From Gemmatimonadota bacterium (GTDB lineage Bacteria > JBHIER01 > G020348925): a stretch of DNA of 64,000 nucleotides. The stretch is taken from the NCBI GenBank assembly GCA_020348925.1, contig CP070758.1, positions 3,127,338 to 3,191,337 on the forward strand. Direction: 5' to 3'. The position numbers were made by a program, and so were the translations under genes. Below are positions 1 to 64,000 of this stretch, piece after piece. The notes beneath the pieces are model-generated. The model was given only the letters and a program-made list of their open reading frames with translations. It ran no database searches and was not told the origin of the DNA. Numbering within the stretch: the stretch's first letter is position 1; each line of letters starts with the position of its first letter.

Positions 1-1201
1 GTGTGAAAAGTCCGTCAACCGACATGGTACCCAGTGTCGTTGGCGAAACACTCCAGTCAGGCGTAGGTGTGGTGGGATTGCCGTTGGCATCGACGCCGGA
101 AGCAGTAAACTGGATCGTTTCAGGACAGGTCACGGTTCCTTCGTCAGGAGCTATCGTCATCGTCACGGAGGGACCGGCAACGACCGTCACAAAAGCGGAA
201 TCTACCGGATTCGTAGATGCGACAATCCATCCCTCACCGGCCAGAACGGCCGTAAACAATCCCGCCTCATCGATAGTTCCCAGGTCAGCCGGATGCACCT
301 CCCAGTCAACATCAACAGGAAGTGCATTGTCACAGGCGTCGTATCCTGTTGCCGTATATTGCTGATCCGATCCGGAGGCAACTGTGGCGTCATCAGGTGT
401 GACATCAATGTAATCCAGTTCACCGGCTGTCACTGTCACAGCCGCAGAATCAACAATAGTAGTTTCAGTGGTATTGTCCGTCGCAATAATCCATCCCTGC
501 CCAGCCTGATCGGCCGTAAACATGCCCGTGACGTCGATCGTTCCCAGTGTCGCAGGGGCGACGCTCCAGACCGGATCGGTCGGTGCAGCGTTGTCAAACT
601 CGTCAAAGCCTTGAGCAGTATATTGCTGATTTGCACCACACACGACCTGCGCCCCCTCGGGTGTAACCTCGATTCTCACCAGTTCTCCGACAAAGGATCG
701 GGTTATCGTGAACCCGTACTCATAATCCCCAGATATGGGATTCAGCGTGCCGGTCACCATCTGGGAATCGACGGTTCTCATGTCAACGGTATCATTGAAC
801 ATGAAATTACCCGTATCCGGCAGAGCGGCAGGATCCCACGCGAAGAAGTACGTTTCAGAATCCGAGATAATAGCACCTTGCCATACGATTTCGATGTCTA
901 CATCCGGTCTGATGTCCTTCCAAAACTTGTAGGGAGCCACCAGAAAAAACACGTCCAACTTGTGAGGCGGTGGCGTCGGAGGTGGACTCTGGACATCCAA
1001 ACTGTCGAGGCCATCATCTGCCGCTGGATCGACACCGATTGTGAGATTGACAAGTCCCGCGAGAGGGTCTGAGCTCGAGACTTCAATACCCACTTCCCAG
1101 GTGGGATCGGCAGCAGACACATTAGCCATGAAGCTAACGCACAAGAACGAGAGTCCCACAATAATCGCCCAGCGGGCTTTCGCACTCTGAACCACGTTCA
1201 T
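1..1201 (-). CDS. Secreted Ig-like repeat protein (3' end outside window)
   Basis: Reading the minus strand from 1201 gives 400 codons without a stop to the window edge, so the gene is partial at its 3' end. The ATG at 1201 is preceded by a strong AAGGAGGG ribosome site. Residues 1-30 form a signal peptide (hydrophobic core IIVGLSFLCVSF, cleavage near SAADP). Residues 31-170 are a unique acidic domain with a proline run near 73-80. From about residue 176 three copies of an 80-residue beta-sandwich unit follow (about 176-260, 263-343, 347 onward). Each has a QYTA/QFTA strand, a W..V/H P..LGT segment and a GLFTA/GMFTA turn. This resembles bacterial Ig-like (Big_2 type) domains of surface proteins. 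It is probably exported; its target and C-terminal anchor are unseen. It lies 505 bp downstream of the giant secreted gene and may be a separate transcript. Confidence 0.85.
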   Translation of the reverse strand, partial: MNVVQSAKARWAIIVGLSFLCVSFMANVSAADPTWEVGIEVSSSDPLAGLVNLTIGVDPAADDGLDSLDVQSPPPTPPPHKLDVFFLVAPYKFWKDIRPDVDIEIVWQGAIISDSETYFFAWDPAALPDTGNFMFNDTVDMRTVDSQMVTGTLNPISGDYEYGFTITRSFVGELVRIEVTPEGAQVVCGANQQYTAQGFDEFDNAAPTDPVWSVAPATLGTIDVTGMFTADQAGQGWIIATDNTTETTIVDSAAVTVTAGELDYIDVTPDDATVASGSDQQYTATGYDACDNALPVDVDWEVHPADLGTIDEAGLFTAVLAGEGWIVASTNPVDSAFVTVVAGPSVTMTIAPDEGTVTCPETIQFTASGVDANGNPTTPTPDWSVSPTTLGTMSVDGLFT

Positions 1202-1573
1202 AATAAAATCCCTCCTTGAATAAGGTGAATAATGTGATACTTTTTCTCTTCGTGATGGTCGCAACCGACTGGCCATGCACTTATCAATGGTAAAATTGTT
1301 TTCGACCTCTAAAACCTCCAACACATGCTCTTTGAAAAGTATGCAAACCACAAGTGTAGGGTACGAACAACTCTTTTCGATTACCTAATGAAACCTCTCA
1401 ATAAACCTCTCAATGTACCGTGAAAGCAGAACTTGTGTCTGATGGAATCATCATGGATGTGATACCTCTGTGATGACGCACCAATGATGACGAATCAAGT
1501 TCTGCTTTTTTCTCTACTATCCTTTATCCTTCGGACTCAGGTCTTACGGCACGTCTGTGCCTCTCTCTCATTA

Positions 1574-1616
1574 TTCTCCGGCCAAGGCTGTTCGCACACG
1601 CCCTGGCCGGAGAATA
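1574..1616. repeat. 12-bp perfect inverted repeat
   Basis: ATTCTCCGGCCA at 1574-1585 is the exact reverse complement of 1605-1616, with a 19-nt loop. There is no U-rich tail on either side, so it is not a classic intrinsic terminator. It may strengthen RNA folding downstream of the terminator-like hairpin at 1639-1672. Confidence 0.5.
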
Positions 1617-1638
1617 CGAAAACGTCTTTCTTGAAAGG

Positions 1639-1672
1639 ATAGGCTGTCACCTTTCGCAAGGTAACAGCCTAT
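1639..1672 (-). terminator. Hairpin terminator after the giant secreted gene
   Basis: Positions 1639-1653 pair with 1658-1672 (15 positions, one C/A mismatch) around a TCGC tetraloop, 35 nt past the stop of the 2645-codon gene. The minus-strand tail CCTTTC is only weakly U-rich, so termination may be partial or Rho-assisted. Confidence 0.55.
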
Positions 1673-1706
1673 GTTGTATCATAACGTTCCGGCTTCAAGA
1701 GCCGTA

Positions 1707-4700
1707 TTACTTCACAAGGACCATACGCTTGGTATCGACGTACCGGCCAGCCATGATACTGTAGATGTACACACCGGTCGAGACCATCTCGCCGTTGTCG
1801 TTCGTGCCGTCCCAGATGACTGTGTAGTAACCGGCGGACTGCTGCTCGTTCACGAGCGTCCTGATCTCCTGACCGAGGACGTTGTACACCTTCATAACCA
1901 CAGTGCCATCCTCAGGCAACCCGTAGGTGATGTTCGTCTCCGGGTTGAAGGGATTGGGATAGTTCTGAGCCAGTTCAAAGGTCTTCGGAACGGTCCTGAC
2001 AACAATGTCAAGATCGTGCGGTCCCTTGGCCAGGCTGATGCTGTTCTGCGAACGCATATCGACCTCAACGCCATCAATCCGGAGTCTGGCAGCCATGTCC
2101 TGAGGAACGGCCAAGACATCCCAGGTTATGGTGAGGGCCGATTCAGCATCCACATTCAGCCTCCATGAGTTATCCTCCAATCCCCGCACGTCTCTCCAGA
2201 AGTTGGAGACGATACCGAAGTCACTGGTGAAGTGCGCCACGAAGTCAGTCGAGGGAACGTCCGGCGGAGCAGGTCGGTCGATGCGCCGATCGTAGGCGCT
2301 GGTGGCCAACTCTTCAGCACCGAACTCCAACGTCTTCACTTCGGAATCGCTCTGGACAGTGATCCTCGACATCCAGGTCGGCTCGATCATCTCTTCGGTC
2401 ACGACCGGAACTCTGGCCACGGACGCATCCACAACAGCCACCTCGATGGTACCGCTCTCCTCGGCCAGCATCCAGACCGAACCACCGGCCTTGATCGTAC
2501 CGGTCGGCAGATAACCGCTGCCTCCCCATGCCCAGATGTTCATCGGGCTAATCCAGGTCGGGAACATACCCGTGCTCACATCCACGATGGTGGAGATGGC
2601 CACGTCCTCGAAACAGGATCCGACCAGGTTCCAGCCGGCTGTGAGATCCTTCTGGAAGGTTCGGATCGGCAGACCGGTGATCTCCTCGAGATCAGCGGCA
2701 CCGTACAGCAGCCAGTACCCTTCACCCTCAGCCGCTTCTTCAGCGGTCTGATAACCGCCGTTGTACTTCCAACTGGCCACGGCGTCGGGGAAGAGGGTGG
2801 TCAAGGTGGCATCATCAGGAACCACCGGCACCGACACCATGTTCCAACCGGCACTCATGTTGTACGCGAAGGGCTCCTCGCAGGTGATGACCGTGACGGC
2901 CGTCGAAGCGCTCTCGTTGCCGGCGTGGTCCGTAGCGGTCACGTAAACAACATCGCCCGCTGTCAGAGCCGCACCAATCGTGGCGCTGAAACTACCGTCG
3001 TTGTTCGCATCGAACTCGACCAACACATCGGTCAACATGCTGCCGCTGTAAATGGTGACCCTGAGCGCGTTGAGATCCGGATACCACTCGGTGCCCACCG
3101 CTGAAGGATCGCCGGTAGCTTGACCGTTGTCGCAGATGGTGATCTTCGTCTCATCAGGAGCACCGGGTGCCGTCACATCGATGAGAATGTGGAGACCGGT
3201 GTTCCCGGCTCCCTCGGCTTCCTCGATATCGACGAGGTTGCCGGCGGTATCCCGCTCCTTGACGAAGACGTCGGCCACACCCTCGGAGGTTTGGTTCGCA
3301 TTGGTGACGTTCCAGGTGTAGTGGTAATCGGTGGTATCTTCCATTGGCGGACGGTTCATCCAGCGATCGAAGGTTTCGCCCAGACCGCACGGCACGAGTT
3401 CGTCACCGCAGGCCGGCACACCGTCGATGTCCACCAGCTCACCGGGAGCGTAAACGAAGATGTCCATCCAGCACCACAGCCGTCCGTCGCCGGGCAGCTC
3501 GGGCTTGACCGTCTGGTCGACCTCAATGTGAACGTCGACCAACTGCCTCGTCGTCACCGGGATCATGCCGTAAATGGGATGCTCAATCATGGGCAGCGGT
3601 CCCCCATCAGCCTCGAACTCGTAGGTGATGTGGTAGATGGGATCCTCGCTGTCCAGAATGATGTAGGCCACATCCGGGAACTCGGTACCGTCAACATAAA
3701 TCTCGGAGTTGACGATCCACAGTCCGTCGTTCGGCGCGGTCTCATCGTAGACCACCCAGTTGTAGCCGTAGTAATCAAACCCATTGTAATTGGTCAGCAC
3801 AACCCACGTCCCGGAATTCGGTCCGCCATCCCGGTAAATGGGATTTCTCGGGAAATTACTCGTCCCCTTGGCCGGGATGTGCGTCAGGATCGAATCGACC
3901 GGCGTCCCTGTTCCAACCCTGTACGTGACGAAGAGATTGTCTCCTGGATAGAGACGACCCCTGACCGTGCACGGCGTCCAATACAGATCGCAATCAGGAT
4001 CGTATGTGTAGGTGGTGATGGGAATCCAGTAGATATCGCCCATGGGATCGTCAAGCCCCCACAGACCTGGCCAATCCGTTTCGATGGCATTCACGAACGC
4101 ATCGGGCAGATCCATGGCACGCCCGCCGCGCTCAAAGCCGACGAGGATGGCTCTCCAGAAGAAGGTCACGTCTTCGCAACCCACCAGTCCGGCGCAGTCG
4201 GTCACCCTCAGGCGGAGCAGGTACTCGGCCAGGGTGTTCTCCGGCATCCAGTGATGGGGATTGTCGACCTCGTACCACGTCTCACCGTCATCCAGGGAGT
4301 AGTGCCATTCCGTATCGGCCAGGCAGACCTCGTTGGTCACCTCAAAGGTGAGGGCCAGATAGTCGGCGGTCACCACCTGATCCTGGACAGGATTGGTGAT
4401 GGTCACATCCGGCGGATCGTTGTCAACGACAATATCGATCTCCACCAAGGACGTATCGGTATCGAGAGGACCACAGTCGGAGATGACCCTCAGGTCGATG
4501 GTCGCCACCTGACCGAAGGCGGCCGCATCGAGCGTGCTCCAGGAGTAACACGTGCAGTCGTCGATCTCGCCATACTCGGTGGCCGTGATGTCGTTCCAGG
4601 CCACACCATCGTGGAACTGCCAGGTGACGTCACTCAGCAGCTCGGGATGGGAGAAGTAGGCGCACAGCAGCGCGTAGTGCTGGTTATTGGTGCACGAGTC

Positions 4701-7700
4701 ATCCGGTGCAAAGCCCGAGATGTAGTCACCCTCGAGAGGCGAGCAGATCTCGGGTGGATCGCAGCCCTTGAAGAGCTTGAAGTCGCAGTACCACGGCTTC
4801 ATCTGGTTGCAGGCCGTATCGCTGAAGCGGTAGAGCATCATGGTCGCATCGCCCTGCTCCATGCGGTGGTCGTCGAGATCCATGACGCCGACCCAGGTCT
4901 TGTCGTCGGACCCGATCCAGCCGGGCCTCGTCACCTCGACCATGTCGGCCCGGGCCTTGGGATAGTCGTCCTGAGTCACACCGCGGACCGTCCAGACCTT
5001 GCCGGCGGCGTCCTCGAACTTCACCGAGAAATCCTCCTCGGCCACATCCATGTTATCGTTCCAATGGACGAAGCAATAGACGCGGCTGGGCATGTTCAGG
5101 GTCGTCTGACCGTCGCACTCACCGATGATATCCTGGCCGTACACGTCGTAGGCGAATTCGACCTTCACCGGCATGGGCTTGACGTTATCGAGGATCAAAT
5201 ACTCGCCGTAATCCCTCGAATCGACAACCCGGACATTGCCCAGATTGTCGGAGACGAAGATCTTTGCGTACAGGGTATCCTCAGGCACATCGAGCCAGAC
5301 GCAACCCCAGTCATAAGGATGGAGCTTGTAATAGCAGTCGACACCTTCCCACGGTACGAGAGGATACCAATAATAGTAGTACTCGTTCATCTCCAACCAT
5401 TCCCAGACCCAGTCGGGAACATGCTGCTCAAAGAAGGTGCCCTCCGGTTGCTCGAAAACATCTTTCATGAAGTCCGGCACCCACTCCGGCCACTCACGTG
5501 CAGGGATTTCCATATCAAGATCGTTCCACTTCGTGAGCGCTGATACCAGATAGAAGTTGATATGCGCGTATTGAAAATCCCTTAATAGATTATCGTCGAC
5601 TTGATCCCTGGATTCGGCCTTGACCTCGTCGGTTAGGACTCGATCAAAGAGCCAAAACCAATCGCAGTCAAAACCGACACCGCACTCGGTATTGTCGACG
5701 ACGCCCTCGATCCACAGCTGGAAGTTACCGTAATCTTCATCAGTAACCTGATGCGGATTGAGGTTGCACGAGCTGACGTCCTCGTACCCCTTGACCGTGT
5801 GGAGGTTCATGTCAACAATTTCCGGCCCCTCCACATCAAAGATGAAGGTATGGACATCGACGTACGTCGTATCCGGGATGCCGTCGTAGCAGGCGCATAC
5901 GTCCCAATCGGTCTCCCCACCATTCACAAGACAATCGCCGTTCTTCTCCGGCGGTATGAGATCTTTGTTGGGCTCGGGCGGACATTCCTCGCACCACAGA
6001 TCGAGGAGACTGTCCGGTCCGAAGAGGGCGAAATCGGCCTGGGCCGAGACGCTCACCTCGACCACATCGCAGTGCTGGAAGTGGAGATACTGCGGGTAGA
6101 ACGGACCGTCAGGCCCCTGCTGCTCTCCCAGATCCCAGACCGTGGGCAGGACCAGCTTGAGGTTGATCCGCTCAGGGGTATAGTGACCGTCCACGCAGAC
6201 CCGGTTGTCCCCTTCGTACCAACCCCACAGGTCGCACTCCTCGCAGCCCGGCTGATAATACGCATCGTAGGCCACATGCCACTGATCGTTCCGCTTCACC
6301 CTGACTTTCATCCTGGCCGTGTCGAAGAAGAAGTGGTCGGTGTTCGTGTTGATGGAATGGCCGACCACCGGGCCGTGTATCCGATCTTGACAACCGCCGC
6401 AGGGAGGGAAACACTCAAAAAAGAGCGTGTACCAGTTGGCATATTCGGCCGGAAACATACCCTGACAGAAATGCCACTCCCAGCAATCGCCATTATCAAG
6501 AAGTGTCTCACACGTTTCCCAGGTCCTCAACGAGTAATCGAAAGGATGGTACTCGTCCGACCAGTACCTGTGCGGTTCCATGAAGGGGAAGCGCTCGATG
6601 TCGATCTCGAAGTAGGTCGAGCCGCAGTTGGCCGTTTCCCAACGAGGTACCGGGCACGGCTCGCACAGCTGGCAGCTGATGTTCTTCCACTCGACATCGC
6701 AGTGGTCGCACCAACCGACTCTGACGCCGATGGTGGTGATGCCCTTGGTGTAAAATTCATTGAAGAAGTAATGGGCGGCCTGACAGTTGAGATGCGCTCC
6801 GAAGAGCTTTATCCAGTTATGCCTCCGACCGCAATTGCCGTCAGGCCAGACGGCATCATAACAATCGAACCACCAGCCCATCTCGTCAGGATGGTTCCAG
6901 TGGATCCTCCTGCTGCCTTCCCAGCCTTCCAGGGTGTCGCGTTTCCCATCGGCCTCAACCTCGAATTGCAACCAGACTCTGTTCTTGTTCACGCCGCTGA
7001 AGAGGCAGTTGAACTCCTGGTTGAACCACTCGGGCCATTCGAGGGGCCAATTCATGAACCACATCAGGGTGTCCATCTCGGCCTGCGGCACATCGACGAT
7101 GGCGAAGGAGACGAAGTTGGAATCGAGCTCGCAGCAGTGCTCGTACCAGTGATCCCAGTGCCACACCATCCTGGGGGTGTACTCGTCCACGTTGAAATCC
7201 CACGTGTACGGTATCTCAGGGATGTTGTAGGGCGCGTCGCAGCAGACCGATTCATCGTAGGGCAGTATCTGGACGCAAATATGGTCGCCATCGTAGTAGG
7301 GCAAGCTGCCGTCATCCAGATAGTCCTCGAGCCACTCCGGAGGATTGAAAATGACGGTGTCCTGATGACCGGCAACTTCGGCCTCGTGCGTGAAGTTGGC
7401 CACATCCATCCAGCCGCCTGTCCCCGGATTATCTCTGTCGAAAGGTGACCCGTGGCCGGGGATCCGTTCGCCCACTGAGTTGAAATGGAACTTACCACCG
7501 TCGATGTCGGTGATCTTGATCTTCATCCAACCGCCGCCGACCCCGCTCCCATAACCGCAATGCGGGGACCCGCTCCCACCGCAGATCTGATCGTAGATCT
7601 GACACATGATGGGCGTGCAGGAGTCGCTGGTGTAGGAATCGTCCGGCGGATAGATCGACGATTCGTCCACATAGGGCGGTTCGGTATCGACGCAGAAGCA

Positions 7701-9644
7701 CGGATTGTCCTGCGTGTCGGACTCGAGCCAGGCGCAGTTCTTCTCGAAGCAGTCCTCCTCGCCACAGCAATCATCGTTCTGCTGAGCCTTGCCTGCCCGA
7801 GCGCAGGACCACGAGTTCTCGTCCCACGGCACATTGACCGCATCGCAGGCGTAGACATCGATGCAGACGTGATCGCCGGTCTTGTAGTAGCAGTCCGGCG
7901 GATCGAAGATCAAGTAGGGCGGTTCCCATCTGACGTAGTTGATGGTACTATCAATGATGGTGCCCAGACCAGGGCCTTGAAGCTCACCGGCGGGGGAGTA
8001 ATACCTCATATATGGAGGTTGAGAACACCCCTCCACCTCCACCGCAATCATGAGGGAGTCGGGATCGACACCCGCAGGTTCGATTTCGCAGGCGCAGGCC
8101 TGACCAATGTCATCCACGACCTTCCAGCGGACCATCTGCCCTGTGTCACTGGTGTAACACAGCGTGCTGTAGGTGACATCCTTCCAGGCGACACCGTCGT
8201 GGCTGCACTCCATGTCCGCGATCTTGGGCGGTGTGCGGTCCACGGTGAAACTCCAGTGGACGTCCCTGTTCCAAATACCTCCCTGATCCTTGGCGTGGAC
8301 GTGGACCGAGACGAGCCAGCCGTCCTTCCATTCTAAATCCGGCGCTCCGTACCCAGGATGCCCCGGAGCGATCTTGACCGAATCGATGCACTCCTTGCCC
8401 AGGAAGACGGTGAATCCTAATTCCAGGTCATCCCTGGCATGCTGTCTGTTGTACCCGGGACTCGCATTCAAGTATTCGCAAGGCCACGGCGGCCCTGGAC
8501 AGGCACAAGGTTGATAGACCGGCTCATACCCGTTGAATTGTCCGGTGCCCGTATAGTAGAGCAGCTGATACATCCACAGCGTATCCGGATTGCCGTCGCC
8601 GTTCACGTCGAGCCACCCGGCTCCCGGACCGGTCCCGAAGGCCTCGGTGCAGGTATCGATGAGGACGTAGGAGGAGCACCAGTCGACGCACTGGCCGAAA
8701 TCCCAGGCCCTGAATCGGATCACCTGAAAGAGGTCGCTGGTATAACTGCCGTCCGGAGGACTGATGATCTCAACCTCCGGTCCCTCCTCAACATCGTATC
8801 CGCGAATATACTGGGCCTGGTCGTACCATTCCGGTCCGCTTCGATAGTCGTGATCTTCGGTGAAGTTGATCTCGGTGCGCTCCGTGGTCGGGTCGTAAAA
8901 TGCGGATCCGTCAGGACCGTTGATCGTCACGTCCTCCATATCTTGGATGAGGACCGCAAAGGTGTCGTTCGGAGCCAACCCACCCATTTTGTAACCTCCC
9001 TCGACCAGGTGGCATCCTTGACTCCGGACGATCATCCACACCCGGATATGCTCGAGCCGTATCTGGCCCGCATACTCGGTGACCTCATCGATCTCAATAC
9101 CGTACCCTTGAAAATCGAAGAGAGCCTCCCACGTATTCGGGTCAACAAGGTTCCAGGTGTCATCTCCGGTTCCCGGTCCATTAATATCCGCAATACGAAC
9201 TTGAATATCCTCGATGGGGATGAACTCGTGAGGATGGGCTCCGTTCTCCAGGTAGAACTGCACGCCGGCTGTCGTGTCCTTCCCTGCAAGAAGGGGTTTG
9301 ATGTCCTGATCCGGATCGAAGTTTGCCCCTCGACCAATGAGGGTCACCAACACCGAATCCATGGCCGCACCTTCCTGATCGTGACGATAGTCGAACCGGA
9401 TCACCGGCGTCCGCTTGCTCGAATAGAGCATCGAATCCGGTGTGGCTGGAGTGCAGGCAGTCCTCGTACCCCAAGGATTGGTGATCGACCCGAAGGTCGA
9501 AGGAATGCAGTCCGGCACATCCGCCGTGTCGGGTTTGACCAAATTCCACACTTCCTCATGGCGCCATTGCGCGTTCGCTGTAGAGCTGAGCACAATGAGC
9601 ACCCCCACAATTCCCAGAGTCAATAGTAACCTAAACTTATTCAT
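1707..9644 (-). CDS. Giant Cys/Trp-rich secreted protein with FlgD-like C-terminal sorting domain
   Basis: The product has 2645 residues. I chose the ATG at 9644 because an AAAGGAG site lies just upstream and a clean signal peptide follows (MNKFRLLLTLGIVGVLIVLS, cleavage after ANA); the open frame extends upstream to 9722 without a good start. The body is a long series of beta-sandwich modules joined by linkers such as VDRTPP, VDTEPP, VDNDPPD and DVTAPG, a pattern of Ig-like surface modules. Cysteines (CC, CxC, CxxC groups) and tryptophans are unusually frequent up to about residue 1700. Near the end are SAGWNMVSVP and AGWNLVGS modules. The last 90 residues ([11 protein letters not shown] .. 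GVYIYSI .. KRMVLVK) form a FlgD/type-IX-like sorting or anchoring domain. Function is unknown; a structural surface protein or adhesin is likely. No catalytic motif was recognised. Confidence 0.9.
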   Translation of the reverse strand: MNKFRLLLTLGIVGVLIVLSSTANAQWRHEEVWNLVKPDTADVPDCIPSTFGSITNPWGTRTACTPATPDSMLYSSKRTPVIRFDYRHDQEGAAMDSVLVTLIGRGANFDPDQDIKPLLAGKDTTAGVQFYLENGAHPHEFIPIEDIQVRIADINGPGTGDDTWNLVDPNTWEALFDFQGYGIEIDEVTEYAGQIRLEHIRVWMIVRSQGCHLVEGGYKMGGLAPNDTFAVLIQDMEDVTINGPDGSAFYDPTTERTEINFTEDHDYRSGPEWYDQAQYIRGYDVEEGPEVEIISPPDGSYTSDLFQVIRFRAWDFGQCVDWCSSYVLIDTCTEAFGTGPGAGWLDVNGDGNPDTLWMYQLLYYTGTGQFNGYEPVYQPCACPGPPWPCEYLNASPGYNRQHARDDLELGFTVFLGKECIDSVKIAPGHPGYGAPDLEWKDGWLVSVHVHAKDQGGIWNRDVHWSFTVDRTPPKIADMECSHDGVAWKDVTYSTLCYTSDTGQMVRWKVVDDIGQACACEIEPAGVDPDSLMIAVEVEGCSQPPYMRYYSPAGELQGPGLGTIIDSTINYVRWEPPYLIFDPPDCYYKTGDHVCIDVYACDAVNVPWDENSWSCARAGKAQQNDDCCGEEDCFEKNCAWLESDTQDNPCFCVDTEPPYVDESSIYPPDDSYTSDSCTPIMCQIYDQICGGSGSPHCGYGSGVGGGWMKIKITDIDGGKFHFNSVGERIPGHGSPFDRDNPGTGGWMDVANFTHEAEVAGHQDTVIFNPPEWLEDYLDDGSLPYYDGDHICVQILPYDESVCCDAPYNIPEIPYTWDFNVDEYTPRMVWHWDHWYEHCCELDSNFVSFAIVDVPQAEMDTLMWFMNWPLEWPEWFNQEFNCLFSGVNKNRVWLQFEVEADGKRDTLEGWEGSRRIHWNHPDEMGWWFDCYDAVWPDGNCGRRHNWIKLFGAHLNCQAAHYFFNEFYTKGITTIGVRVGWCDHCDVEWKNISCQLCEPCPVPRWETANCGSTYFEIDIERFPFMEPHRYWSDEYHPFDYSLRTWETCETLLDNGDCWEWHFCQGMFPAEYANWYTLFFECFPPCGGCQDRIHGPVVGHSINTNTDHFFFDTARMKVRVKRNDQWHVAYDAYYQPGCEECDLWGWYEGDNRVCVDGHYTPERINLKLVLPTVWDLGEQQGPDGPFYPQYLHFQHCDVVEVSVSAQADFALFGPDSLLDLWCEECPPEPNKDLIPPEKNGDCLVNGGETDWDVCACYDGIPDTTYVDVHTFIFDVEGPEIVDMNLHTVKGYEDVSSCNLNPHQVTDEDYGNFQLWIEGVVDNTECGVGFDCDWFWLFDRVLTDEVKAESRDQVDDNLLRDFQYAHINFYLVSALTKWNDLDMEIPAREWPEWVPDFMKDVFEQPEGTFFEQHVPDWVWEWLEMNEYYYYWYPLVPWEGVDCYYKLHPYDWGCVWLDVPEDTLYAKIFVSDNLGNVRVVDSRDYGEYLILDNVKPMPVKVEFAYDVYGQDIIGECDGQTTLNMPSRVYCFVHWNDNMDVAEEDFSVKFEDAAGKVWTVRGVTQDDYPKARADMVEVTRPGWIGSDDKTWVGVMDLDDHRMEQGDATMMLYRFSDTACNQMKPWYCDFKLFKGCDPPEICSPLEGDYISGFAPDDSCTNNQHYALLCAYFSHPELLSDVTWQFHDGVAWNDITATEYGEIDDCTCYSWSTLDAAAFGQVATIDLRVISDCGPLDTDTSLVEIDIVVDNDPPDVTITNPVQDQVVTADYLALTFEVTNEVCLADTEWHYSLDDGETWYEVDNPHHWMPENTLAEYLLRLRVTDCAGLVGCEDVTFFWRAILVGFERGGRAMDLPDAFVNAIETDWPGLWGLDDPMGDIYWIPITTYTYDPDCDLYWTPCTVRGRLYPGDNLFVTYRVGTGTPVDSILTHIPAKGTSNFPRNPIYRDGGPNSGTWVVLTNYNGFDYYGYNWVVYDETAPNDGLWIVNSEIYVDGTEFPDVAYIILDSEDPIYHITYEFEADGGPLPMIEHPIYGMIPVTTRQLVDVHIEVDQTVKPELPGDGRLWCWMDIFVYAPGELVDIDGVPACGDELVPCGLGETFDRWMNRPPMEDTTDYHYTWNVTNANQTSEGVADVFVKERDTAGNLVDIEEAEGAGNTGLHILIDVTAPGAPDETKITICDNGQATGDPSAVGTEWYPDLNALRVTIYSGSMLTDVLVEFDANNDGSFSATIGAALTAGDVVYVTATDHAGNESASTAVTVITCEEPFAYNMSAGWNMVSVPVVPDDATLTTLFPDAVASWKYNGGYQTAEEAAEGEGYWLLYGAADLEEITGLPIRTFQKDLTAGWNLVGSCFEDVAISTIVDVSTGMFPTWISPMNIWAWGGSGYLPTGTIKAGGSVWMLAEESGTIEVAVVDASVARVPVVTEEMIEPTWMSRITVQSDSEVKTLEFGAEELATSAYDRRIDRPAPPDVPSTDFVAHFTSDFGIVSNFWRDVRGLEDNSWRLNVDAESALTITWDVLAVPQDMAARLRIDGVEVDMRSQNSISLAKGPHDLDIVVRTVPKTFELAQNYPNPFNPETNITYGLPEDGTVVMKVYNVLGQEIRTLVNEQQSAGYYTVIWDGTNDNGEMVSTGVYIYSIMAGRYVDTKRMVLVK

Positions 9645-9945
9645 TGGCTCACTCCTTTTAAGAGTTAGACGTTTTTGGTGCTTCCAACTTATTGGACTCG
9701 TCTTTTCGTCCATACGCTCCATCCTCCTTTCGGTTTTAATGGTTTGAATGATATGAAGAAATATACCAATAGAAATAAGTACGTTCGTTCCTCCCCCCTT
9801 TCGTAATGTAAATGTTATTAAGTGATTTCATTCGTAAACACATATGATACTTTAAAAATACTTAAAACCCACCCTTCCCCCTGGTACCCAAGTCCCAAAA
9901 GACGCTACACGATATGGATGGTGACTCTGTTCAATCCTTATGTCA

Positions 9946-9974
9946 AGTTTAACATATACGAAGCCCCTTGTCAA
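9946..9974 (-). promoter_or_regulatory. Sigma-70-type promoter (proximal) for the giant gene
   Basis: On the minus strand TTGACA (9969-9974), a 17-bp spacer and TAAACT (9946-9951) form a good -35/-10 pair. An A tract (AAAAAAA) lies just upstream of the -35 box, like an UP element. A further TTGACA at 9941-9946 has no good -10. Confidence 0.6.
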
Positions 9975-10050
9975 GTCTTTTTTTACAGTTTTCACAACTT
10001 TTAGTAATCCAGGTTGACGCCTTAAGTATTCGCTTTCAACTGTCGGAGAA

Positions 10051-10079
10051 AATGTAAGATATAACATCACACATGTCAA
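10051..10079 (-). promoter_or_regulatory. Sigma-70-type promoter (middle) for the giant gene
   Basis: On the minus strand TTGACA (10074-10079), a 17-bp spacer and TACATT (10051-10056). The -35 is again preceded by an A tract (AAAAAATGC). It is one of three similar modules stacked upstream of the 9644 start. Confidence 0.6.
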
Positions 10080-10128
10080 GCATTTTTTACATATTCTCCT
10101 TCGCCCGAACAGCCTTAAAAATCGTTGT

Positions 10129-10158
10129 AATATATCAGACAAACCCCTCATTTGTCAA
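10129..10158 (-). promoter_or_regulatory. Sigma-70-type promoter (distal) for the giant gene
   Basis: On the minus strand TTGACA (10153-10158), an 18-bp spacer and TATATT (10129-10134). A long A/T tract lies immediately upstream. This is the best -10 of the three stacked promoters. Confidence 0.6.
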
Positions 10159-10498
10159 GCTTTTTTTTTAAAAAAAATGAAAAAAATTCAATGCCTTAGG
10201 AATTAAAAAATGATTCTTTGCTCCAGCGTATTGATTTTCAAGCACTTATTGAATCCCGCGGAATATCCGCTTTTACGCAATATATTGGGTTTGTACCTGG
10301 AACAAACGCCTAAATATGGTATATTGTGCTTGACTTTTCGTTTATGAGCGGACAGAATCGAAGGCGGAGTTCTCCGAGAGAAAAAGTGTTCTCCGTCCAT
10401 GAAACAGGGCCGGCAAAACAGCTCCGGTGATGCGAAATTTTTGTCAGGGTGAATCCCGCTCTCGTCGTGGCGTCTCTTCGAGGTCTCTGTTCTCCCGG

Positions 10499-11440
10499 TC
10501 ACAATTGATAGACTTCCCGAACCCATGACATCTCCCTCTGCAAACCCTCTTCAAGCTGAACCTTGGGTCTGTAATGAAGCAGTTCTTCAATTTTACTGAG
10601 ATCCGCCCAGGTGTGGCGAACGTCCCCCTTCTGCACGTGCGTCCATTTTATTTTTGGCGCTCTTCCCAGGAGATCCCCCAGTGTTTCCACCACACCCCTC
10701 AGCGATACTCTGCTCCCCCCACCCACATTGAGAACTTCACCAGGAGTCGCATCGAGGGCTAAAAGATGCGCCTCCGTCACATCCGATACAAAGGTATAGT
10801 CCCTCGTCGACGAACCATCACCGTATACCTCAAACTCATCATCACGCAACAGCGCCTTTATAAATTTGTGAAAGGCCATGTCCGGGCGCTGGCGCGGACC
10901 GTAGACCGAAAATAAACGGAGCGCGACAACAGGCACATCATAACTCTTCCAATAGAGATGGCACAGATGTTCGGCCGCCAGCTTGGAAACACCGTACGGG
11001 GAAACAGGTCTGCACGCAGCATCCTCCCTCATGGGAAGATCGTTCGTATCGCCGTATACGGAGGAGCTGGAGGTGAAGATGAATCTTTTGAGGGGACAGG
11101 CCGTCGCCGCTTCCAAAAGCTTTTGCGTCGCCAGGATATTGTTTTTCGCATAAATGTCGAAGTGGGTTCCCCAGCTCGATCGAACGCCGGCCTGAGCGGC
11201 CAAATGAAAAACGTATTCGACACGACTCAGGAGTTGTCCGAAATCCACATCAAGGATGTTCTCCTCAAGAAACGTGAACCCGCCGTCTCCACGCAGAGCA
11301 CTCATATTGGATTCTTTCAACCGCCGCGGATAAAAGCCCTCAAAAGAATCGATCCCAATGACCTCGAAGCCTCGTGTGATCAACTCCTGTGCTACGTGAG
11401 ATCCGATAAATCCTGCCACGCCTGTGACCAGAGCTTTCAT
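10499..11440 (-). CDS. NAD-dependent nucleotide-sugar epimerase (UDP-glucuronate/UDP-glucose 4-epimerase-like)
   Basis: The 313-residue extended short-chain dehydrogenase has the Rossmann motif GVAGFIGS at residues 7-14 and the catalytic pair Y149xxxK153 in SPYGVSK. A SSSSVYG segment sits where the catalytic serine is expected. Length fits the GalE / UDP-glucuronate epimerase family. It would convert an activated sugar for polysaccharide or glycan synthesis in the cytoplasm; the exact substrate cannot be fixed from sequence. It is the last gene of the nucleotide-sugar group. Its ATG overlaps the stop of a possible 37-codon frame (ATGA), so it may be translationally coupled. The AGAGGGAG stretch just upstream is a good ribosome site. 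Confidence 0.88.
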   Translation of the reverse strand: MKALVTGVAGFIGSHVAQELITRGFEVIGIDSFEGFYPRRLKESNMSALRGDGGFTFLEENILDVDFGQLLSRVEYVFHLAAQAGVRSSWGTHFDIYAKNNILATQKLLEAATACPLKRFIFTSSSSVYGDTNDLPMREDAACRPVSPYGVSKLAAEHLCHLYWKSYDVPVVALRLFSVYGPRQRPDMAFHKFIKALLRDDEFEVYGDGSSTRDYTFVSDVTEAHLLALDATPGEVLNVGGGSRVSLRGVVETLGDLLGRAPKIKWTHVQKGDVRHTWADLSKIEELLHYRPKVQLEEGLQREMSWVREVYQL

Positions 11441-11550
11441 AGATCTCCCTCTTCAAATCGCCTCATGTCCTCACGTCCGACGTCACAATCACTTCGTACC
11501 TGTGGTGCTCGATCGTCTCCCCGACAGTTGGGTTGCACATGCGCCCTCAT
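11437..11550 (-). CDS. Possible 37-residue ORF between dehydratase and epimerase
   Basis: An ATG at 11550 follows an AAAGG site, and the frame closes with a TGA that overlaps the epimerase ATG (ATGA). The peptide starts MRAHVQPNCRGDD and ends RRFEEGDL. It has no recognisable domain. The arrangement suggests a coupling leader, but the composition is not strongly protein-like and it may be chance. Just upstream of it, TATAAAGG-type units repeat imperfectly at 11562-11581. Confidence 0.22.
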   Translation of the reverse strand: MRAHVQPNCRGDDRAPQVRSDCDVGREDMRRFEEGDL

Positions 11551-11563
11551 CCTTTATATACCT

Positions 11564-12598
11564 TTATATACTTTTATACACGTTTTCGTAATACTCCAAA
11601 TATTCCTGAGTCATGACGCTGTTCAGCCAGGCCCGATTCTCAAGATACCACTCGATCGTTCGCTCCAAACTGCTGTTGAACTCCGCCTGAGGACGCCACC
11701 CCAGGGTCTGCTCTATCTTTCGATTATCGAGAGCATATCGAAAGTCGTGGGCCGCACCGCGAGGGTCTTCGATGAAACGAATCTTTGCTCTCAATCCTCG
11801 CTTCCCGATCTTCTGCTCCAGGAGAATGCAGATGATCTCCACGATGTCGATATTTTTTCTCTCGCACTTCCCGCCCGCATTGTAAATCTCTCCCACCTTT
11901 CCCTGCTGCAATATCGCGTCGATGGCGCGACAGGTATCCTCAACGTACAGCCAGTCCCGGACATGATTCCCCTCCCCGTAGACGGGGAGCTCCTTATCGG
12001 TGAGCGCATTCTGTATCATTAAAGGGATGAGCTTCTCGGGAAATTGATAGGGGCCGTAATTGTTCGAGCTCCTCGCGATGAGGACCGGCACCCCGTAGGT
12101 CCGATAGTACGCCTGGCAGAGCATATCGGCGGCAGCCTTGCTGGCCGCGTACGGAGAACTCGGGTTCACGGGGGACACCTCGGAGAACGTCCCGGACGCC
12201 CCCAACGATCCGTACACTTCATCCGTTGATATCTGAACAAATTTTTCCACCGGGTACTGACGTACCACCTCAAGCAGAACCCGAGTCCCCATGACATTGG
12301 TCTCAAGAAAAGGCGCCGCATCAAGGATACTTCTGTCCACATGAGACTCCGCGGCGAAATGCACCACGGCCTTGAACCGCTCCCCCTTGAACAGCGAACG
12401 CACAAGGGTACGATCACCGATGTCTCCTTTTCGAAATGAATAGCGGGGGTCGCCCTCCACATCTTTCAAGTTCAGGAGATTTCCGGCATACGTCAGCTTG
12501 TCCAAATTCGTAATCCGACACTCCGGACGCTGCCGCAACACAAAGCGGATGAAGTTGCTGCCGATAAAACCGGCTCCACCCGTTATTAAAAGATTCAT
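11564..12598 (-). CDS. rfbB: dTDP-glucose 4,6-dehydratase
   Basis: The product has 344 residues. I take the ATG at 12598, not the upstream in-frame start at 12643, because AGGAG lies at the right distance and the protein then opens with the Rossmann fold (TGGAGFIG, residues 6-13). Dehydratase signatures are complete: STDEVYG at 124-130 with the D126/E127 pair, and Y150xxxK154 in SSPYAASK. NLDKLTYAGN and ESHVDRS are typical RmlB segments. It makes dTDP-4-keto-6-deoxyglucose, the branch point to dTDP-rhamnose and other deoxysugars. It is translated in tight linkage with the upstream RmlC-like gene (start within 2 nt of that stop). RmlA and RmlD are not in the window. Confidence 0.93.
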   Translation of the reverse strand: MNLLITGGAGFIGSNFIRFVLRQRPECRITNLDKLTYAGNLLNLKDVEGDPRYSFRKGDIGDRTLVRSLFKGERFKAVVHFAAESHVDRSILDAAPFLETNVMGTRVLLEVVRQYPVEKFVQISTDEVYGSLGASGTFSEVSPVNPSSPYAASKAAADMLCQAYYRTYGVPVLIARSSNNYGPYQFPEKLIPLMIQNALTDKELPVYGEGNHVRDWLYVEDTCRAIDAILQQGKVGEIYNAGGKCERKNIDIVEIICILLEQKIGKRGLRAKIRFIEDPRGAAHDFRYALDNRKIEQTLGWRPQAEFNSSLERTIEWYLENRAWLNSVMTQEYLEYYENVYKSI

Positions 12599-12599
12599 C

Positions 12600-13073
12600 T
12601 CATTCACGTCTCCTGTTCCAATCGTAGGGAATCGAAGGATCATCGTAGGGGACGCGGTATTCGTCCGGCTTTTCGTAATTGTACAGTTGTGTCGGGAAAT
12701 TGATCATGAGCACCGGCCGGTCACTCTCCGAGGTGAACCCGTGGTACACCAGCGGAGGAATTTTGATCAAGGCGGGTTGTGACGCATCAACGCGGAATTC
12801 GTTCACAGCGCCTCTCGTCGGACTGTTCTCCCTGGGATCATACAGAACGATTCTCGCCACACCCTGAATACAGACAAAGTGATCCCACTGCGCAGTATGG
12901 TAATGCCACGCCTTGACGACTCCGGGGTAACAGGCGGTCGCGTAACACTGGGCAAATGTCTCAAACTCCGGCCAGTCGCTCCGCAACATCTCCACGAGAT
13001 ATCCGCGGTCATCCGAGATACGCCTGAGATCTTTCACCCGAACACCCTCAATCGGATGTGTCGGGACTGCCAT
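12600..13073 (-). CDS. dTDP-4-dehydrorhamnose 3,5-epimerase family protein (RmlC-like cupin)
   Basis: The product has 157 residues from the ATG at 13073, which has an AGGAGG site; an in-frame ATG at 13100 lacks one. It is a single cupin domain with the family's DDRGYLVE opening, WHYH and DHFVCIQG core strands, the PPLVYHGF histidine strand and a DDPSIPYDW tail, as in RmlC proteins. It is somewhat shorter than the usual 180 residues, and the classic RGLHYQ motif reads KAWHYH. It may be an epimerase on another keto-sugar or a variant of the rhamnose pathway enzyme. It sits directly upstream of rfbB with overlapping translation signals, supporting a shared pathway. Confidence 0.82.
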   Translation of the reverse strand: MAVPTHPIEGVRVKDLRRISDDRGYLVEMLRSDWPEFETFAQCYATACYPGVVKAWHYHTAQWDHFVCIQGVARIVLYDPRENSPTRGAVNEFRVDASQPALIKIPPLVYHGFTSESDRPVLMINFPTQLYNYEKPDEYRVPYDDPSIPYDWNRRRE

Positions 13074-13184
13074 CTCCCCCCTCCTGTCAGGACGAGCCAT
13101 GCGAGATCACCTTGTGATTACAGGAGAGGAATGGAAATTGTCCTGCTTCTCGTCTCCCTCTTGTCGTCCTCTCCATCTCAAACT

Positions 13185-14519
13185 CTAAACCTTCACAATC
13201 TTTTCCCGCTGGCCAACGGTCCTGCGGGTTGCATTTCTGGTATCGATAATCAGGTGCGCGGCGTCGACAATCCACTGGTAATCGTACGACGAATGATCGG
13301 TGGCGATGAGGACGCAATCCATCTCGGACAGGAGGTCCTGCTCCAGTGCGACGGATACGACCTCCCCCTGCTTGCCGTGAGAGGGAGCATACTCCGCAAC
13401 AAACGGATCATTGTAAGAAACAACAGCTCCTTTGTCTTGAAGCAGCTCCATGATTTTCAGAGCGGGCGATTCTCTCAAATCGCCAACGTCTCTCTTATAG
13501 GTTATACCCAGTATCAAAATTTTGGACCCTTTGAGGCTCTTCCCTCGGTTATTGAGTGCTTCCATGGTACGGCCGACCACGTAGTAGGGCATGTTTGTAT
13601 TGATCTCACCGGAGAGCTCAATAAACCTCGCCGAGAAATCATACTCCTTGGCCTTCCATGAGAGATAAAAGGGATCTATCGGAATGCAGTGGCCGCCCAG
13701 ACCCGGACCCGGATAAAAAGGCATGAAGCCGAAAGGCTTCGTGGCGGCTGCCTCGATAACCTCCCACACATCAATGCCCATTCTCTCGGCCAACATTTTC
13801 AATTCGTTGACCAAAGCGATATTGACGCTTCGAAATACGTTCTCGAACAACTTAGTAAGTTCCGCAGCTTTCGCTGAAGAGACGGGAACCACGTTCTCAA
13901 CGATAGCGCCGTACAGAGTGGTCGCGGCCTGCAAACAGGCGGGTGTGATTCCTCCCACCACTTTCGGCGTCGTCCGAATCGAATAGTCTCTATTGCCGGG
14001 GTCCTCCCTCTCCGGTGAATAGGCCAAGTAAAAGTCCCGGCCGACACGCATTCCCCTCTCCTCGAATATGGGCAGCAACAGCTCCTCCGTGGTTCCGGGA
14101 TATGTTGTGCTTTCGAGGACGATCAACTGGCCTCTCCTGAGATACCGGGCCACCTCCCGTGCGGTCGTCTCGACGAAACTCAGATCCGGCTCCCTCTTCG
14201 TTCCGAGGGGTGTGGGAACGCAGATGTGGATGCTGTCCACTCCGGACAAGAGGGAGAAATCATTGGTGACCGTGATCCGTCCCGCTTGTTGTATTCTCTG
14301 TATTCTCTCCGAAGAGATATAGCTGATGTAACTTTCCCCCCCCTTCAGCTTCACTATCTTGATGTCATCGATATCAAACCCCAGAACGCCAAAAGACGCC
14401 TCCCCAAATTCCATGAGTAAGGGCAAACCAACGTATCCTAAGCCAATAATCCCGATCGTTGTTTCTTTGCGTTCGATCTTTGTCACAAAATCTTTGAGCC
14501 CGTCAGTTCCCATATTCAT
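13185..14519 (-). CDS. UDP-N-acetylglucosamine-type 6-dehydrogenase (WbpA-like nucleotide sugar dehydrogenase)
   Basis: The 444-residue enzyme has the NAD-binding loop GLGYVGLP (26-33), the central TEELLLP/ PERxDPGN segments and the catalytic cysteine C278 in GGHCIPIDP, all standard for UDP-glucose/GlcNAc dehydrogenases. The PFYLSWKAKEY and TYKRDVGDLRESPAL segments favour the WbpA/WecC-like branch that oxidises UDP-HexNAc to uronic acids. Start choice is uncertain: ATGs at 14528, 14519 and 14513 all lack a strong ribosome site. The 14519 ATG overlaps the end of a small upstream frame, so coupling is plausible. It would feed capsule, O-antigen or S-layer glycan synthesis with the downstream sugar genes. 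Confidence 0.88.
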   Translation of the reverse strand: MNMGTDGLKDFVTKIERKETTIGIIGLGYVGLPLLMEFGEASFGVLGFDIDDIKIVKLKGGESYISYISSERIQRIQQAGRITVTNDFSLLSGVDSIHICVPTPLGTKREPDLSFVETTAREVARYLRRGQLIVLESTTYPGTTEELLLPIFEERGMRVGRDFYLAYSPEREDPGNRDYSIRTTPKVVGGITPACLQAATTLYGAIVENVVPVSSAKAAELTKLFENVFRSVNIALVNELKMLAERMGIDVWEVIEAAATKPFGFMPFYPGPGLGGHCIPIDPFYLSWKAKEYDFSARFIELSGEINTNMPYYVVGRTMEALNNRGKSLKGSKILILGITYKRDVGDLRESPALKIMELLQDKGAVVSYNDPFVAEYAPSHGKQGEVVSVALEQDLLSEMDCVLIATDHSSYDYQWIVDAAHLIIDTRNATRRTVGQREKIVKV

Positions 14520-14685
14520 GACTTGCATTCCGAGGCGAAAGAGAGGATTCAGGATACTCAACCTGTACCATGCTCTCGAATGAACGAAAGGCGTCGACGA
14601 AGGGGACAAACGCGGAGACTCCTTTGAAATGTGTACGGCATCGTTCGAAAAGGGTCATCCCGTTCGTGCTGGCGACGTCACTCAT
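14503..14685 (-). CDS. Possible 60-residue ORF coupled to atpD
   Basis: Its ATG overlaps the atpD stop (ATGA) and is preceded by GGAGG, so initiation is credible. The frame ends inside the start region of the downstream dehydrogenase. The sequence begins MSDVASTNGMTLFERC and shows no known domain, transmembrane segment or signal. It bridges the ATPase operon to the sugar genes, and the dehydrogenase lacks its own clear ribosome site. It could be a genuine small protein or only a coupling frame. Confidence 0.35.
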   Translation of the reverse strand: MSDVASTNGMTLFERCRTHFKGVSAFVPFVDAFRSFESMVQVEYPESSLSPRNASHEYGN

Positions 14686-15302
14686 CGTTCCTCCGCCATC
14701 TCTTTGATTTTCATCAATCGTGTCAGGTTGGATCGCTCCAGCTCCTCCAATTTCATCGTAATAAACCGGATGGTCTCCTTGAGACTGGGAATCAGGGTGT
14801 ACTCGAGAGCGTTGACCCGACGCCGCGTCCTGTCGATCTCATCGGCCAACAGCATGATCGTCTTCTCAGTCTGAGCCAGCTCGAGAAGCCGGAGGAGAAC
14901 GGCGTCCAGGGAGCGGAGAGAAACATCGAGCTCGCCGGAGGTATTCGCGAAACCGTAACAGTAAATCCTGCCCTCGGCCCTGGGCTCGAACAGCGGCACT
15001 TCGACGTTCATAATACGCTGGGTCGTCACTCCAACATCGAGTCGCTTTCCCGGCAGGGCCAGGGCCTCCTCCACCGATGCCCGCGACATGACCGACCGAG
15101 CCATCGTAAACCGTTCGAAAGCCCGGTGCAAGTCCCGCTCCACCTCCTGTCGCAGGCCTTGAATCTGTTTCACAAGATCCATAAACCGTCGCATCAACTC
15201 GTCCTGTTTGTCCTTGAGCAACTTATGCCCCCGGATGGCGAGCTTCAGCCGCTTCTTCAACCTCAGAAGATGCATGCGTGTTGGATTCGCCGCTAAGAGC
15301 AT
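14682..15302 (-). CDS. atpD: V-type ATPase subunit D
   Basis: The 206-residue product is almost wholly helical. It has the subunit D opening PTRMHLLRLKKRLKLA and HKLLKDKQDELM, and the closing helix with TRRRVNALEYTLIP and LEELERSNLTRLMKIKE. Subunit D is the central rotor shaft that joins the A3B3 catalytic head to the membrane rotor. Length matches the family. It follows atpB by about 60 nt and is the last canonical ATPase gene in the operon, as in the ntp order A-B-D. Confidence 0.95.
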   Translation of the reverse strand: MLLAANPTRMHLLRLKKRLKLAIRGHKLLKDKQDELMRRFMDLVKQIQGLRQEVERDLHRAFERFTMARSVMSRASVEEALALPGKRLDVGVTTQRIMNVEVPLFEPRAEGRIYCYGFANTSGELDVSLRSLDAVLLRLLELAQTEKTIMLLADEIDRTRRRVNALEYTLIPSLKETIRFITMKLEELERSNLTRLMKIKEMAEER

Positions 15303-15361
15303 GGTTCAGCCCTCAAAGAATGTTTCACAATAATATAGAATGCCAACCAAAAGATCAGACG

Positions 15362-16787
15362 TCATGAGGAGGAGATCCCAGATTCTGCAACCGCTTCGAC
15401 CTTCTCACCCTTCCGAAATCGAGGCAGATATTTTTCGATCCACTCCGGTCTGATCCTCTTCAACTCCACTGTGGGAAAGACCGACAGGAGTTGCCAGCCC
15501 AAATCGAGCGTCTCCTCGATCGTCCGGTCCTCATATTCTCCTTGCGAGACGTATCCGGCCTCGAATTTGTCGGCGAAATTGAAAAACATTCGATCCGCCT
15601 CGCTCAGAGCCGCCTCCCCCAGGATGACGGCCAGTTCCTGAGCCTCCTTCCCCCGGGCGTATGCGGCGAAGAGCTGGTTGAAGATATCGGAGTGATCCTC
15701 CCTGGTTTTGCCCTCCCCGATTCCTTTATCTTTGAGACGGGAGAGCGAGGGGAGGACATCAATGGGAGGTGACACACCTTTTTTGTGCAAGGCTCTTGAA
15801 AGAATGACCTGACCCTCGGTGATATAGCCGGTGAGATCCGGAATGGGGTGGGTCTTGTCGTCCTCCGGCATGGTCAGAATAGGAATGAGCGTTAATCGAG
15901 CCCCGTTTCCCCTTGATGCGGCCCGCTCTCTCGTAGAGTGAAGCCAAATCCGTGTAGAGATAGCCCGGATAGCCTCGGCGCCCGGGCACCTCCTTTCGAG
16001 CGGCGGAGACCTCCCGCAGGGCTTCGCAGTAATTGGTCATATCGGTTAAAATAACGAGAACGTGCATATCCTTTTCAAAAGCCAAATATTCGGCTGCGGT
16101 GAAGGCCATGCGGGGTGTCGCGATCCGTTCGATTGCGGGATCGTCGGCCAGATTCAGGAACAGAACCGCTCTTTCGATGGCCCCGGTCTGGCGAAAATCG
16201 GAGGTGAAAAAATCGGCCTCCTCGAAGGTGATGCCCATGGCGGAAAAGACGACGGCGAAGACCTCCTCCTTGCCCAATACCTTGGCCTGTCGAGCGATCT
16301 GGGCGGCCAAACGATTGTGGGGCAATCCGAAGCCCGAGAAGATGGGCAGCTTTTGGCCCCGGACGCACGTATTCAGCCCATCGATGGCCGAGATGCCTGT
16401 CTGAATAAACTCCGAAGGATACTCCCGGGCGTAGGGGTTGATGGGATTGCCGTTGATGTCCACCCGCTTCTCCGGCAGAATATCCGGCCCCTTGTCGATG
16501 GGGCGGCCCAACCCGTCAAAGACGCGACCCAACATGTCCTCCGAGACCCCCAGTTCGATCCCCTTGCCCAGAAAGGTGACACGACTCTGAAAGACATCCA
16601 CCCCCGTCGCTTCCTCGAAAAGCTGGACCAGGGCTTTATCCCCATCCACCTCAAGAACTTTTCCCCGCCGTCGCTCCCCGTTGGGCAGTTGCAGTTCCAC
16701 CAGCTCCTCATACTTCACACCCTCCACCTCCTCCACCAAAACCAGAGGACCGGCAATCTCACGAATAGTCAGGTACTCTTTCAGCAT
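15362..16787 (-). pseudogene. atpB: V-type ATPase subunit B, disrupted by a one-base frameshift
   Basis: The non-catalytic nucleotide-binding subunit is encoded in two frames. From ATG 16787 (AGGAGAA site; the GTG six bases upstream is too close) the protein is normal through [13 protein letters not shown]. The frame then shifts near 15893, where the minus strand reads ATTAACGCTC. Removing one A restores ATT ACG CTC ATT and the expected [18 protein letters not shown] continuation, which runs in the other frame to the stop at 15362. The joined protein is about 474 residues, the normal family length, with no other damage. The original frame continues to 15759 with nonsense residues. Either this is a sequencing or assembly error in an essential gene, or a recent real mutation. 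The gene follows the inserted secreted-protein gene instead of atpA directly. Confidence 0.9.
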
Positions 16788-16815
16788 ATGCACTTCTCCT
16801 GCATCATTTCTTGCG

Positions 16816-19086
16816 CTACTTGATCAAAACACCCTTTTTCGTATGCATCTCTTGACCGGCTCTGAGAACGTAATAATAAACGCCACTGGGTACTTCGTTT
16901 CCGTCGCAATCCCTTCCGTCCCAGGTGACAGTGTAAAAACCGGGTTCCTTCGATTCATCCACAAGCGTCCTCAACTCCTGGCCCAAAATATTCAATACTT
17001 TCAAGGTCGTGCGGACGGCATATCCCCTGCCCCTTATCCGATATTCGATATCTGTCTGAGGATTGAAAGGATTCGGGTAATTTTGAAGGAGAGCCGTCTC
17101 CTCTGGAAGCGTTGTCCCCTCATCGAAGAGAACAGCCGTGGGTCCAAAAACCGTTACCAAGATCGTGTCTCTATCGCTGGCCAGACTGTCGTCCGTCACG
17201 GTGAAGATGATTTCGGCTATTCCCTCAAAATCAGGAGCCCGAATTATAGATTGCGCTCCTTCTATCTCAACCGATACTGCTTCGACCAAAGTCAGGGCAG
17301 ACCATGTCAGCGCCGATTCCGGGGTATCGACATCTTCCACATAATCATTGAGATCGAGGACGACCGAATCCCCGGAGACGAAGCTCGTATCCGGCAGAGG
17401 AAGAATAATCGGCGGGTCGTTCACGGCAAGAACAGTGACACGCACCCCGAGACTGTCCGACAGCAGACCGTCCGAGGCAATGACGACAAAGCCCGTATCC
17501 GCCGTGCCCTCAACAGGCGTCCCGGCGATCACGGAATCGGACGGGGTCAGCCAGCCGGGATAATCTGAAAAGAAGAACGTGACGGAATCGCCGTTCGGAT
17601 CCGTCGCCTTTCCTATATATGAAAAGGGTTCATCCTCAACGGCCGTGACCGCGGAGTCAGAGACTATTTCAGGCGGGACATTGGCTGACACAACCGTCAC
17701 AAGCACGGTGTCCCTATCGCTGGCCAGACTATCGTCCGTTACGGTGAAAAAAACCTCGGCCGTCCCTTCAAAATCTGGCGCGGTCAGAACGGCCTGACCC
17801 TCTCCAATCGTGACGATCACCGCCTCCGTCGACGTCAGGGCAGACCACGTCAGTGCCCATTCCGGCGTGTCGACGTCCTCGACATGGCCGCCGAGATCGA
17901 GAACGACCGAATCCCCGGAGACGAAGCTCGTATCCGGCAGAGGAAGAATAATCGGCGGGTCGTTCACGGCCTTAACGGTCACATTGACTACAAGACTGTC
18001 GGAGAGCAAACCGTCAGTGGCCGTCACGAGGAAGCTTGTATCCAGTGTCCCTTCACCCGGCGTGCCCATAATTGTCGAATCGGAAGGGGACAGCCACATC
18101 GGATAATGGGCGAAGGAGTAAGACACAGGATTGTTATCTGGGTCAGTGGCCCGGGCGATATACGAAAAGAGCCGATCCTCGAAAGCGGTCGCTGTTGCGG
18201 CGGAACTTATCTCCGGGGGTCTGTTCGAAATGGCGTTGGTCCGATACAACCGACGCACCCGGCTGGCCACGGTAAAACCTGGATTCGTCTCACCGGGACG
18301 ACTTGTGACCGCCGCCACTGGACCTACATTCTCAGCGTTCCAATCGTACGTAATCACCGTTTGTGTTGAATCCAATACAGACACGAAATTAATCCCAGAA
18401 AACGCGGACACATCCAAGCGAGTGACCTCATGCCGTCTGACTCGGAGCACTTGGTACTGACCCTGCGGAACGATCATTGTGCCCCACGCATCCACCTCAC
18501 CCCGGCTCACAAATCCTATCTCAACTTTCGCATCAAGATACGGATCGGAAGAGAATATCGGATATAAAGGATTTTCGACTATATCCTCAAAAATGTTCGA
18601 ATAGAACGTCGAATCGGACCACGACGCCCCATATTCCAGGGGAAGCGGCAGTGACATCAGTGACGAATCCAGGACAATGGACAGAGGCACGCCGAAAATA
18701 TTTTCGCTGGCCGCCCCCAGAAGAGCCATTTCTCCTTCCTCGAGCCTCCAGTACATGTACCCCGCCGCCGTATCGATGCCGGCGATGTTGATGCCATCCG
18801 TATCATAGACCACATTGGCCTCGGGAAACTCCCCGCCGAAGGGTGTCTCCCCCTTGGCGACAATCGCCTCAGCCTCTGAATCGGTCGTCGGTCCCTGGCT
18901 GAAGTCCCACACCCGCGGACCCCCGCTCTCGCCCACATCGACCGGCACACTTCTCCCTCTCTCCACATAATATTCGTTGACGATGCCGGGGTCGGAGGGA
19001 ATCTCATGTCTTGTCAGAACAATCTGGGCCTGACTCGAAGACCCCGCCCAGAGCAAGGCCAGGCATAGAACACAGGTGCCTTTCAT
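16816..19086 (-). CDS. Secreted cadherin-like repeat protein with sorting domain, inserted in the V-ATPase operon
   Basis: The product has 756 residues. The ATG at 19086 lies one base after the atpA stop and opens a signal peptide ([20 protein letters not shown]); the frame extends upstream inside atpA without a better start. Residues 22-290 are a unique domain. From about 293 to 655 come two copies of a 181-residue unit, each a putative-Ig/cadherin pair with [34 protein letters not shown] and [15 protein letters not shown] motifs. The final 90 residues hold [11 protein letters not shown], the FlgD-like sorting domain ending KKGVLIK. It is expected on the cell surface. No known V-ATPase role fits. 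The location, between atpA and atpB with almost no spacing, means it is co-transcribed with the ATPase. Confidence 0.9.
17360..17427 (-). repeat. 68-bp direct repeat, copy 2 in gene order
   Basis: This segment is identical to 17903-17970, 543 bp (181 codons) away in the same reading frame. Both encode the [14 protein letters not shown] part of the repeated surface domain. Perfect identity over 68 bp suggests a recent duplication or gene conversion. Confidence 0.85.
17903..17970 (-). repeat. 68-bp direct repeat, copy 1 in gene order
   Basis: It is identical to 17360-17427. The two copies mark the 181-codon internal tandem repeat of the secreted protein gene and could recombine to change repeat number. 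Confidence 0.85.
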
Positions 19087-19087
19087 A

Positions 19088-20842
19088 CTATTTTTTCCCA
19101 ATGGAAGCCAAAGTTTCATCGACGTCCGTAAATATCTCATCAATTTTTACCAGCTCCTTCTCCGGCGTATATCTGGCCCTGGCGATCTTCTCCCGCAACG
19201 GCAGCTCCGAAAGTTGGTCAACCGTTGCCCCTCTCTCCAGGGCCTCCTTGGACCTCTCGTGCATATTCAAAATGAGTTTCAACATCTTATATTGCTTATC
19301 CACCGAGGCATACGTGTCCACTTCGTGAAAGGCGTTCTGATGGAGAAAATCCTCCCGCAGCGACCGCGAGGTCTCCAGAATGAGCCGGTCGTCCTGAGAT
19401 AGGGCATCGACACCGACGAGCCGGACGATCTCCTCGAGCTCTGCCTCCTGCTGCAAAAGTTTCAAGGCCTCGGACCGCATCTCGATGAAGTCCGACCCCA
19501 CCTCCTTGACATAGTAATCATCGATGTTCTCATAATAAAGGGAATAGCTGTTGAGCCACGAGATGGCGGGAAAATGTCTCCGGAAGGCCAAAATGTCCTC
19601 CAGACTCCAGAACACCTTCACCACCCTCAGGGTAGCCTGGACCACAGGGTCGGAAAGATCTCCGCCGGGCGGCGAAACGGCTCCGACAATCGTCAACGCT
19701 CCCTCCCTGTTGTCGCTGCCGTGGCAGGTGACGCGCCCAGCCCGTTCGTAAAACTCGGCCACCCGCCTCCCCAGATAGGCCGGATAACCCTCCTCACCCG
19801 GCATCTCCTCCAACCGGCCCGAGATCTCGCGCATCGCTTCCGCCCATCGCGAGGTGGAATCGGCCATGACGGCCACCGAATACCCCATGTCCCGGAAATA
19901 CTCGGCAATCGTGATGCCGGTGTAGACGGACGCCTCCCGGGCCGCCACGGGCATGTTGGACGTGTTGGCCACGAGCACCGTCCGTTTCATGAGCGGCTCG
20001 CCGGTGCGCGGATCCTCCAGCTCCGGGAACTCCAGAAGCACGTTGGCCATTTCGTTCCCCCGTTCACCGCACCCGATGTAGACGATAATGTCCGCATCGG
20101 CCCATTTCGCCAGGAGGTGTTGGATCACCGTCTTGCCACTGCCAAAGGGACCGGGTACGCAGGCGGTTCCGCCTTTCCCTATCGGAAAGAAAGTGTCGAA
20201 AACCCGCTGCCCGGTGATTAAGGGCACGTATGGAACCAGTTTTTCCTGATACGGCCTCGCCTTTCTGACAGGCCATCTCTGCAGCATCGTCACCTCTTTG
20301 ATGCCTTCGGCCGTCTCTATGGTAACCACCCTTTCCTCTATAGTGAATTCACCTTGGCGGATGTCCTTGACCCGACCCTCCAGACCGTAGGGTACCATGA
20401 TTTTATGAACGCACGTGCTCGTCTCGTTGACGATACCCAGGACGTCGCCTGAGACCACAGCATCTCCAGCCTGAACCTGCGGCTGGAACAGCCATTTCTT
20501 CTCACGATCCAAACCGGGCACATCAATACCACGAGTAATGTAATCGCCCACAGCGTCGCGGATGACGTTGAGGGGCCGCTGGATCCCGTCGTAAATCGAC
20601 TCCATGAGACCGGGCCCCAACTCCACTGAGAGGGGCATCCCGGTTGAGAAAACCGGCTCACCCGGACCCAACCCCCCGGTCTCCTCATAGACCTGAATGG
20701 AGGCCCGATCGCCCTTCAACTCGATCACCTCCCCGATGAGTTTCTTCTCGCTGACGCGAACCACGTCGTACATCCTGGCCTCATCCATCCCCTCGGCCAC
20801 AACCAGCGGACCTGAAACCTTGACGATAGTGCCCTGTTTCAT
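19088..20842 (-). CDS. atpA: V-type ATPase catalytic subunit A
   Basis: The 584-residue catalytic subunit starts [19 protein letters not shown]. It has the P-loop GPFGSGKT at 231-238, GCGERGNEM in the catalytic domain, [20 protein letters not shown] and the [19 protein letters not shown] segment, plus the A-type non-homologous insertion around residues 115-185. Hydrolysis or synthesis of ATP at the A/B interface drives the central shaft. It lies 110 nt after atpF. A 20-codon GTG frame (20839-20901) in that gap ends on the atpA start but has a badly spaced ribosome site. Its stop is followed after one base by the secreted-protein start, not by atpB. Confidence 0.97.
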
Positions 20843-20951
20843 TGAGTACTCTCCTTACAATGCTTGATAATTTCAATCATGACCGGTACCAACTTTTTCA
20901 CTGCTCCTTATCCCGTTCCTGTTCCACGGCATGGACCCAAGGCCGGCCGCT

Positions 20952-21278
20952 TCATTCGTCCTCCTGCATGATGTCGGCACCCACCGCCTTCCTGACAACA
21001 TGCCGCAGTGTTTCGAGACCGTAACCGAGGCTTCCGCGATTATTCGGAATGAGGACGATACTGGGGAGCGGCCTCCAGGCTGCCTCCCGCAACCGCTCTT
21101 CGATATGAATTGCAGACTGCTCGGTAATAAAAATCACCGCATACCCCCCCTCGTAGACCTGATCAAAAGCGGCTTTCACGTCGTCGGCCTTTTCAGCGGG
21201 ATAGACATCAACGCCTACGGCGTGAAAACAGAAGATCGAATCCCGATCACCAATGACGGCTATATTAGAGGTAGACAT
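20952..21278 (-). CDS. atpF: V-type ATPase subunit F
   Basis: The 108-residue product from ATG 21278 (AGGAGCG site; longer in-frame extension rejected) has the family start SNIAVIGDRDSIFCFHAVGV, the YAVIFITEQ strand and the LPSIVLIPNN strand of this small Rossmann-like subunit. It binds the D shaft at the base of the catalytic head. The start overlaps the end of atpC by 14 nt, indicating coupled translation. It is ntpG in the E. hirae naming. Confidence 0.93.
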   Translation of the reverse strand: MSTSNIAVIGDRDSIFCFHAVGVDVYPAEKADDVKAAFDQVYEGGYAVIFITEQSAIHIEERLREAAWRPLPSIVLIPNNRGSLGYGLETLRHVVRKAVGADIMQEDE

Positions 21279-22302
21279 CCGGTAATCGCTCCTGTATCGA
21301 TTCAGGCGGGAGATGATTCCACTTACAGGTGAAGATGGTCCGAATTGCCTTAATTTCATACTCTTTGATCAGCACATAGGCCATCAAAGGCTCAAGACCG
21401 AAGGTGGTCAGGCGGGCACGCCCTAAATAGGTGATGAGAAAACCATCGCACAGCTGCTCCAGACGGGCAAATGACCCTTTTGTCTGAAGGGAGGCGATCC
21501 CCTCGTCGAGGAGTCTCGCATATCGCGTCTGTCCAAAACGCTGCGGCAGCCCATCGAGCGGCTCCTCCTGAAGCATTCGATAGAACTCCACCGCCAACGA
21601 TCCCCCGTCGCACAGGTTTGTCTTCAACAGTTCAGGGGCCTGCTGACTCCACAGCAGTCGCACAAATGTTTTGATGTTGAGCAGATCGATCTCCCGTTCC
21701 AGCCAGCCCCAGAGAAACATCATGCCCACCTTCATCACGACCGAGAGAAAATGGGAGAACATCGCCTTGTCCACAAGGACGTCCAGGCTCTGGGGTTCGA
21801 TTTCATCGGAAGGAGAGAACCCCTCGATGGTCTGGATGGTCTGTCTCAGGTATCCGGGAAGATGGCCGACATCTTCGTCACGGATCGCTCGTAACAGGAC
21901 AGCGGGCGGAACCTGACCCGAGGGCGAGAGGAAAAATTCCATATCTCGGCCGGAGATGCTGCCCTTCAGGAGAATTTTCAAATTGTAATAGTCGGAGCGC
22001 ATTTTCAAAAGATCCGTCACCTCAGGGTTCTTGGAAAGATGGACAATAAGGTTCAGTGTCGAGGCCATATGTCCACTGAGAAAATCCTCAAAGTGATCCG
22101 GATCGCTCAGGGATGGTACGGTCTCCCCGTAATCTGTCTCCCCCAGGATGCGAAGGAATGCATCCGTATCCTCGGCTCCCACGAGACGAGAGATATCGTG
22201 TCGCCGGAGAAGTCGTGTTTCCAAAGCCCGAATACGTCCGACTCCGTAAGCATAGTGAGTATTATATGTAAATGGCAATCGATATTCTGAAAGTTGTTTC
22301 AC
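21265..22302 (-). CDS. atpC: V-type ATPase subunit C (d-type)
   Basis: The 345-residue helical subunit couples the D shaft to the membrane ring. I chose the GTG at 22302, which has GGAG six bases upstream, over the TTG at 22314. Family features are NTHYAYGVGRIRALETRLL near the N terminus and the C-terminal LMAYVLIKEYEIKAIRTIFTCK segment. The start region coincides with a 14/16 match to the parS consensus. The gene lies between atpE and atpF as in ntp operons. Confidence 0.92.
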   Translation of the reverse strand: MKQLSEYRLPFTYNTHYAYGVGRIRALETRLLRRHDISRLVGAEDTDAFLRILGETDYGETVPSLSDPDHFEDFLSGHMASTLNLIVHLSKNPEVTDLLKMRSDYYNLKILLKGSISGRDMEFFLSPSGQVPPAVLLRAIRDEDVGHLPGYLRQTIQTIEGFSPSDEIEPQSLDVLVDKAMFSHFLSVVMKVGMMFLWGWLEREIDLLNIKTFVRLLWSQQAPELLKTNLCDGGSLAVEFYRMLQEEPLDGLPQRFGQTRYARLLDEGIASLQTKGSFARLEQLCDGFLITYLGRARLTTFGLEPLMAYVLIKEYEIKAIRTIFTCKWNHLPPESIQERLPDVYL

Positions 22303-22310
22303 GCGAAACT
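22295..22310. promoter_or_regulatory. parS-like 16-bp site overlapping the atpC start
   Basis: The plus strand reads TGTTTCACGCGAAACT. It matches the widespread parS consensus TGTTTCACGTGAAACA at 14 of 16 positions (differences at positions 10 and 16). It covers the atpC GTG codon and lies about 5.4 kb from parB. Binding by the local ParB is inferred, not shown. I found no better match in the window. Confidence 0.45.
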
Positions 22311-22365
22311 CCAACGTCGCTTTGGCCGGTGTCGACGAAGGTGAGCGTTGATATCGCTCCGGTCG

Positions 22366-22974
22366 TCAGGAGGCCCTTTCTCCCCACAGGATGTTGGCCA
22401 CCTCAAATTCCATCGCTTCCCGCATGGATTCGACAATGAGCTTGAGATCGCAATTGATCTCCTTCCTGCCCTTGCGGAGTACGAAGCCCCCGGCCATCTC
22501 CCGCGTTTCCCCCGAGAGAGCCAACGCCCCCTTACGATTTTGAGCTGAAAGCTGTCGATTCACATCCGAAAGCAGTCCACTCCAATCGATCCCTTTATCG
22601 TGCGAAGCCAAGATGACCTCCTCATCACCCTCTTCCACGCTCTGCAGGAAGAGTTTCTTCATAAGCGCCGAGTACTTTTCGGCATTCAGCTCGGCGAGCG
22701 ATGCGAACGCCTTTCGAAAGGATTCGTCAATGAGGTTCTGTTTCTCCGCCAGAAGCTCTTTTCTCATTTCAGCCTGTGCTCTGGAGACGATCCTCCTTTT
22801 CTGTTGTTCCGCCTCCTTCGCGGCCTCCTCTCGAGCTTTCCCTTCAATCTCAGTGACCGTCTTGGCCGTGTCGGCCTTTACCGTTTCAATTTCGTTGTCG
22901 GCTTTGGCCAGAATTTCTTTGGCCTCGGCTTCGGCATCCTCCATGATCTTTTTGGTTATCCGATCTATGGCCAT
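22366..22974 (-). CDS. atpE: V-type ATPase subunit E (peripheral stalk)
   Basis: The 202-residue product has a long charged N-terminal helix (ITKKIMEDAEAEAKEILAKA onward to about residue 100) and a globular C-terminal domain ending SMREAMEFEVANILWGERAS, the usual subunit E layout. With the G-type subunit it forms the peripheral stalk that holds the catalytic head. It starts 7 nt after the rotor subunit gene, with a GGGGGT-like site inside that gene's end, and is 64 nt from atpC. Confidence 0.92.
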   Translation of the reverse strand: MAIDRITKKIMEDAEAEAKEILAKADNEIETVKADTAKTVTEIEGKAREEAAKEAEQQKRRIVSRAQAEMRKELLAEKQNLIDESFRKAFASLAELNAEKYSALMKKLFLQSVEEGDEEVILASHDKGIDWSGLLSDVNRQLSAQNRKGALALSGETREMAGGFVLRKGRKEINCDLKLIVESMREAMEFEVANILWGERAS

Positions 22975-22980
22975 GTCGGT

Positions 22981-23556
22981 CTACCCCCGAATCCTGGTCA
23001 ACAGAATGATGGACATGAGAAAACCGAGAACAGCGTAGAACTCGACAAAGACGCCGAGGACGAGCGCCTTGCCCACCTCATTCGGTTTCTTCGCCGTCAT
23101 TTCGACGCCAGCGGCGCAGACCCTGCCCTGATGAATGGCCGACAGGAACCCGGCCAGGGCAACGGGTATACTGCTGAAGAAAAACTGCCACCCCTCCTGG
23201 ATGGTCAGCGTGGCTGTTTCTCCGCCGAAAATGCCGCTCCAGAGCATGACCAAAAAACCGATCACAAAGCCGTATATCCCTTGAGTCCCAGGTAAGGCCG
23301 TGAGCATAAGGTATCTGGCAAAATTGGCCGTGTCTTCACTCATGGCGCCCAGGCTGGTCTGTCCGGCATATCCGATCCCTATGGCCGATCCAATTCCGGC
23401 CAAACCAACAGCAACGGCCGCACCAGCGATACAGAGTGCGACCGGACCCAGCAGAGCCCAGCTCGAACCTGTCATCTGCTGAGCAGAGGACACCGAAGCC
23501 CAGAGGGTCACGGCGAAGAATACGACGACGAACACAAACAGGGTTCTCTTTGTCAT
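22981..23556 (-). CDS. atpK: V-type ATPase rotor subunit K, Na+-type
   Basis: The 191-residue product from ATG 23556 (GGAG site) has four membrane helices as two fused hairpins, preceded by an extra hydrophobic N-terminal segment ending SSAQQ that may be a cleaved signal. Hairpin one holds LPGTQGIYGF (L88, T91, Q92) and hairpin two holds HQGRVCAAG (Q143) and FVEFYAVLGF (E172). These align with the Na+ ligands L61, T64, Q65, Q110 and E139 of Enterococcus NtpK, including the 29-residue Q-to-E spacing. This supports Na+ translocation. Only one carboxylate per two hairpins is present, as in other V-type rings. Confidence 0.95.
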   Translation of the reverse strand: MTKRTLFVFVVVFFAVTLWASVSSAQQMTGSSWALLGPVALCIAGAAVAVGLAGIGSAIGIGYAGQTSLGAMSEDTANFARYLMLTALPGTQGIYGFVIGFLVMLWSGIFGGETATLTIQEGWQFFFSSIPVALAGFLSAIHQGRVCAAGVEMTAKKPNEVGKALVLGVFVEFYAVLGFLMSIILLTRIRG

Positions 23557-23640
23557 AGTGTACTCCTTCTGCTTGCTTGGGATGAGAGTCATCGTGTGCT
23601 CCTTCTGCTTGCTGTGTACGAAAGTACTCGTGTGCTCATA

Positions 23641-25623
23641 TTATTCCCTTACAATGATGGTGTGTTGATTCTTCTCCTGAAACGGCTCAAATGGTTTTCC
23701 CCCTCCCTCATAAAACTTCGAAAAGAATTCGACAAAGTGCAGTCTGGCGGTATGGACAAAGGCCCCCAGACAGGTTATGACGAGATAGACGAGGTGGGCG
23801 ACGACGACCATCACGGCCGTGATGAGAATTCCGACATAGGGAATCTTTAATGCCATGCCTCCCAGGATGTCGATGACACCAGCAACCACAGCCGTGGCCA
23901 AACCCAAGGCCAACAAACGCGAATAGCTCAGGATATCCCCGAAAACACCGATGATGCCGTACAGTCCTCCCAACCCCTTGCCGACATGCACCAAGAGATT
24001 CTTACTGCCCAATCCCTGAAAGAGAAATATCCCCCCCGCACCGCACAACAGCAGGAACGTGCCCGCCTTCACCACGGGCGAGGGCAGTGTTATAATAAAT
24101 CCGATCATCGAGAGGCCCAAACCGACTGTGGCCATGAGCCAGGGAACATGAATGAGAATTGAACGAACAGCGTTCCCCGACGCGATCCCCCCGTAGAGTT
24201 TCACCACATACCCGACAAAGACATGGACCACGCCACAGCCCAATGCCAAGGCAAAAAAAGTCATAGCATTCTCAAGGGGATCAAACACCTTCAAGCTGTA
24301 AGCAGTGATCACAAAGGGATGATTTGGATCCATTGTGGTCAGATCGAGCCCAAAATATCCTCCGGTGACAATTCCCGCCACAATCGTCAGGAGTCCGCTC
24401 GCCAGGAGCAGTTGAAAAAGTTTTCTCATCCCGGGCCCGGGTCGCAGCTTCCTCAGCGCCAGGAGCGAAATAAGGGAGAGCATGAGTCCGTAGCCGGCGT
24501 CAGTCACACACAGTGCGAAGAACACGGCAAAGAATGGGGACAGAACAGGTGTCGGGTCTATCTCGGTGTATTTCGGCCTTCCGTAGAGATCGGTAACCAT
24601 TTCGAAAGGCTTCGCCCATTCCCTGTTTTCCAACGCAACCGGAGGAACGTCCTCTGCCCGTCCCTCCGTTTCCAGGACGCTCACAGTTTGAAATTTCGCC
24701 TCGAGATCCGCGCGCACTCTGTCGACATCTTTTCTCTTCATCCACCCTTCAATCAGACACGCACTGTCCGTAAAAGCCAGACGCTCTCGCACCGTTTCTC
24801 TCTCCAGATCATTCATCACATGATCCATAACAATCAGAAGTCGCGGCCGGTTTTCCGCCAACCGACGCCCCCTCTCATCAATCCGTTTGTTCTCCTCATG
24901 CAGGGCGGAGATCTCCTCCTGAATGTCCTGCACCGCCTCCCTGGGCGTCCCGCTGAATCCGGAGAGCGAGACCTCGGTGATGTCGAAGCGTTTCAGGTGC
25001 TCAGTGACCGCCTCTTCCATCTCCTTGAGGAACAGGAGAGCGAAGTACGTCTGTGTTTGATCTTGGTGAACCGTTTCACAGTGAACGGTCTCTGCCATAT
25101 CCTGGATCATCTCCGTATAATCGGAAGTGAGCATGGTACAGAAGCGGAGACCGACCCTCTCCGTTGAAGTCAGCTCGTCGAGGGGCACTCCAATGGATGT
25201 CCACGGATTCAGGAATGCCTTTCTGGACCGGAGTTTCTCCAGACGAGACCTGAGTTCAGCCGCCTGTCGGGAGAGGTCCACGCATTCGCCAACGAGTCCG
25301 TCAAAGTCGAACTCTTGGGTAACCCAGTAGTAATCCTGGGGTGTAATTTCAACTTTTTCTCCACCCAATTTTGACAGGACGCCCTGTTGCGGCATATACG
25401 GTTTTAAAAACTCCGCTGCCGTCTGCACCGCCGCAAGTCTCTCGGACAACCCCTGCGGGAACTCACGTGTGTGCGGGATAAATTGTGCCGATTCCGGCTC
25501 GGGGTGATTCTCTTTGAAATGGCTTATTTCCAAAAGACCGAGGGCCTGCATCTCCTTGATCAGAGCGGAGCGCTCCGAGAGATGGCATACAATGGAAACC
25601 TTTGACATGGGGACAACGGCCAT
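23641..25623 (-). CDS. atpI: V-type ATPase subunit I (membrane stator)
   Basis: The 660-residue product has a cytoplasmic N-terminal half with coiled coils (about 100-150 and 215-255) and about seven to eight membrane helices from residue 365 on. The ion-channel helix GDILSYSRLLALGLA carries the essential arginine of the subunit a/I family. DAGYGLMLSL and GGYFG are further family marks. It forms the ion half-channels facing the K ring. Its ATG overlaps the stop of the preceding subunit gene (TAATG). The final HFVEFFSKFYEGGGKPFEPF is the usual family tail. Confidence 0.95.
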   Translation of the reverse strand: MAVVPMSKVSIVCHLSERSALIKEMQALGLLEISHFKENHPEPESAQFIPHTREFPQGLSERLAAVQTAAEFLKPYMPQQGVLSKLGGEKVEITPQDYYWVTQEFDFDGLVGECVDLSRQAAELRSRLEKLRSRKAFLNPWTSIGVPLDELTSTERVGLRFCTMLTSDYTEMIQDMAETVHCETVHQDQTQTYFALLFLKEMEEAVTEHLKRFDITEVSLSGFSGTPREAVQDIQEEISALHEENKRIDERGRRLAENRPRLLIVMDHVMNDLERETVRERLAFTDSACLIEGWMKRKDVDRVRADLEAKFQTVSVLETEGRAEDVPPVALENREWAKPFEMVTDLYGRPKYTEIDPTPVLSPFFAVFFALCVTDAGYGLMLSLISLLALRKLRPGPGMRKLFQLLLASGLLTIVAGIVTGGYFGLDLTTMDPNHPFVITAYSLKVFDPLENAMTFFALALGCGVVHVFVGYVVKLYGGIASGNAVRSILIHVPWLMATVGLGLSMIGFIITLPSPVVKAGTFLLLCGAGGIFLFQGLGSKNLLVHVGKGLGGLYGIIGVFGDILSYSRLLALGLATAVVAGVIDILGGMALKIPYVGILITAVMVVVAHLVYLVITCLGAFVHTARLHFVEFFSKFYEGGGKPFEPFQEKNQHTIIVRE

Positions 25624-25934
25624 TATCCGAGAACCCTTTCCATAATGCGCGCCACAGCTCTGTCCATGTTCTTATGCCCCTGTGTCTGGAGGTCATCGCG
25701 CTTCATCTGGTGTTGATCCCGGAGATCCCCTGTCTCCCGCTCGGCCTCCTTTTCAGCCGAATCAAGAGCTTGTTGGATCGCAGTTTTCGCCTGTGCGCGG
25801 GCTTTTTCGATCTCCTCACGGGCGGCCTTTTTGGCAGCAGCCAGCCGTTCGGCCGCCTGGTGGCGCGCCTCTTCGACCCGTCGGACTGCCCGGATCTCCG
25901 TACTCTTAATATCTTTCAAAGCTTCAAGGCTCAA
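25623..25934 (-). CDS. V-type ATPase peripheral stalk subunit (G/H type)
   Basis: The 103-residue product is a single long coiled coil rich in Ala, Glu, Lys and Arg (AARHQAAERLAAAKKAAR-like heptads). This is the partner expected for subunit E. No ATG is available; the TTG at 25934 follows AAGGAG with about 8-nt spacing, so TTG initiation is likely. It is the first gene of the ATPase operon, in the place of ntpF. Sequence is too low-complexity for firm family naming, but position and shape agree. Confidence 0.82.
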   Translation of the reverse strand: MSLEALKDIKSTEIRAVRRVEEARHQAAERLAAAKKAAREEIEKARAQAKTAIQQALDSAEKEAERETGDLRDQHQMKRDDLQTQGHKNMDRAVARIMERVLG

Positions 25935-26163
25935 AGGAACTCTCCTTGCACAAGAGATATTGAATTATTGCTCAAACAATGAATGTGTCGGAACGAACTG
26001 ACTGCCGTGGTAGAAAAAGAACTATCGGTCGACCCTGCGGGCCGAATGAGATGGCAGATCGTATTGGACCTGGCTCGATTTTGTATTCTGGGAAATACTG
26101 ATCTCCATTTTGGGTGGTAGAAAGGAGGCGTATCATATCCAATCGCAGTCAGGAACGGAAATC

Positions 26164-26601
26164 TCAAAGAGATATTGTGCTCTGAGTGGATTTCTCCTCT
26201 TCAAGTTCTTTTGATTTTTTCGGGAAGAGACTCTCCCTTTTCTCAAGTAATGATTTCTCCTCTCCCATCGAGCAGTTTCCATTGAAGACCGCTCCCTCAT
26301 GAACGACGAGGCTGCTCGTTTTTAAATCTCCAAGAAGAACGGCTTTCGACTCTAAAACAGTCTGGTCAGACGCCACCAGGCAGCCTAAAATCCGACCACC
26401 GACAGTGGCTTTCTTCACTTGAATGTCCGCTTCCACGACACCCGTCGGGCCCACAATCAATGTATCCGAGGAGACGAGTTTCCCTTTTAACGTTCCATCA
26501 ATTCGGATACTGCTTTCAATTTCAACCGTCCCTTCAAATATCGAACCGCCGCCAATGATTGTGTTGAGCCGACCGGTGTCGACTTTTTCTTTGTTGGTCA
26601 T
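26164..26601 (-). CDS. Bactofilin
   Basis: The 145-residue product has the bactofilin (DUF583) core at about 13-110: a right-handed beta-helix of repeating turns (IIGGGSIFEGTVEIESSIRI, GKLVSSDTLIVGPTG, ADIQVKKATVGGRILG). It is flanked by a short N terminus and a charged C-terminal tail. Bactofilins polymerise into membrane-associated filaments that place cell-wall or segregation factors. The neighbouring M23 peptidase and ParAB fit known bactofilin partnerships. GGAGGGAG precedes the ATG. The V-ATPase operon starts 229 bp downstream. Confidence 0.93.
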   Translation of the reverse strand: MTNKEKVDTGRLNTIIGGGSIFEGTVEIESSIRIDGTLKGKLVSSDTLIVGPTGVVEADIQVKKATVGGRILGCLVASDQTVLESKAVLLGDLKTSSLVVHEGAVFNGNCSMGEEKSLLEKRESLFPKKSKELEEEKSTQSTISL

Positions 26602-26650
26602 GCTCTTCTCCCTCCTGAATAAAGTTACTCTCCGATTCTTTCGGCTTCCG

Positions 26651-27514
26651 TCACCTCAACAGATACTCTCTGGGATTGACTGGAGATCCTTCCTTCCATA
26701 TCTCAAAATGGAGATGGGGCGCCGAACTCCGCCCTGAGTTGCCCACAAATGCGATAGTCTGCCCCTTCCTCACCCGTTCACCCTGCCTGACGAGAACCCT
26801 GGAATTATGGCCGTAGCGAGTGGAGACGAACGCATCATGTTGAATCATGACGAGGTTTCCCAAATCGTGGGTCCAGTTCACAAACGTGACAATACCATCG
26901 GCCGCGGCTCTCACAGGAGTGTCGGATGGAGCTGCGATATCAATTCCCGTGTGCCGCCTCCCCAGCGGACCCACATTCACATTGAATTCTGCGGAAACCC
27001 AGCCTTGAACGGGCCAGAGATTTGGCGTCGTCCGTAACCATTCTTCAGAAATGTCAAAAATGCGGTCTGGAACCTTTTCGGAATACCATTCCTCAGACAT
27101 TTCATGTGGTATGCCCACGTCCATCTTCTGAGCGAGCTGCAACAGTTGGCCGCTGCTCAAGGGTGTCTTCTCCTCGATGGCTAGACTGTCGGATTCGATC
27201 CGCGTTCCCGCCATTCTTCTCAACCGATGGTCGATCTCTTTCATTTCATACAGGGTTTTCTGAAGCTGCAGAACCTTTGAATTCTCTCTTCGCAAATGTC
27301 TGTTTTCTCTTTCCAGTATCTCCACCTTGTATGCGGTCCTCGCCATCCTCCAAAAATTCACCGTCATCAATATCACCCCGATGACGCACAGAGCACCGAC
27401 AAGACAAACGACCTTGCACCATGCGGAACTGAGGCGAAAACTGAACGTCCGATCATCACCATCCGGTATAACCAGAACCGAGAAATATCTTCCCTTTTTG
27501 AATAGATTCAACAA
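26651..27514 (-). CDS. M23-family metallopeptidase, membrane-anchored
   Basis: The 287-residue product has one membrane helix at about 31-52, a coiled coil at about 55-100, and a C-terminal LytM domain from about 185. The zinc ligands are visible in GRRHTGID (H and D) and SSAPHLHFEIW (HxH). It would cleave peptidoglycan cross-bridges, or regulate such cleavage, in the periplasm. The start is a TTG at 27514 close to AGGA; no better start is seen. It lies 49 bp before the bactofilin gene, an arrangement seen in many bacteria where the pair controls cell shape. Confidence 0.92.
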   Translation of the reverse strand: MLNLFKKGRYFSVLVIPDGDDRTFSFRLSSAWCKVVCLVGALCVIGVILMTVNFWRMARTAYKVEILERENRHLRRENSKVLQLQKTLYEMKEIDHRLRRMAGTRIESDSLAIEEKTPLSSGQLLQLAQKMDVGIPHEMSEEWYSEKVPDRIFDISEEWLRTTPNLWPVQGWVSAEFNVNVGPLGRRHTGIDIAAPSDTPVRAAADGIVTFVNWTHDLGNLVMIQHDAFVSTRYGHNSRVLVRQGERVRKGQTIAFVGNSGRSSAPHLHFEIWKEGSPVNPREYLLR

Positions 27515-27706
27515 CGTCCTAAAATTGGTAAAATGAGACTACGGCAATACCCTTCAACGGTGGAGGAACAATATATGCGTCCTCCTTGAAAATGTCAATA
27601 GCTTTTTACGGTTACAGTCGCCCTTTGCCGCTCTGCGCTCGCCTCTCAAGAACATGCTTTGCGGACAAAGCGCCGGAGCGTGGGACGACGGGAAATCGCA
27701 TTCCCC

Positions 27707-28570
27707 CTACCCCTCACCCAGGAGCAACTCGATGACGCGATCGAGATCCTCGGAGGAATAAAATTCGATCTCGATCTTCCCCTTATCGATCGTCTGTCGA
27801 ATTCGAACTTGCGTTCCGAAAAACTGCCGCAATTTTTCTTCCAGAGCCACAATTTGGGCCGGTTTCTTGGGACCACGACGACCGGTGCTCAGGGCCCGAT
27901 CGTGCATGATGTTCCGAACCATCTCCTCGACACGCCTGACTGAAAGCCCGCGATGGACTATTTTATCGGAGAGTGATTCCTGATCACTCTCTTTCTCAAG
28001 CGCAAGCAACGCCCGGGCGTGACCCATAGTCAGGGAGCCCGTTTTCAGCTTCTCCTGAACAGAGACGGGCAATTGAAGCAGCCGTAGAAAATTGGCCACT
28101 GTCGAGCGATTTTTTCCCACTTTTTGAGCCACCTGATCTTGGGTCAGTGCGTACTCCTCCATGAGTCTCTGGTACGCTTTCGCCTGATCGATGGCATTCA
28201 GATCCTCCCGCTGGATATTCTCGACCAGAGACAGCTCCAACATCTCTTCCGGACTCGTGACGTCCATAACGATGGCCGGTACCGTCTCCAACCGGGCCTC
28301 TTTGGCGGCTCGATATCTGCGCTCACCGGCAATGAGCTCGAAGCCATCCTCCGCTTGGCGAAGGATCAATGGCTGGAGAACACCCTTTTCAGTGATCGAC
28401 CGCTTCAGATCTTCAAGGTTCGCATCGTCCATCTCCTCCCTCGGCTGATACGGATTGGGTTTGATCCGGGCGAGTTCAACCTGGATGAGCTGCTTCTCAT
28501 CTTCAATGAGATGGGTATACGGTTCAGGAATGAGCGCCTGGAGCCCCTTACCCAAGACTTTCTTCGTCAT
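27707..28570 (-). CDS. parB: Chromosome-partitioning protein ParB
   Basis: The 287-residue product has the N-terminal ParA-contact segment (KKVLGKGLQALIP), the ParB/Srx CTPase domain (KPNPYQPRE, LVENIQREDL, GERRYRAA), the helix-turn-helix that reads parS (LTQDQVAQKVGKNRSTVANF) and a C-terminal dimerisation domain ending RVIELLLGEG. It loads on parS and spreads as a CTP-dependent clamp. The start lies 23 nt inside the end of parA, so the two are coupled. A parS-like site lies 5.4 kb downstream. Confidence 0.96.
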   Translation of the reverse strand: MTKKVLGKGLQALIPEPYTHLIEDEKQLIQVELARIKPNPYQPREEMDDANLEDLKRSITEKGVLQPLILRQAEDGFELIAGERRYRAAKEARLETVPAIVMDVTSPEEMLELSLVENIQREDLNAIDQAKAYQRLMEEYALTQDQVAQKVGKNRSTVANFLRLLQLPVSVQEKLKTGSLTMGHARALLALEKESDQESLSDKIVHRGLSVRRVEEMVRNIMHDRALSTGRRGPKKPAQIVALEEKLRQFFGTQVRIRQTIDKGKIEIEFYSSEDLDRVIELLLGEG

Positions 28571-29324
28571 GATTCATCACTTCCTTTGCCAGACTGAGGT
28601 AATTGTCAGCTCCCATCGATTGGGCATCGTAGAGGATGATGGGTTTTCCAAAACTGGGAGCTTCACTCAGGCGTATGTTTCTCCTGATAACGGTTCTGTA
28701 AACCCGATCCTTAAAAAAACTCCGCGCCTCCTCTGCGACTTGCTTTGAGAGTCTGACCCGCGAATCGAACATTGTCAGCAGAACCCCTTCAATTCTGAGA
28801 TTCGGATTGAGACGCCTTTGCACCAGCCGGATGGTATTGAGCAACTGACCCAATCCTTCCAGGGCGTAATACTCACATTGGATCGGAATAATCGCAGAGT
28901 CGGCCGCTGTCAAAGCGTTTAACGTCAAGAGACCCAAAGAAGGGGGACAATCGATAATAATATAACGATAATCACTCTTGATCCTTTCAAGGGCCTTTCG
29001 CAATTGCATCTCTCGTGCCTGCATCCCGACCAATTCCACTTCGGCCCCAATGAGCCTGATATGGGAGGGTACAAGCTGGAGATGGGCCAGTTCCGTGTGA
29101 TGCAGCGTCGCACCGAGAGATGCATCTCCCGTGAGCACCTCATAAATACATTCCATCTCAGGGCCAACCTCGATCCCCAGGCCGCTCGTGGCGTTGGCCT
29201 GGGGATCGACATCCACAAGCAACGTCGGTTCTTCGGCCACGGCGAGACAGGCTGAGAGATTGATTGCCGTGGTCGTCTTGCCCACGCCTCCCTTCTGATT
29301 GGCGATGACTATGGTCCTACTCAT
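28548..29324 (-). CDS. parA: Chromosome-partitioning ATPase ParA (Soj)
   Basis: The 258-residue product has the deviant Walker A KGGVGKTTTAINLS, Walker A' DVDPQANATSGLG and IIDCPPSLGLLT. These are full ParA/Soj features, and it is short, without the N-terminal helix-turn-helix of plasmid types, so it is the chromosomal form. It segregates origins with ParB. No clear ribosome site is seen before the ATG. It sits 60 bp after the OmpA-type gene. Confidence 0.96.
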   Translation of the reverse strand: MSRTIVIANQKGGVGKTTTAINLSACLAVAEEPTLLVDVDPQANATSGLGIEVGPEMECIYEVLTGDASLGATLHHTELAHLQLVPSHIRLIGAEVELVGMQAREMQLRKALERIKSDYRYIIIDCPPSLGLLTLNALTAADSAIIPIQCEYYALEGLGQLLNTIRLVQRRLNPNLRIEGVLLTMFDSRVRLSKQVAEEARSFFKDRVYRTVIRRNIRLSEAPSFGKPIILYDAQSMGADNYLSLAKEVMNHDEESLG

Positions 29325-29384
29325 ACTTGGGAGACACGCTTTTTCATTTCGAACTGGTCACTCCTTGGGTGGATACCCTGCCCC

Positions 29385-31388
29385 CTATCTCGATTCCAAA
29401 ATGACAAAATCGATTCTCCTGTTCAACTGACGCCCCTCTTCGGTGTCGTTGTCAGCCACTGGGCGTCTTTCACCAAAACCGACAGCGACAATGCGGTTGG
29501 GATTTATCTGATGTCTGGTTATCAAATAATTCCGCACGGAATTGGCCCGGGCTTCCGAAAGTTTCTGGTTGTATTCGTCACTGCCCTTACTGTCGGTATG
29601 GCCTTCGATTTGAACCTTGAGCTCCGGGATCTCTATCATGGTCTGAGCGGCATCATCCAGAATCGGATACGAGCCGGGTCGAATGGTCGATTTGTTGAAT
29701 TCGAACGTAATGCCACGGAGGCGGATAACTTCACCCTTTTTCGGAATTCGTCGCAAGGCGAAGTTTTGAAGGGTCGTCTTTCCGTCTTCGATCACGACAG
29801 GTACCATCTTTTCGACATACCCATTAACAACAGCCTTCACACGATACGTCGCCGGTGATACTTCCACGGAGTAAATGCCCTCTTGATCGGTCCGAACCGA
29901 GGGGATATCGGTATCGATAAAGGTAACAAGGCCCACCAACACGGAGTCGGAAGCTATGTCCGTCATCTGTCCTGTAAGTTTCCCCATGGGCACGATCTGC
30001 GGCTCGAGACTGAAGTTCTTCACCTCGGTCTCGTCCCTCTTAATGACGACCGGTTCCGAGAGCGTCAGATAACCCTCACATTCAACTCTGACGACGACCG
30101 TTCCCTCGGGTAACGTCACCTCATACATGCCGGTGGCGGGAACCGCCTTCACACTCTCCACCGCAATCTCCGGGAAAGTGAGCGTCGCTGAAATCGGTTC
30201 GTTTGTTCTCTTGTCGACAATCTTGCCAGTAATCTTTCCCTCCTTCGGTCTGGCCTTGAGAGCTAAGTCCAATTGCGTTCTCTTCCCCGCCCTGATCAGG
30301 ACCGCCTTCTTCGTCTGAGAATAGTAGTCGGGATTCGAAGCAAGGACCGTATACTCAGAGGGAGAAAGAGTGACTTCAAAAGCACCGGATAACTGATCGG
30401 TGGAAATATTTTGGACCATGGTGCCAGGAAAACTCACCACGGCCGAAATCGGCTCTCCCGTCTCCTCGTCGATCACTTTTCCAAAAAGAATCCCGGTCGT
30501 CGGCCGCAGCATCGAACCCACGCTGAAACCCAGAATCACATTCCAGTCTGGCTGTCCCGATTCCTCCGGTGATAGCCGAAAATCAACCGCCACGTCCAAC
30601 GGGATCGCCGGACCAAAAAGACGTACACCGGGGGTAACACGGAGGGCCATCTTCTCCTCGAGGAAATCCGCATCCGTATGCTCGCCTGTTATTTCCGCAA
30701 AGATGATCACTTTGGGACCGGCCTCGTATTCCACGCCACCCCCAAAGATGAATTGATTCGAAGCCGGACCGAACATGCCGGGAAAGAGACTATCCTCGTT
30801 GACAGCCACATACCCTCCGTTCAGATAACACCCAAACTTTTCGAAATTGAGGTCGACGAGCAACCGGCCTCCGCCATACGTCTCATCTCTGGTAAAAAAG
30901 CCCTTGCGAACACCAACCACCCCTTGGTCGCTACTCCCTGTGGGGAGAACGACGAACCCCTGCAGGCCAAAATGAATGAATTCGGATAACTCTCCAGGAT
31001 AGCTGAGCTTCAAACCCAACTGCGTATCTCCGATCCCCTCACTGTCCTTATACTGCTTTCTGGGCCAGGTCTGCCGACCGACATCACTCAAAAAGAGAGT
31101 GGCCCCGGACACCTCCAGAAAATCCGTAATGCCGTAGGTGAGCCCAATATGGGTCGTCAAGTAGTACGCCTTGCCTGTGGCATCCGGTCTGTCAATTGGA
31201 ATATACACATCTTTTTCATACCGACCTTCGTTGTGAAGGTTCACGGTCAACAGACCTTGACAGCAGCTTCGTGCCGAATGAACTCGAAGCAGACCTTGTT
31301 GACCGTACATCGTTACCCCAGCCTGGGCCAAACAAAATGCGAACAAAACGGTAAGCAGGCTCGAGGCAATCAGTATCTTTTTCTTCAT
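29385..31388 (-). CDS. Outer-membrane OmpA-family protein with three carboxypeptidase-regulatory-like modules
   Basis: The 667-residue product from ATG 31388 (AAGGAGT site) has a signal peptide (MKKKILIASSLLTVLFAF .. AQA). Residues 25-295 look like an outer-membrane beta-barrel (alternating strands, TYGITDFLEVSG, GVEYEAGPKVIIFAEITGE). Three beta-sandwich modules of about 80 residues follow (299-380, 383-465, 468-545), each with a G.(V/I/M).D..(T)..P(I).A/G...F start. The C-terminal 555-667 is an OmpA peptidoglycan-binding domain (GHTDSKGSDEYN, LSEARANSVRNYL, QLNRRIDFV). It would tie the outer membrane to the wall. The long open frame upstream to 31478 has no ribosome site. Confidence 0.9.
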   Translation of the reverse strand: MKKKILIASSLLTVLFAFCLAQAGVTMYGQQGLLRVHSARSCCQGLLTVNLHNEGRYEKDVYIPIDRPDATGKAYYLTTHIGLTYGITDFLEVSGATLFLSDVGRQTWPRKQYKDSEGIGDTQLGLKLSYPGELSEFIHFGLQGFVVLPTGSSDQGVVGVRKGFFTRDETYGGGRLLVDLNFEKFGCYLNGGYVAVNEDSLFPGMFGPASNQFIFGGGVEYEAGPKVIIFAEITGEHTDADFLEEKMALRVTPGVRLFGPAIPLDVAVDFRLSPEESGQPDWNVILGFSVGSMLRPTTGILFGKVIDEETGEPISAVVSFPGTMVQNISTDQLSGAFEVTLSPSEYTVLASNPDYYSQTKKAVLIRAGKRTQLDLALKARPKEGKITGKIVDKRTNEPISATLTFPEIAVESVKAVPATGMYEVTLPEGTVVVRVECEGYLTLSEPVVIKRDETEVKNFSLEPQIVPMGKLTGQMTDIASDSVLVGLVTFIDTDIPSVRTDQEGIYSVEVSPATYRVKAVVNGYVEKMVPVVIEDGKTTLQNFALRRIPKKGEVIRLRGITFEFNKSTIRPGSYPILDDAAQTMIEIPELKVQIEGHTDSKGSDEYNQKLSEARANSVRNYLITRHQINPNRIVAVGFGERRPVADNDTEEGRQLNRRIDFVILESR

Positions 31389-31532
31389 TTTCGATACTCC
31401 TTCCTGTGAAGTATTTTTACTCGAAGTGCTCAACAACTGCGTAATGCAACAAATATATAGGAAAGTTTGATCTTTCAATTCTAGACCTCCTCCTTGAATA
31501 GATGTTCAAATGCCTCTTACCAAATACTCTAT

Positions 31533-34259
31533 TCACCTCCTTTTTGGTTGTTTCATCTCTTTCACAACTGCTTGGGCAGCAGCCAGACGGGCGATGGGCA
31601 CCCGAAACGGAGAGCATGAAACGTAATTCATGCCCGCTCGATGACAGAACTCCACGGAAGCAGGATCTCCTCCGTGTTCGCCACAAATCCCCACCTTCAA
31701 ATTGGGGCGGGTCCTACGACCTTTCTTTATTCCAAGCTCTACCAATTGACCGACACCTGCTTGATCCAGTGATTGAAACGGATCATCCGGCAGAATCCCT
31801 TTGACGATATAATCATGAAGAAACTTGCCCACATCGTCCCGGCTGTAGCCGAAGGTCATTTGAGTCAGGTCGTTTGTGCCGAAGGAAAAGAACTCGGCCA
31901 CTTCGGCGATGTCGTCGGCGATCAGTGCCGCCCTGGGGATTTCAATCATAGTCCCGACGGAATAGTTCACTCTCACTCCGGTTTTCTCGATGACCGCCTC
32001 AGCCGCATCAACGACGACTTTTCTTTGGTTCTCCAGCTCCTCCTTGGTTCCCACGAGGGGAATCATTATCTCGGGATAGACCTTGACCCCACCTTTGACC
32101 AGGCGACAGGCCGCTTCCATGATGGCCTGCGCCTGCATGTGCGTAATTTCCGGAAAGGCTACGCCCAGACGGCAGCCGCGATGGCCCATCATGGGATTGG
32201 CCTCGTGCAGAGCCTCGATTTTCGTTCTGACGTGCTTGAGGGGAAGGCCCAGATCGCGGGCCAACTCTCTCTGCGCCGCCTCATCCTGGGGTAAAAACTC
32301 ATGAAGAGGCGGATCCAAGGTGCGCACGGTGACCGGCAGACCGGCCATGGCTCGAAAGATTCCGGCGAAATCCCTCCGGTGAAGGGGAAGAAGCTTTTTC
32401 AGCGCTCTCCGCCGGCCATCTTCCGTATCCGCCAGAATCATCTCACGCACGGCCGTTATCCTCCCCGGGCCGAAGAACATGTGTTCGGTTCGGCACAGAC
32501 CTATGCCTTCCGCTCCCAGCCTCCGCGCCGTAGTCGCATCCTCGGGACGGTCCGCATTGGTCCGGACGCCCAAGCGTCTGACGCCATCGGCCCATTTCAT
32601 CAGATCCGTATAGGCTCGATTTCGCTCCGGATCGACAGCAATGAGAGGCAATGCTCCGGCGTAGACCGATCCCGTTGTTCCGTTGAGCGTAATCCAATCC
32701 CCCTCCTTCAAGATGCGTCCATCGACATGCAGCCTCTTCTTCGCACCCTGAATGTTCAAAGCACCGCACCCCACAATACAGCACTTGCCCCAGCCGCGGG
32801 CGACGAGAGCAGCGTGACTCGTCATCCCACCCGTGGCCGTCAGAATCGCCTCGGCGGCATGCATCCCGGCAACGTCCTCAGCGCTCGTTTCCGTTCGAAC
32901 CAGAATAACCTTTTTGCCTGCCCGGGCCCACGTTTCAGCCTGTTCCGGGGTGAAGACGATCTGCCCGGAAGCCCCCCCCGGCCCTGCCGGGAGCCCCGTG
33001 GCCAAGAGATCGGCCTTGCGTTCGGCTTTCGGATCGATCATAGGGTGGAGAAGCTCATCCAGTTGATGCGGTCCGACCCGCAACAGTGCCTCCTCCCTGG
33101 AAATGAGTCGCTGGCGGCACATATCCACCGCCATCTTCACCGCCGCCACACCATTTCGCTTGCCAACCCGGGTCTGGAGAATATAGAGGGTCCCGTGCTC
33201 GATGGTGAATTCGAGATCCTGCATGTCCCGATAGTGTTTTTCGAGCCTATTCCGGACGCCCATCAGCTGTCTGTATAATTGAGGCATCAATCGCTCGAGA
33301 GAGGGAAGATGTTTCGACGCCTCGGTTTTGGATGTCTCATTGATCGCCTGTGGCGTTCTCGTCCCAGCCACCACATCCTCCCCCTGGGCGTTGACCAAGA
33401 ACTCCCCGTAGAAGTTGTTTTCTCCGGTGGCCGGATTCCGGGTGAAAGCCACACCGGTGGCGGAATGCTCACCCATGTTTCCGAAGACCATGGTCTGGAC
33501 GTTGACGGCGGTTCCCCATCCATCCGGAATCCCCTCGATCCTTCGATAGGATACGGCCCGCTTGCCCATCCACGATCGAAAGACGGCCCCCACGGCCATC
33601 CACAGCTGCTCTCGCGCATCTTCGGGAAAATCGACCTTCAGAACGTTCTTGACCTTTTGTCGAAAGAGCGCGCACAGCTTCTTGAGATCTTCGGCATCCA
33701 GTCCGGTATCGTCCTTGATCCCTCGGGCTTTTTTCATCTTGCCCATTTCATGCTCGAGCTGCTGACGAATACCGACCCCGCCTTTCGGTTCGATTCCCGC
33801 CGCCTTCTCCAACACGACATCGGAAAACATCATGATGAGCCGGCGATAGGCGTCGTAGGCGAAGCGTTCGTTTCCGCTTCTGGCGACGAGACCGGGCAGC
33901 GTTTTTTCTGTCAGCCCGATGTTGAGCACCGTCTCCATCATACCGGGCATTGAAACTCTGGCCCCGGACCTGACCGAAAAGAGGAGAGGGTTCGAGGGAT
34001 CACCGAAGGTGCGTCCCATCAGTTTTTCAACCCGCGCCAGTGTCTGTTCAACTTCACTTTTCAACCCGCGGGGATATTTCCCCCCGGTCCGCATGTAGTG
34101 GGTACAGCTTTCAGTGGACAGGGTAAAACCTGGAGGAACCGGGATGCCCAAGCGTGACATTTCGGCCAGATTGGCCCCCTTTCCCCCCAGAAGGTTCTTC
34201 ATGGTGGCATGCCCGTCAGCCCTGCCATCACCGAAAAAATAGACATACTTTTGTGCCAC
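31533..34259 (-). CDS. ppdK: Pyruvate, phosphate dikinase
   Basis: The 908-residue enzyme has all three regions: an N-terminal ATP-grasp domain (GGKGANLAEM, VPPGFTLSTE), the swivelling histidine domain with GGMTSHAALVARGWGKCC (phospho-His), and the C-terminal PEP/pyruvate barrel ending with the CGEHGGDPASVEFC catalytic cysteine loop. It interconverts ATP + Pi + pyruvate and AMP + PPi + PEP, reversibly linking glycolysis and gluconeogenesis, and is common in anaerobes. Translation starts at a GTG (34259) behind GGAGGT. A good promoter lies at 34329-34357, so it is probably its own transcription unit. Confidence 0.97.
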   Translation of the reverse strand: MAQKYVYFFGDGRADGHATMKNLLGGKGANLAEMSRLGIPVPPGFTLSTESCTHYMRTGGKYPRGLKSEVEQTLARVEKLMGRTFGDPSNPLLFSVRSGARVSMPGMMETVLNIGLTEKTLPGLVARSGNERFAYDAYRRLIMMFSDVVLEKAAGIEPKGGVGIRQQLEHEMGKMKKARGIKDDTGLDAEDLKKLCALFRQKVKNVLKVDFPEDAREQLWMAVGAVFRSWMGKRAVSYRRIEGIPDGWGTAVNVQTMVFGNMGEHSATGVAFTRNPATGENNFYGEFLVNAQGEDVVAGTRTPQAINETSKTEASKHLPSLERLMPQLYRQLMGVRNRLEKHYRDMQDLEFTIEHGTLYILQTRVGKRNGVAAVKMAVDMCRQRLISREEALLRVGPHQLDELLHPMIDPKAERKADLLATGLPAGPGGASGQIVFTPEQAETWARAGKKVILVRTETSAEDVAGMHAAEAILTATGGMTSHAALVARGWGKCCIVGCGALNIQGAKKRLHVDGRILKEGDWITLNGTTGSVYAGALPLIAVDPERNRAYTDLMKWADGVRRLGVRTNADRPEDATTARRLGAEGIGLCRTEHMFFGPGRITAVREMILADTEDGRRRALKKLLPLHRRDFAGIFRAMAGLPVTVRTLDPPLHEFLPQDEAAQRELARDLGLPLKHVRTKIEALHEANPMMGHRGCRLGVAFPEITHMQAQAIMEAACRLVKGGVKVYPEIMIPLVGTKEELENQRKVVVDAAEAVIEKTGVRVNYSVGTMIEIPRAALIADDIAEVAEFFSFGTNDLTQMTFGYSRDDVGKFLHDYIVKGILPDDPFQSLDQAGVGQLVELGIKKGRRTRPNLKVGICGEHGGDPASVEFCHRAGMNYVSCSPFRVPIARLAAAQAVVKEMKQPKRR

Positions 34260-34328
34260 TCACACCTCCAGTTCTTGCACGTCCATAAAATTTATCGCGA
34301 AATTTCTCAATCGATTCTTAATGGGACA

Positions 34329-34357
34329 AATATATCGAAGGGGATAAAAAATTGCAA
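34329..34357 (-). promoter_or_regulatory. ppdK promoter
   Basis: On the minus strand TTGCAA (34352-34357), a 17-bp spacer and TATATT (34329-34334), giving a leader of about 60 nt before the ppdK GTG. Confidence 0.6.
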
Positions 34358-34570
34358 TGAGAAAATTGAATTTTTGGTTCCATAGAAAAATTAAAGAACC
34401 CTCATTCGATGAATTCATAAACAACTATGGTGCACTACTTACAGAAATGGCTATGTTGAGCTTTCGTCTTTGAGCTGACCTGAGGAATTTGTCGGGTTTG
34501 GAATACATATCATAGCGAATTGCAATCGTCTCTCTGTCTCAGTGTCTCTGGGGCGAAGCATCCGGGCGAA

Positions 34571-34606
34571 ACAAAAGAGGTAGAGCGGGTGCTCTACCTC
34601 TTTTGT
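34571..34606 (-). terminator. Strong hairpin terminator of the surface-protein cluster
   Basis: ACAAAAGAGGTAGAGC pairs perfectly with its complement across a 4-nt loop (16 bp). The minus-strand arm ends CUCUUUUGUUU, giving a U-rich foot 25 nt past the stop of the 1317-residue gene. Being symmetrical, it could act in both directions. Confidence 0.85.
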
Positions 34607-34630
34607 CAGAAGATGTGGTTTCCCTTGATT

Positions 34631-37600
34631 CTATTTTATCAGCACCATCCTTCGGGTTTCGAGAAAATCACCGGCTTCGAACTCGTAAAAGTACACACCG
34701 CTCGGGAGATCGGCCCCGGCATCATCCCTTCCGTCCCAGCGCACGCTGTACCGTCCGGCAGCCCTCACTCCATCAACAAGAATCCGCACAGACTGACCGA
34801 GAAGGTTATAGATCTGGAGCCGGACATGACCGGTCTCGGGAAATCCGAACTGAATCTCGGTCTCGGGATTGAAGGGATTGGGATAATTCTGCGAAAGGTG
34901 ATACGTTGACGGAATGGCATCGGTTCCGATGGTCAGATGAACATTCCGGTTCATCAGGGGAATGGTGCGGTTCATGATATCCCTCAATCCTGAGGTCTCA
35001 ATACGGATGTCGGTGGTGCCTTCTCGTTTCGGCGTGAACCTCAGGACGGCCACCGTACCGGATCCGTCGACGCCAAGCGGTTGTCCACCCAAAGCAACGA
35101 CGCTTATTTCGATCGATCCGTGATGGGCGTCCACGCCTTTCACCATCGAAATGAGCGCGCCGTTGTTGCCCAGAAACGGGCCCTGCTCAACGTCAGCGAC
35201 CTCCAAGATGTCGGGATCGAACCGAACCTGCGCCATCGCTCCCAAAAGACGGTTGACCTGTTCAACCTCAAGACGGAGCGCAAACACCTCCCCTACCGGG
35301 ACAGACGCCTCAGCCTTGAGCATGACCAGGGCTTGACCCGCCATCTCCGGATCGGAGACATATTTCGCCCCACCGCCTCTGACCGCCTCCTTGTACCAGT
35401 TGTACATCAGGGCGAACACCACGTGATCCTCAAAATCGATGACACCTTCTCCGGGAAACGGATAGTTCGTCTTGGACCAGGGCGGGCTTCCGGCACCGCC
35501 GGGACCGGGATATCTGGCCACATCCCCGGTCAGATCGTCCGGATCGGCGTTCCAGTATTGGAGAAACAGGGCGTAGTCGGCGAAATCGACATCGTCATCG
35601 TTATCGAAATCACACAGCAGATCTCCATCCCCTATGCCCTCAAACCGCCCGTCATCGTGGGTCACGTCAATGGTCGCATTGAGCGTGTCGCGCAGGGTGT
35701 AGTTTCCAAAAGGAAGATCACTGGACGGATCCGCCACTTTGGCCTTAAAGGTCAGTTTGGCAATGGTCCCGCCTCCGGATATCCCCTTCGGAATCCCCCC
35801 CAAAAGAGAAAACTCAACGGAACCGGTCCCGTTCGTGTTATCAAAATCAGACATGAACCCCGTATTGTCCGGGTTGTTCTGGTACAGAAAACTCCCTTCG
35901 GATATACTCAACAGCTCCACCTTGTTCGTCACGAAGAAGAAGGTGATGCTGGCTCCCAACAGGTTTTTTACATCCCTGATTTTCAGATGGACAACTGAGG
36001 AGACCGATCCGAAGAGATAGCATGGATCCGGTTCGAAATAGAGTTGCGCCGTTGCAGAAGAGCCTATTGTTTTAAAAACTTCATTGTTCCCCTCGTTCCA
36101 CTCCTCGACGGCTCCATCAGGATCGATACGGACATAGATATCGTGGGCATCAAGGTCCGGCATGGTCCATGAAATCTGAACGGTTCTGCTGTCACCGTCG
36201 GTGAGATTGAACACCTCCTGGTCGCTGCCGATGGGATTGACAACGACGTCCGGATCACCGTCGTAGAATCGAATCGTGACTGCAGCCACTGTGGCGCCTT
36301 GATCGGTGTGACAATGGATCGTTGCCGAAATGGTGACACTCTCCCCCATATTTGGAAACATGTTGGAAATGGTGAGGTCGTCCGTCGCGATGCTGAGATC
36401 TCTCAGTGACGTCCAAACCGAGGTGGTTTGCGATTCTCCTATGGCTCCGTTCGAATCGGTCACTCTGAGGCGCACAAAGCCCGAGTATTCCACATTCCAG
36501 GTCATGGTGGTGGTCACACCTGTGGCATCGTCGTATGCATCATCCCCATCCAGATCCCACTCGTACAACACAATGTTGTCTCCCTGATCAGGATCGTATG
36601 AGCCGCTCCCATCAAAGGTGATCTGTTGGCCGACGTGGGCCGCGTAGGGGCCTCCGGCATCGGCCACGGGGGGATGGTTGCCTCGGTTCACAATGATCGC
36701 ATGTTCGTCGGTGTCGGTCATCGTGGGACTGCTATCGTCCGTCACCTGAAGGGTCACATAGACCGTATCCCGATCGACCCCGAGGGGCAATGAGTAGCCA
36801 GACCCGTTTGTCACCGCTTTGCCCTCGGCATCCGGATTGTTCCAATTGACCCCGTCGGATTTATCGAAATCCCACTTCCAGGAGAGGATATGTTTGTCCG
36901 GATCCTGATGCCACGACTGGGAGCCATCGAGGTCCACCGGGCTGTTCGGGGGCACAGAATCGGCGGCCACGACGACGGCAACCGGGGGCAGCTCGAACAC
37001 CCCGGGACTGAGAATGAGGACGCCAAAAGCCGTCGACAACTCCTCAATCGATCCCCCCCAACCACTCCACTGACCCACAGGCCAACTCCCATTCATATCA
37101 TGACCATAGCTGGCATCGTAGATCAGATAATCGACGTATTCGTCATACCAGTTGTGGGCTCCAATGGTGACAATATTGGAGCCATCGGGGTATCGAATGG
37201 TCCGACAGCCTTTGGCCACGGCGTACATGCCGTAATAATTACCGTTCATATGCTCCCGCCAGCCGTATTCATCGGACGTATCATTCCAGTGGTTGACCAT
37301 AAACTGGATCGCATTTTCGATGGCCGTGTCACTGGCGGATGTCTTCAGATAGGAATGGGAGCAGATCGCAGCACCCGTCTTTGTGATATTATCGATCTCC
37401 TCATCATAGGTGTAACCAAAGCCTCCAAAATCATCGCTTCTCGGATTCTTCACCTGGCTGTTGTACAACCATTTTGCCAGCTCCGTCTTGACAAAACCCG
37501 AGGCCACTATGCCCCACGAGTTTTCCGCCGCTTCGAGAGCCAGGGCCGGCCACTGCACGGCGGAATTATCGCTGCTGCCGTAATCAGCCGTGCTGGAAGA

Positions 37601-38584
37601 ATACCGCCACCCGCCCCGACCGGCGCGGGTCGTATCCGTCTGGCTCCAGACCAGACAGTCCGCAGCGTTGATCATGAACTGGCGATACGTGACGCCGTTG
37701 ACATAGGTCTGCGGCCCGGACGTGATGACGGCATCCGGGGTGTTGCTGGCTACGATGGCCAACAGCGCAATCCCGTTGGCGTAGTTGTTGCTCGTCACAT
37801 ACGTCCCTTTTCCATCCCCATTCGCGTCCGGATCTCCGGCAAGCTGCATCCCGATATCCACCACCCCGACATGAGAAGAGGCAAAAAGCCAGTCCAGACC
37901 CAACTTGACATACTCAGCATAAATGTCCGTATCGATATCATTGGCCGGGAGATGCCCCTGGTTCTCAAAAGCCAAAATACACAGACCGGTGGTGCCCACC
38001 CCGTACTCGTAGGACGTTGTATACCAGTAGCCCTGCGAATACTGTTGCGTATAGAGGTAGCGAAGACCGTCTTCGATGGCGGCCAGTCGCCTGGTTTCGG
38101 TCACATCGGCCAGAACATTGATCCGAACCTCATCGGAGTCCGAGGCCCCGTCACCGTCGGTAACCGTCAGCCTGGCCGTCTTCACTCCGAAGGTCGTAAA
38201 CGTGTGGTTCACGGCGATGTAATGATCATCTGTCACCGTTCCGGTATAGACACTGTCTCCGACAACCCATTCGTACGTTCCTGTCCCCGAATCGCCCCAG
38301 TGGACATTGCCCCAGACGACGATTTCACGATTGGGCCACGTGTAGTACGTCGGCATCACGTTGACCCGCGGATCCGAATTTGCGTTCTTCATCGCCCCTC
38401 TCCAAGTGCTGGCCGGATCGATCTGTGTCTCCTCACGCACCTGCGGAACCGAGGGTCGATATGTCTTCAATAAGTCCTTCGCTCTCTTCAGCACGGCGTC
38501 CTCTTGGCCGATTCCCAACGAACAAAAAGACATCAGGACGATGAGACTTAAGGCACTCACGGCAAAACGATTTGATCGAAACAT
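34631..38584 (-). CDS. Secreted toroid/PKD/CARDB/cohesin/dockerin protein with sorting domain
   Basis: This is a 1317-residue mosaic. Rough layout: signal peptide 1-26; PKD-like 75-155; alpha/alpha toroid related to prenyltransferase/squalene-oxidase repeats 165-525 (GLRYLYTQQ, GLDWLF, QWPALALEAAE); PKD pair 530-720 (SWKWDFD, YEWDLDGDD); CARDB-like 728-840; cohesin-like 845-975; dockerin-like Ca-binding pair 988-1065 (CDFDNDDDVDFADY, GEGVIDFEDHVVF); second cohesin-like 1085-1220; FlgD-like sorting domain 1228-1317 ([15 protein letters not shown]). GGAGG precedes the ATG. It is the last gene of the TonB-receptor cluster. The toroid lacks an obvious DxDD cyclase motif, so a terpene cyclase role is unlikely. 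Function is unknown, probably surface scaffolding or ligand capture. Confidence 0.9.
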   Translation of the reverse strand: MFRSNRFAVSALSLIVLMSFCSLGIGQEDAVLKRAKDLLKTYRPSVPQVREETQIDPASTWRGAMKNANSDPRVNVMPTYYTWPNREIVVWGNVHWGDSGTGTYEWVVGDSVYTGTVTDDHYIAVNHTFTTFGVKTARLTVTDGDGASDSDEVRINVLADVTETRRLAAIEDGLRYLYTQQYSQGYWYTTSYEYGVGTTGLCILAFENQGHLPANDIDTDIYAEYVKLGLDWLFASSHVGVVDIGMQLAGDPDANGDGKGTYVTSNNYANGIALLAIVASNTPDAVITSGPQTYVNGVTYRQFMINAADCLVWSQTDTTRAGRGGWRYSSSTADYGSSDNSAVQWPALALEAAENSWGIVASGFVKTELAKWLYNSQVKNPRSDDFGGFGYTYDEEIDNITKTGAAICSHSYLKTSASDTAIENAIQFMVNHWNDTSDEYGWREHMNGNYYGMYAVAKGCRTIRYPDGSNIVTIGAHNWYDEYVDYLIYDASYGHDMNGSWPVGQWSGWGGSIEELSTAFGVLILSPGVFELPPVAVVVAADSVPPNSPVDLDGSQSWHQDPDKHILSWKWDFDKSDGVNWNNPDAEGKAVTNGSGYSLPLGVDRDTVYVTLQVTDDSSPTMTDTDEHAIIVNRGNHPPVADAGGPYAAHVGQQITFDGSGSYDPDQGDNIVLYEWDLDGDDAYDDATGVTTTMTWNVEYSGFVRLRVTDSNGAIGESQTTSVWTSLRDLSIATDDLTISNMFPNMGESVTISATIHCHTDQGATVAAVTIRFYDGDPDVVVNPIGSDQEVFNLTDGDSRTVQISWTMPDLDAHDIYVRIDPDGAVEEWNEGNNEVFKTIGSSATAQLYFEPDPCYLFGSVSSVVHLKIRDVKNLLGASITFFFVTNKVELLSISEGSFLYQNNPDNTGFMSDFDNTNGTGSVEFSLLGGIPKGISGGGTIAKLTFKAKVADPSSDLPFGNYTLRDTLNATIDVTHDDGRFEGIGDGDLLCDFDNDDDVDFADYALFLQYWNADPDDLTGDVARYPGPGGAGSPPWSKTNYPFPGEGVIDFEDHVVFALMYNWYKEAVRGGGAKYVSDPEMAGQALVMLKAEASVPVGEVFALRLEVEQVNRLLGAMAQVRFDPDILEVADVEQGPFLGNNGALISMVKGVDAHHGSIEISVVALGGQPLGVDGSGTVAVLRFTPKREGTTDIRIETSGLRDIMNRTIPLMNRNVHLTIGTDAIPSTYHLSQNYPNPFNPETEIQFGFPETGHVRLQIYNLLGQSVRILVDGVRAAGRYSVRWDGRDDAGADLPSGVYFYEFEAGDFLETRRMVLIK

Positions 38585-38647
38585 GATTCACAATCCTCCT
38601 TTTGAGCAGGCCATTCTGAAAGAATTCGATTATGAGACCGCGGTCCG

Positions 38648-39217
38648 TTACTGCGGTGGAAGAATTTCCCCGTGGTTGAAGCAGACATCCGCAACCGGTA
38701 CCGGTGGATTCGCCACAGGATAGTCGTACAATTCGACGGTCTCAAACGTGAGATCCGTTGTAGGATCGGCCACCTTGGCCCGAAACGTAATATCAGCAAT
38801 CGGCCCGTCCCCGGAAACGCCCTGAAATCCCTCTTTTCTCCCAAGAAGCCCGAAAATGACCGTGCCGGGTGTAGAGTAGTCCATTTCCGAGACGACAATA
38901 CTCGCCCCGGTGCTGGTAAAGAGGTTGTCGGCCAATCCGGTGATATCGATGCCGGTCACCTCCACTTTGTCGGCATCATACGTGATGACGACCCTGGCCG
39001 CGGTAAGATTCTCCGGATTGAGGATCTTCACTTCCAGGGTGACACTGTTGCCTGCGGACACGTAGGCTGGACTCGGACTGAAGGACAGTTGTAAGCGCCC
39101 GGCAGCACAGCCATCCGAGGGCCCCGTTCCACCATCACCGTCCTCACCGCAACTCACGACCAAAAAAGCAACCGCAACAAGTACCGTCACCATCCCCAAT
39201 TTTCGGAAATACCGCAT
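38648..39217 (-). CDS. Cohesin-domain lipoprotein
   Basis: The 189-residue product from ATG 39217 (AAGGAGGG site) has a lipoprotein signal with a lipobox ending LVVSC (C23), then an acidic Gly-rich linker (GEDGDGGTGPSDG). One cohesin-type beta-sandwich (about 40-180) follows, including SVTLEVKILNPENLTAA, GIDITGL and DITFRAKVADPTTDLTF. The last segment closely resembles LTFKAKVADPSSDLPF in the first cohesin of the next protein, so the two share ancestry. It is likely outer-membrane anchored and could present a cohesin for dockerin-bearing proteins or self-assembly. It is 63 bp upstream of the large mosaic gene. Confidence 0.85.
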   Translation of the reverse strand: MRYFRKLGMVTVLVAVAFLVVSCGEDGDGGTGPSDGCAAGRLQLSFSPSPAYVSAGNSVTLEVKILNPENLTAARVVITYDADKVEVTGIDITGLADNLFTSTGASIVVSEMDYSTPGTVIFGLLGRKEGFQGVSGDGPIADITFRAKVADPTTDLTFETVELYDYPVANPPVPVADVCFNHGEILPPQ

Positions 39218-39388
39218 AGTAACCCTCCTTCTTTTAGAGTGAACGACCGATAGAGAAATCTGGAGATCCTCAACACCTCCCCCCCACCCATGATCTGACA
39301 AGTATAAATATGGTAATTCCAACAGAATTGTCAAGCTTTAATTGCGTCAGGCTGCGGGAGCAGGGATCGCAAGCGCTCTCTGAGATCT

Positions 39389-40582
39389 TTACTCCTCCAG
39401 CTCTTTCAGCGAAAGGGCTTGCTCAAGGGCCAAGATCGCGTAGGCCGTCACGAGATCCTTATTATTCTCCCACCATCGTCCCACCTGGTTCACCCAATAC
39501 CCGTCGCCGTGCTGAAGGCTTATGACCTTTTTCAGAAACTCCTCTCGCCAGTTATGTTCGACGTTGTTCTTATCGGTGACGATCTCCTCCCCGTAGACGT
39601 CCAAGGCTTTGGCCATGGTGTGATAGTAATAGTACAGGCCCTGGTCACCCATCTCGGGATTTTTATCCAAAGTGAAATGATCTCGAATCCAATCATACGC
39701 CGCTTGAACCCGCGGATCGTGACGGTCCACTTGGGCGTAGATAAAGCTCCTCATGCCCGCATACGTCATCGTCCCGTATGACGTCGTGCCACCGGCCTGA
39801 CTGAATCCGGGGTAGTATACAAATCCGCCGTCATCGGAGGCCCATTCCTGATCGTTCGACTCCCTCAGATTTTGACAGCGTTGAAGGAACAGAATCGCTT
39901 TTTCCCAGAAGAGCTCTTTGGAGCCGGCGGCGGTGCCGGTCACGGTCTGAGAATAGACCAGCGTCTCTCCCGTCCCTTCGCTCGTCGGTCGATAATTTTC
40001 CGACTCCTTGAGAGCCTCCAGGGCAAACTGCATATTGGACATATCCGGCCGTTCGTCACCACCGTACCCGATGCCGCCGTAGAAAACGTTGCTGGCATCA
40101 TATCCTTCCTCCTCGTCCGCCTGGAGGTCGATCAGAAAATCCCTGGCTCGCCGGATCGTCTCCGTATAGTCGGGATTGTCCGCAGCCACCAGAGCGACCA
40201 GAGCGACGGACGTATTGTACCCCGGCATATCGTGTAAGTAAATCCCACCATCCGGCTGAACACAGCGCAACAAAAATTGAATGCCGTTGTACACCGCGGC
40301 ATTATTCTCCTCAGTATACCCTCTGGGGCTTCTCAGGAAGGCCGTAATAACCAAAGAGGTGATACCAGGGTATGAGCTCCAGGAACCGTCATCCAGCTGG
40401 TTTTGCTCAAGCCAGTTGAGCCCCACCTCGATAGCATGCTCGACCTCCTTTTGGAGGGAGATCTCGATAACAGGTTCCGATCTCACCGAATCGCTTTTTT
40501 GAGCCAAGGCCAGGCTCGAGGGCAGGAAAACAATGAACCAGGCTGTCAAACCTTTTCGAAGAAGCTTCTTCTTGAATTTCAT
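39389..40582 (-). CDS. Secreted alpha/alpha-toroid protein (prenyltransferase/squalene-oxidase repeat type)
   Basis: The 397-residue product from ATG 40582 (AAGGAT site) has a signal peptide (LTAWFIVFLPSSLALA) followed by repeating helical pairs with GLNWLEQNQLDDGSWSS, GIQFLLRCVQPDGG, ALVALVAADNP and VISLQHGDGYWVN. These are the QW-like repeats of the terpenoid cyclase/prenyltransferase toroid fold. It carries no DxDD motif, so it is probably not a terpene cyclase. It is related to the toroid part of the downstream 1317-residue protein. The start is 15 bp after the YdjY-like gene. Confidence 0.85.
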   Translation of the reverse strand: MKFKKKLLRKGLTAWFIVFLPSSLALAQKSDSVRSEPVIEISLQKEVEHAIEVGLNWLEQNQLDDGSWSSYPGITSLVITAFLRSPRGYTEENNAAVYNGIQFLLRCVQPDGGIYLHDMPGYNTSVALVALVAADNPDYTETIRRARDFLIDLQADEEEGYDASNVFYGGIGYGGDERPDMSNMQFALEALKESENYRPTSEGTGETLVYSQTVTGTAAGSKELFWEKAILFLQRCQNLRESNDQEWASDDGGFVYYPGFSQAGGTTSYGTMTYAGMRSFIYAQVDRHDPRVQAAYDWIRDHFTLDKNPEMGDQGLYYYYHTMAKALDVYGEEIVTDKNNVEHNWREEFLKKVISLQHGDGYWVNQVGRWWENNKDLVTAYAILALEQALSLKELEE

Positions 40583-40596
40583 AGCAGATATCCTTG

Positions 40597-41301
40597 TCAA
40601 TCTTCAGTCCGCACATTCACGGCCTTTAGAATAAGGTTCACCGGCGTCCCTTTCTCAGGCACAAGGCTCTCGTTGACCCGATAGAGCGTGTCGTCTGCCC
40701 CGCTCGGCAGCGGATTGTTCAAGATCGCAAAGGGATCATGGAAGGTTGCAATGAGGCATCCCTCGAAATCAGCCATGAACGTTCCGTTTACGATTTTCGA
40801 ACCTGTGAAGATCCACGGGGTCTGCTCCATCGTCCTCTTCTCAGCGATATTGTACACCAGATCCTCAGCCCGATGCCTCTCAGGCTTCCCGTTCTCCTGC
40901 CATTCCACCCAGACTTCCAACGAATCACCCTGGGGGGTGTTGGCATCCCCCTGGTACTCGATATTTCCGCCCGGTTCCAACCCCATGAGGAGCAGAGCCA
41001 CTTGCAATTGATACGGCTCCACGTCCAGCACCAACGTACTTTCATGCAATTTCCCAAATCGCGTGCAGGCAAAATACTCAATCAAGCCTCGCTGCATGTT
41101 TATCTCGCCTTTCATGGAAAGCTCGTTGGTGTTCTGATCAAGGACGACAGCGCCGATTTGATAAACACCCTCAGCTATTTTTTCAACAGAGGGCTCATCC
41201 TTCTTCTGCGGTGTTTCCGATTCTTGACCGGACGTGGTGCCCAAAACGATGACGGTGGCCAAGAATCCGACCGCCATCGCCACTCTTCTGGATCGCGACA
41301 T
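40597..41301 (-). CDS. YdjY-domain secreted protein
   Basis: The 234-residue product from ATG 41301 (GAGG site) has a signal peptide (MAVGFLATVIVLG region), then a domain with EGVYQIGAVVLDQNTNELS, GLIEYFACTRFGKLHESTL, PYQLQVALLLMGLEPG and ATFHDPFAILNNP. These segments match the YdjY-type family often annotated in Planctomycetes and related bacteria. Its biochemical role is unknown. It sits between the TonB receptor and the toroid protein. A terminator-like hairpin with a T8 tract ends 24 bp upstream of its start. Confidence 0.78.
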   Translation of the reverse strand: MSRSRRVAMAVGFLATVIVLGTTSGQESETPQKKDEPSVEKIAEGVYQIGAVVLDQNTNELSMKGEINMQRGLIEYFACTRFGKLHESTLVLDVEPYQLQVALLLMGLEPGGNIEYQGDANTPQGDSLEVWVEWQENGKPERHRAEDLVYNIAEKRTMEQTPWIFTGSKIVNGTFMADFEGCLIATFHDPFAILNNPLPSGADDTLYRVNESLVPEKGTPVNLILKAVNVRTED

Positions 41302-41324
41302 GATGGTCCTCAACTTCCAAAAGT

Positions 41325-41375
41325 AAAAAAAAGAGTGCACGAAAGTCCTTTCCTGCGTCCTGTCGGTCTTCGTGC
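41325..41375 (-). terminator. Hairpin plus T tract between TonB receptor and YdjY-like genes
   Basis: GCACGAA (41369-41375 side on the minus strand) pairs with TTCGTGC across a 25-nt loop, and TTTTTTTT follows four bases later. The short stem makes it a weak terminator. It may reduce expression of the downstream genes relative to the receptor. Confidence 0.4.
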
Positions 41376-41464
41376 CTCGAGAATTCGGACTGTTCATCCT
41401 CAATATAGTCTCAAAAATCACTCCGTGCAACGTTTAGGCTTCACAGCGCCTCTGGGCGGGCACG

Positions 41465-43822
41465 TCATATGGAGATCTCGGAAGATACGATGAAGCACCT
41501 TCCTGGCCCGTCAATCCCCGACCCGTGCTCCCTGTAAGCCTTGTCCAGGATGTTCTCCAAACCAACGCTCGCTCGTACAACATCTGTCACATGAAAACCG
41601 GCTCTGATATTGTGCGTGATCCATCCCGGGGTCCCCCCTATCGGGATTCGCACATCGGCCTCATCATCTGCGGACAGCTTATCCTGCCTGGTCGCAAATC
41701 GACTGAAACACTCGACCCACAGCCTCCGCTGAAGAGGACTCCATTGGACTCCGAGAAATCCGAAAGCCGGCGGAATCCGCCGCAGGGGCTCGTCCCTGCT
41801 GAGATCCCTTCCGGACGTCCAGGTGAAATGACCGAAGAGAGACCAACTCGGGACGACGAACCATTCCCCATGTGCCTCAAAACCCTTGATGCGGGCTTCG
41901 TTGATATTGACTTTCCTCCAGACCTGCTCGCCATCGAGAGTTGGCGAACCATGGTATGTGCTCGGTTCGCGGTCAATAAGGTCATCCAATTCAGTTACGT
42001 ATGCGGCGACAGCGCCGCTCAGAGACCGAGATCTGACTTTCAGGCCAATTTCGTAAGTGATGCTCTTCTCCGGGTTCAAACCCGGACTGGGTACCTCGAT
42101 GCCGGCGTGGAAATCGCCGAAGGTCGTTTCGTCATCGACATTGGGAGTCCGAAAGGCCTGGGCAATACTGAGAGTGACATTCACATGATGTGTTAATCCG
42201 TACACCGCGCCGAAACTGCCGGTCACTGCGTCGGTCGCAGCGTCAATGGCCCCAAAGGTGGAATCTTGAAGATCGGCCTTCAATCCGAAACAACTGTATC
42301 TCCCCCCGACTGACACCGAAACGTTCGGAAGAATTGAGACTTCGTCCTGGACGTATACGGCATAACTCTGAAAAGATGATCCATCAGGATACCTGGATCT
42401 CTTCGATTCGCTGAGCCCAGTCTCGACCTCGGTATCCCTCCTCTCGCTGCCGATGTCATCCCTGTAAGCCTCGACGCCGTATGTCAGGCGATGTCTCCGC
42501 CCGAGACTGGAATTCAGCTGGATACCGATACCCAGGGTTCTCGTGTTATCCTCCTCGACCGTCAACAGCGTCTCCCCTTCCTTCCGCTTCTTCCGCCCCT
42601 CATTCTGTCTGTGGTACGAAATCGTCGCTCTCAGCACTTCAATGTAGGGCGCCACGTGGCTCACACGGTAATCCACAAACAAGAGATCTCGATTTTGTGG
42701 CGAATACAGATAGGTGGCATACGCACCGCTGTTCTTTTTACCCGTTGCATACCTCCCCTCCGGATATTGATCATACCGGGGGACATCCTTTTGTCGCACG
42801 GCCTGATAAATCCATCTCCATCGGTGCTTCTCGGAGGGCTGGTACCAGAGTGTGATGTTCCCATCGATCTCCCTCCACCCGGTTGGAGATTCGATCCCCA
42901 AATCCCCCCCCGCCCTGAGATCGCCGACATCTCTGTACGTTGCCCCAATCGAGAACCCGAGCTTACGATGGCCACCCTTCAATTCCAAACGCCCCATCCT
43001 CTCCTTATCAGCGCTGGAATATTTTGAGGCGCACACGAGAGACGTCCTGAATTGCTCTTGCACATTGCCTGGCCCCTTCGTGATGATGTTGATGACGCCG
43101 CCCTGTGCATCGCTTCCGTAGAGAACAGAGCCCGGTCTTCGCACCACCTCTATCCTCTCCACGTCTTTGGGATCAACGGTGCTGACATACTGGTTGGGTC
43201 CATAGCGAAAGGTGGAATTGTTGAGCCTGATCCCGTCGATCAGAACGAGTACGTTGTACCCCATCAAGCCCCTTACAACAGGCGCACCATGCCCGTGCGT
43301 GGTCTTCTGCACGAAAATTCCTACCTCCTCCCTGAGAATCTCCGGAGTCGTGCGGGGTGTTCTCCGTTCGATCTCCTCCTCTTGCGCCACTGTGACGGCA
43401 TGGTGAGTCTGAAAAACATCTTTTTCAGTACGGGCTGCCGTGACGGAAATCTCCTCAAATTGCACGATCCTCTGCTGCAATTCAAAGTCCACCCTGACAG
43501 GCATCGTGCTTGTGACCCTCACATTTTCCGAACGATCGTCCCGATAACCAACAAGAGAAGCTCTCAGGCTGTACTCTCCCGGTGGAAGGTTCGGGATGAT
43601 ATACTTTCCCTCGGCATCCGTCGTCGCTCCCAGCGTCGTTCCCTCCAGGACGATATTGACTCCGACAAGAGGAATTTTGGTCTCCGTATCACGGACGCTC
43701 CCTACGATGGTGCCCTCAGGTTCGGAAAAGCCGGCGTTCGCAGCAAAGAGAGCGAGCATCAACCCTCGGAGGATCGACCGTGTCACCGTTTCGGTTGTCC
43801 CAGTGATACCGTGGACCTTCAT
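41465..43822 (-). CDS. TonB-dependent outer-membrane receptor
   Basis: The 785-residue product from ATG 43822 has a signal region (GLMLALFAANAGFS), then a carboxypeptidase-regulatory-like domain at about 35-115 (GTIVGSVRDTETKIPLVGVN). A TonB-box-like EISVTAAR segment and a plug domain follow (APVVRGLMGYNVLVLIDGIRL, VERIEVVRRPGSVLYGSDAQGGVINI), and the rest is a 22-strand-type barrel. It imports a siderophore, cobalamin or glycan across the outer membrane. No ligand-specific gene is adjacent, so the substrate is open. It is the first gene of the cluster ending with the 1317-residue surface protein. Confidence 0.93.
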   Translation of the reverse strand: MKVHGITGTTETVTRSILRGLMLALFAANAGFSEPEGTIVGSVRDTETKIPLVGVNIVLEGTTLGATTDAEGKYIIPNLPPGEYSLRASLVGYRDDRSENVRVTSTMPVRVDFELQQRIVQFEEISVTAARTEKDVFQTHHAVTVAQEEEIERRTPRTTPEILREEVGIFVQKTTHGHGAPVVRGLMGYNVLVLIDGIRLNNSTFRYGPNQYVSTVDPKDVERIEVVRRPGSVLYGSDAQGGVINIITKGPGNVQEQFRTSLVCASKYSSADKERMGRLELKGGHRKLGFSIGATYRDVGDLRAGGDLGIESPTGWREIDGNITLWYQPSEKHRWRWIYQAVRQKDVPRYDQYPEGRYATGKKNSGAYATYLYSPQNRDLLFVDYRVSHVAPYIEVLRATISYHRQNEGRKKRKEGETLLTVEEDNTRTLGIGIQLNSSLGRRHRLTYGVEAYRDDIGSERRDTEVETGLSESKRSRYPDGSSFQSYAVYVQDEVSILPNVSVSVGGRYSCFGLKADLQDSTFGAIDAATDAVTGSFGAVYGLTHHVNVTLSIAQAFRTPNVDDETTFGDFHAGIEVPSPGLNPEKSITYEIGLKVRSRSLSGAVAAYVTELDDLIDREPSTYHGSPTLDGEQVWRKVNINEARIKGFEAHGEWFVVPSWSLFGHFTWTSGRDLSRDEPLRRIPPAFGFLGVQWSPLQRRLWVECFSRFATRQDKLSADDEADVRIPIGGTPGWITHNIRAGFHVTDVVRASVGLENILDKAYREHGSGIDGPGRCFIVSSEISI

Positions 43823-43905
43823 CCGCTGCCGTTCTCCCTGAAAGAGCATACCCCTCTTTTCAGTCCGTCTCCTCGAAGCGTCTTCCCGTTACGCTTCTCT
43901 GCTTT

Positions 43906-44679
43906 CTAATATACCCTCACCTTCACCCCCGTCCGGTCCGCAACCTCCTGAGCGATTTCTTCCAAAATCGATCGCTCCACCCTTTCGATTCGGCCATCCG
44001 CCGAGGGACGATCGATCGTGTACATTTGGACGTCGTTGGGTTTGATCCGCTCGAGGGCCTGAATCCAGGATTCTCTTTCCCGTCGGCCGATATTCTCCAC
44101 CCCTCCTCTCATGAAAGCGGACTGAATGGAAAGATCCTTCAAGTGACACAACCCTTCGATAATCTCTTCCAGGTCCAAGGAAGGGGCAGGTCGATTCACC
44201 GCTTGGAATGTCTCGGCATCACCGGCATCGAGTTTCATAATCCTTCTGTCCAGCTTCATGAGGGCCTCCCGGACGGAAGGCAGGTGAACGGTCGTCGAAT
44301 TCGACAATACGGCCACCGGCACGTCGGGGACGTATTGATCTCGGAGGGCTTTCACCTCATCGACGATCCCACTGAACTGCGGATGCAAGGTCGGCTCACC
44401 GTTCCCTGAGAAGGTTATGTATTCCGGACGCTCGTGTCGATCACTGAAGCTCTTGAGCGCCTGCCTCAGTTCATCGGTCACATCGGTCAGGGATGGGAAG
44501 TGAACCACCGAATCCGCCTGATCGACCGTTTTCACCTCCGTCACGCCGTAATGGCAGTAGACGCAGTCGAAGGAGCACAACTTCACATCGGATGGGAGAA
44601 GATTTATGCCCAGCGAGCTTCCGAGTCGCCGGGAGTTTACGGGACCGTAGACACAACTGGTTTGTAATGAATAGACCAT
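43906..44679 (-). CDS. Radical SAM protein
   Basis: The 257-residue product has the iron-sulfur triad C35-x3-C39-x2-C42 in LCSFDCVYC. The SAM-binding segment TFSGNGEPTLHP follows, and the VYGPVNSRRLGSSLGINLLP opening is typical of the family often annotated as wyosine-like or Fe-S oxidoreductase (related to PflA/TYW1-like short proteins). I prefer the ATG at 44679, with AAGG at good spacing, over 44688. The substrate is unknown. No obvious partner gene is adjacent. Confidence 0.9.
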   Translation of the reverse strand: MVYSLQTSCVYGPVNSRRLGSSLGINLLPSDVKLCSFDCVYCHYGVTEVKTVDQADSVVHFPSLTDVTDELRQALKSFSDRHERPEYITFSGNGEPTLHPQFSGIVDEVKALRDQYVPDVPVAVLSNSTTVHLPSVREALMKLDRRIMKLDAGDAETFQAVNRPAPSLDLEEIIEGLCHLKDLSIQSAFMRGGVENIGRRERESWIQALERIKPNDVQMYTIDRPSADGRIERVERSILEEIAQEVADRTGVKVRVY

Positions 44680-44719
44680 ATCGCTCATCCTTATTCACTC
44701 AACAGGGAGGCACCGATGA

Positions 44720-45595
44720 TCAGCGAATCCCTATATAGTTCGCCACGTTTGCTTCGGGATCAATGGACGGGAGTATCTTTCCCTGAGAGGAGGTCAAGAC
44801 GGTCATCACACCGGGTCCATGTCCTGAGACGACACAATCACAGTGCACCACGACGCCGATGGACACCGCCCCTTTTCTGTAAACGCGGCCGTAGGTGTGA
44901 TCGGCATCCATTAGGGCGACCAGATCCCCTAAGCGGACATCCTCAAGCCCGTGCTCTTCAATGACCGTGGTATCGGCGAGTTGCATATCGTAATCGCCGC
45001 TGTATGCATGGGAGGTGCCGATACCTGATCCCATGGCTGCTGCCGGTATGGCCTGGGTAACGGGAACGGAGAGAACACCGTCCTCACAGGCGAGAGGTAT
45101 CTTTTCCAGGAGACCGGGATCTATATTCATCACTCTCACATCGGCGCAGTCGAGCAATTTCAATCCGAGGCCGCACGCTCGAACCATCACCTTGTCCCCG
45201 ATGACCAATGTCTTCAGAATCTCAGGCTCGAAATCGACCAGGACATGTTCAATCCCTCCGTGTTTCCCCGTCACAACACCCCTCTCTCCTTTGGCCTCCC
45301 CGGAGACCATTCTGGCCTCGTTTCCCACACAGCAGAGGATGTTCAGGGCAGTGTTTGCACTCTTCCCTTCCCCTTTTTCGAGGTTCTTGATGCTCACTCC
45401 CGGTTCAACATGGTCTCCCTCCCAACCGACCGCCTTGTCCCCGATACGAACGTTATACGTGATGCCTCCAACTCCAGGAAGAACGACGGCCTCACCCTCT
45501 GGGCTGATGTTGTACGGCATCTTTCTGAAAATGGGGCTGACCACCTCCCCCAGCACCGACATCACGACCAATCTCTCTCTGTTTGTCCGAATCAT
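44720..45595 (-). CDS. DUF4438 family protein
   Basis: The 291-residue product matches the DUF4438 family (structure known for a Thermotoga protein, function unknown). It has IRTNRERLVVMSVLGEVVSPI at the start, GGITYNVRIGDKAVGWEGDHVEPGV, SANTALNILCCVGNEA, and the C-terminal DHTYGRVYRKGAVSIGVVVH and SGHGPGVMTVL segments. It is soluble, without signal or membrane segments. It lies between the lysine transaminase (37 bp upstream) and the radical SAM gene and could share an operon. Confidence 0.85.
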   Translation of the reverse strand: MIRTNRERLVVMSVLGEVVSPIFRKMPYNISPEGEAVVLPGVGGITYNVRIGDKAVGWEGDHVEPGVSIKNLEKGEGKSANTALNILCCVGNEARMVSGEAKGERGVVTGKHGGIEHVLVDFEPEILKTLVIGDKVMVRACGLGLKLLDCADVRVMNIDPGLLEKIPLACEDGVLSVPVTQAIPAAAMGSGIGTSHAYSGDYDMQLADTTVIEEHGLEDVRLGDLVALMDADHTYGRVYRKGAVSIGVVVHCDCVVSGHGPGVMTVLTSSQGKILPSIDPEANVANYIGIR

Positions 45596-45632
45596 CTATC
45601 CACCGAGTACGTCATACGGAAGGGTTACGGAA

Positions 45633-46994
45633 TCACAATTCAAGTCTCGTGACGTGCGGTACGCCCTTTGCCGCGATCCCCTTCAGGCTCTTCCGAATAA
45701 TGTCCAAACCTTGATCAAGCTCATCCTGCGCAATGTTGAGCGGGGGCCTGAAACGGATCGTCCGTTCTCCGCAGCCGAGAATGGCCAATCCTTCTCGGAA
45801 TGCGATCTTACGAAATTCGTCACGAATCTCTGATGAGGGCAGATTGAAGGCACACATGAGACCCCTGCCCCGGGCATTGGACACCAAATCCGCGAACTCT
45901 TTTTCAAATCCTTGGAGTTCCTTCAACAGGGCATCACCCATCGTTCGCGCATGGTCCACCAGCTTCTCCTCTTCGATGATCTCCAGATATTTCTGGCACC
46001 GGACCATGTCGACGATGTTGCCACCCCACGTCGAATTGATTCGGCTGGGCTCCACAAAGACGTTGTTTTCGACCTCGTCTACTCTCGTGCCGGCCAAGAT
46101 CCCGCAGACTTGTGTTTTCTTCCCGAAAGCAATGATGTCCGGCTGCACATCGAAATGCTCGAAGGCCCACATCTTTCCTGTCAAGCCAATGCCTGTCTGC
46201 ACCTCGTCGTACATGAGGAGAAAATCGTGTTCATCGGCGAGCCGCCTCAGTTGAACGAAAAACTCATTTCGAAAGTGATTATCCCCGCCTTCACCCTGAA
46301 TCGGTTCGATAATGAGGGCAGCAATATCGTCGGGATGCTCCTCAACCGCTTTTTGAATCTGGCGAACGGTCTCCTTTTCAGCCTCTTGCACCTTTTTTAC
46401 GTTCTCTTCATTCAGTGGGAAGGTCAACTTCGGATTGAGAACTCGCGGCCAGTCAAACTTCGGAAAGTACATGAATTTCCGGGGATCAGCCGTATTCGTC
46501 AAGGAGAGGGTGTAGCCCGTTCGCCCGTGGAAGGCCTGCACAAAATGGATGACCTTGGTCCCTCGTTCCTCCTTATAGCCCTTTTCAAAATTTCTTCTCA
46601 CCTTCCAATCGAAAGCGACCTTGAGTCCATTTTCGATGGCCAGGGCACCACCCTCGATGAGAAAGAGATGGGGCAGGAACGGGGGTATGGCAATTTTTGA
46701 AAATGTGTCCACGAACTCCGCCATCTCAAGGCTGTAGACATCCGAATTCGAGGGTTTGTTCACGGCCACCCGAGCCAGTTTCTCCTTGAACTCCGGGGTC
46801 GTCATCTTGGGGTGGTTGTAACCTATGGGGGATGTGGCAAAACAGGTAAAAAAATCGAGGTAGGTTTTCCCCTCAAGGGCATCATAGATGTGTATCCCCC
46901 TGCTTTTCTCCAAATCGAATACCATCTCGTACCCGTCGACGAGCATATGCTTCTTCAAGGTTCCAAACACATCCTTCGGACGTAATCGGTTCAT
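45633..46994 (-). CDS. lat: L-lysine 6-transaminase
   Basis: The 453-residue fold-type I aminotransferase has the lysine-6-transaminase signatures PHLFLIEGGALAIENGLKVA, VIHFVQAFHGRTGYTLS, IIEPIQGEGGDNHF, YDEVQTGIGLTG and the PLP-lysine loop AFGKKTQVCG. It moves the epsilon-amino group of lysine to 2-oxoglutarate, giving allysine/piperideine-6-carboxylate for lysine breakdown or secondary metabolism. GGAGG precedes the ATG. A promoter with a palindrome over its -35 box lies about 100 bp upstream. The dehydrogenase that would follow in catabolism is not in the window. Confidence 0.93.
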   Translation of the reverse strand: MNRLRPKDVFGTLKKHMLVDGYEMVFDLEKSRGIHIYDALEGKTYLDFFTCFATSPIGYNHPKMTTPEFKEKLARVAVNKPSNSDVYSLEMAEFVDTFSKIAIPPFLPHLFLIEGGALAIENGLKVAFDWKVRRNFEKGYKEERGTKVIHFVQAFHGRTGYTLSLTNTADPRKFMYFPKFDWPRVLNPKLTFPLNEENVKKVQEAEKETVRQIQKAVEEHPDDIAALIIEPIQGEGGDNHFRNEFFVQLRRLADEHDFLLMYDEVQTGIGLTGKMWAFEHFDVQPDIIAFGKKTQVCGILAGTRVDEVENNVFVEPSRINSTWGGNIVDMVRCQKYLEIIEEEKLVDHARTMGDALLKELQGFEKEFADLVSNARGRGLMCAFNLPSSEIRDEFRKIAFREGLAILGCGERTIRFRPPLNIAQDELDQGLDIIRKSLKGIAAKGVPHVTRLEL

Positions 46995-47093
46995 CTTTCC
47001 TCCTTTCGTACCAATCGATCCACGCGCTCAACCCGGGAACGACGTTGCCTGCCGACTTATCCTAATTCCAAATGTTTTCAAACGGCACCGGCA

Positions 47094-47121
47094 ATTTAAC
47101 GATCGAACCTTTTTTTGTCAA
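47094..47121 (-). promoter_or_regulatory. Promoter of the lysine transaminase gene, with overlapping palindrome
   Basis: On the minus strand TTGACA (47116-47121), a 16-bp spacer and TTAAAT (47094-47099). An inverted repeat spans 47116-47146 (TGTCAAC with CCCCC on one arm, GGGGG and GTTGACA on the other) and covers the -35 box, as an operator would. Confidence 0.5.
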
Positions 47122-47253
47122 CCCCCAAAGTGGGGGGAAGTTGACAGGCTCACGTCTCGCTGGGTCGTTTTGTCAAAACGGTGGGCACCCATTCACTCCG
47201 ACGCACCGACCTTTCATCCCCTCACCTCATACGGAGGTGGTGCGCACACGCGA

Positions 47254-49461
47254 TCACACATCAAGTTCGATTTTCTCACCACGTTGCCCGGACGTCTTCA
47301 AAACACCATCCACATAGAGCCGGACCTCCTCACCCTCAATTTCCACTCCGACAACATGTCCTCGAAAGGGAACACGATCCACTCGCAGCCATTGGATCTC
47401 AAAGGGCAAGGGATCGATGACGAGCTGACCGTTGCCCTGCGGTAGAACTCCTGCCACATACTTCATCATGAGATCCACCATCCAGGAATCTTGAACGGCA
47501 TCCAAGCCTCGATAGAGAGAGGGCTGACCTGTCATGGGATTGTAATGTTCGTACGAATGTGGAAATCTGACATCATCCTTTGAGAATCTCATATGGATGA
47601 ACTTCGTCATGAGCTCGACCGCTTTCGATATGAGAGATGGATCTGCCCGGTTGCCTGCGTTGACCAGGGCCTCCGCGACGTGGCAATTCGCGATGGGCCA
47701 CACTCTCCCGTTCCACGGACGATGGTTTCTCTTCCCCCTCCATCGAGCCTCAGGATGAAATGCCGGATCATCCCGGCTCAAAGACGCCACAGGATAAGGC
47801 GTCCAGAACTCCTCCGGATTGAGCGCATGACGTTTGAAGCCTCGATCGTGTCTCTCGTCAACGATATCCGTCATATAAGGATAAAAACAGGTTACTGTCT
47901 TCACCTTGGTCCGCTCCAGTGTGCGGGCATCGACATCGTAGAACATTTCATCCGAAGGATCCCACATCCTGTCCAAAACGGCTCGCTTTATGCAGTCGGC
48001 CGCGTCTTCCCAGTCCTCCGCCTCCCCGACCCTCCCCAACGTACGAGCCAGAAGCGACAGGGCCTTTTTCGTGCAATACATAGTGACCGTAGAATCCACG
48101 CCCTTCAAACGCCTGCCACTATCATTCTCATTGCCCTCTTTGTTGTCGGAAGGCGCTTCGGTTCTCCTCGATAAGTATCCTCGACCAATTGTGAAATGGC
48201 TCTGAACGTCGTACAGCCCGGATTCTTCACCATCGAGTGCCTGATTACAATACGCGGCATATTTCACCAGAGAGTCATACGCCTTCTTCAGAAAATCGGT
48301 ATTGGGATGAATGGCATGAACCGCCAGAACACTTCTTGCCCAAGGCGCAGGAGGGGCGTCATGACTTGGCGTCGTGTGTGGAAAGAGGGTGTCGGGATAG
48401 TTCCCGTCCCCTGTCTGGCTTTGTTGAAGACTGAGAAAACTCTCGTGGGCCACGTCAGGAGTATCCATCCATCTCGTCTCTCGCATATGAATGGGAGCCC
48501 ATTGACAGGACGGAGAGGCACCGTCTTTTGATACTGTTCTCAGCTTCAGAGCGTACCATCGATACCAGTAGTACTTTTGAATGTGTTTGTCCGAACACGC
48601 AAAGTACGGGACCCGTTCAAAAAATGTCCTCCAGCTCCGAATACTCTGCCGAAGAGGTTCTTTGGCCCTCAGCGTTTCAGCCAGCCTGGCCCAAGACTCT
48701 TGCGCGGTTGCCGCAATATTCGCAGCGCATACGAGAGATTTTCGAGCATGGGGATTCAGTTTCACTGAGGTGTGAAGAGCCATGTACAGGAGTTCGCCCG
48801 GTTTCACGTGATCGGCACCGTTTTCATGGGGAAGGTGCCCGTCCCTGAATTTTTCGTAAAAGGGAGTATACTCCCACCTGGGAAGATTGGGCACGTTTTG
48901 AGACTGAGCGAGACAGGTGGAGAGAATGTCACGGTTCATGCCCATGCAGCAGGTCACAGCGTAATCATCAGGCCCCTCGGTCCGAAGACCTTTTCGAAAA
49001 GACAGCCTTCGACCATCACAGATTCCATCGGGCACAGAAATCTCGGCTTCAGACAGCACTACCGGTTGTCCTGTCCACATCACGAAATGGATGATACGAG
49101 GGATGGTTGCATTGTTCTTCAACGTCAACTCAGAGATCAACGAATCGTTTGGCAAAAGGGCTTTTGTCTCTGTCAGTTCGATCTTTCCCGCCACATGATA
49201 CGTTTGGGTCAAAAAGGCAGGATTCCATTTTCGAGACACGAATTTCGGGACGAGGACTCTCTCCTTCTCATCCAGGAGTGTCGTCGTGAATATCGGCTGA
49301 AATTCATACGAGGAATAATGGGCGCCATCCCAAAAACCGAGGTGATCCAGCCACTGCGGGTGCGTCGGTGCCCAAAGAAGGGCCGTGCCCCCGCCCAAAT
49401 ACCATGTATCGCTACGACTCAGGTATTCGATAATATCGATCTTTGCCTTGTCGTCATTCAT
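47254..49461 (-). CDS. MGH1-like glycoside hydrolase ((alpha/alpha)6 toroid)
   Basis: The product is 735 residues from ATG 49461 (a GTG at 49476 is the alternative; neither has an ideal ribosome site). It has an N-terminal beta-sandwich with GGGTALLWAPTHPQWLDHLGFWDGAHY and a C-terminal helical toroid with QMAP-like QWAPIHMRETRWMD, LDVQSHF, KGVDSTVTMYC, WNGRVWPIANCHVAEAL and DAVQDSWMVDLMMKY. These are features of GH63/GH37-like mannosylglycerate-hydrolase-type enzymes. No signal peptide, so it acts in the cytoplasm. It probably cleaves an alpha-linked disaccharide or compatible solute. It is next to the sugar ABC ATPase gene but separated from it by a terminator. Confidence 0.78.
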   Translation of the reverse strand: MNDDKAKIDIIEYLSRSDTWYLGGGTALLWAPTHPQWLDHLGFWDGAHYSSYEFQPIFTTTLLDEKERVLVPKFVSRKWNPAFLTQTYHVAGKIELTETKALLPNDSLISELTLKNNATIPRIIHFVMWTGQPVVLSEAEISVPDGICDGRRLSFRKGLRTEGPDDYAVTCCMGMNRDILSTCLAQSQNVPNLPRWEYTPFYEKFRDGHLPHENGADHVKPGELLYMALHTSVKLNPHARKSLVCAANIAATAQESWARLAETLRAKEPLRQSIRSWRTFFERVPYFACSDKHIQKYYWYRWYALKLRTVSKDGASPSCQWAPIHMRETRWMDTPDVAHESFLSLQQSQTGDGNYPDTLFPHTTPSHDAPPAPWARSVLAVHAIHPNTDFLKKAYDSLVKYAAYCNQALDGEESGLYDVQSHFTIGRGYLSRRTEAPSDNKEGNENDSGRRLKGVDSTVTMYCTKKALSLLARTLGRVGEAEDWEDAADCIKRAVLDRMWDPSDEMFYDVDARTLERTKVKTVTCFYPYMTDIVDERHDRGFKRHALNPEEFWTPYPVASLSRDDPAFHPEARWRGKRNHRPWNGRVWPIANCHVAEALVNAGNRADPSLISKAVELMTKFIHMRFSKDDVRFPHSYEHYNPMTGQPSLYRGLDAVQDSWMVDLMMKYVAGVLPQGNGQLVIDPLPFEIQWLRVDRVPFRGHVVGVEIEGEEVRLYVDGVLKTSGQRGEKIELDV

Positions 49462-49488
49462 CGTGATACGGGGCACTCCGCCCTATCG

Positions 49489-49519
49489 AAAAAAAAGCTG
49501 GGTGGCTCTGCAACCCAGC
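49489..49519 (-). terminator. Rho-independent terminator after the ABC ATPase gene
   Basis: On the minus strand GCTGGGT (7 bp) pairs with ACCCAGC around a 9-nt loop, followed directly by TTTTTTTT. It lies 47 bp past the ATPase stop and only 28 bp before the start of the glycoside hydrolase gene, leaving no room for a promoter in between. Confidence 0.8.
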
Positions 49520-49565
49520 ACTCGTCTTCTCTTCAACGCCCGGACATCTTAACGATCGCTGCTGC

Positions 49566-50666
49566 TCAAACAATAGCCTGCTCACTCTCTCTTTCAAAGA
49601 AATGGGCTCGGTTCATATCGAAAACCACTTCAAGCGCATCACCGGCTTTGGGCATCGCTTTCATCTCGGTCCGCGCAATGAAAGGATGATCTCCAACACT
49701 GAGATAGAGATACACCTCACTGCCCAACGGCTCGAGCACATCCAACGTCGCCGTAACGGTCGACCCGTCAGTGCGGGCTGATCTTTCCCCTCCGTATGAA
49801 ATATGCTCGGGACGCATGCCGAAGACGACGTTTTTTCCGACGTAGGGACCCAAGGCGGATTCCATGTTCGGAGCAAGGCTGAGGTGGAGTTCTCCATTTC
49901 GAAACAGGAGTCCGTCCTCCCTCTGAATCTGGCCCTCGAAAAAGTTCATGGCCGGGCTGCCTATAAAACCGGCCACAAATTTATTGGCAGGTTTCTCATA
50001 GAGGTGGAGGGGCTCGTCGACCTGTTGAATGCGCCCGTCCTTGAGGACCACTATGCGCTGCCCCATGGACATGGCCTCCACCTGGTCGTGGGTCACATAG
50101 ATCATCGTTGCCCCGAGCCTCGCGTGGAGCTTGCTGATCTCCGCCCTCATCTGGGTCCGAAGTTTGGCATCGAGGTTGGACAACGGCTCGTCAAAGAGAA
50201 ACACCTTCGGCTTGCGCACGAGCGTTCGGCCCAGCGCCACCCGCTGTCGCTGACCGCCCGACAGCGCCTTCGGCTTTCGATCCAAAAGGTGAGCCACGTC
50301 CAAAATAGTGGCGGCATCATTCACTCGCTTTTTCGTTTCACTCTTTGAGAATTTTCTCATCTTGAGACCGAAAGCCATGTTGTCGAAGACGGTCATATGA
50401 GGATAGAGCGCATAGTTCTGAAAAACCATAGCGATGTCACGGTCCTTGGGTGGCACTGTGTTCACCACTCGACCGTCGATATATATTTCCCCGCTCGTCA
50501 CCTCTTCGAGGCCGGCGATGAGGCGCAACAGTGTTGATTTGCCGCAACCCGAAGGGCCAACCAGCACGACCAGCTCCTTGTCCCTTATTTCGAGGTTGGC
50601 GTCTTTGACCGCTGCCACGTTCTTATCGTATATTTTGTTCACGTTTTTGAAAACAACCTGAGCCAT
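49566..50666 (-). CDS. Sugar ABC transporter ATP-binding protein (UgpC/MsmK/MalK type)
   Basis: The 366-residue ATPase has Walker A GPSGCGKST (37-45), Q-loop MVFQNYALYPHM, signature ALSGGQRQRVALGR, Walker B VFLFDEPLSNLDAKLR, the H-loop and a C-terminal TOBE/MOP-like regulatory domain (FGMRPEHI). This is the class that energises carbohydrate importers. No permease or binding-protein gene is in the window, so it may serve distant permeases, as MsmX-type ATPases do. A strong promoter (50697-50725) and two palindromes lie upstream, and a clear terminator follows. Confidence 0.95.
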   Translation of the reverse strand: MAQVVFKNVNKIYDKNVAAVKDANLEIRDKELVVLVGPSGCGKSTLLRLIAGLEEVTSGEIYIDGRVVNTVPPKDRDIAMVFQNYALYPHMTVFDNMAFGLKMRKFSKSETKKRVNDAATILDVAHLLDRKPKALSGGQRQRVALGRTLVRKPKVFLFDEPLSNLDAKLRTQMRAEISKLHARLGATMIYVTHDQVEAMSMGQRIVVLKDGRIQQVDEPLHLYEKPANKFVAGFIGSPAMNFFEGQIQREDGLLFRNGELHLSLAPNMESALGPYVGKNVVFGMRPEHISYGGERSARTDGSTVTATLDVLEPLGSEVYLYLSVGDHPFIARTEMKAMPKAGDALEVVFDMNRAHFFERESEQAIV

Positions 50667-50696
50667 CCGTGCCTCCTCTTCAATCGAAGCAATGAA

Positions 50697-50725
50697 AATA
50701 TACCAGCCTTATGATAGAAAATCAA
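50697..50725 (-). promoter_or_regulatory. ABC ATPase promoter
   Basis: On the minus strand TTGATT (50720-50725), a 17-bp spacer and TATATT (50697-50702). The predicted start lies about 24 bp before the ATG, with GAGGAGG in the leader. Confidence 0.6.
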
Positions 50726-50782
50726 GAAAAAGAAACAGAAAGCATCAGAGAAAACACACAACGCTTGCTTCTTGAACCGGAG

Positions 50783-50829
50783 TGAAACGATTTATCGTTT
50801 CAACATTGTGCAATGATACATCACTGCAC
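50783..50829. promoter_or_regulatory. Two adjacent palindromes, possible operator
   Basis: TGAAACGATTTATCGTTTCA (50783-50802) is a perfect 9-bp inverted repeat with a 2-bp centre. Five bases on, 50808-50829 is a second imperfect one (GTGCA..TGCAC arms). They lie 58 to 104 bp upstream of the ABC ATPase -35 box and about 170 bp downstream of the tRNA, so they may bind a sugar-responsive regulator. Confidence 0.4.
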
Positions 50830-50996
50830 TTCGAGTGTTCGATAATTTGGGCTGACACATCTCATCCCCAGGTGTGAAACGAACCCTACTTCTTAAAACA
50901 CACCTACCAGGGATTACGATACATTTTTGCGAACAGAGTTTTCAGGTTTCGTCGTTCGGGATTTGGATTTTGAATTTTGGATTTTGGATTGCACGG

Positions 50997-51072
50997 TGGT
51001 GAGGGTGGTGGGAATCGAACCCACGACTCACGGCTTAAAAGGCCGTTACTCTACCGACTGAGTTACACCCTC
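50997..51072 (-). tRNA. tRNA-Lys (anticodon UUU)
   Basis: The cloverleaf folds fully: acceptor GAGGGTG/CACCCTC, D stem ACTC/GAGT with AGTCGGTA loop, anticodon stem ACGGC/GCCGT with loop CTTTTAA (anticodon TTT), T arm GTGGG TTCGATT CCCAC, discriminator A, and an encoded CCA. It has its own promoter and reads lysine AAA/AAG codons. Confidence 0.97.
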
Positions 51073-51109
51073 GCCAACTCTTTTGAAGTTCTGTGATTTT
51101 TCACATGCA

Positions 51110-51137
51110 AAGATAAGCGTTCAGAAATTGTTGTCAA
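51110..51137 (-). promoter_or_regulatory. tRNA-Lys promoter
   Basis: On the minus strand TTGACA (51132-51137), a 16-bp spacer and TATCTT (51110-51115), 38 bp before the tRNA 5' end, with an AT-rich tract upstream of the -35 box. Confidence 0.6.
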
Positions 51138-51363
51138 TATAAAAATATGATCTTCGTTCCTTCCCCCTAACGTCCTCTCACCCACAGGACGCACAATGAC
51201 ACCCAGGGGAAAATTGGACGCTCCATTTTACCTTCCTCTATCAAAGGGGAGATCGAGAGGGATTTGTAAAAGAAGATGCGTCAGAGGCAAGTTTTTATTG
51301 ATTATCAATGAGTTAGCTTTGTCTGACCATAATGAAAAAGACAATGAACAATAGAGGCTAACC

Positions 51364-52692
51364 TCAGATTGCGACGTGCAGACCGACCAGAAAGATATCA
51401 CTCATGGCATCGGGTTCGCTCTGCGTCGTGCCGAGGTCACCGATGGGATCGAACGGATCGGGCCCACTGATGAAGTTTAACGGGACATATCCTTCCGTCC
51501 TGATGTACTCGGTAAAAATCTTCGTATGCTCATTCCACATCACTTCCAGACCCACGACAAACTGGCTCTGATCTTCCCACGGGCTGCCGGAAGGTCCTGT
51601 TGTGAGTTGGCTGAAGTCCACAGAAATCCCTGCGTCCTTCGACATGAAATTCAACGGGACATGATACTTCACCCCAATATCGAAAGACGAAACCTTGTGT
51701 TCTTCGAATACGTTTAGAGGCGGATTCGGGTTGTGCGTCCCGGGCCACTCATCGGTGGTTGTCGCAAACTCGGCGAGCACCGTCAAGCGGACCCATTTCA
51801 GCGCCGAGTAAACGTCCCAGGCTGGATTGCGGAAACCGTCGGACCCGGCAAAGTGAGTGACTGGGAATTCCTGACAGTAAGCCGTTCCATCCATGTAACT
51901 ACCTCCTATCATAAGAGACCGGGATCTTTTCCCGCTGAAATTGAATGTATAGGAGATATCCACCGCGTAGTTGGCCACATCATCCGGGGTCTCATCACCC
52001 GAGTTGGCCACTCTGAACTGGGCCCCCCCTTGAATCCCCATGAAGGACACATTTAGGCCGTGACTCTCATATCCAATCAGGCCGCCAAAGGCCAGGCCAC
52101 CAAACGCATGCAATACGGTGGACGCGGAAAAGGGATTCACCGTATCCGTCAGACCAAAGGGCGTGGCCATCTTACCGATGGAGGTATAGAAAGGATATTT
52201 CGAAAGGTCGCCGATGAGTACATACCCCCTGCGAAGGGACAGTTGATTCCTTTCAAGATCCGTTAAGGTTCCGGAGCCAAAACTCTGCAACGGATTATAA
52301 AGCACGTGAAAATACATGGTGGCCCAGGGCGTCACCGTGCCTGTTACCTGAAGCTGGACATTATGGATAACCAGTTCGGAAACCGATGTCCCGCGTTGGT
52401 TTTTCTGTGTCGGGTGCCGCATCAGGTAGGCGAATTTCGCCTCAGTATTCGATCTCTGAATATCAGCAATAACGTTCATATTTGCACCGATATACATCTG
52501 CTCATCTTCAAGCACGCCGGCCTCACGCATCCTCAGAAGAAAAATCTGCTTCCGACGAATCTCCGTCGTGTGATCCAACATGCGATAGCTGTATTCCGAA
52601 TTGAACCTCACGAATGTTTCACCGTCTTCCCCGTGCACGCTCGCGACGATACACAAACAATACAGAAATACGTGAAAAAGAGTGCGTTTCAT
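51364..52692 (-). CDS. Outer-membrane porin-like beta-barrel protein
   Basis: The 442-residue product has a signal peptide (MKRTLFHVFLYCLCIVASVHG), then alternating amphipathic strands throughout. Examples are WATMYFHVLYN, YPFYTSIGKMATPFGL, LNVSFMGIQGGAQFRV, VRLTVLAEFATTTDEW, SSFDIGVKYHV and SQFVVGLEVMW. This is a single barrel. SIGKMATPFG .. GYESHGLNVSF resembles porins of the LbtU/DUF3573 kind, but that assignment is tentative. A short coiled segment after the signal could trimerise. GGAGG precedes the ATG. It stands alone, with gene-poor DNA upstream. Confidence 0.78.
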   Translation of the reverse strand: MKRTLFHVFLYCLCIVASVHGEDGETFVRFNSEYSYRMLDHTTEIRRKQIFLLRMREAGVLEDEQMYIGANMNVIADIQRSNTEAKFAYLMRHPTQKNQRGTSVSELVIHNVQLQVTGTVTPWATMYFHVLYNPLQSFGSGTLTDLERNQLSLRRGYVLIGDLSKYPFYTSIGKMATPFGLTDTVNPFSASTVLHAFGGLAFGGLIGYESHGLNVSFMGIQGGAQFRVANSGDETPDDVANYAVDISYTFNFSGKRSRSLMIGGSYMDGTAYCQEFPVTHFAGSDGFRNPAWDVYSALKWVRLTVLAEFATTTDEWPGTHNPNPPLNVFEEHKVSSFDIGVKYHVPLNFMSKDAGISVDFSQLTTGPSGSPWEDQSQFVVGLEVMWNEHTKIFTEYIRTEGYVPLNFISGPDPFDPIGDLGTTQSEPDAMSDIFLVGLHVAI

Positions 52693-53350
52693 GTTTTCCG
52701 TCCTCCACGAAAAAGTCGATCGAAAGCGTCCACTCCTTCGATGGACGCTCCCATAAAGAAGGAACCGTTGGAAGGTTCTTCCGAACGCCTTTTACGATAT
52801 CCAATTTGCATTTTGAGTAATCCTTCATTCTCAAATCAACCTTTTTGAATCCCGTCTCTTTCTCATTGTTCGTTGCAGAATACATGCCTCGTAGACTGCT
52901 CTTCACTGCAGAATTTATCGTACTTGCAAAGAAAAAGTTGGTCTGTGAAATAGAACGAGCGATACGAATCAGTCGGTTGGTCAAGTCTCCCCTATCAAGG
53001 CCTGTCCTGAGCGAAGCCGAAGGAACAGATTGAGAGGGGTGTTTACAACTTTACCGTGCCACTGACCTCTCCCTATCCTCAAAAGTCGAAAACACTGAGA
53101 AAATGTCCAACGTCAAGAGCTGATCCCCCACTGCTAAAACTGTTATTTCAAAATCTGAACCTAAATGATAAATTACTTACACACTGAACTACAATTTCTT
53201 CCAAAGGGTTTCCCTTAATTCCCAAAGAGGATTTCAGGGATCATAATTGTTTATCATTTAAATCAGACATTAAAAATTGACTCCCATCTCCCCCCAAACA
53301 CCATTATTGACAGCTTGACCTAAAATTTCTCCATTGAGAAATTTTCCAAA
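52693..53350. other. Gene-poor region, no gene seen
   Basis: Upstream of the porin gene I see no convincing coding frame or promoter. It contains the dispersed-type hairpin repeat at 52989-53039. Base composition is AT-rich towards 53150-53350. Confidence 0.6.
52989..53039. repeat. Short hairpin repeat containing the CCTGTCCTGAGCGAAGC motif
   Basis: CCCCTATCAA (52989-52998) and TTGAGAGGGG (53030-53039) form a 9/10 inverted repeat around CCTGTCCTGAGCGAAGC and AAGGAACAG. This core is a repeat seen dispersed in many unrelated bacterial genomes and often mistranslated as VLSEAEG. It is probably a REP-like element. Confidence 0.55.
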
Positions 53351-53695
53351 TTATGGCAGAAGGGTCACATCTTTGAACTTTGATCTTTTCCGTCGAAAAG
53401 CTTCAGATCGCCCCCGGGATTCATAACTCTGTGCCCAATGCTCACATCTTCGGACAGGGATGAACCCCATCTCTACATTCATAGAATGATGGGCTGTGAA
53501 GCCCATGGATACCGCATCTCGAGTACGATACCCGAGGCGATCAATCAGCTCCAGAACTGTTTTGTGTTCCTTTGATGTTGCTTTCTCAATCAATTTCCAA
53601 GTCCGCAGTTGTCGCTCCAGGGTAATGCACTCAAAAATATTCACAGGATGAGGTGATGTCAAGAGAATATCGTAAAAATTTGATATTTCGTGCAC
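53351..53695 (-). CDS. Uncertain 114-residue ORF, perhaps a gene remnant
   Basis: An open frame from GTG 53695 without a ribosome site encodes 114 residues (MHEISNFYDILL .. RRKRSKFKDVTLLP). Its segment DRLGYRTRDAVSMGFTAHHS recurs, diverged and interrupted by a stop codon, in the minus-strand translation near 53940-54000 (DPLRYLTRGA, then PWAAHRS). Two decayed copies of one unknown element are the simplest reading. I recognise no domain. Confidence 0.25.
   Translation of the reverse strand: MHEISNFYDILLTSPHPVNIFECITLERQLRTWKLIEKATSKEHKTVLELIDRLGYRTRDAVSMGFTAHHSMNVEMGFIPVRRCEHWAQSYESRGRSEAFRRKRSKFKDVTLLP
53404..53550. repeat. Degenerate repeat, copy A
   Basis: It shares AGATCGCCC at one end, GATGGGC..GCCCATGG in the middle and a GATACCCGAGGCGATCA-like end with copy B at 53883-53995, with an indel between. 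Homology is seen by eye at DNA and translated level. Confidence 0.45.
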
Positions 53696-54241
53696 TTGTG
53701 CAAAAAATTGTCAAAAACCCTGAAGGGTGTCGAAAAGCATAACGTGAGTTTATCGAGGATTAAAAAGCCTCAATGGAGGGGAGGAGCTGGGGAGAATAGG
53801 TAAAGAAAAGAGGTACAGGATACAGGGGAGTGGTAGCAGTGACTGGAGAATCGAATAGTATAGTATAAAGTACAGAGGAACAAAGATCGCCCTGGGATAT
53901 CTACCTTAGGTGCTCTTCTGTGGGGCCTCTGTCCCATGGGAGCGATGGGCAGCCCATGGTTATGCGCCTCGGGTAAGATACCTGAGGGGATCAGGTGTCT
54001 TCATGGTATTGACGAACCCTTCGAAAAATTCACGTCACTGGAAAAATGCGTCGAAAGAACAATCTTCAATTTTTCCCTTCACAGGGATACATGTGGGACG
54101 TGGGCAATCCTCATGGAGCCCTCCGGATGCCGTTTCTATCCGGCCCCGAGGGCTCCAGAGTTTGGTACACCCGAAAAAAGGACGTTCGCAGGAACTCGGC
54201 GGCAAAGCCAAGTCACCTGAACTGTCCGATGTGCGATGGAT
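53696..54241. other. Gene-poor region with decayed repeat
   Basis: No functional gene is seen. Plus-strand frames here (53910-54245) lack ribosome sites and overlap copy B of the decayed repeat. 53760-53880 is purine-rich (GGGGAGGAGCTGGGGAG and similar) with no recognised function. Confidence 0.5.
53883..53995. repeat. Degenerate repeat, copy B
   Basis: Diverged copy of 53404-53550 about 480 bp away. Its minus-strand translation has an in-frame stop where copy A is open. Confidence 0.45.
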
Positions 54242-54520
54242 TTAACTGGCAGCCGGTTGAAACGAGGAATTCCTCGACAGAAAGCGTCTCACCCACTCTC
54301 GTGCCGCTTCCTGAGATTTGTACGGTTTGCGTAATGATTCCTCCAAGACGAACTCCCCATCAAATCCATTGAGCGTAAAATGGACCACATAATCCTGATC
54401 TTTGGGATCTTCAGGATTGTCTTTGCGCACTCTCACCATGTCGACTTTTTTACCTTTGATCCATAAGACTTCACTGTCGGTCGTGTGTGATAGCTCAATC
54501 CATTCTTCATTCACAGCCAT
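54242..54520 (-). CDS. Small unknown protein (92 residues)
   Basis: The ATG at 54520 follows a strong AAGGAGGT site. The soluble product (MAVNEEWIELSHTTDSEVLW .. WVRRFLSRNSSFQPAAS) is charged, with a beta-rich middle (YVVHFTLNGFDGEFVLEES) and a C-terminal helix (SQEAAREWVRRFLSR). It has no signal, membrane segment or known domain. A sigma-54-like -24/-12 element lies 114-127 bp upstream, which would make its expression dependent on an enhancer-binding activator. Function unknown. Confidence 0.65.
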   Translation of the reverse strand: MAVNEEWIELSHTTDSEVLWIKGKKVDMVRVRKDNPEDPKDQDYVVHFTLNGFDGEFVLEESLRKPYKSQEAAREWVRRFLSRNSSFQPAAS

Positions 54521-54923
54521 GAGACAACCTCCTTTCATCGAAAATACGTGAGACATCCAATCTGTTTTTCGTCTGTAGCAGTAGAAATGCCTTCGCTCAT
54601 TTGAAACTGCTCTTCTGTTGTTCTACAAGAGTAGCAAATAGTGTGCCTTTTGTCTCTTTTTTAATGCCGGCGAGGACTAAGATATCCATCTTACAAATAT
54701 TCATATGGTTAGAACTAAAAAATACTTCGTTTGGTCGGGTTGAGGGGGGGACAGCAGGATCTTATAAATGGGTCATATCACCCAAATAGTGTGAAACTAT
54801 GGTGTTTAACGTCGGAAGTATGAATACTGTGCCGTGCCGTGAGCCTCACATTCTTTTTGGTGTTCGCACATGATGCTTAGAAACAATGAGGATGCATTTT
54901 TTACTCCGATGAGAAAAAGAACC
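54521..54923. other. Intergenic region with sigma-54-like promoter
   Basis: Between the sensor kinase end and the small protein. Apart from the -24/-12 element at 54634-54648 I see no feature, hairpin terminator or coding frame. Confidence 0.5.
54634..54648 (-). promoter_or_regulatory. Sigma-54-type -24/-12 promoter
   Basis: The minus strand reads AGGCACACTATTTGC, close to the sigma-54 consensus (TGGCAC-N5-TTGC), with GG and GC exactly 10 bases apart. The transcript would start near 54622, about 100 bp before the small gene. Confidence 0.45.
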
Positions 54924-57900
54924 TCAGGTGTGAAGAAAGCCATCGACCGAGGAGACAAGATCTCTCAGATCGAAGGGTTTTGAGAGATACGGCAATCGGT
55001 TCTCTTCGATGAAACGAAGGGACTCTGGAGCGACCACATCTCCTGTGAGAAAAAGAAAGTGTCGAGCGAAGGCGGGCTTATTCTCTTCGCAGTATTTGTA
55101 AATATCGACACCGCTTTTGTGCGGCATCTTCACATCACAGATGATGACATCAAAACGATCCTCATCGATCTTCTGAAGAGCGGTCTTTCCATCAAAGGCG
55201 ATCTCTACATCATACCCCTCTCTCTCGAGGGCTTCTCGAATGAGATCAACAATGGACACTTCGTCGTCAACGACCAGGATCCTCTTTCGATCGATTTCAA
55301 AATTTGTCTCGGGTTGCTCGGGTGTTACCGCAAGCTCCGAAGCCACAACCGCACCGACCGGCAGTTCGATCGTAAAGGTCGCTCCCTGCCCCTCACGGCT
55401 CACAGCGGTGATACGTCCTCCATGCTCCTCCACAATCCCATAGGAGATGGAAAGTCCCAAACCGGTTCCTTGGCCGACGGGTTTCGTCGTAAAGAAAGGA
55501 TTGAAAATTCGCGAAAGATTTTCATCGGCGATCCCTGGGCCGTCATCCTTAAACGAAATCTGTAAGACGTCCCGTTCTGGATCACAGGAAGTTGTGACCT
55601 CCAATCGCCCTCTGCCATGGGCTTCCAGCATGGCCTGTTCCGCGTTAATGATGATATTCATAAAAACCTGTTGAAGCTGATGCTCGTCGATGAAGAGCGA
55701 AGAACATTTCCGGTCGAATTTTTTAACGACCTCTATGTTGCTCACCCGCATCTCGTAGGCCCTGAGGTCCAGCACCCGGTTGATGACCTCATTGATCTGT
55801 ACCCTTCTTTTCTCCGGTTTTTGCTGGCGGGCGAAGGCGAGAAGATTCTGGATGATTTTCCGAGCCCTTTCGGCCTCCTGATTAATCTTTCCGATGGACT
55901 GCTTCGCCTCTTCGGAGAGGTGAGGTGACATGAGTAAGAGTTGAGAATAACCCAGGACACCGGTCAGTGGATTGTTCAGCTCGTGAGCGACCCCGGAAAT
56001 GAGTTGACCCAATGCAGACATCTTCTCTGTCTGCAAGAGCTGGGTCCTTAATTGTTCCCTCTCCGTGACATCCCTCACCGTGGCGATAAAGGCTTTCGGC
56101 TCGCCTGACGCATCTTTGAGCAATGATGCATTCAATTCACCGATGAAACGACTCCCATTCTTTTTCATTAAGGTATACTCAATATTTCGGACCGCTCCTT
56201 CTTTGATGGTCTTTTGGGTGTTTCTGATCGCTTTCTGCCGATCCTCCGGAGCGACGAGTTCAAGAGCATTTTTTCCAATGAGCTCCGCGCCACCCGCGTA
56301 CCCGTGCAGCTCGCACGTTTGCTTCGATGCATATGTGATATTTCCTTTCAAATCCGTCACAGTGACTGCATCGGGAGACGTCTCCACCAGTGTTCGATAC
56401 ATCTCCTCGGAATTCTGAAGCGCCTGTTCCGCCTGCTTCCGCTCGGTAATGTCCGCACTGATACTGAGCACGGACGTGATTTTCCCCGACTGATCGCGAA
56501 TGGGCTGCATACTCAGGCGAAACCACTGCTTCTCACCATTTACCGGAATCCACATCTCGCTCTCATACCCTTGACCGCTTTGAAAGACGTCTCGTACCTT
56601 TTTCATCCTCTCGTCAATAAATTCTTTGGGGAAAACGTCCCATATTGTTTTATTGAAAAAATCGGCCGGTTCCCCTCCCATAATGCGGGCTGCGGCTTCA
56701 TTGACGATCAAAAATCGGCCGTCATAATCAACCGTTGCGATGGCATCAGTCGCGTTCGATATGAGATGTCTGTACTTTTCCTCACTCTCCCGAAGTTGAT
56801 TTGTCCGTTCCCGGATCTCCCCTTCAAGACGAGACGTATAGCGCTTCCGAGAAATGTGCAATGCCACGATACCAAAGACCAATCCAATACACATGAAAGG
56901 AAGAATATAAAACCACCACTGCATCCAGAATGGCCTTTGAATGACTATGACGCCGGAGGACCTGATTGGGCTCCACACGCCTAATGCGTTCTTCGCCTGA
57001 ATGTGAAATCGATAATGACCCGGCTTCAGATTTGTATATCGAATTTGACGATCGGCAGACTGATACTCTGGCGTCCACTCCGTTTCGAACCCATCGAGTT
57101 TGCATCGATACAGAATGAACTCCTCATTAATGAATGAGACGCACCTAAAATGAAATATCAGATTATTCCTGTCGTAGTTCAATTCATGGGAAGTATTATG
57201 GAACAGATTCACTCCGGAAGCTTCAATATGCAGGAGTTCAATTTGAGGTGGAGGAATACTCTCATAGTCACTATCGAATTGCTCCTGATAACAGGATACG
57301 CCCATATCCGTGCCAATCCATATGTTCCCGCGACTATCGACAATCCCGGCGGCCCTGTTTGTCTCTCTTCCCACAAAACCCTGATACGTGGTATATTCCC
57401 GAACATGTTCTCCATCCCACCGGATCACTCCGTTGTCCGTTCCAAACCAGAGTCGTTCTTTATTGTCTTCAATAATGAGATACACGGGTCTGCTGATTTC
57501 GAACCCATCCGTCTCAAACTTTACCAACGACGCATTCTGAAGCCGGTACAGGCCGGCCAAAGTTCCGACCCAGATCTCTCCCCGAGAATCCATTACAACG
57601 GCATATACGCTGTTTGCCGCTTCCTCCGCAGGATTGACATATTGATACCATTTCTCATTCCGATACTCGTACACCCCTTGATAGATCGTGGCGAAATAGA
57701 GCGACCCCTGAGGACCTTGAAAAATCCTCCGCATGTACGCCTGGGGAAGATCTCCTGTGGTGACACGCGCAAAAGTATCATCATGAAGCGCGTAAAGACC
57801 TTCGCTCAACGCGGCCCAGACCTTCCCTGATTTTTCCACGAAAACGGACGTGACGGAACCGGCCAACCCTTCATTTCTTCTGTACCACTTCGTGATACCG

Positions 57901-59171
57901 TTTTGATCAATCCTGGCCAATCCCAAGGGTGAGGCAGCCACCCACATGTTCTTCTCTGAGTCCGAACGAATATCGAGGACCCGAGTCTCCGCATGACTTG
58001 CATATTCAGCAGAAAAGGGGAGCGTTGTAAAATTGCTCCCGTCGAAGAAGGTCAATCCGTTATTATGCCCGAATAATAACTTACCCGGCTCGTATTCTAA
58101 AATCGCAGTCACCTCATTGTCGAGGAGACCATGCACTTTCTGGTAATTCGCGAATCGACGACTGGCGATCTTACTCACGCCCCTAATGTTTGTCACCCAG
58201 ACGTTCTCCTCTCTGTCAATCAAGAGAGAGAGGACCCCCTCTGTGATCAAACCGTTCTCCTGACCGAGGTGTTCGCAAGAACCCGAGCTCCTGTCAAGGT
58301 AAAAGAGATCATACGGATTCCCGTAGTAGAGACCACCATGGGAATCGGGCCGCATGATGATATAATGATACGTATCATCAGTGACAGTTTCGACCGCCTG
58401 TGAAAGAAGTGTGTACTTTCCATCCTCGATAGTACCAATCCAATCCTCGCCAAGGAGCCAGATTGGTTCGTGTCCATATGCGTATTTTATATCTTTTTCA
58501 ATGGCGATTCCAACGATCCTCGAAGAGGGAAGCGGCAACCGTTCATTGAGACGGTTGTCAACACCGGTCCCCCGGATGAGGGATAATCCATTGTCCGTGG
58601 CGACGTAAAAATTCCCACCGAACGAAACAATACCATTGACTCTGTTGCTTAAAAGGCCATCATCCAGAGTTATATGTTTCCACGCATCATTTCTATAGAG
58701 ATACACACCTTGAGAACTGGTCCCGACAATGATGCTTTTCTGATGACGATCAGAAAGTATTTCAAAGGCCGTATAATTGAAAGCGGGGGTGAGATCGGCT
58801 GGTTCCGGGTGTGGAATCCATGTCGTACCGTCAAAAGAGGACACGCTCAGAAGGGGTGGATGGGATAATACCCATACGACGCCTTCTTCGTCAGCCTCAA
58901 CAAAGGCATACGAATCCGTTGATAATCCATCAGATTCTGTGTACGAGGTCCATCGGAGGCCATCATACCCGGATATACCTCTCCGTGTCGCGAACCACAT
59001 GACTCCGGACGTATCCTGAGCAATATCATAGACCGTTGAGCTGAGAAGACCATCGTTTTCGGTATAGGTGTGGACAAGATAACTCTGCGAACGGGCCGAA
59101 CTCGAAAACAGCAGCAGCCCGGTGAAGATGAAGAAACAAATAATTTTCAGAACAATATCTCTTTTATACAT
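54924..59171 (-). CDS. Hybrid histidine kinase with beta-propeller sensor (HTCS-like)
   Basis: The 1415-residue product has a signal/anchor (1-29), two-component-propeller repeats (30-640; WFATRRGISGYDG, GEIWVGTLAGLYRL, GNIWIGTDMGVSCY), a Y_Y_Y domain (650-745), one membrane helix (about 750-772), PAS at 797-910, a second PAS at 920-1035, a HisKA domain with H1063 in VAHELNNPLTG, a HATPase domain (1150-1272; N-box NIIINAEQAM, DDGPGIADE, GTGLGLSI) and a receiver (1297-1415) with phospho-acceptor D1346 and K1398. It senses an extracellular ligand, probably glycan-derived. Unlike classic Bacteroides HTCS proteins it lacks a terminal AraC DNA-binding domain, so a separate output protein is needed; none is adjacent. 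Confidence 0.94.
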   Translation of the reverse strand: MYKRDIVLKIICFFIFTGLLLFSSSARSQSYLVHTYTENDGLLSSTVYDIAQDTSGVMWFATRRGISGYDGLRWTSYTESDGLSTDSYAFVEADEEGVVWVLSHPPLLSVSSFDGTTWIPHPEPADLTPAFNYTAFEILSDRHQKSIIVGTSSQGVYLYRNDAWKHITLDDGLLSNRVNGIVSFGGNFYVATDNGLSLIRGTGVDNRLNERLPLPSSRIVGIAIEKDIKYAYGHEPIWLLGEDWIGTIEDGKYTLLSQAVETVTDDTYHYIIMRPDSHGGLYYGNPYDLFYLDRSSGSCEHLGQENGLITEGVLSLLIDREENVWVTNIRGVSKIASRRFANYQKVHGLLDNEVTAILEYEPGKLLFGHNNGLTFFDGSNFTTLPFSAEYASHAETRVLDIRSDSEKNMWVAASPLGLARIDQNGITKWYRRNEGLAGSVTSVFVEKSGKVWAALSEGLYALHDDTFARVTTGDLPQAYMRRIFQGPQGSLYFATIYQGVYEYRNEKWYQYVNPAEEAANSVYAVVMDSRGEIWVGTLAGLYRLQNASLVKFETDGFEISRPVYLIIEDNKERLWFGTDNGVIRWDGEHVREYTTYQGFVGRETNRAAGIVDSRGNIWIGTDMGVSCYQEQFDSDYESIPPPQIELLHIEASGVNLFHNTSHELNYDRNNLIFHFRCVSFINEEFILYRCKLDGFETEWTPEYQSADRQIRYTNLKPGHYRFHIQAKNALGVWSPIRSSGVIVIQRPFWMQWWFYILPFMCIGLVFGIVALHISRKRYTSRLEGEIRERTNQLRESEEKYRHLISNATDAIATVDYDGRFLIVNEAAARIMGGEPADFFNKTIWDVFPKEFIDERMKKVRDVFQSGQGYESEMWIPVNGEKQWFRLSMQPIRDQSGKITSVLSISADITERKQAEQALQNSEEMYRTLVETSPDAVTVTDLKGNITYASKQTCELHGYAGGAELIGKNALELVAPEDRQKAIRNTQKTIKEGAVRNIEYTLMKKNGSRFIGELNASLLKDASGEPKAFIATVRDVTEREQLRTQLLQTEKMSALGQLISGVAHELNNPLTGVLGYSQLLLMSPHLSEEAKQSIGKINQEAERARKIIQNLLAFARQQKPEKRRVQINEVINRVLDLRAYEMRVSNIEVVKKFDRKCSSLFIDEHQLQQVFMNIIINAEQAMLEAHGRGRLEVTTSCDPERDVLQISFKDDGPGIADENLSRIFNPFFTTKPVGQGTGLGLSISYGIVEEHGGRITAVSREGQGATFTIELPVGAVVASELAVTPEQPETNFEIDRKRILVVDDEVSIVDLIREALEREGYDVEIAFDGKTALQKIDEDRFDVIICDVKMPHKSGVDIYKYCEENKPAFARHFLFLTGDVVAPESLRFIEENRLPYLSKPFDLRDLVSSVDGFLHT

Positions 59172-59479
59172 TCTTCTTAGATAAACACTGTGGTGTTACA
59201 AACTTATTCACTATACGAAAAAGTTGCATGCGTTCAGTGATCACTAATATAATCACTCACACGAGCGGAGAAAATCTTTTTCATCCATAGAAAGCCAGCC
59301 ATTGAATCTCTAAATAGAAGACGACTGACCCCGCTGGATTTCTATCCTGTGGGGGAGTATGAAGGGATAGACATCCCAATATAATTTTTCGCCCAGCAGT
59401 CACCTCCTGGGCGATCAAGAGACGTCTCGGGAATCTGACATGAAAAGAGGTTACGGGAAAGGAAACATTCGAATTCCAC
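59172..59479. other. Intergenic region upstream of the sensor kinase gene
   Basis: 308 bp without a gene. It has a palindrome AGTGATCACT near 59237-59246 and a TATAGT element near 59210, which may belong to the sensor promoter; the -35 is poor. The hairpin at 59389-59414 is listed separately. Confidence 0.45.
59389..59414 (-). terminator. Hairpin downstream of the propeller-dockerin gene
   Basis: TCGCCCAG and CTGGGCGA (8 bp) flank a 10-nt loop about 66 bp after the stop. The minus-strand tail is AAAAATTATATT, not U-rich, so intrinsic termination is doubtful. Confidence 0.3.
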
Positions 59480-60355
59480 CTATCCCAAAATCTCCTCTAT
59501 GATCTCAACCACGTCCAAAATATCAACTCCACCATCACCATTCATATCGGCAAGCCATACTTGATCAGGAGTAGGCTCAATTGTTCCAAGCATGATGTTT
59601 ATTGCCACCACAGCGTCAAGAATATCTATGATCCCGTCTCCGTTGACATCACCAGCACCCATTTTCTCCATCTTCTTTATTTTTCCGGCATTGCGATCAC
59701 ACAACCATATATGGTGTCCATCGTAGGTTATTCCCATCGCGAAAAAACCGAGATCATGACGGAGTTCCCATTCTTCATCAGACCATTCATCCTCGATCGT
59801 CAGAGGCATAACATATCTTCCCGCACCATCCCCTCTGCCCATGCGAACACACCACAGAACATCGCGTATCGTGGTGAGAGCACCCGGGTGAGCACAGCAG
59901 AGTTTTTTCCTTGTTCCATTCATCAAATCGAATTCATACATGCAGGATCCGTAGCCACCATCGTAGGAAATGTAACATTTGGAGTTCCAAAAAGAGACAC
60001 CCCATAACGGACAACATCTCTGAATATCAACCGTATCGATTATTGTTTTGTTGTCAGTATCGATCTGAAAGAGAAAGCCGGATCCAGTGCTGCTGATGAC
60101 CCAGAGACTATTTTGATAAAATGTCATCCCTCTCAAATTACCAACTGAAATTTCCATGGAGTCGATACATGTACCAGCGTTGTCGACCATGGAAATTCTT
60201 CCCAGACTGTCGTCACTCACCCATATATGTGTCCCGTCCCAGGCCAACCCCCAGGGCCTGGGACAGGGAGCCTGAAATTCTTCGATGACAGTCAACGTAT
60301 CCGAATGAGCGAGTGAACAGAGTATCGGCAACACACAAACAAGTGTATATTTCAT
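59480..60355 (-). CDS. Secreted beta-propeller protein with C-terminal dockerin
   Basis: The 291-residue product from ATG 60355 has a signal peptide (MKYTLVCVLPILCSLAHS) and an NHL/YVTN-like propeller of about five blades with repeating WGLAWDGTHIWVSDDSLG, LRGMTFYQNSLWVIS, WGVSFWNSKCYISYD and MGITYDGHHIWLCDRN motifs. A dockerin pair ends it (GDVNGDGIIDILDAVVAI and ADMNGDGGVDILDVVEII). The two Ca-binding loops are intact. It is likely an extracellular binding protein. Two dockerin genes of similar design lie directly upstream. Confidence 0.85.
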   Translation of the reverse strand: MKYTLVCVLPILCSLAHSDTLTVIEEFQAPCPRPWGLAWDGTHIWVSDDSLGRISMVDNAGTCIDSMEISVGNLRGMTFYQNSLWVISSTGSGFLFQIDTDNKTIIDTVDIQRCCPLWGVSFWNSKCYISYDGGYGSCMYEFDLMNGTRKKLCCAHPGALTTIRDVLWCVRMGRGDGAGRYVMPLTIEDEWSDEEWELRHDLGFFAMGITYDGHHIWLCDRNAGKIKKMEKMGAGDVNGDGIIDILDAVVAINIMLGTIEPTPDQVWLADMNGDGGVDILDVVEIIEEILG

Positions 60356-60397
60356 AGACCTAAATTGAGCGATTCTTGGCAAACAACACTACTCAAA

Positions 60398-60486
60398 TGT
60401 CATTCTGAGTCCGATGTCTTCGGGCGAAGAATCTCTTACCTCACGAGTGAGACTCTTCACTTCGCCTTGCTCCGTTCAGAATGACA
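60398..60486. repeat. MITE/REP-like inverted repeat element (89 bp)
   Basis: TGTCATTCTGA (60398-60408) and TCAGAATGACA (60476-60486) are perfect 11-bp terminal inverted repeats. Inside, GAAGAATCTC and GAGACTCTTCACTTC pair further, so the whole folds as a hairpin. This TGTCATTCTGAG..CTCAGAATGACA type is known as a dispersed repeat in many bacterial genomes. Confidence 0.7.
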
Positions 60487-60603
60487 CATCTGGTTCATTG
60501 AGTTCATAAATCGGTCGGCTTTGGATAGAATTGTCGATGTCGTTTCAACAGATCTTTTCCGATGAAAGTTTACAGTGCAATCTATATTTCCCTGAGCAAA
60601 CTC

Positions 60604-62538
60604 TTACTCACTTGTCCCCAAGATAATGCCCACTATGGCCACGACATCCAAAACGTCCACCGCACCATCACCGTTCATATCGGCAGCTTCGAATTGTTCC
60701 GGCGTAGGATCGTGGTTTTCTAAAATGATGTTCACCGTCATTACAACATCGAGGACATTGATAGCTCCATCACCGTTGACGTCTCCTTTTGTGCAAAGAA
60801 TATGAGACATGGTAATACTTTTAAATGCAGTCAGACTATCACCAACATTATCCCAAACTGTCAAGCGCAGATCGTAATCACCCTCATCGATCCCCAATGT
60901 GTTCCATGTGCCCAGAATATCATGATGAATTTCACCTGTCGACTCTGCAATGAGCATCCATGAGGGCTCCTCCACAGGAGACCAGTAGAGTCTGTAATGA
61001 TCGAACGTTGTGGGATTCTGCGGTCCCGCATCTGTCCAGGCCGAGCCCAATATGTAAACCATTGCCTCAACCGAGCCAGTGTCAGGACCCTCTATGGCAG
61101 CAAACATGACGAGGGCTGTATCCATAGCTTCCGGTTCGTAATCAAAGGAAGAGTTGACTGCTAAAAAGTATGAATTTCCGTGGGCCAGATTCGTAGATTG
61201 ATACGGCATGAGAGAAAGCACAGAGGAATTCACTAAGAGCAATGTTGACGCATTCCACGAGCCAACGAATGCCTGGCTTAATCCATCGGTGAAAGAGACA
61301 AAAGCACTGTCTATCGATCCTAATAATATCGTGTGTCCGCTATGCGTACTGCGCGCCGCATATATCTCAGAACCGCCCTTCCCGATCATCTCTCCAAAAA
61401 CACAGGAATCCATGTAGAAAACCGTCTGATCCATGGGATACCAGTTCCACCAGTAGACATAGGTGTTTACATATTGCACGTGCCTGTCATGCAGAGGAAC
61501 ATTGAGGTCGGAGTGCATATCGTAATTTGCTATACCCTCGATGCTGAAGGTATTTGAGCTACTGGGTATCCTGAAGCACGATCCTCTTATTATTGAATTA
61601 TTGACGACAACAGAACACCCGGGAAATGTTTCCATCGACCACCAGCACTCCCGACAGTCGTCAACGATAAATGTGAAGCCGACACCGTCCACGCCGGGGG
61701 TCGCTTCCGAGAATTCGAAGTGATCAACGGCATCCGGAGCTGGAAATTGAATATCAATAATCGATCCATCCGGAGTCTCGAACCAGGGCATGAGCGTGTC
61801 GCAGCGGGTGAAGTGGACGGAGCAGGAGTCATCCACCAGAAGATCACCCACATAATCAACATCTTCGAGAATCAGAGTCGAACTGTCAAAAACTTTTCTG
61901 AATGTCCAGTCAGGGAATGTTGTCCGCCTGGCCATATATGTGCTGTTGTCGTGCAGTTGCACAAAATGCATGACACCATTGGCATCGACCGTAGCATCTG
62001 AGGCCTCAAACGGAGCACGATCCAACAACCAGGCATAATACTGACCCACATAGAACTGGTTATAGTGGAGGTGAGCGTTATTCCTGAAAAGAGCCTGCCC
62101 TTGGTCTTGAATCCACAGTTGTCCGGAGAGGGTGAGTTTCGCGTTATCGACTACAAGTATACCATCGCCAAAAATGATAATATCACCTTCCTGAACATAA
62201 TCCGTGACTATGAATACCGTATCATAATCAGGACCAATGTAAAGATCACCCTGTCTGTCCGCCTCAAGACTCGGGACTCTACTCTCAATGAATCCTTTGC
62301 TAAAAAGAATGTGCTTTCCTTGCATCTCAAAAGGAAATTTAGTTCTCATGGTAGAATGTTGCAGAGAAGGGATACTACTCCCTCGTCGACTCTCAAAACA
62401 GATTTTGTCTATCTTCTCCTGAGGAAATACAGTATTTTTCTGCCCATAGTTCTTAGATATGGTTCCGGAAGCAATAAATACTAAAATCGCCAAGAGAAAA
62501 ACATGAATCTTACTTTTGATTATGACATATCTGTTCAT
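60604..62538 (-). CDS. Large secreted protein with C-terminal dockerin
   Basis: The 644-residue product from ATG 62538 (AAGGAG site) has an N-terminal hydrophobic signal (KIHVFLLAILVFIASGTI). Residues 90-330 carry repeated short strands with GDIIIFGDGILVVDNAKLTLSG-like turns, suggesting a right-handed beta-helix; many GSI/SSVL-type strands continue to about 480. A fibronectin-like or jelly-roll region (VYILGSAWTDAG .. HYRLYWSPVEEPSW) follows, then a dockerin pair (GDVNGDGAINVLDVVMTV and ADMNGDGAVDVLDVVAIV). Function is unknown; a polysaccharide-binding or lyase-like scaffold is possible. It follows the glycoside hydrolase gene by 13 bp. Confidence 0.82.
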   Translation of the reverse strand: MNRYVIIKSKIHVFLLAILVFIASGTISKNYGQKNTVFPQEKIDKICFESRRGSSIPSLQHSTMRTKFPFEMQGKHILFSKGFIESRVPSLEADRQGDLYIGPDYDTVFIVTDYVQEGDIIIFGDGILVVDNAKLTLSGQLWIQDQGQALFRNNAHLHYNQFYVGQYYAWLLDRAPFEASDATVDANGVMHFVQLHDNSTYMARRTTFPDWTFRKVFDSSTLILEDVDYVGDLLVDDSCSVHFTRCDTLMPWFETPDGSIIDIQFPAPDAVDHFEFSEATPGVDGVGFTFIVDDCRECWWSMETFPGCSVVVNNSIIRGSCFRIPSSSNTFSIEGIANYDMHSDLNVPLHDRHVQYVNTYVYWWNWYPMDQTVFYMDSCVFGEMIGKGGSEIYAARSTHSGHTILLGSIDSAFVSFTDGLSQAFVGSWNASTLLLVNSSVLSLMPYQSTNLAHGNSYFLAVNSSFDYEPEAMDTALVMFAAIEGPDTGSVEAMVYILGSAWTDAGPQNPTTFDHYRLYWSPVEEPSWMLIAESTGEIHHDILGTWNTLGIDEGDYDLRLTVWDNVGDSLTAFKSITMSHILCTKGDVNGDGAINVLDVVMTVNIILENHDPTPEQFEAADMNGDGAVDVLDVVAIVGIILGTSE

Positions 62539-62551
62539 ACCATGCTTCTCC

Positions 62552-64000
62552 TTATGGACCATAATGACCCGTGCCCAGGATTACACTGACAATCCCCACG
62601 ACATCGAGAATGTCTATCCGGCCATCGCTATTATAATCCGCCGCCCAGAGATCGTAATCAGTCGGTGGTGGCGGTAGATGCAGAATCAGGTGAACAACTC
62701 GCAGGACGTCAACAATATTGATGACCCCATCTCTGTTCAGATCACCTTTTTCCTCCGGTGGGTCTTGAAGTACTTCAATAATAACCGGGTCCTGCCCCAC
62801 AGGAACGAAAACGTTTCCCATGTATACGTTCAGGGTGTCTACAAAAAATGCAGTACCATAATCAGACACCTCGGATCCTGAAGAATAACGGGGGACAACA
62901 TTCTTTGCAACAACTCTGGAGCTCATACCATTGGTGAAGTGGACCTGTTTTGAATCTCCGGACTCATAATCCGGATCGAGGAAATAATCCCACCAGGCAA
63001 CCCAGACCGGTAAGTCATCGCGTTTGAATCTGTATGCGTAAGTGTTCTCGACACCAGTCTCAATGATATGAATGTTCTCCCAATCACTCCCCTCGAGTTT
63101 TTCCGTCATCTTTTTGATGGTATAGTAGGCCAGCTTCTTCACCCCCATGCCCGGATCGCCGCCGTCCTCCGGATCGTTGCCCTTTCCGAAATCCTCGCCA
63201 TCATAGATGAGACCCGTATGATCAAAATAGCCGTCATCGTATTTGAAACCCTCCATCAATCCGAAAGCGGGAAAGACCTTCTTCACGCCCCGGGAGAGAG
63301 GATAGATGAGGCGCTTGCAATAGTCCGACGCTTGCTGGCGCTCGGATTGAAAGGGAAGTACCTGTTTTCCGAAATCCACCGGATCACCGGAGTAGGAGCC
63401 CATCTCCGTGATCCATATGGGAACATCATCCGGGAACCCGAAGCGCAGAAGCGCGGCTTCTACATGAGTGAGGACATCCCGACCGGACATGGTATCCAGA
63501 AGTCTGTATTCACCCGTCGCCGTTCCGTACCAGTGAAAATCGAAAATATCGAAACCCTGCCCGGCGAGATCGGCCAAAATCGGAGCATAGAAGGTATCAA
63601 AATCTTCAATGTAATTATTTGGGAAACCCGTTGCCCCGCCAATGAGGACCTGGCATTGAGGACAGACGTCCTTGATGGCCTGATACGTCATACGCTGAAG
63701 TTGAGCGAAGCCGGAACGTACAGCGTCATTCGGCTCATTCCCGACCTGCCAGTAGGTGATGGGATTCACAAGCCCTGGCATATCGTCGACGCCGTCGCCG
63801 TCATAGCGCTCTACCGTTGCTTTCACAAAATCCACATACTGAACTTCATCAACGGGCAGCCAGGAACCGGGCAGGCACCGCCCCTCATCCCTGGGACCCT
63901 GAGGCGCGATATTTCCCAGAATTCTCATCTCAGCAGGAACAGCGCTCCATTGCTCGTCATACACGGTGAAATCATAGACCGGCTGCTCAAGGTCCGGTTG
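62552..64000 (-). CDS. Secreted clan-A glycoside hydrolase with dockerin (5' end outside window)
   Basis: The frame is open to the right edge, so the start and probable signal lie outside. The visible 482 residues contain a TIM-barrel hydrolase. The acid/base glutamate is in YWQVGNEPND and the nucleophile glutamate in PIWITEMGSYSG, with DFHWYGTATGEY between, as in GH39/GH5-like clan-A enzymes. After about residue 390 of the visible part comes a small beta domain and then a dockerin pair (GDLNRDGVINIVDVLRVV, ADYNSDGRIDILDVVGIV). It should cut a beta-linked polysaccharide outside the cell. The exact GH family cannot be set from the fragment. Confidence 0.88.
   Translation of the reverse strand, partial: QPDLEQPVYDFTVYDEQWSAVPAEMRILGNIAPQGPRDEGRCLPGSWLPVDEVQYVDFVKATVERYDGDGVDDMPGLVNPITYWQVGNEPNDAVRSGFAQLQRMTYQAIKDVCPQCQVLIGGATGFPNNYIEDFDTFYAPILADLAGQGFDIFDFHWYGTATGEYRLLDTMSGRDVLTHVEAALLRFGFPDDVPIWITEMGSYSGDPVDFGKQVLPFQSERQQASDYCKRLIYPLSRGVKKVFPAFGLMEGFKYDDGYFDHTGLIYDGEDFGKGNDPEDGGDPGMGVKKLAYYTIKKMTEKLEGSDWENIHIIETGVENTYAYRFKRDDLPVWVAWWDYFLDPDYESGDSKQVHFTNGMSSRVVAKNVVPRYSSGSEVSDYGTAFFVDTLNVYMGNVFVPVGQDPVIIEVLQDPPEEKGDLNRDGVINIVDVLRVVHLILHLPPPPTDYDLWAADYNSDGRIDILDVVGIVSVILGTGHYGP

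Follow-up and report, generated by a model that had tools for sequence, protein, structure and literature searches.

An exported toroid-YdjY protein pair, often accompanied by a TonB-dependent receptor, as the apparent conserved core of a Gemmatimonadota surface locus

The 64-kb stretch of Gemmatimonadota DNA analyzed here, which we call the window, carries on its minus strand all five of the neighboring surface genes that an earlier note on this sequence had claimed (Table 1). Read from the receptor to the giant protein, the intergenic gaps measure 163, 14, 171 and 63 bp, and the series closes with an intrinsic terminator at 34607-34570 (17-bp stem, -27.6 kcal/mol, z -7.5), in agreement with the tight spacing and strong end terminator described in that note. 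Its proposal of a single transcription unit stands only in part. Although the spacing and the terminator favor it, a promoter-like site precedes the lipoprotein gene, and the receptor gene is itself preceded, at gaps of 31-84 bp, by two same-strand genes encoding radical SAM and DUF4438 proteins. The promoter-like site is possibly a second start serving the lipoprotein and the giant. We rejected the two upstream genes as members of the module, as neither has a match in the neighborhoods of relatives. An Rfam scan of the window for RNA regulation returned one tRNA and nothing else.

Table 1. Features of the locus (positions in the window).
Feature	Position	Strand	Description
TonB-dependent receptor	41465..43849	-	794 aa; second ATG at 43822; CarboxypepD_reg extension, Plug and barrel
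YdjY-domain protein	40597..41301	-	234 aa; N-terminal signal sequence; without ferredoxin cysteines
Small exported α6/α6 toroid protein	39389..40582	-	397 aa; conserved pocket at the N-termini of the inner helices
Promoter-like site TTGACA-16-CATATT	39307..39334	-	Consensus match only; in the 171-bp gap before the lipoprotein
Cohesin-domain lipoprotein	38648..39217	-	189 aa; lipobox LVVSC; not seen in relatives' loci
Giant T9SS cargo	34631..38584	-	1317 aa; PKD, toroid, two PKD, CARDB, cohesin, degenerate dockerin-like, cohesin, T9SS tail
Giant: toroid domain	36950..38107	-	Residues 160-545; homologous to the small toroid
Giant: first cohesin	35687..36046	-	Residues 847-966
Giant: dockerin-like stretch	35390..35617	-	Residues 990-1065; one canonical F-hand, one degenerate
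Giant: second cohesin	34991..35308	-	Residues 1093-1198
Giant: T9SS type A sorting domain	34643..34885	-	Residues 1234-1314; TIGR04183
Intrinsic terminator	34570..34607	-	17-bp stem, 4-nt loop

A Plug domain (PF07715, E 1.5e-21, 77 bits) and a TonB-dependent β-barrel (PF00593, E 5e-47, 162 bits) together identify the first protein as a TonB-dependent receptor. It scores under the heme, B12 and SusC class cut-offs. The nearest named class is the heme/hemoglobin receptor model TIGR01785, on which it reaches 274 bits, below the cut-off of 316.85, and on which the full-length toroid-linked receptors of relatives reach 188-232 bits. The SusC model TIGR04056 gives 85 bits against a cut-off of 368, and a Pfam search of the five locus proteins found no SusD family. 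Heme receptors carry a heme-ligand histidine between their FRAP and NPNL boxes. The window receptor has a histidine in the sequence GDFHAG, but this position is not conserved among the linked receptors; heme, which the receptor class had suggested as a ligand, is therefore not supported.

The second protein scores 156 bits on the YdjY domain model NF040466, whose cut-off is 50, and the match spans nearly the full length. E. coli YdjY is annotated as a 4Fe-4S ferredoxin-type protein (PMC9068703). Despite the almost end-to-end domain match, the window protein differs from it in having neither a CxxC motif nor a ferredoxin part, both of which were sought and are absent, and in having a near-obligate toroid partner. 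No PDB template was found for it by sequence. A Foldseek search gave no strong PDB fold match (best E 0.55), and the best VIA-align row, a DUF371 protein at Z 6.4, is below the level where matches mean much.

The small toroid passes the Pfam cut-off for SQHop_cyclase_C (27.8 bits against 26.1), and its AlphaFold2 model, with 12 helices and a pLDDT of 88, lets us predict an α6/α6 barrel with confidence. The best PDB fold match is squalene-hopene cyclase (2sqc; Z 26.8, 284 residues aligned, rmsd 2.7), and others include cellobiose 2-epimerase (Z about 24), AprG (Z 22.8) and a GH76 mannanase (Z 22.5). With class II terpene cyclases (squalene-hopene cyclase, MstE) and the β subunits of protein prenyltransferases, the protein has in common the α6/α6 toroid and QW-like Q-x3-GSW repeats. 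Unlike class II terpene cyclases, however, it is a secreted, single-domain protein that falls far below the cyclase equivalogs (TIGR01787, 37.8 bits against 322.7). The catalytic DxDD motif is absent from it and is matched in only 8 of 40 family members, which bears out the earlier description of the toroids as lacking DxDD. Conservation of the pocket is very strong across phyla: 32 of the 69 near-invariant residues fall at the N-termini of the inner helices, a set of 90 out of 350 positions. Our searches of the literature on YdjY, secreted toroids or AprG found nothing relevant.

Because almost all of the PDB matches listed for the small toroid are enzymes, and because its pocket is conserved across phyla as strongly as active sites are, we weighed whether it is an exported enzyme that acts on an envelope or extracellular compound with YdjY as its subunit or chaperone. 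The receptor, where present, would then import substrate or product, and the giant's toroid would be a surface-displayed paralogue. The persistence of the pair in genomes that have no receptor also fits this alternative. On the other side are the want of any known catalytic signature, with no conserved DxDD and scores far under the cyclase equivalogs, and a TonB connection that recurs in several independent arrangements (see below). We regard such an enzyme as rather unlikely, though the likeliest of the alternatives.

The giant protein contains a second toroid, which aligns with the small one in hhalign with a probability of 99.8 (E 1e-30, 306 columns). It is a T9SS cargo by its type A sorting domain (31.9 bits against a cut-off of 23) and by the presence of the translocon in the window's genome (SprA, 708 bits joined), and is thus likely to be displayed on the surface through this system. 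The claim that the toroid proteins are exported therefore holds for both, as the small toroid has a Sec-type signal. Fifteen relatives likewise have a giant toroid downstream of the small toroid on the same strand. Relatives' giants feature PKD, toroid and CARDB domains and a T9SS tail, without cohesin or dockerin.

The cohesins of the window proteins are clear, at 34.8 bits in the lipoprotein and 48.9 bits in the giant (Pfam cut-off 24.1). As previously claimed, they are related: the lipoprotein cohesin and the giant's first cohesin are 38% identical (E 9e-15), a match that beats ten other cohesin loci of the genome. In contrast, the description of the giant as a toroid-cohesin-dockerin protein survives for the toroid and the cohesins but not for the dockerin. 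Even at E values up to 1, Pfam Dockerin_1 has no match in the giant, and the dockerin-like stretch, with a single canonical F-hand (DFDNDDDVDFAD, residue 992) and a degenerate second one, does not have the two repeats of a dockerin. The genome as a whole encodes 81 cohesins and at least 153 dockerins. Cohesin-dockerin surface complexes have been proposed for Cloacimonadota (PMC8542988), and the window's genome resembles these and cellulosomes in combining cohesin domains with T9SS-type anchors; the window locus, however, has no catalytic glycosidase or peptidase, and its cohesin and dockerin parts are not conserved. With relatives' giants free of both and no cohesin lipoprotein found in relatives' loci, the proposal that five genes form one machine, with cohesin and dockerin among its working parts, is not supported. 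We rejected cohesin-dockerin pairing as the unifying principle because it is lineage-specific. By sequence comparison, these modules appear to be a decoration found, among the relatives examined, only in this genome's copy; they may tether it into a general cohesin-dockerin surface network, outside the core mechanism.

The core of the locus behaves differently in other genomes. A first scan for related loci with YdjY alone as query found nothing, but in a sample of 145 genomes the 6 with YdjY are exactly the 6 with the small toroid (p about 2e-9 with the window's genome left out, a value that ignores shared ancestry). Among 240 Verrucomicrobiota genomes, 112 have the toroid, 89 have YdjY and 87 have both. 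The receptor subfamily is present in 40 of these genomes, with the toroid in all 40 and YdjY in 39, mostly unlinked; within toroid-bearing Verrucomicrobiota the receptor-YdjY association persists (p 9e-5, again ignoring shared ancestry). YdjY is the immediate upstream neighbor of the toroid in 22 loci and also in 22 Verrucomicrobiota genomes. In FCB phyla the two genes usually lie side by side, and there is a toroid-CARDB-YdjY fusion protein. In several FCB and Verrucomicrobia loci the receptor subfamily is upstream of the toroid (the window, L032, L035, L052, L061 at 50 bp and L069 at 164 bp), and across 354 kb of flank every linked receptor lies within 3.5 kb of the toroid. In two Poribacteria, TonB protein genes precede the toroid by 37-77 bp, and in three Verrucomicrobiota the receptor adjoins a divergent toroid accompanied by an ECF sigma gene. 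Additionally, a PorV-like gene adjoins the module in Cloacimonadota, and genes of the same cluster do so in KSB1.

These neighborhoods bear on two further alternatives. Five unrelated surface genes might have been brought together by chance, as the cohesin lipoprotein and the cohesin/dockerin modules, which have no counterpart in relatives, would suggest. Yet the order YdjY-toroid-giant is maintained across several phyla and three families co-occur genome-wide, which makes chance highly improbable as the whole account; it is refuted for the core and stands for the cohesin lipoprotein. Alternatively, the toroids and YdjY could be components of a surface layer or adhesin, or help to assemble one, and PKD, CARDB and cohesin could be its adhesive spacers. 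The PKD/CARDB-rich giant, the PorV-like genes and a genome full of cohesin, dockerin and T9SS proteins are in keeping with such a role, but it leaves the invariant pocket and the receptor co-occurrence in Verrucomicrobiota unexplained, and the pair occurs in genomes where no giant toroid is seen nearby. We consider it improbable.

Shared neighborhoods and genome-wide co-occurrence thus uphold the view that the receptor, YdjY and the toroids belong together. The receptor is nevertheless not obligate, because the pair exists alone and the receptor exists without the toroid: 48 of the 87 Verrucomicrobiota with toroid and YdjY, an Akkermansia-type genome included, have no receptor of the subfamily (E 1e-60), several FCB genomes also have the pair without it (G134, G136, G045 and the genomes of L031 and L034), and four sampled genomes have the receptor without the small toroid. 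On this comparative evidence, the unit kept by evolution appears to be the exported toroid with YdjY, often with an outer-membrane receptor. We are highly confident that YdjY and the toroid are a functional pair, and a link of the module to TonB-dependent transport is probable.

Both YdjY and the small toroid carry Sec-type signals, and neither shows a lipobox or a T9SS tail, so they are probably periplasmic. The "outer surface" machine of the earlier note accordingly keeps the giant and the receptor but not these two proteins. Ligand capture and import is the leading inference from this arrangement. A small ligand would be captured outside the cell by the giant's surface toroid and imported by the TonB receptor; on the inner side, the periplasmic small toroid together with YdjY would bind or process it, so that two homologous pockets would form a relay across the outer membrane. 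That the system is a binding relay rather than a catalyst is close to an even call, and we extend the same guarded credence to a TonB-linked uptake module built around the toroid-YdjY pair as the whole explanation. In systems of the SusCD, HmuRY and BtuB/BtuG type, TonB-dependent receptors work with partner proteins at the surface or in the periplasm. As in those, the receptor genes here adjoin genes for exported partners and are conserved with them as a unit; the partners, however, are an α6/α6 toroid and YdjY, without a SusD-like protein.

No published description of the receptor, YdjY and toroid combination was found in the open literature searched, consistent with the claim that it is undescribed. 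Tentatively, the locus may represent an undescribed form of TonB-dependent import, in which a ligand passes through the outer membrane by way of a T9SS surface toroid and a periplasmic toroid/YdjY pair. In genomes that have no receptor, the pair may instead carry out a periplasmic chemistry common to FCB bacteria and Verrucomicrobiota, including Akkermansia. Of the 240 sampled Verrucomicrobiota, 87, or about a third, have the toroid-YdjY pair, which also occurs in many candidate FCB phyla. With its near-perfect co-occurrence and its connection to a TonB receptor, the pair allows a concrete function to be put to the test. Because the pair is also found, at 616.5-618.3 kb, in a closed genome that appears to be that of the gut bacterium Akkermansia muciniphila, this function could be tested in a cultured human commensal and not in metagenome-assembled genomes alone.

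On the minus strand of the window, the five genes run from the TonB-dependent receptor to the giant surface protein, with intergenic gaps of 163, 14, 171 and 63 bp and a strong terminator closing the run. The short gaps and terminator fit the earlier note's proposal of one transcription unit, but a promoter-like site precedes the cohesin lipoprotein gene, so a single transcript for all five, as read from sequence, is only plausible. The dockerin previously assigned to the giant protein is a weak call, consisting of a single canonical F-hand with no Pfam match. Upstream of the receptor, across short gaps, lie genes for a radical SAM protein (weak TYW1-like match) and a DUF4438 protein, neither of which was seen in relatives' loci. 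An Rfam scan of the window matched one tRNA gene and nothing else.

Coordinates of features at toroid loci and in the window
Feature	Location	Strand	Basis
TonB protein gene directly upstream of toroid (Poribacteria)	L065:9017-9874
TonB protein gene directly upstream of toroid (Poribacteria)	L073:3912-5021
Second TonB receptor	L035:6824-9112	opposite
Second TonB receptor	L052:11161-13344	opposite
Radical SAM and DUF4438 genes	window 43906-45595	-
tRNA gene	window 51000-51072	-	Rfam match
2179-aa toroid protein	L027:6238-12777 (G000:C1 about 3.524-3.531 Mb)
YdjY-acylphosphatase-like gene (G039)	L026:8936-9895		read by eye
Toroid homologue	L078:350-3373
YdjY and toroid genes	G265, 616.5-618.3 kb

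A scan of named genomes yielded 56 toroid loci in KSB1, Cloacimonadota, Krumholzibacteriia, GN15, Ignavibacteriae, Eisenbacteria, Poribacteria, Acidobacteriota classes, Verrucomicrobia and Planctomycetota. YdjY is the immediate upstream neighbour of the toroid in 22 of these loci, and 15 have a giant toroid protein on the same strand downstream. YdjY searches found partners in four genomes, with YdjY adjoining the toroid in three (G136, G134, G045) and a toroid-CARDB-YdjY fusion in G039. The relatives' giants scanned with Pfam have PKD and T9SS-tail or FlgD-type ends in common and CARDB in most, and none carries cohesin or dockerin. The cohesin lipoprotein was found in no relative's locus. G039 also encodes a YdjY domain followed in frame by an apparent acylphosphatase domain, beside a MocA-like nucleotidyltransferase gene. 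Another toroid homologue is on a contig labelled Methanophagales archaeon, a placement that may reflect transfer or a binning error.

The host genome, G000, is a single 5.04-Mb contig (window at C1:3127338-3191337), and it is a phylogenetically isolated lineage among the genomes compared because every listed relative shares only its domain. It encodes SprA, 81 cohesin matches, at least 153 dockerins and at least 150 T9SS tails; this surface repertoire is very large, and such modules are therefore common currency there. Elsewhere in G000, one protein combines a zinc carboxypeptidase (M14), BACON, toroid, dockerin and T9SS tail.

YdjY and the small toroid occupy an identical set of 6 of 145 sampled genomes, in one of which (G135) they are more than 1 Mb apart. 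Among 240 Verrucomicrobiota, the toroid occurs in 112 and YdjY in 89, with 87 carrying both (p 2e-39, a statistic that ignores kinship). The receptor subfamily, searched with the toroid-linked copy from L061, occurs in 40 of the 240, with the toroid in all 40 and YdjY in 39. Most of these genomes carry the receptor on a different contig, so close linkage cannot account for the co-occurrence; shared ancestry could do so in part. Beyond the Verrucomicrobiota, the receptor tracks the toroid less closely, occurring in 2 of 6 toroid genomes and in 4 without the toroid (Fisher p 0.02).

The toroid is preceded by a same-class receptor in the window and in L032 (fragmented), L035, L052, L061 and L069. 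All nine receptor ORFs in toroid flanks are within 3.5 kb of the toroid (binomial p 0.008 across six loci, with a profile partly built on the same receptors). In two Poribacteria, a TonB protein gene precedes the toroid at distances of 37 and 77 bp. Three Verrucomicrobiota (L128, L129, L138) have, next to a receptor related to the window's, an ECF sigma-factor gene and a divergent toroid, both annotated in L138 and assigned by sequence cluster and profile in the others; the L129 receptor was placed by genome-wide search. L035 and L052 hold a second receptor of another class inside or beside the module, and in L065 a gene 4-5 kb upstream encodes a metal ABC-3 permease with a fused iron-dependent repressor domain.

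The AlphaFold2 model of the small toroid (pLDDT 88, pTM 0.85) is an alpha6/alpha6 barrel whose nearest structural match is squalene-hopene cyclase (Z 26.8, 284 residues, 2.7 Å); epimerases and mannanases follow, scoring lower by a few Z units. DxDD is not conserved in the family, as the earlier note had indicated. Inner-helix N-termini, assigned by helix order rather than coordinates, make up 90 of 350 positions and hold 32 of 69 near-invariant residues, in motifs including YNTS, DLSN, SYGSMTYAG, YYYYH and RWWE; this clustering is characteristic of a functional pocket. The giant's toroid is homologous (hhalign 99.8%, E 1e-30), and the giants' consensus retains part of these motifs (S-x-N...Q-W, T-A-F/Y). 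The YdjY model (pLDDT 88) found no strong match in the PDB.

The most economical reading of these sequences is that the module would handle a ligand, coupled to TonB-dependent import; the main rival is a periplasmic enzyme. For ligand import, the giant's toroid would be displayed outside the cell through T9SS, the receptor would sit in the outer membrane, and the small toroid and YdjY are predicted on its inner side.

G265, apparently Akkermansia muciniphila and a tractable carrier of the YdjY-toroid pair, is one contig of 2,664,102 bp. Its toroid retains the pocket motifs, and the receptor subfamily was absent from this genome at the threshold used.
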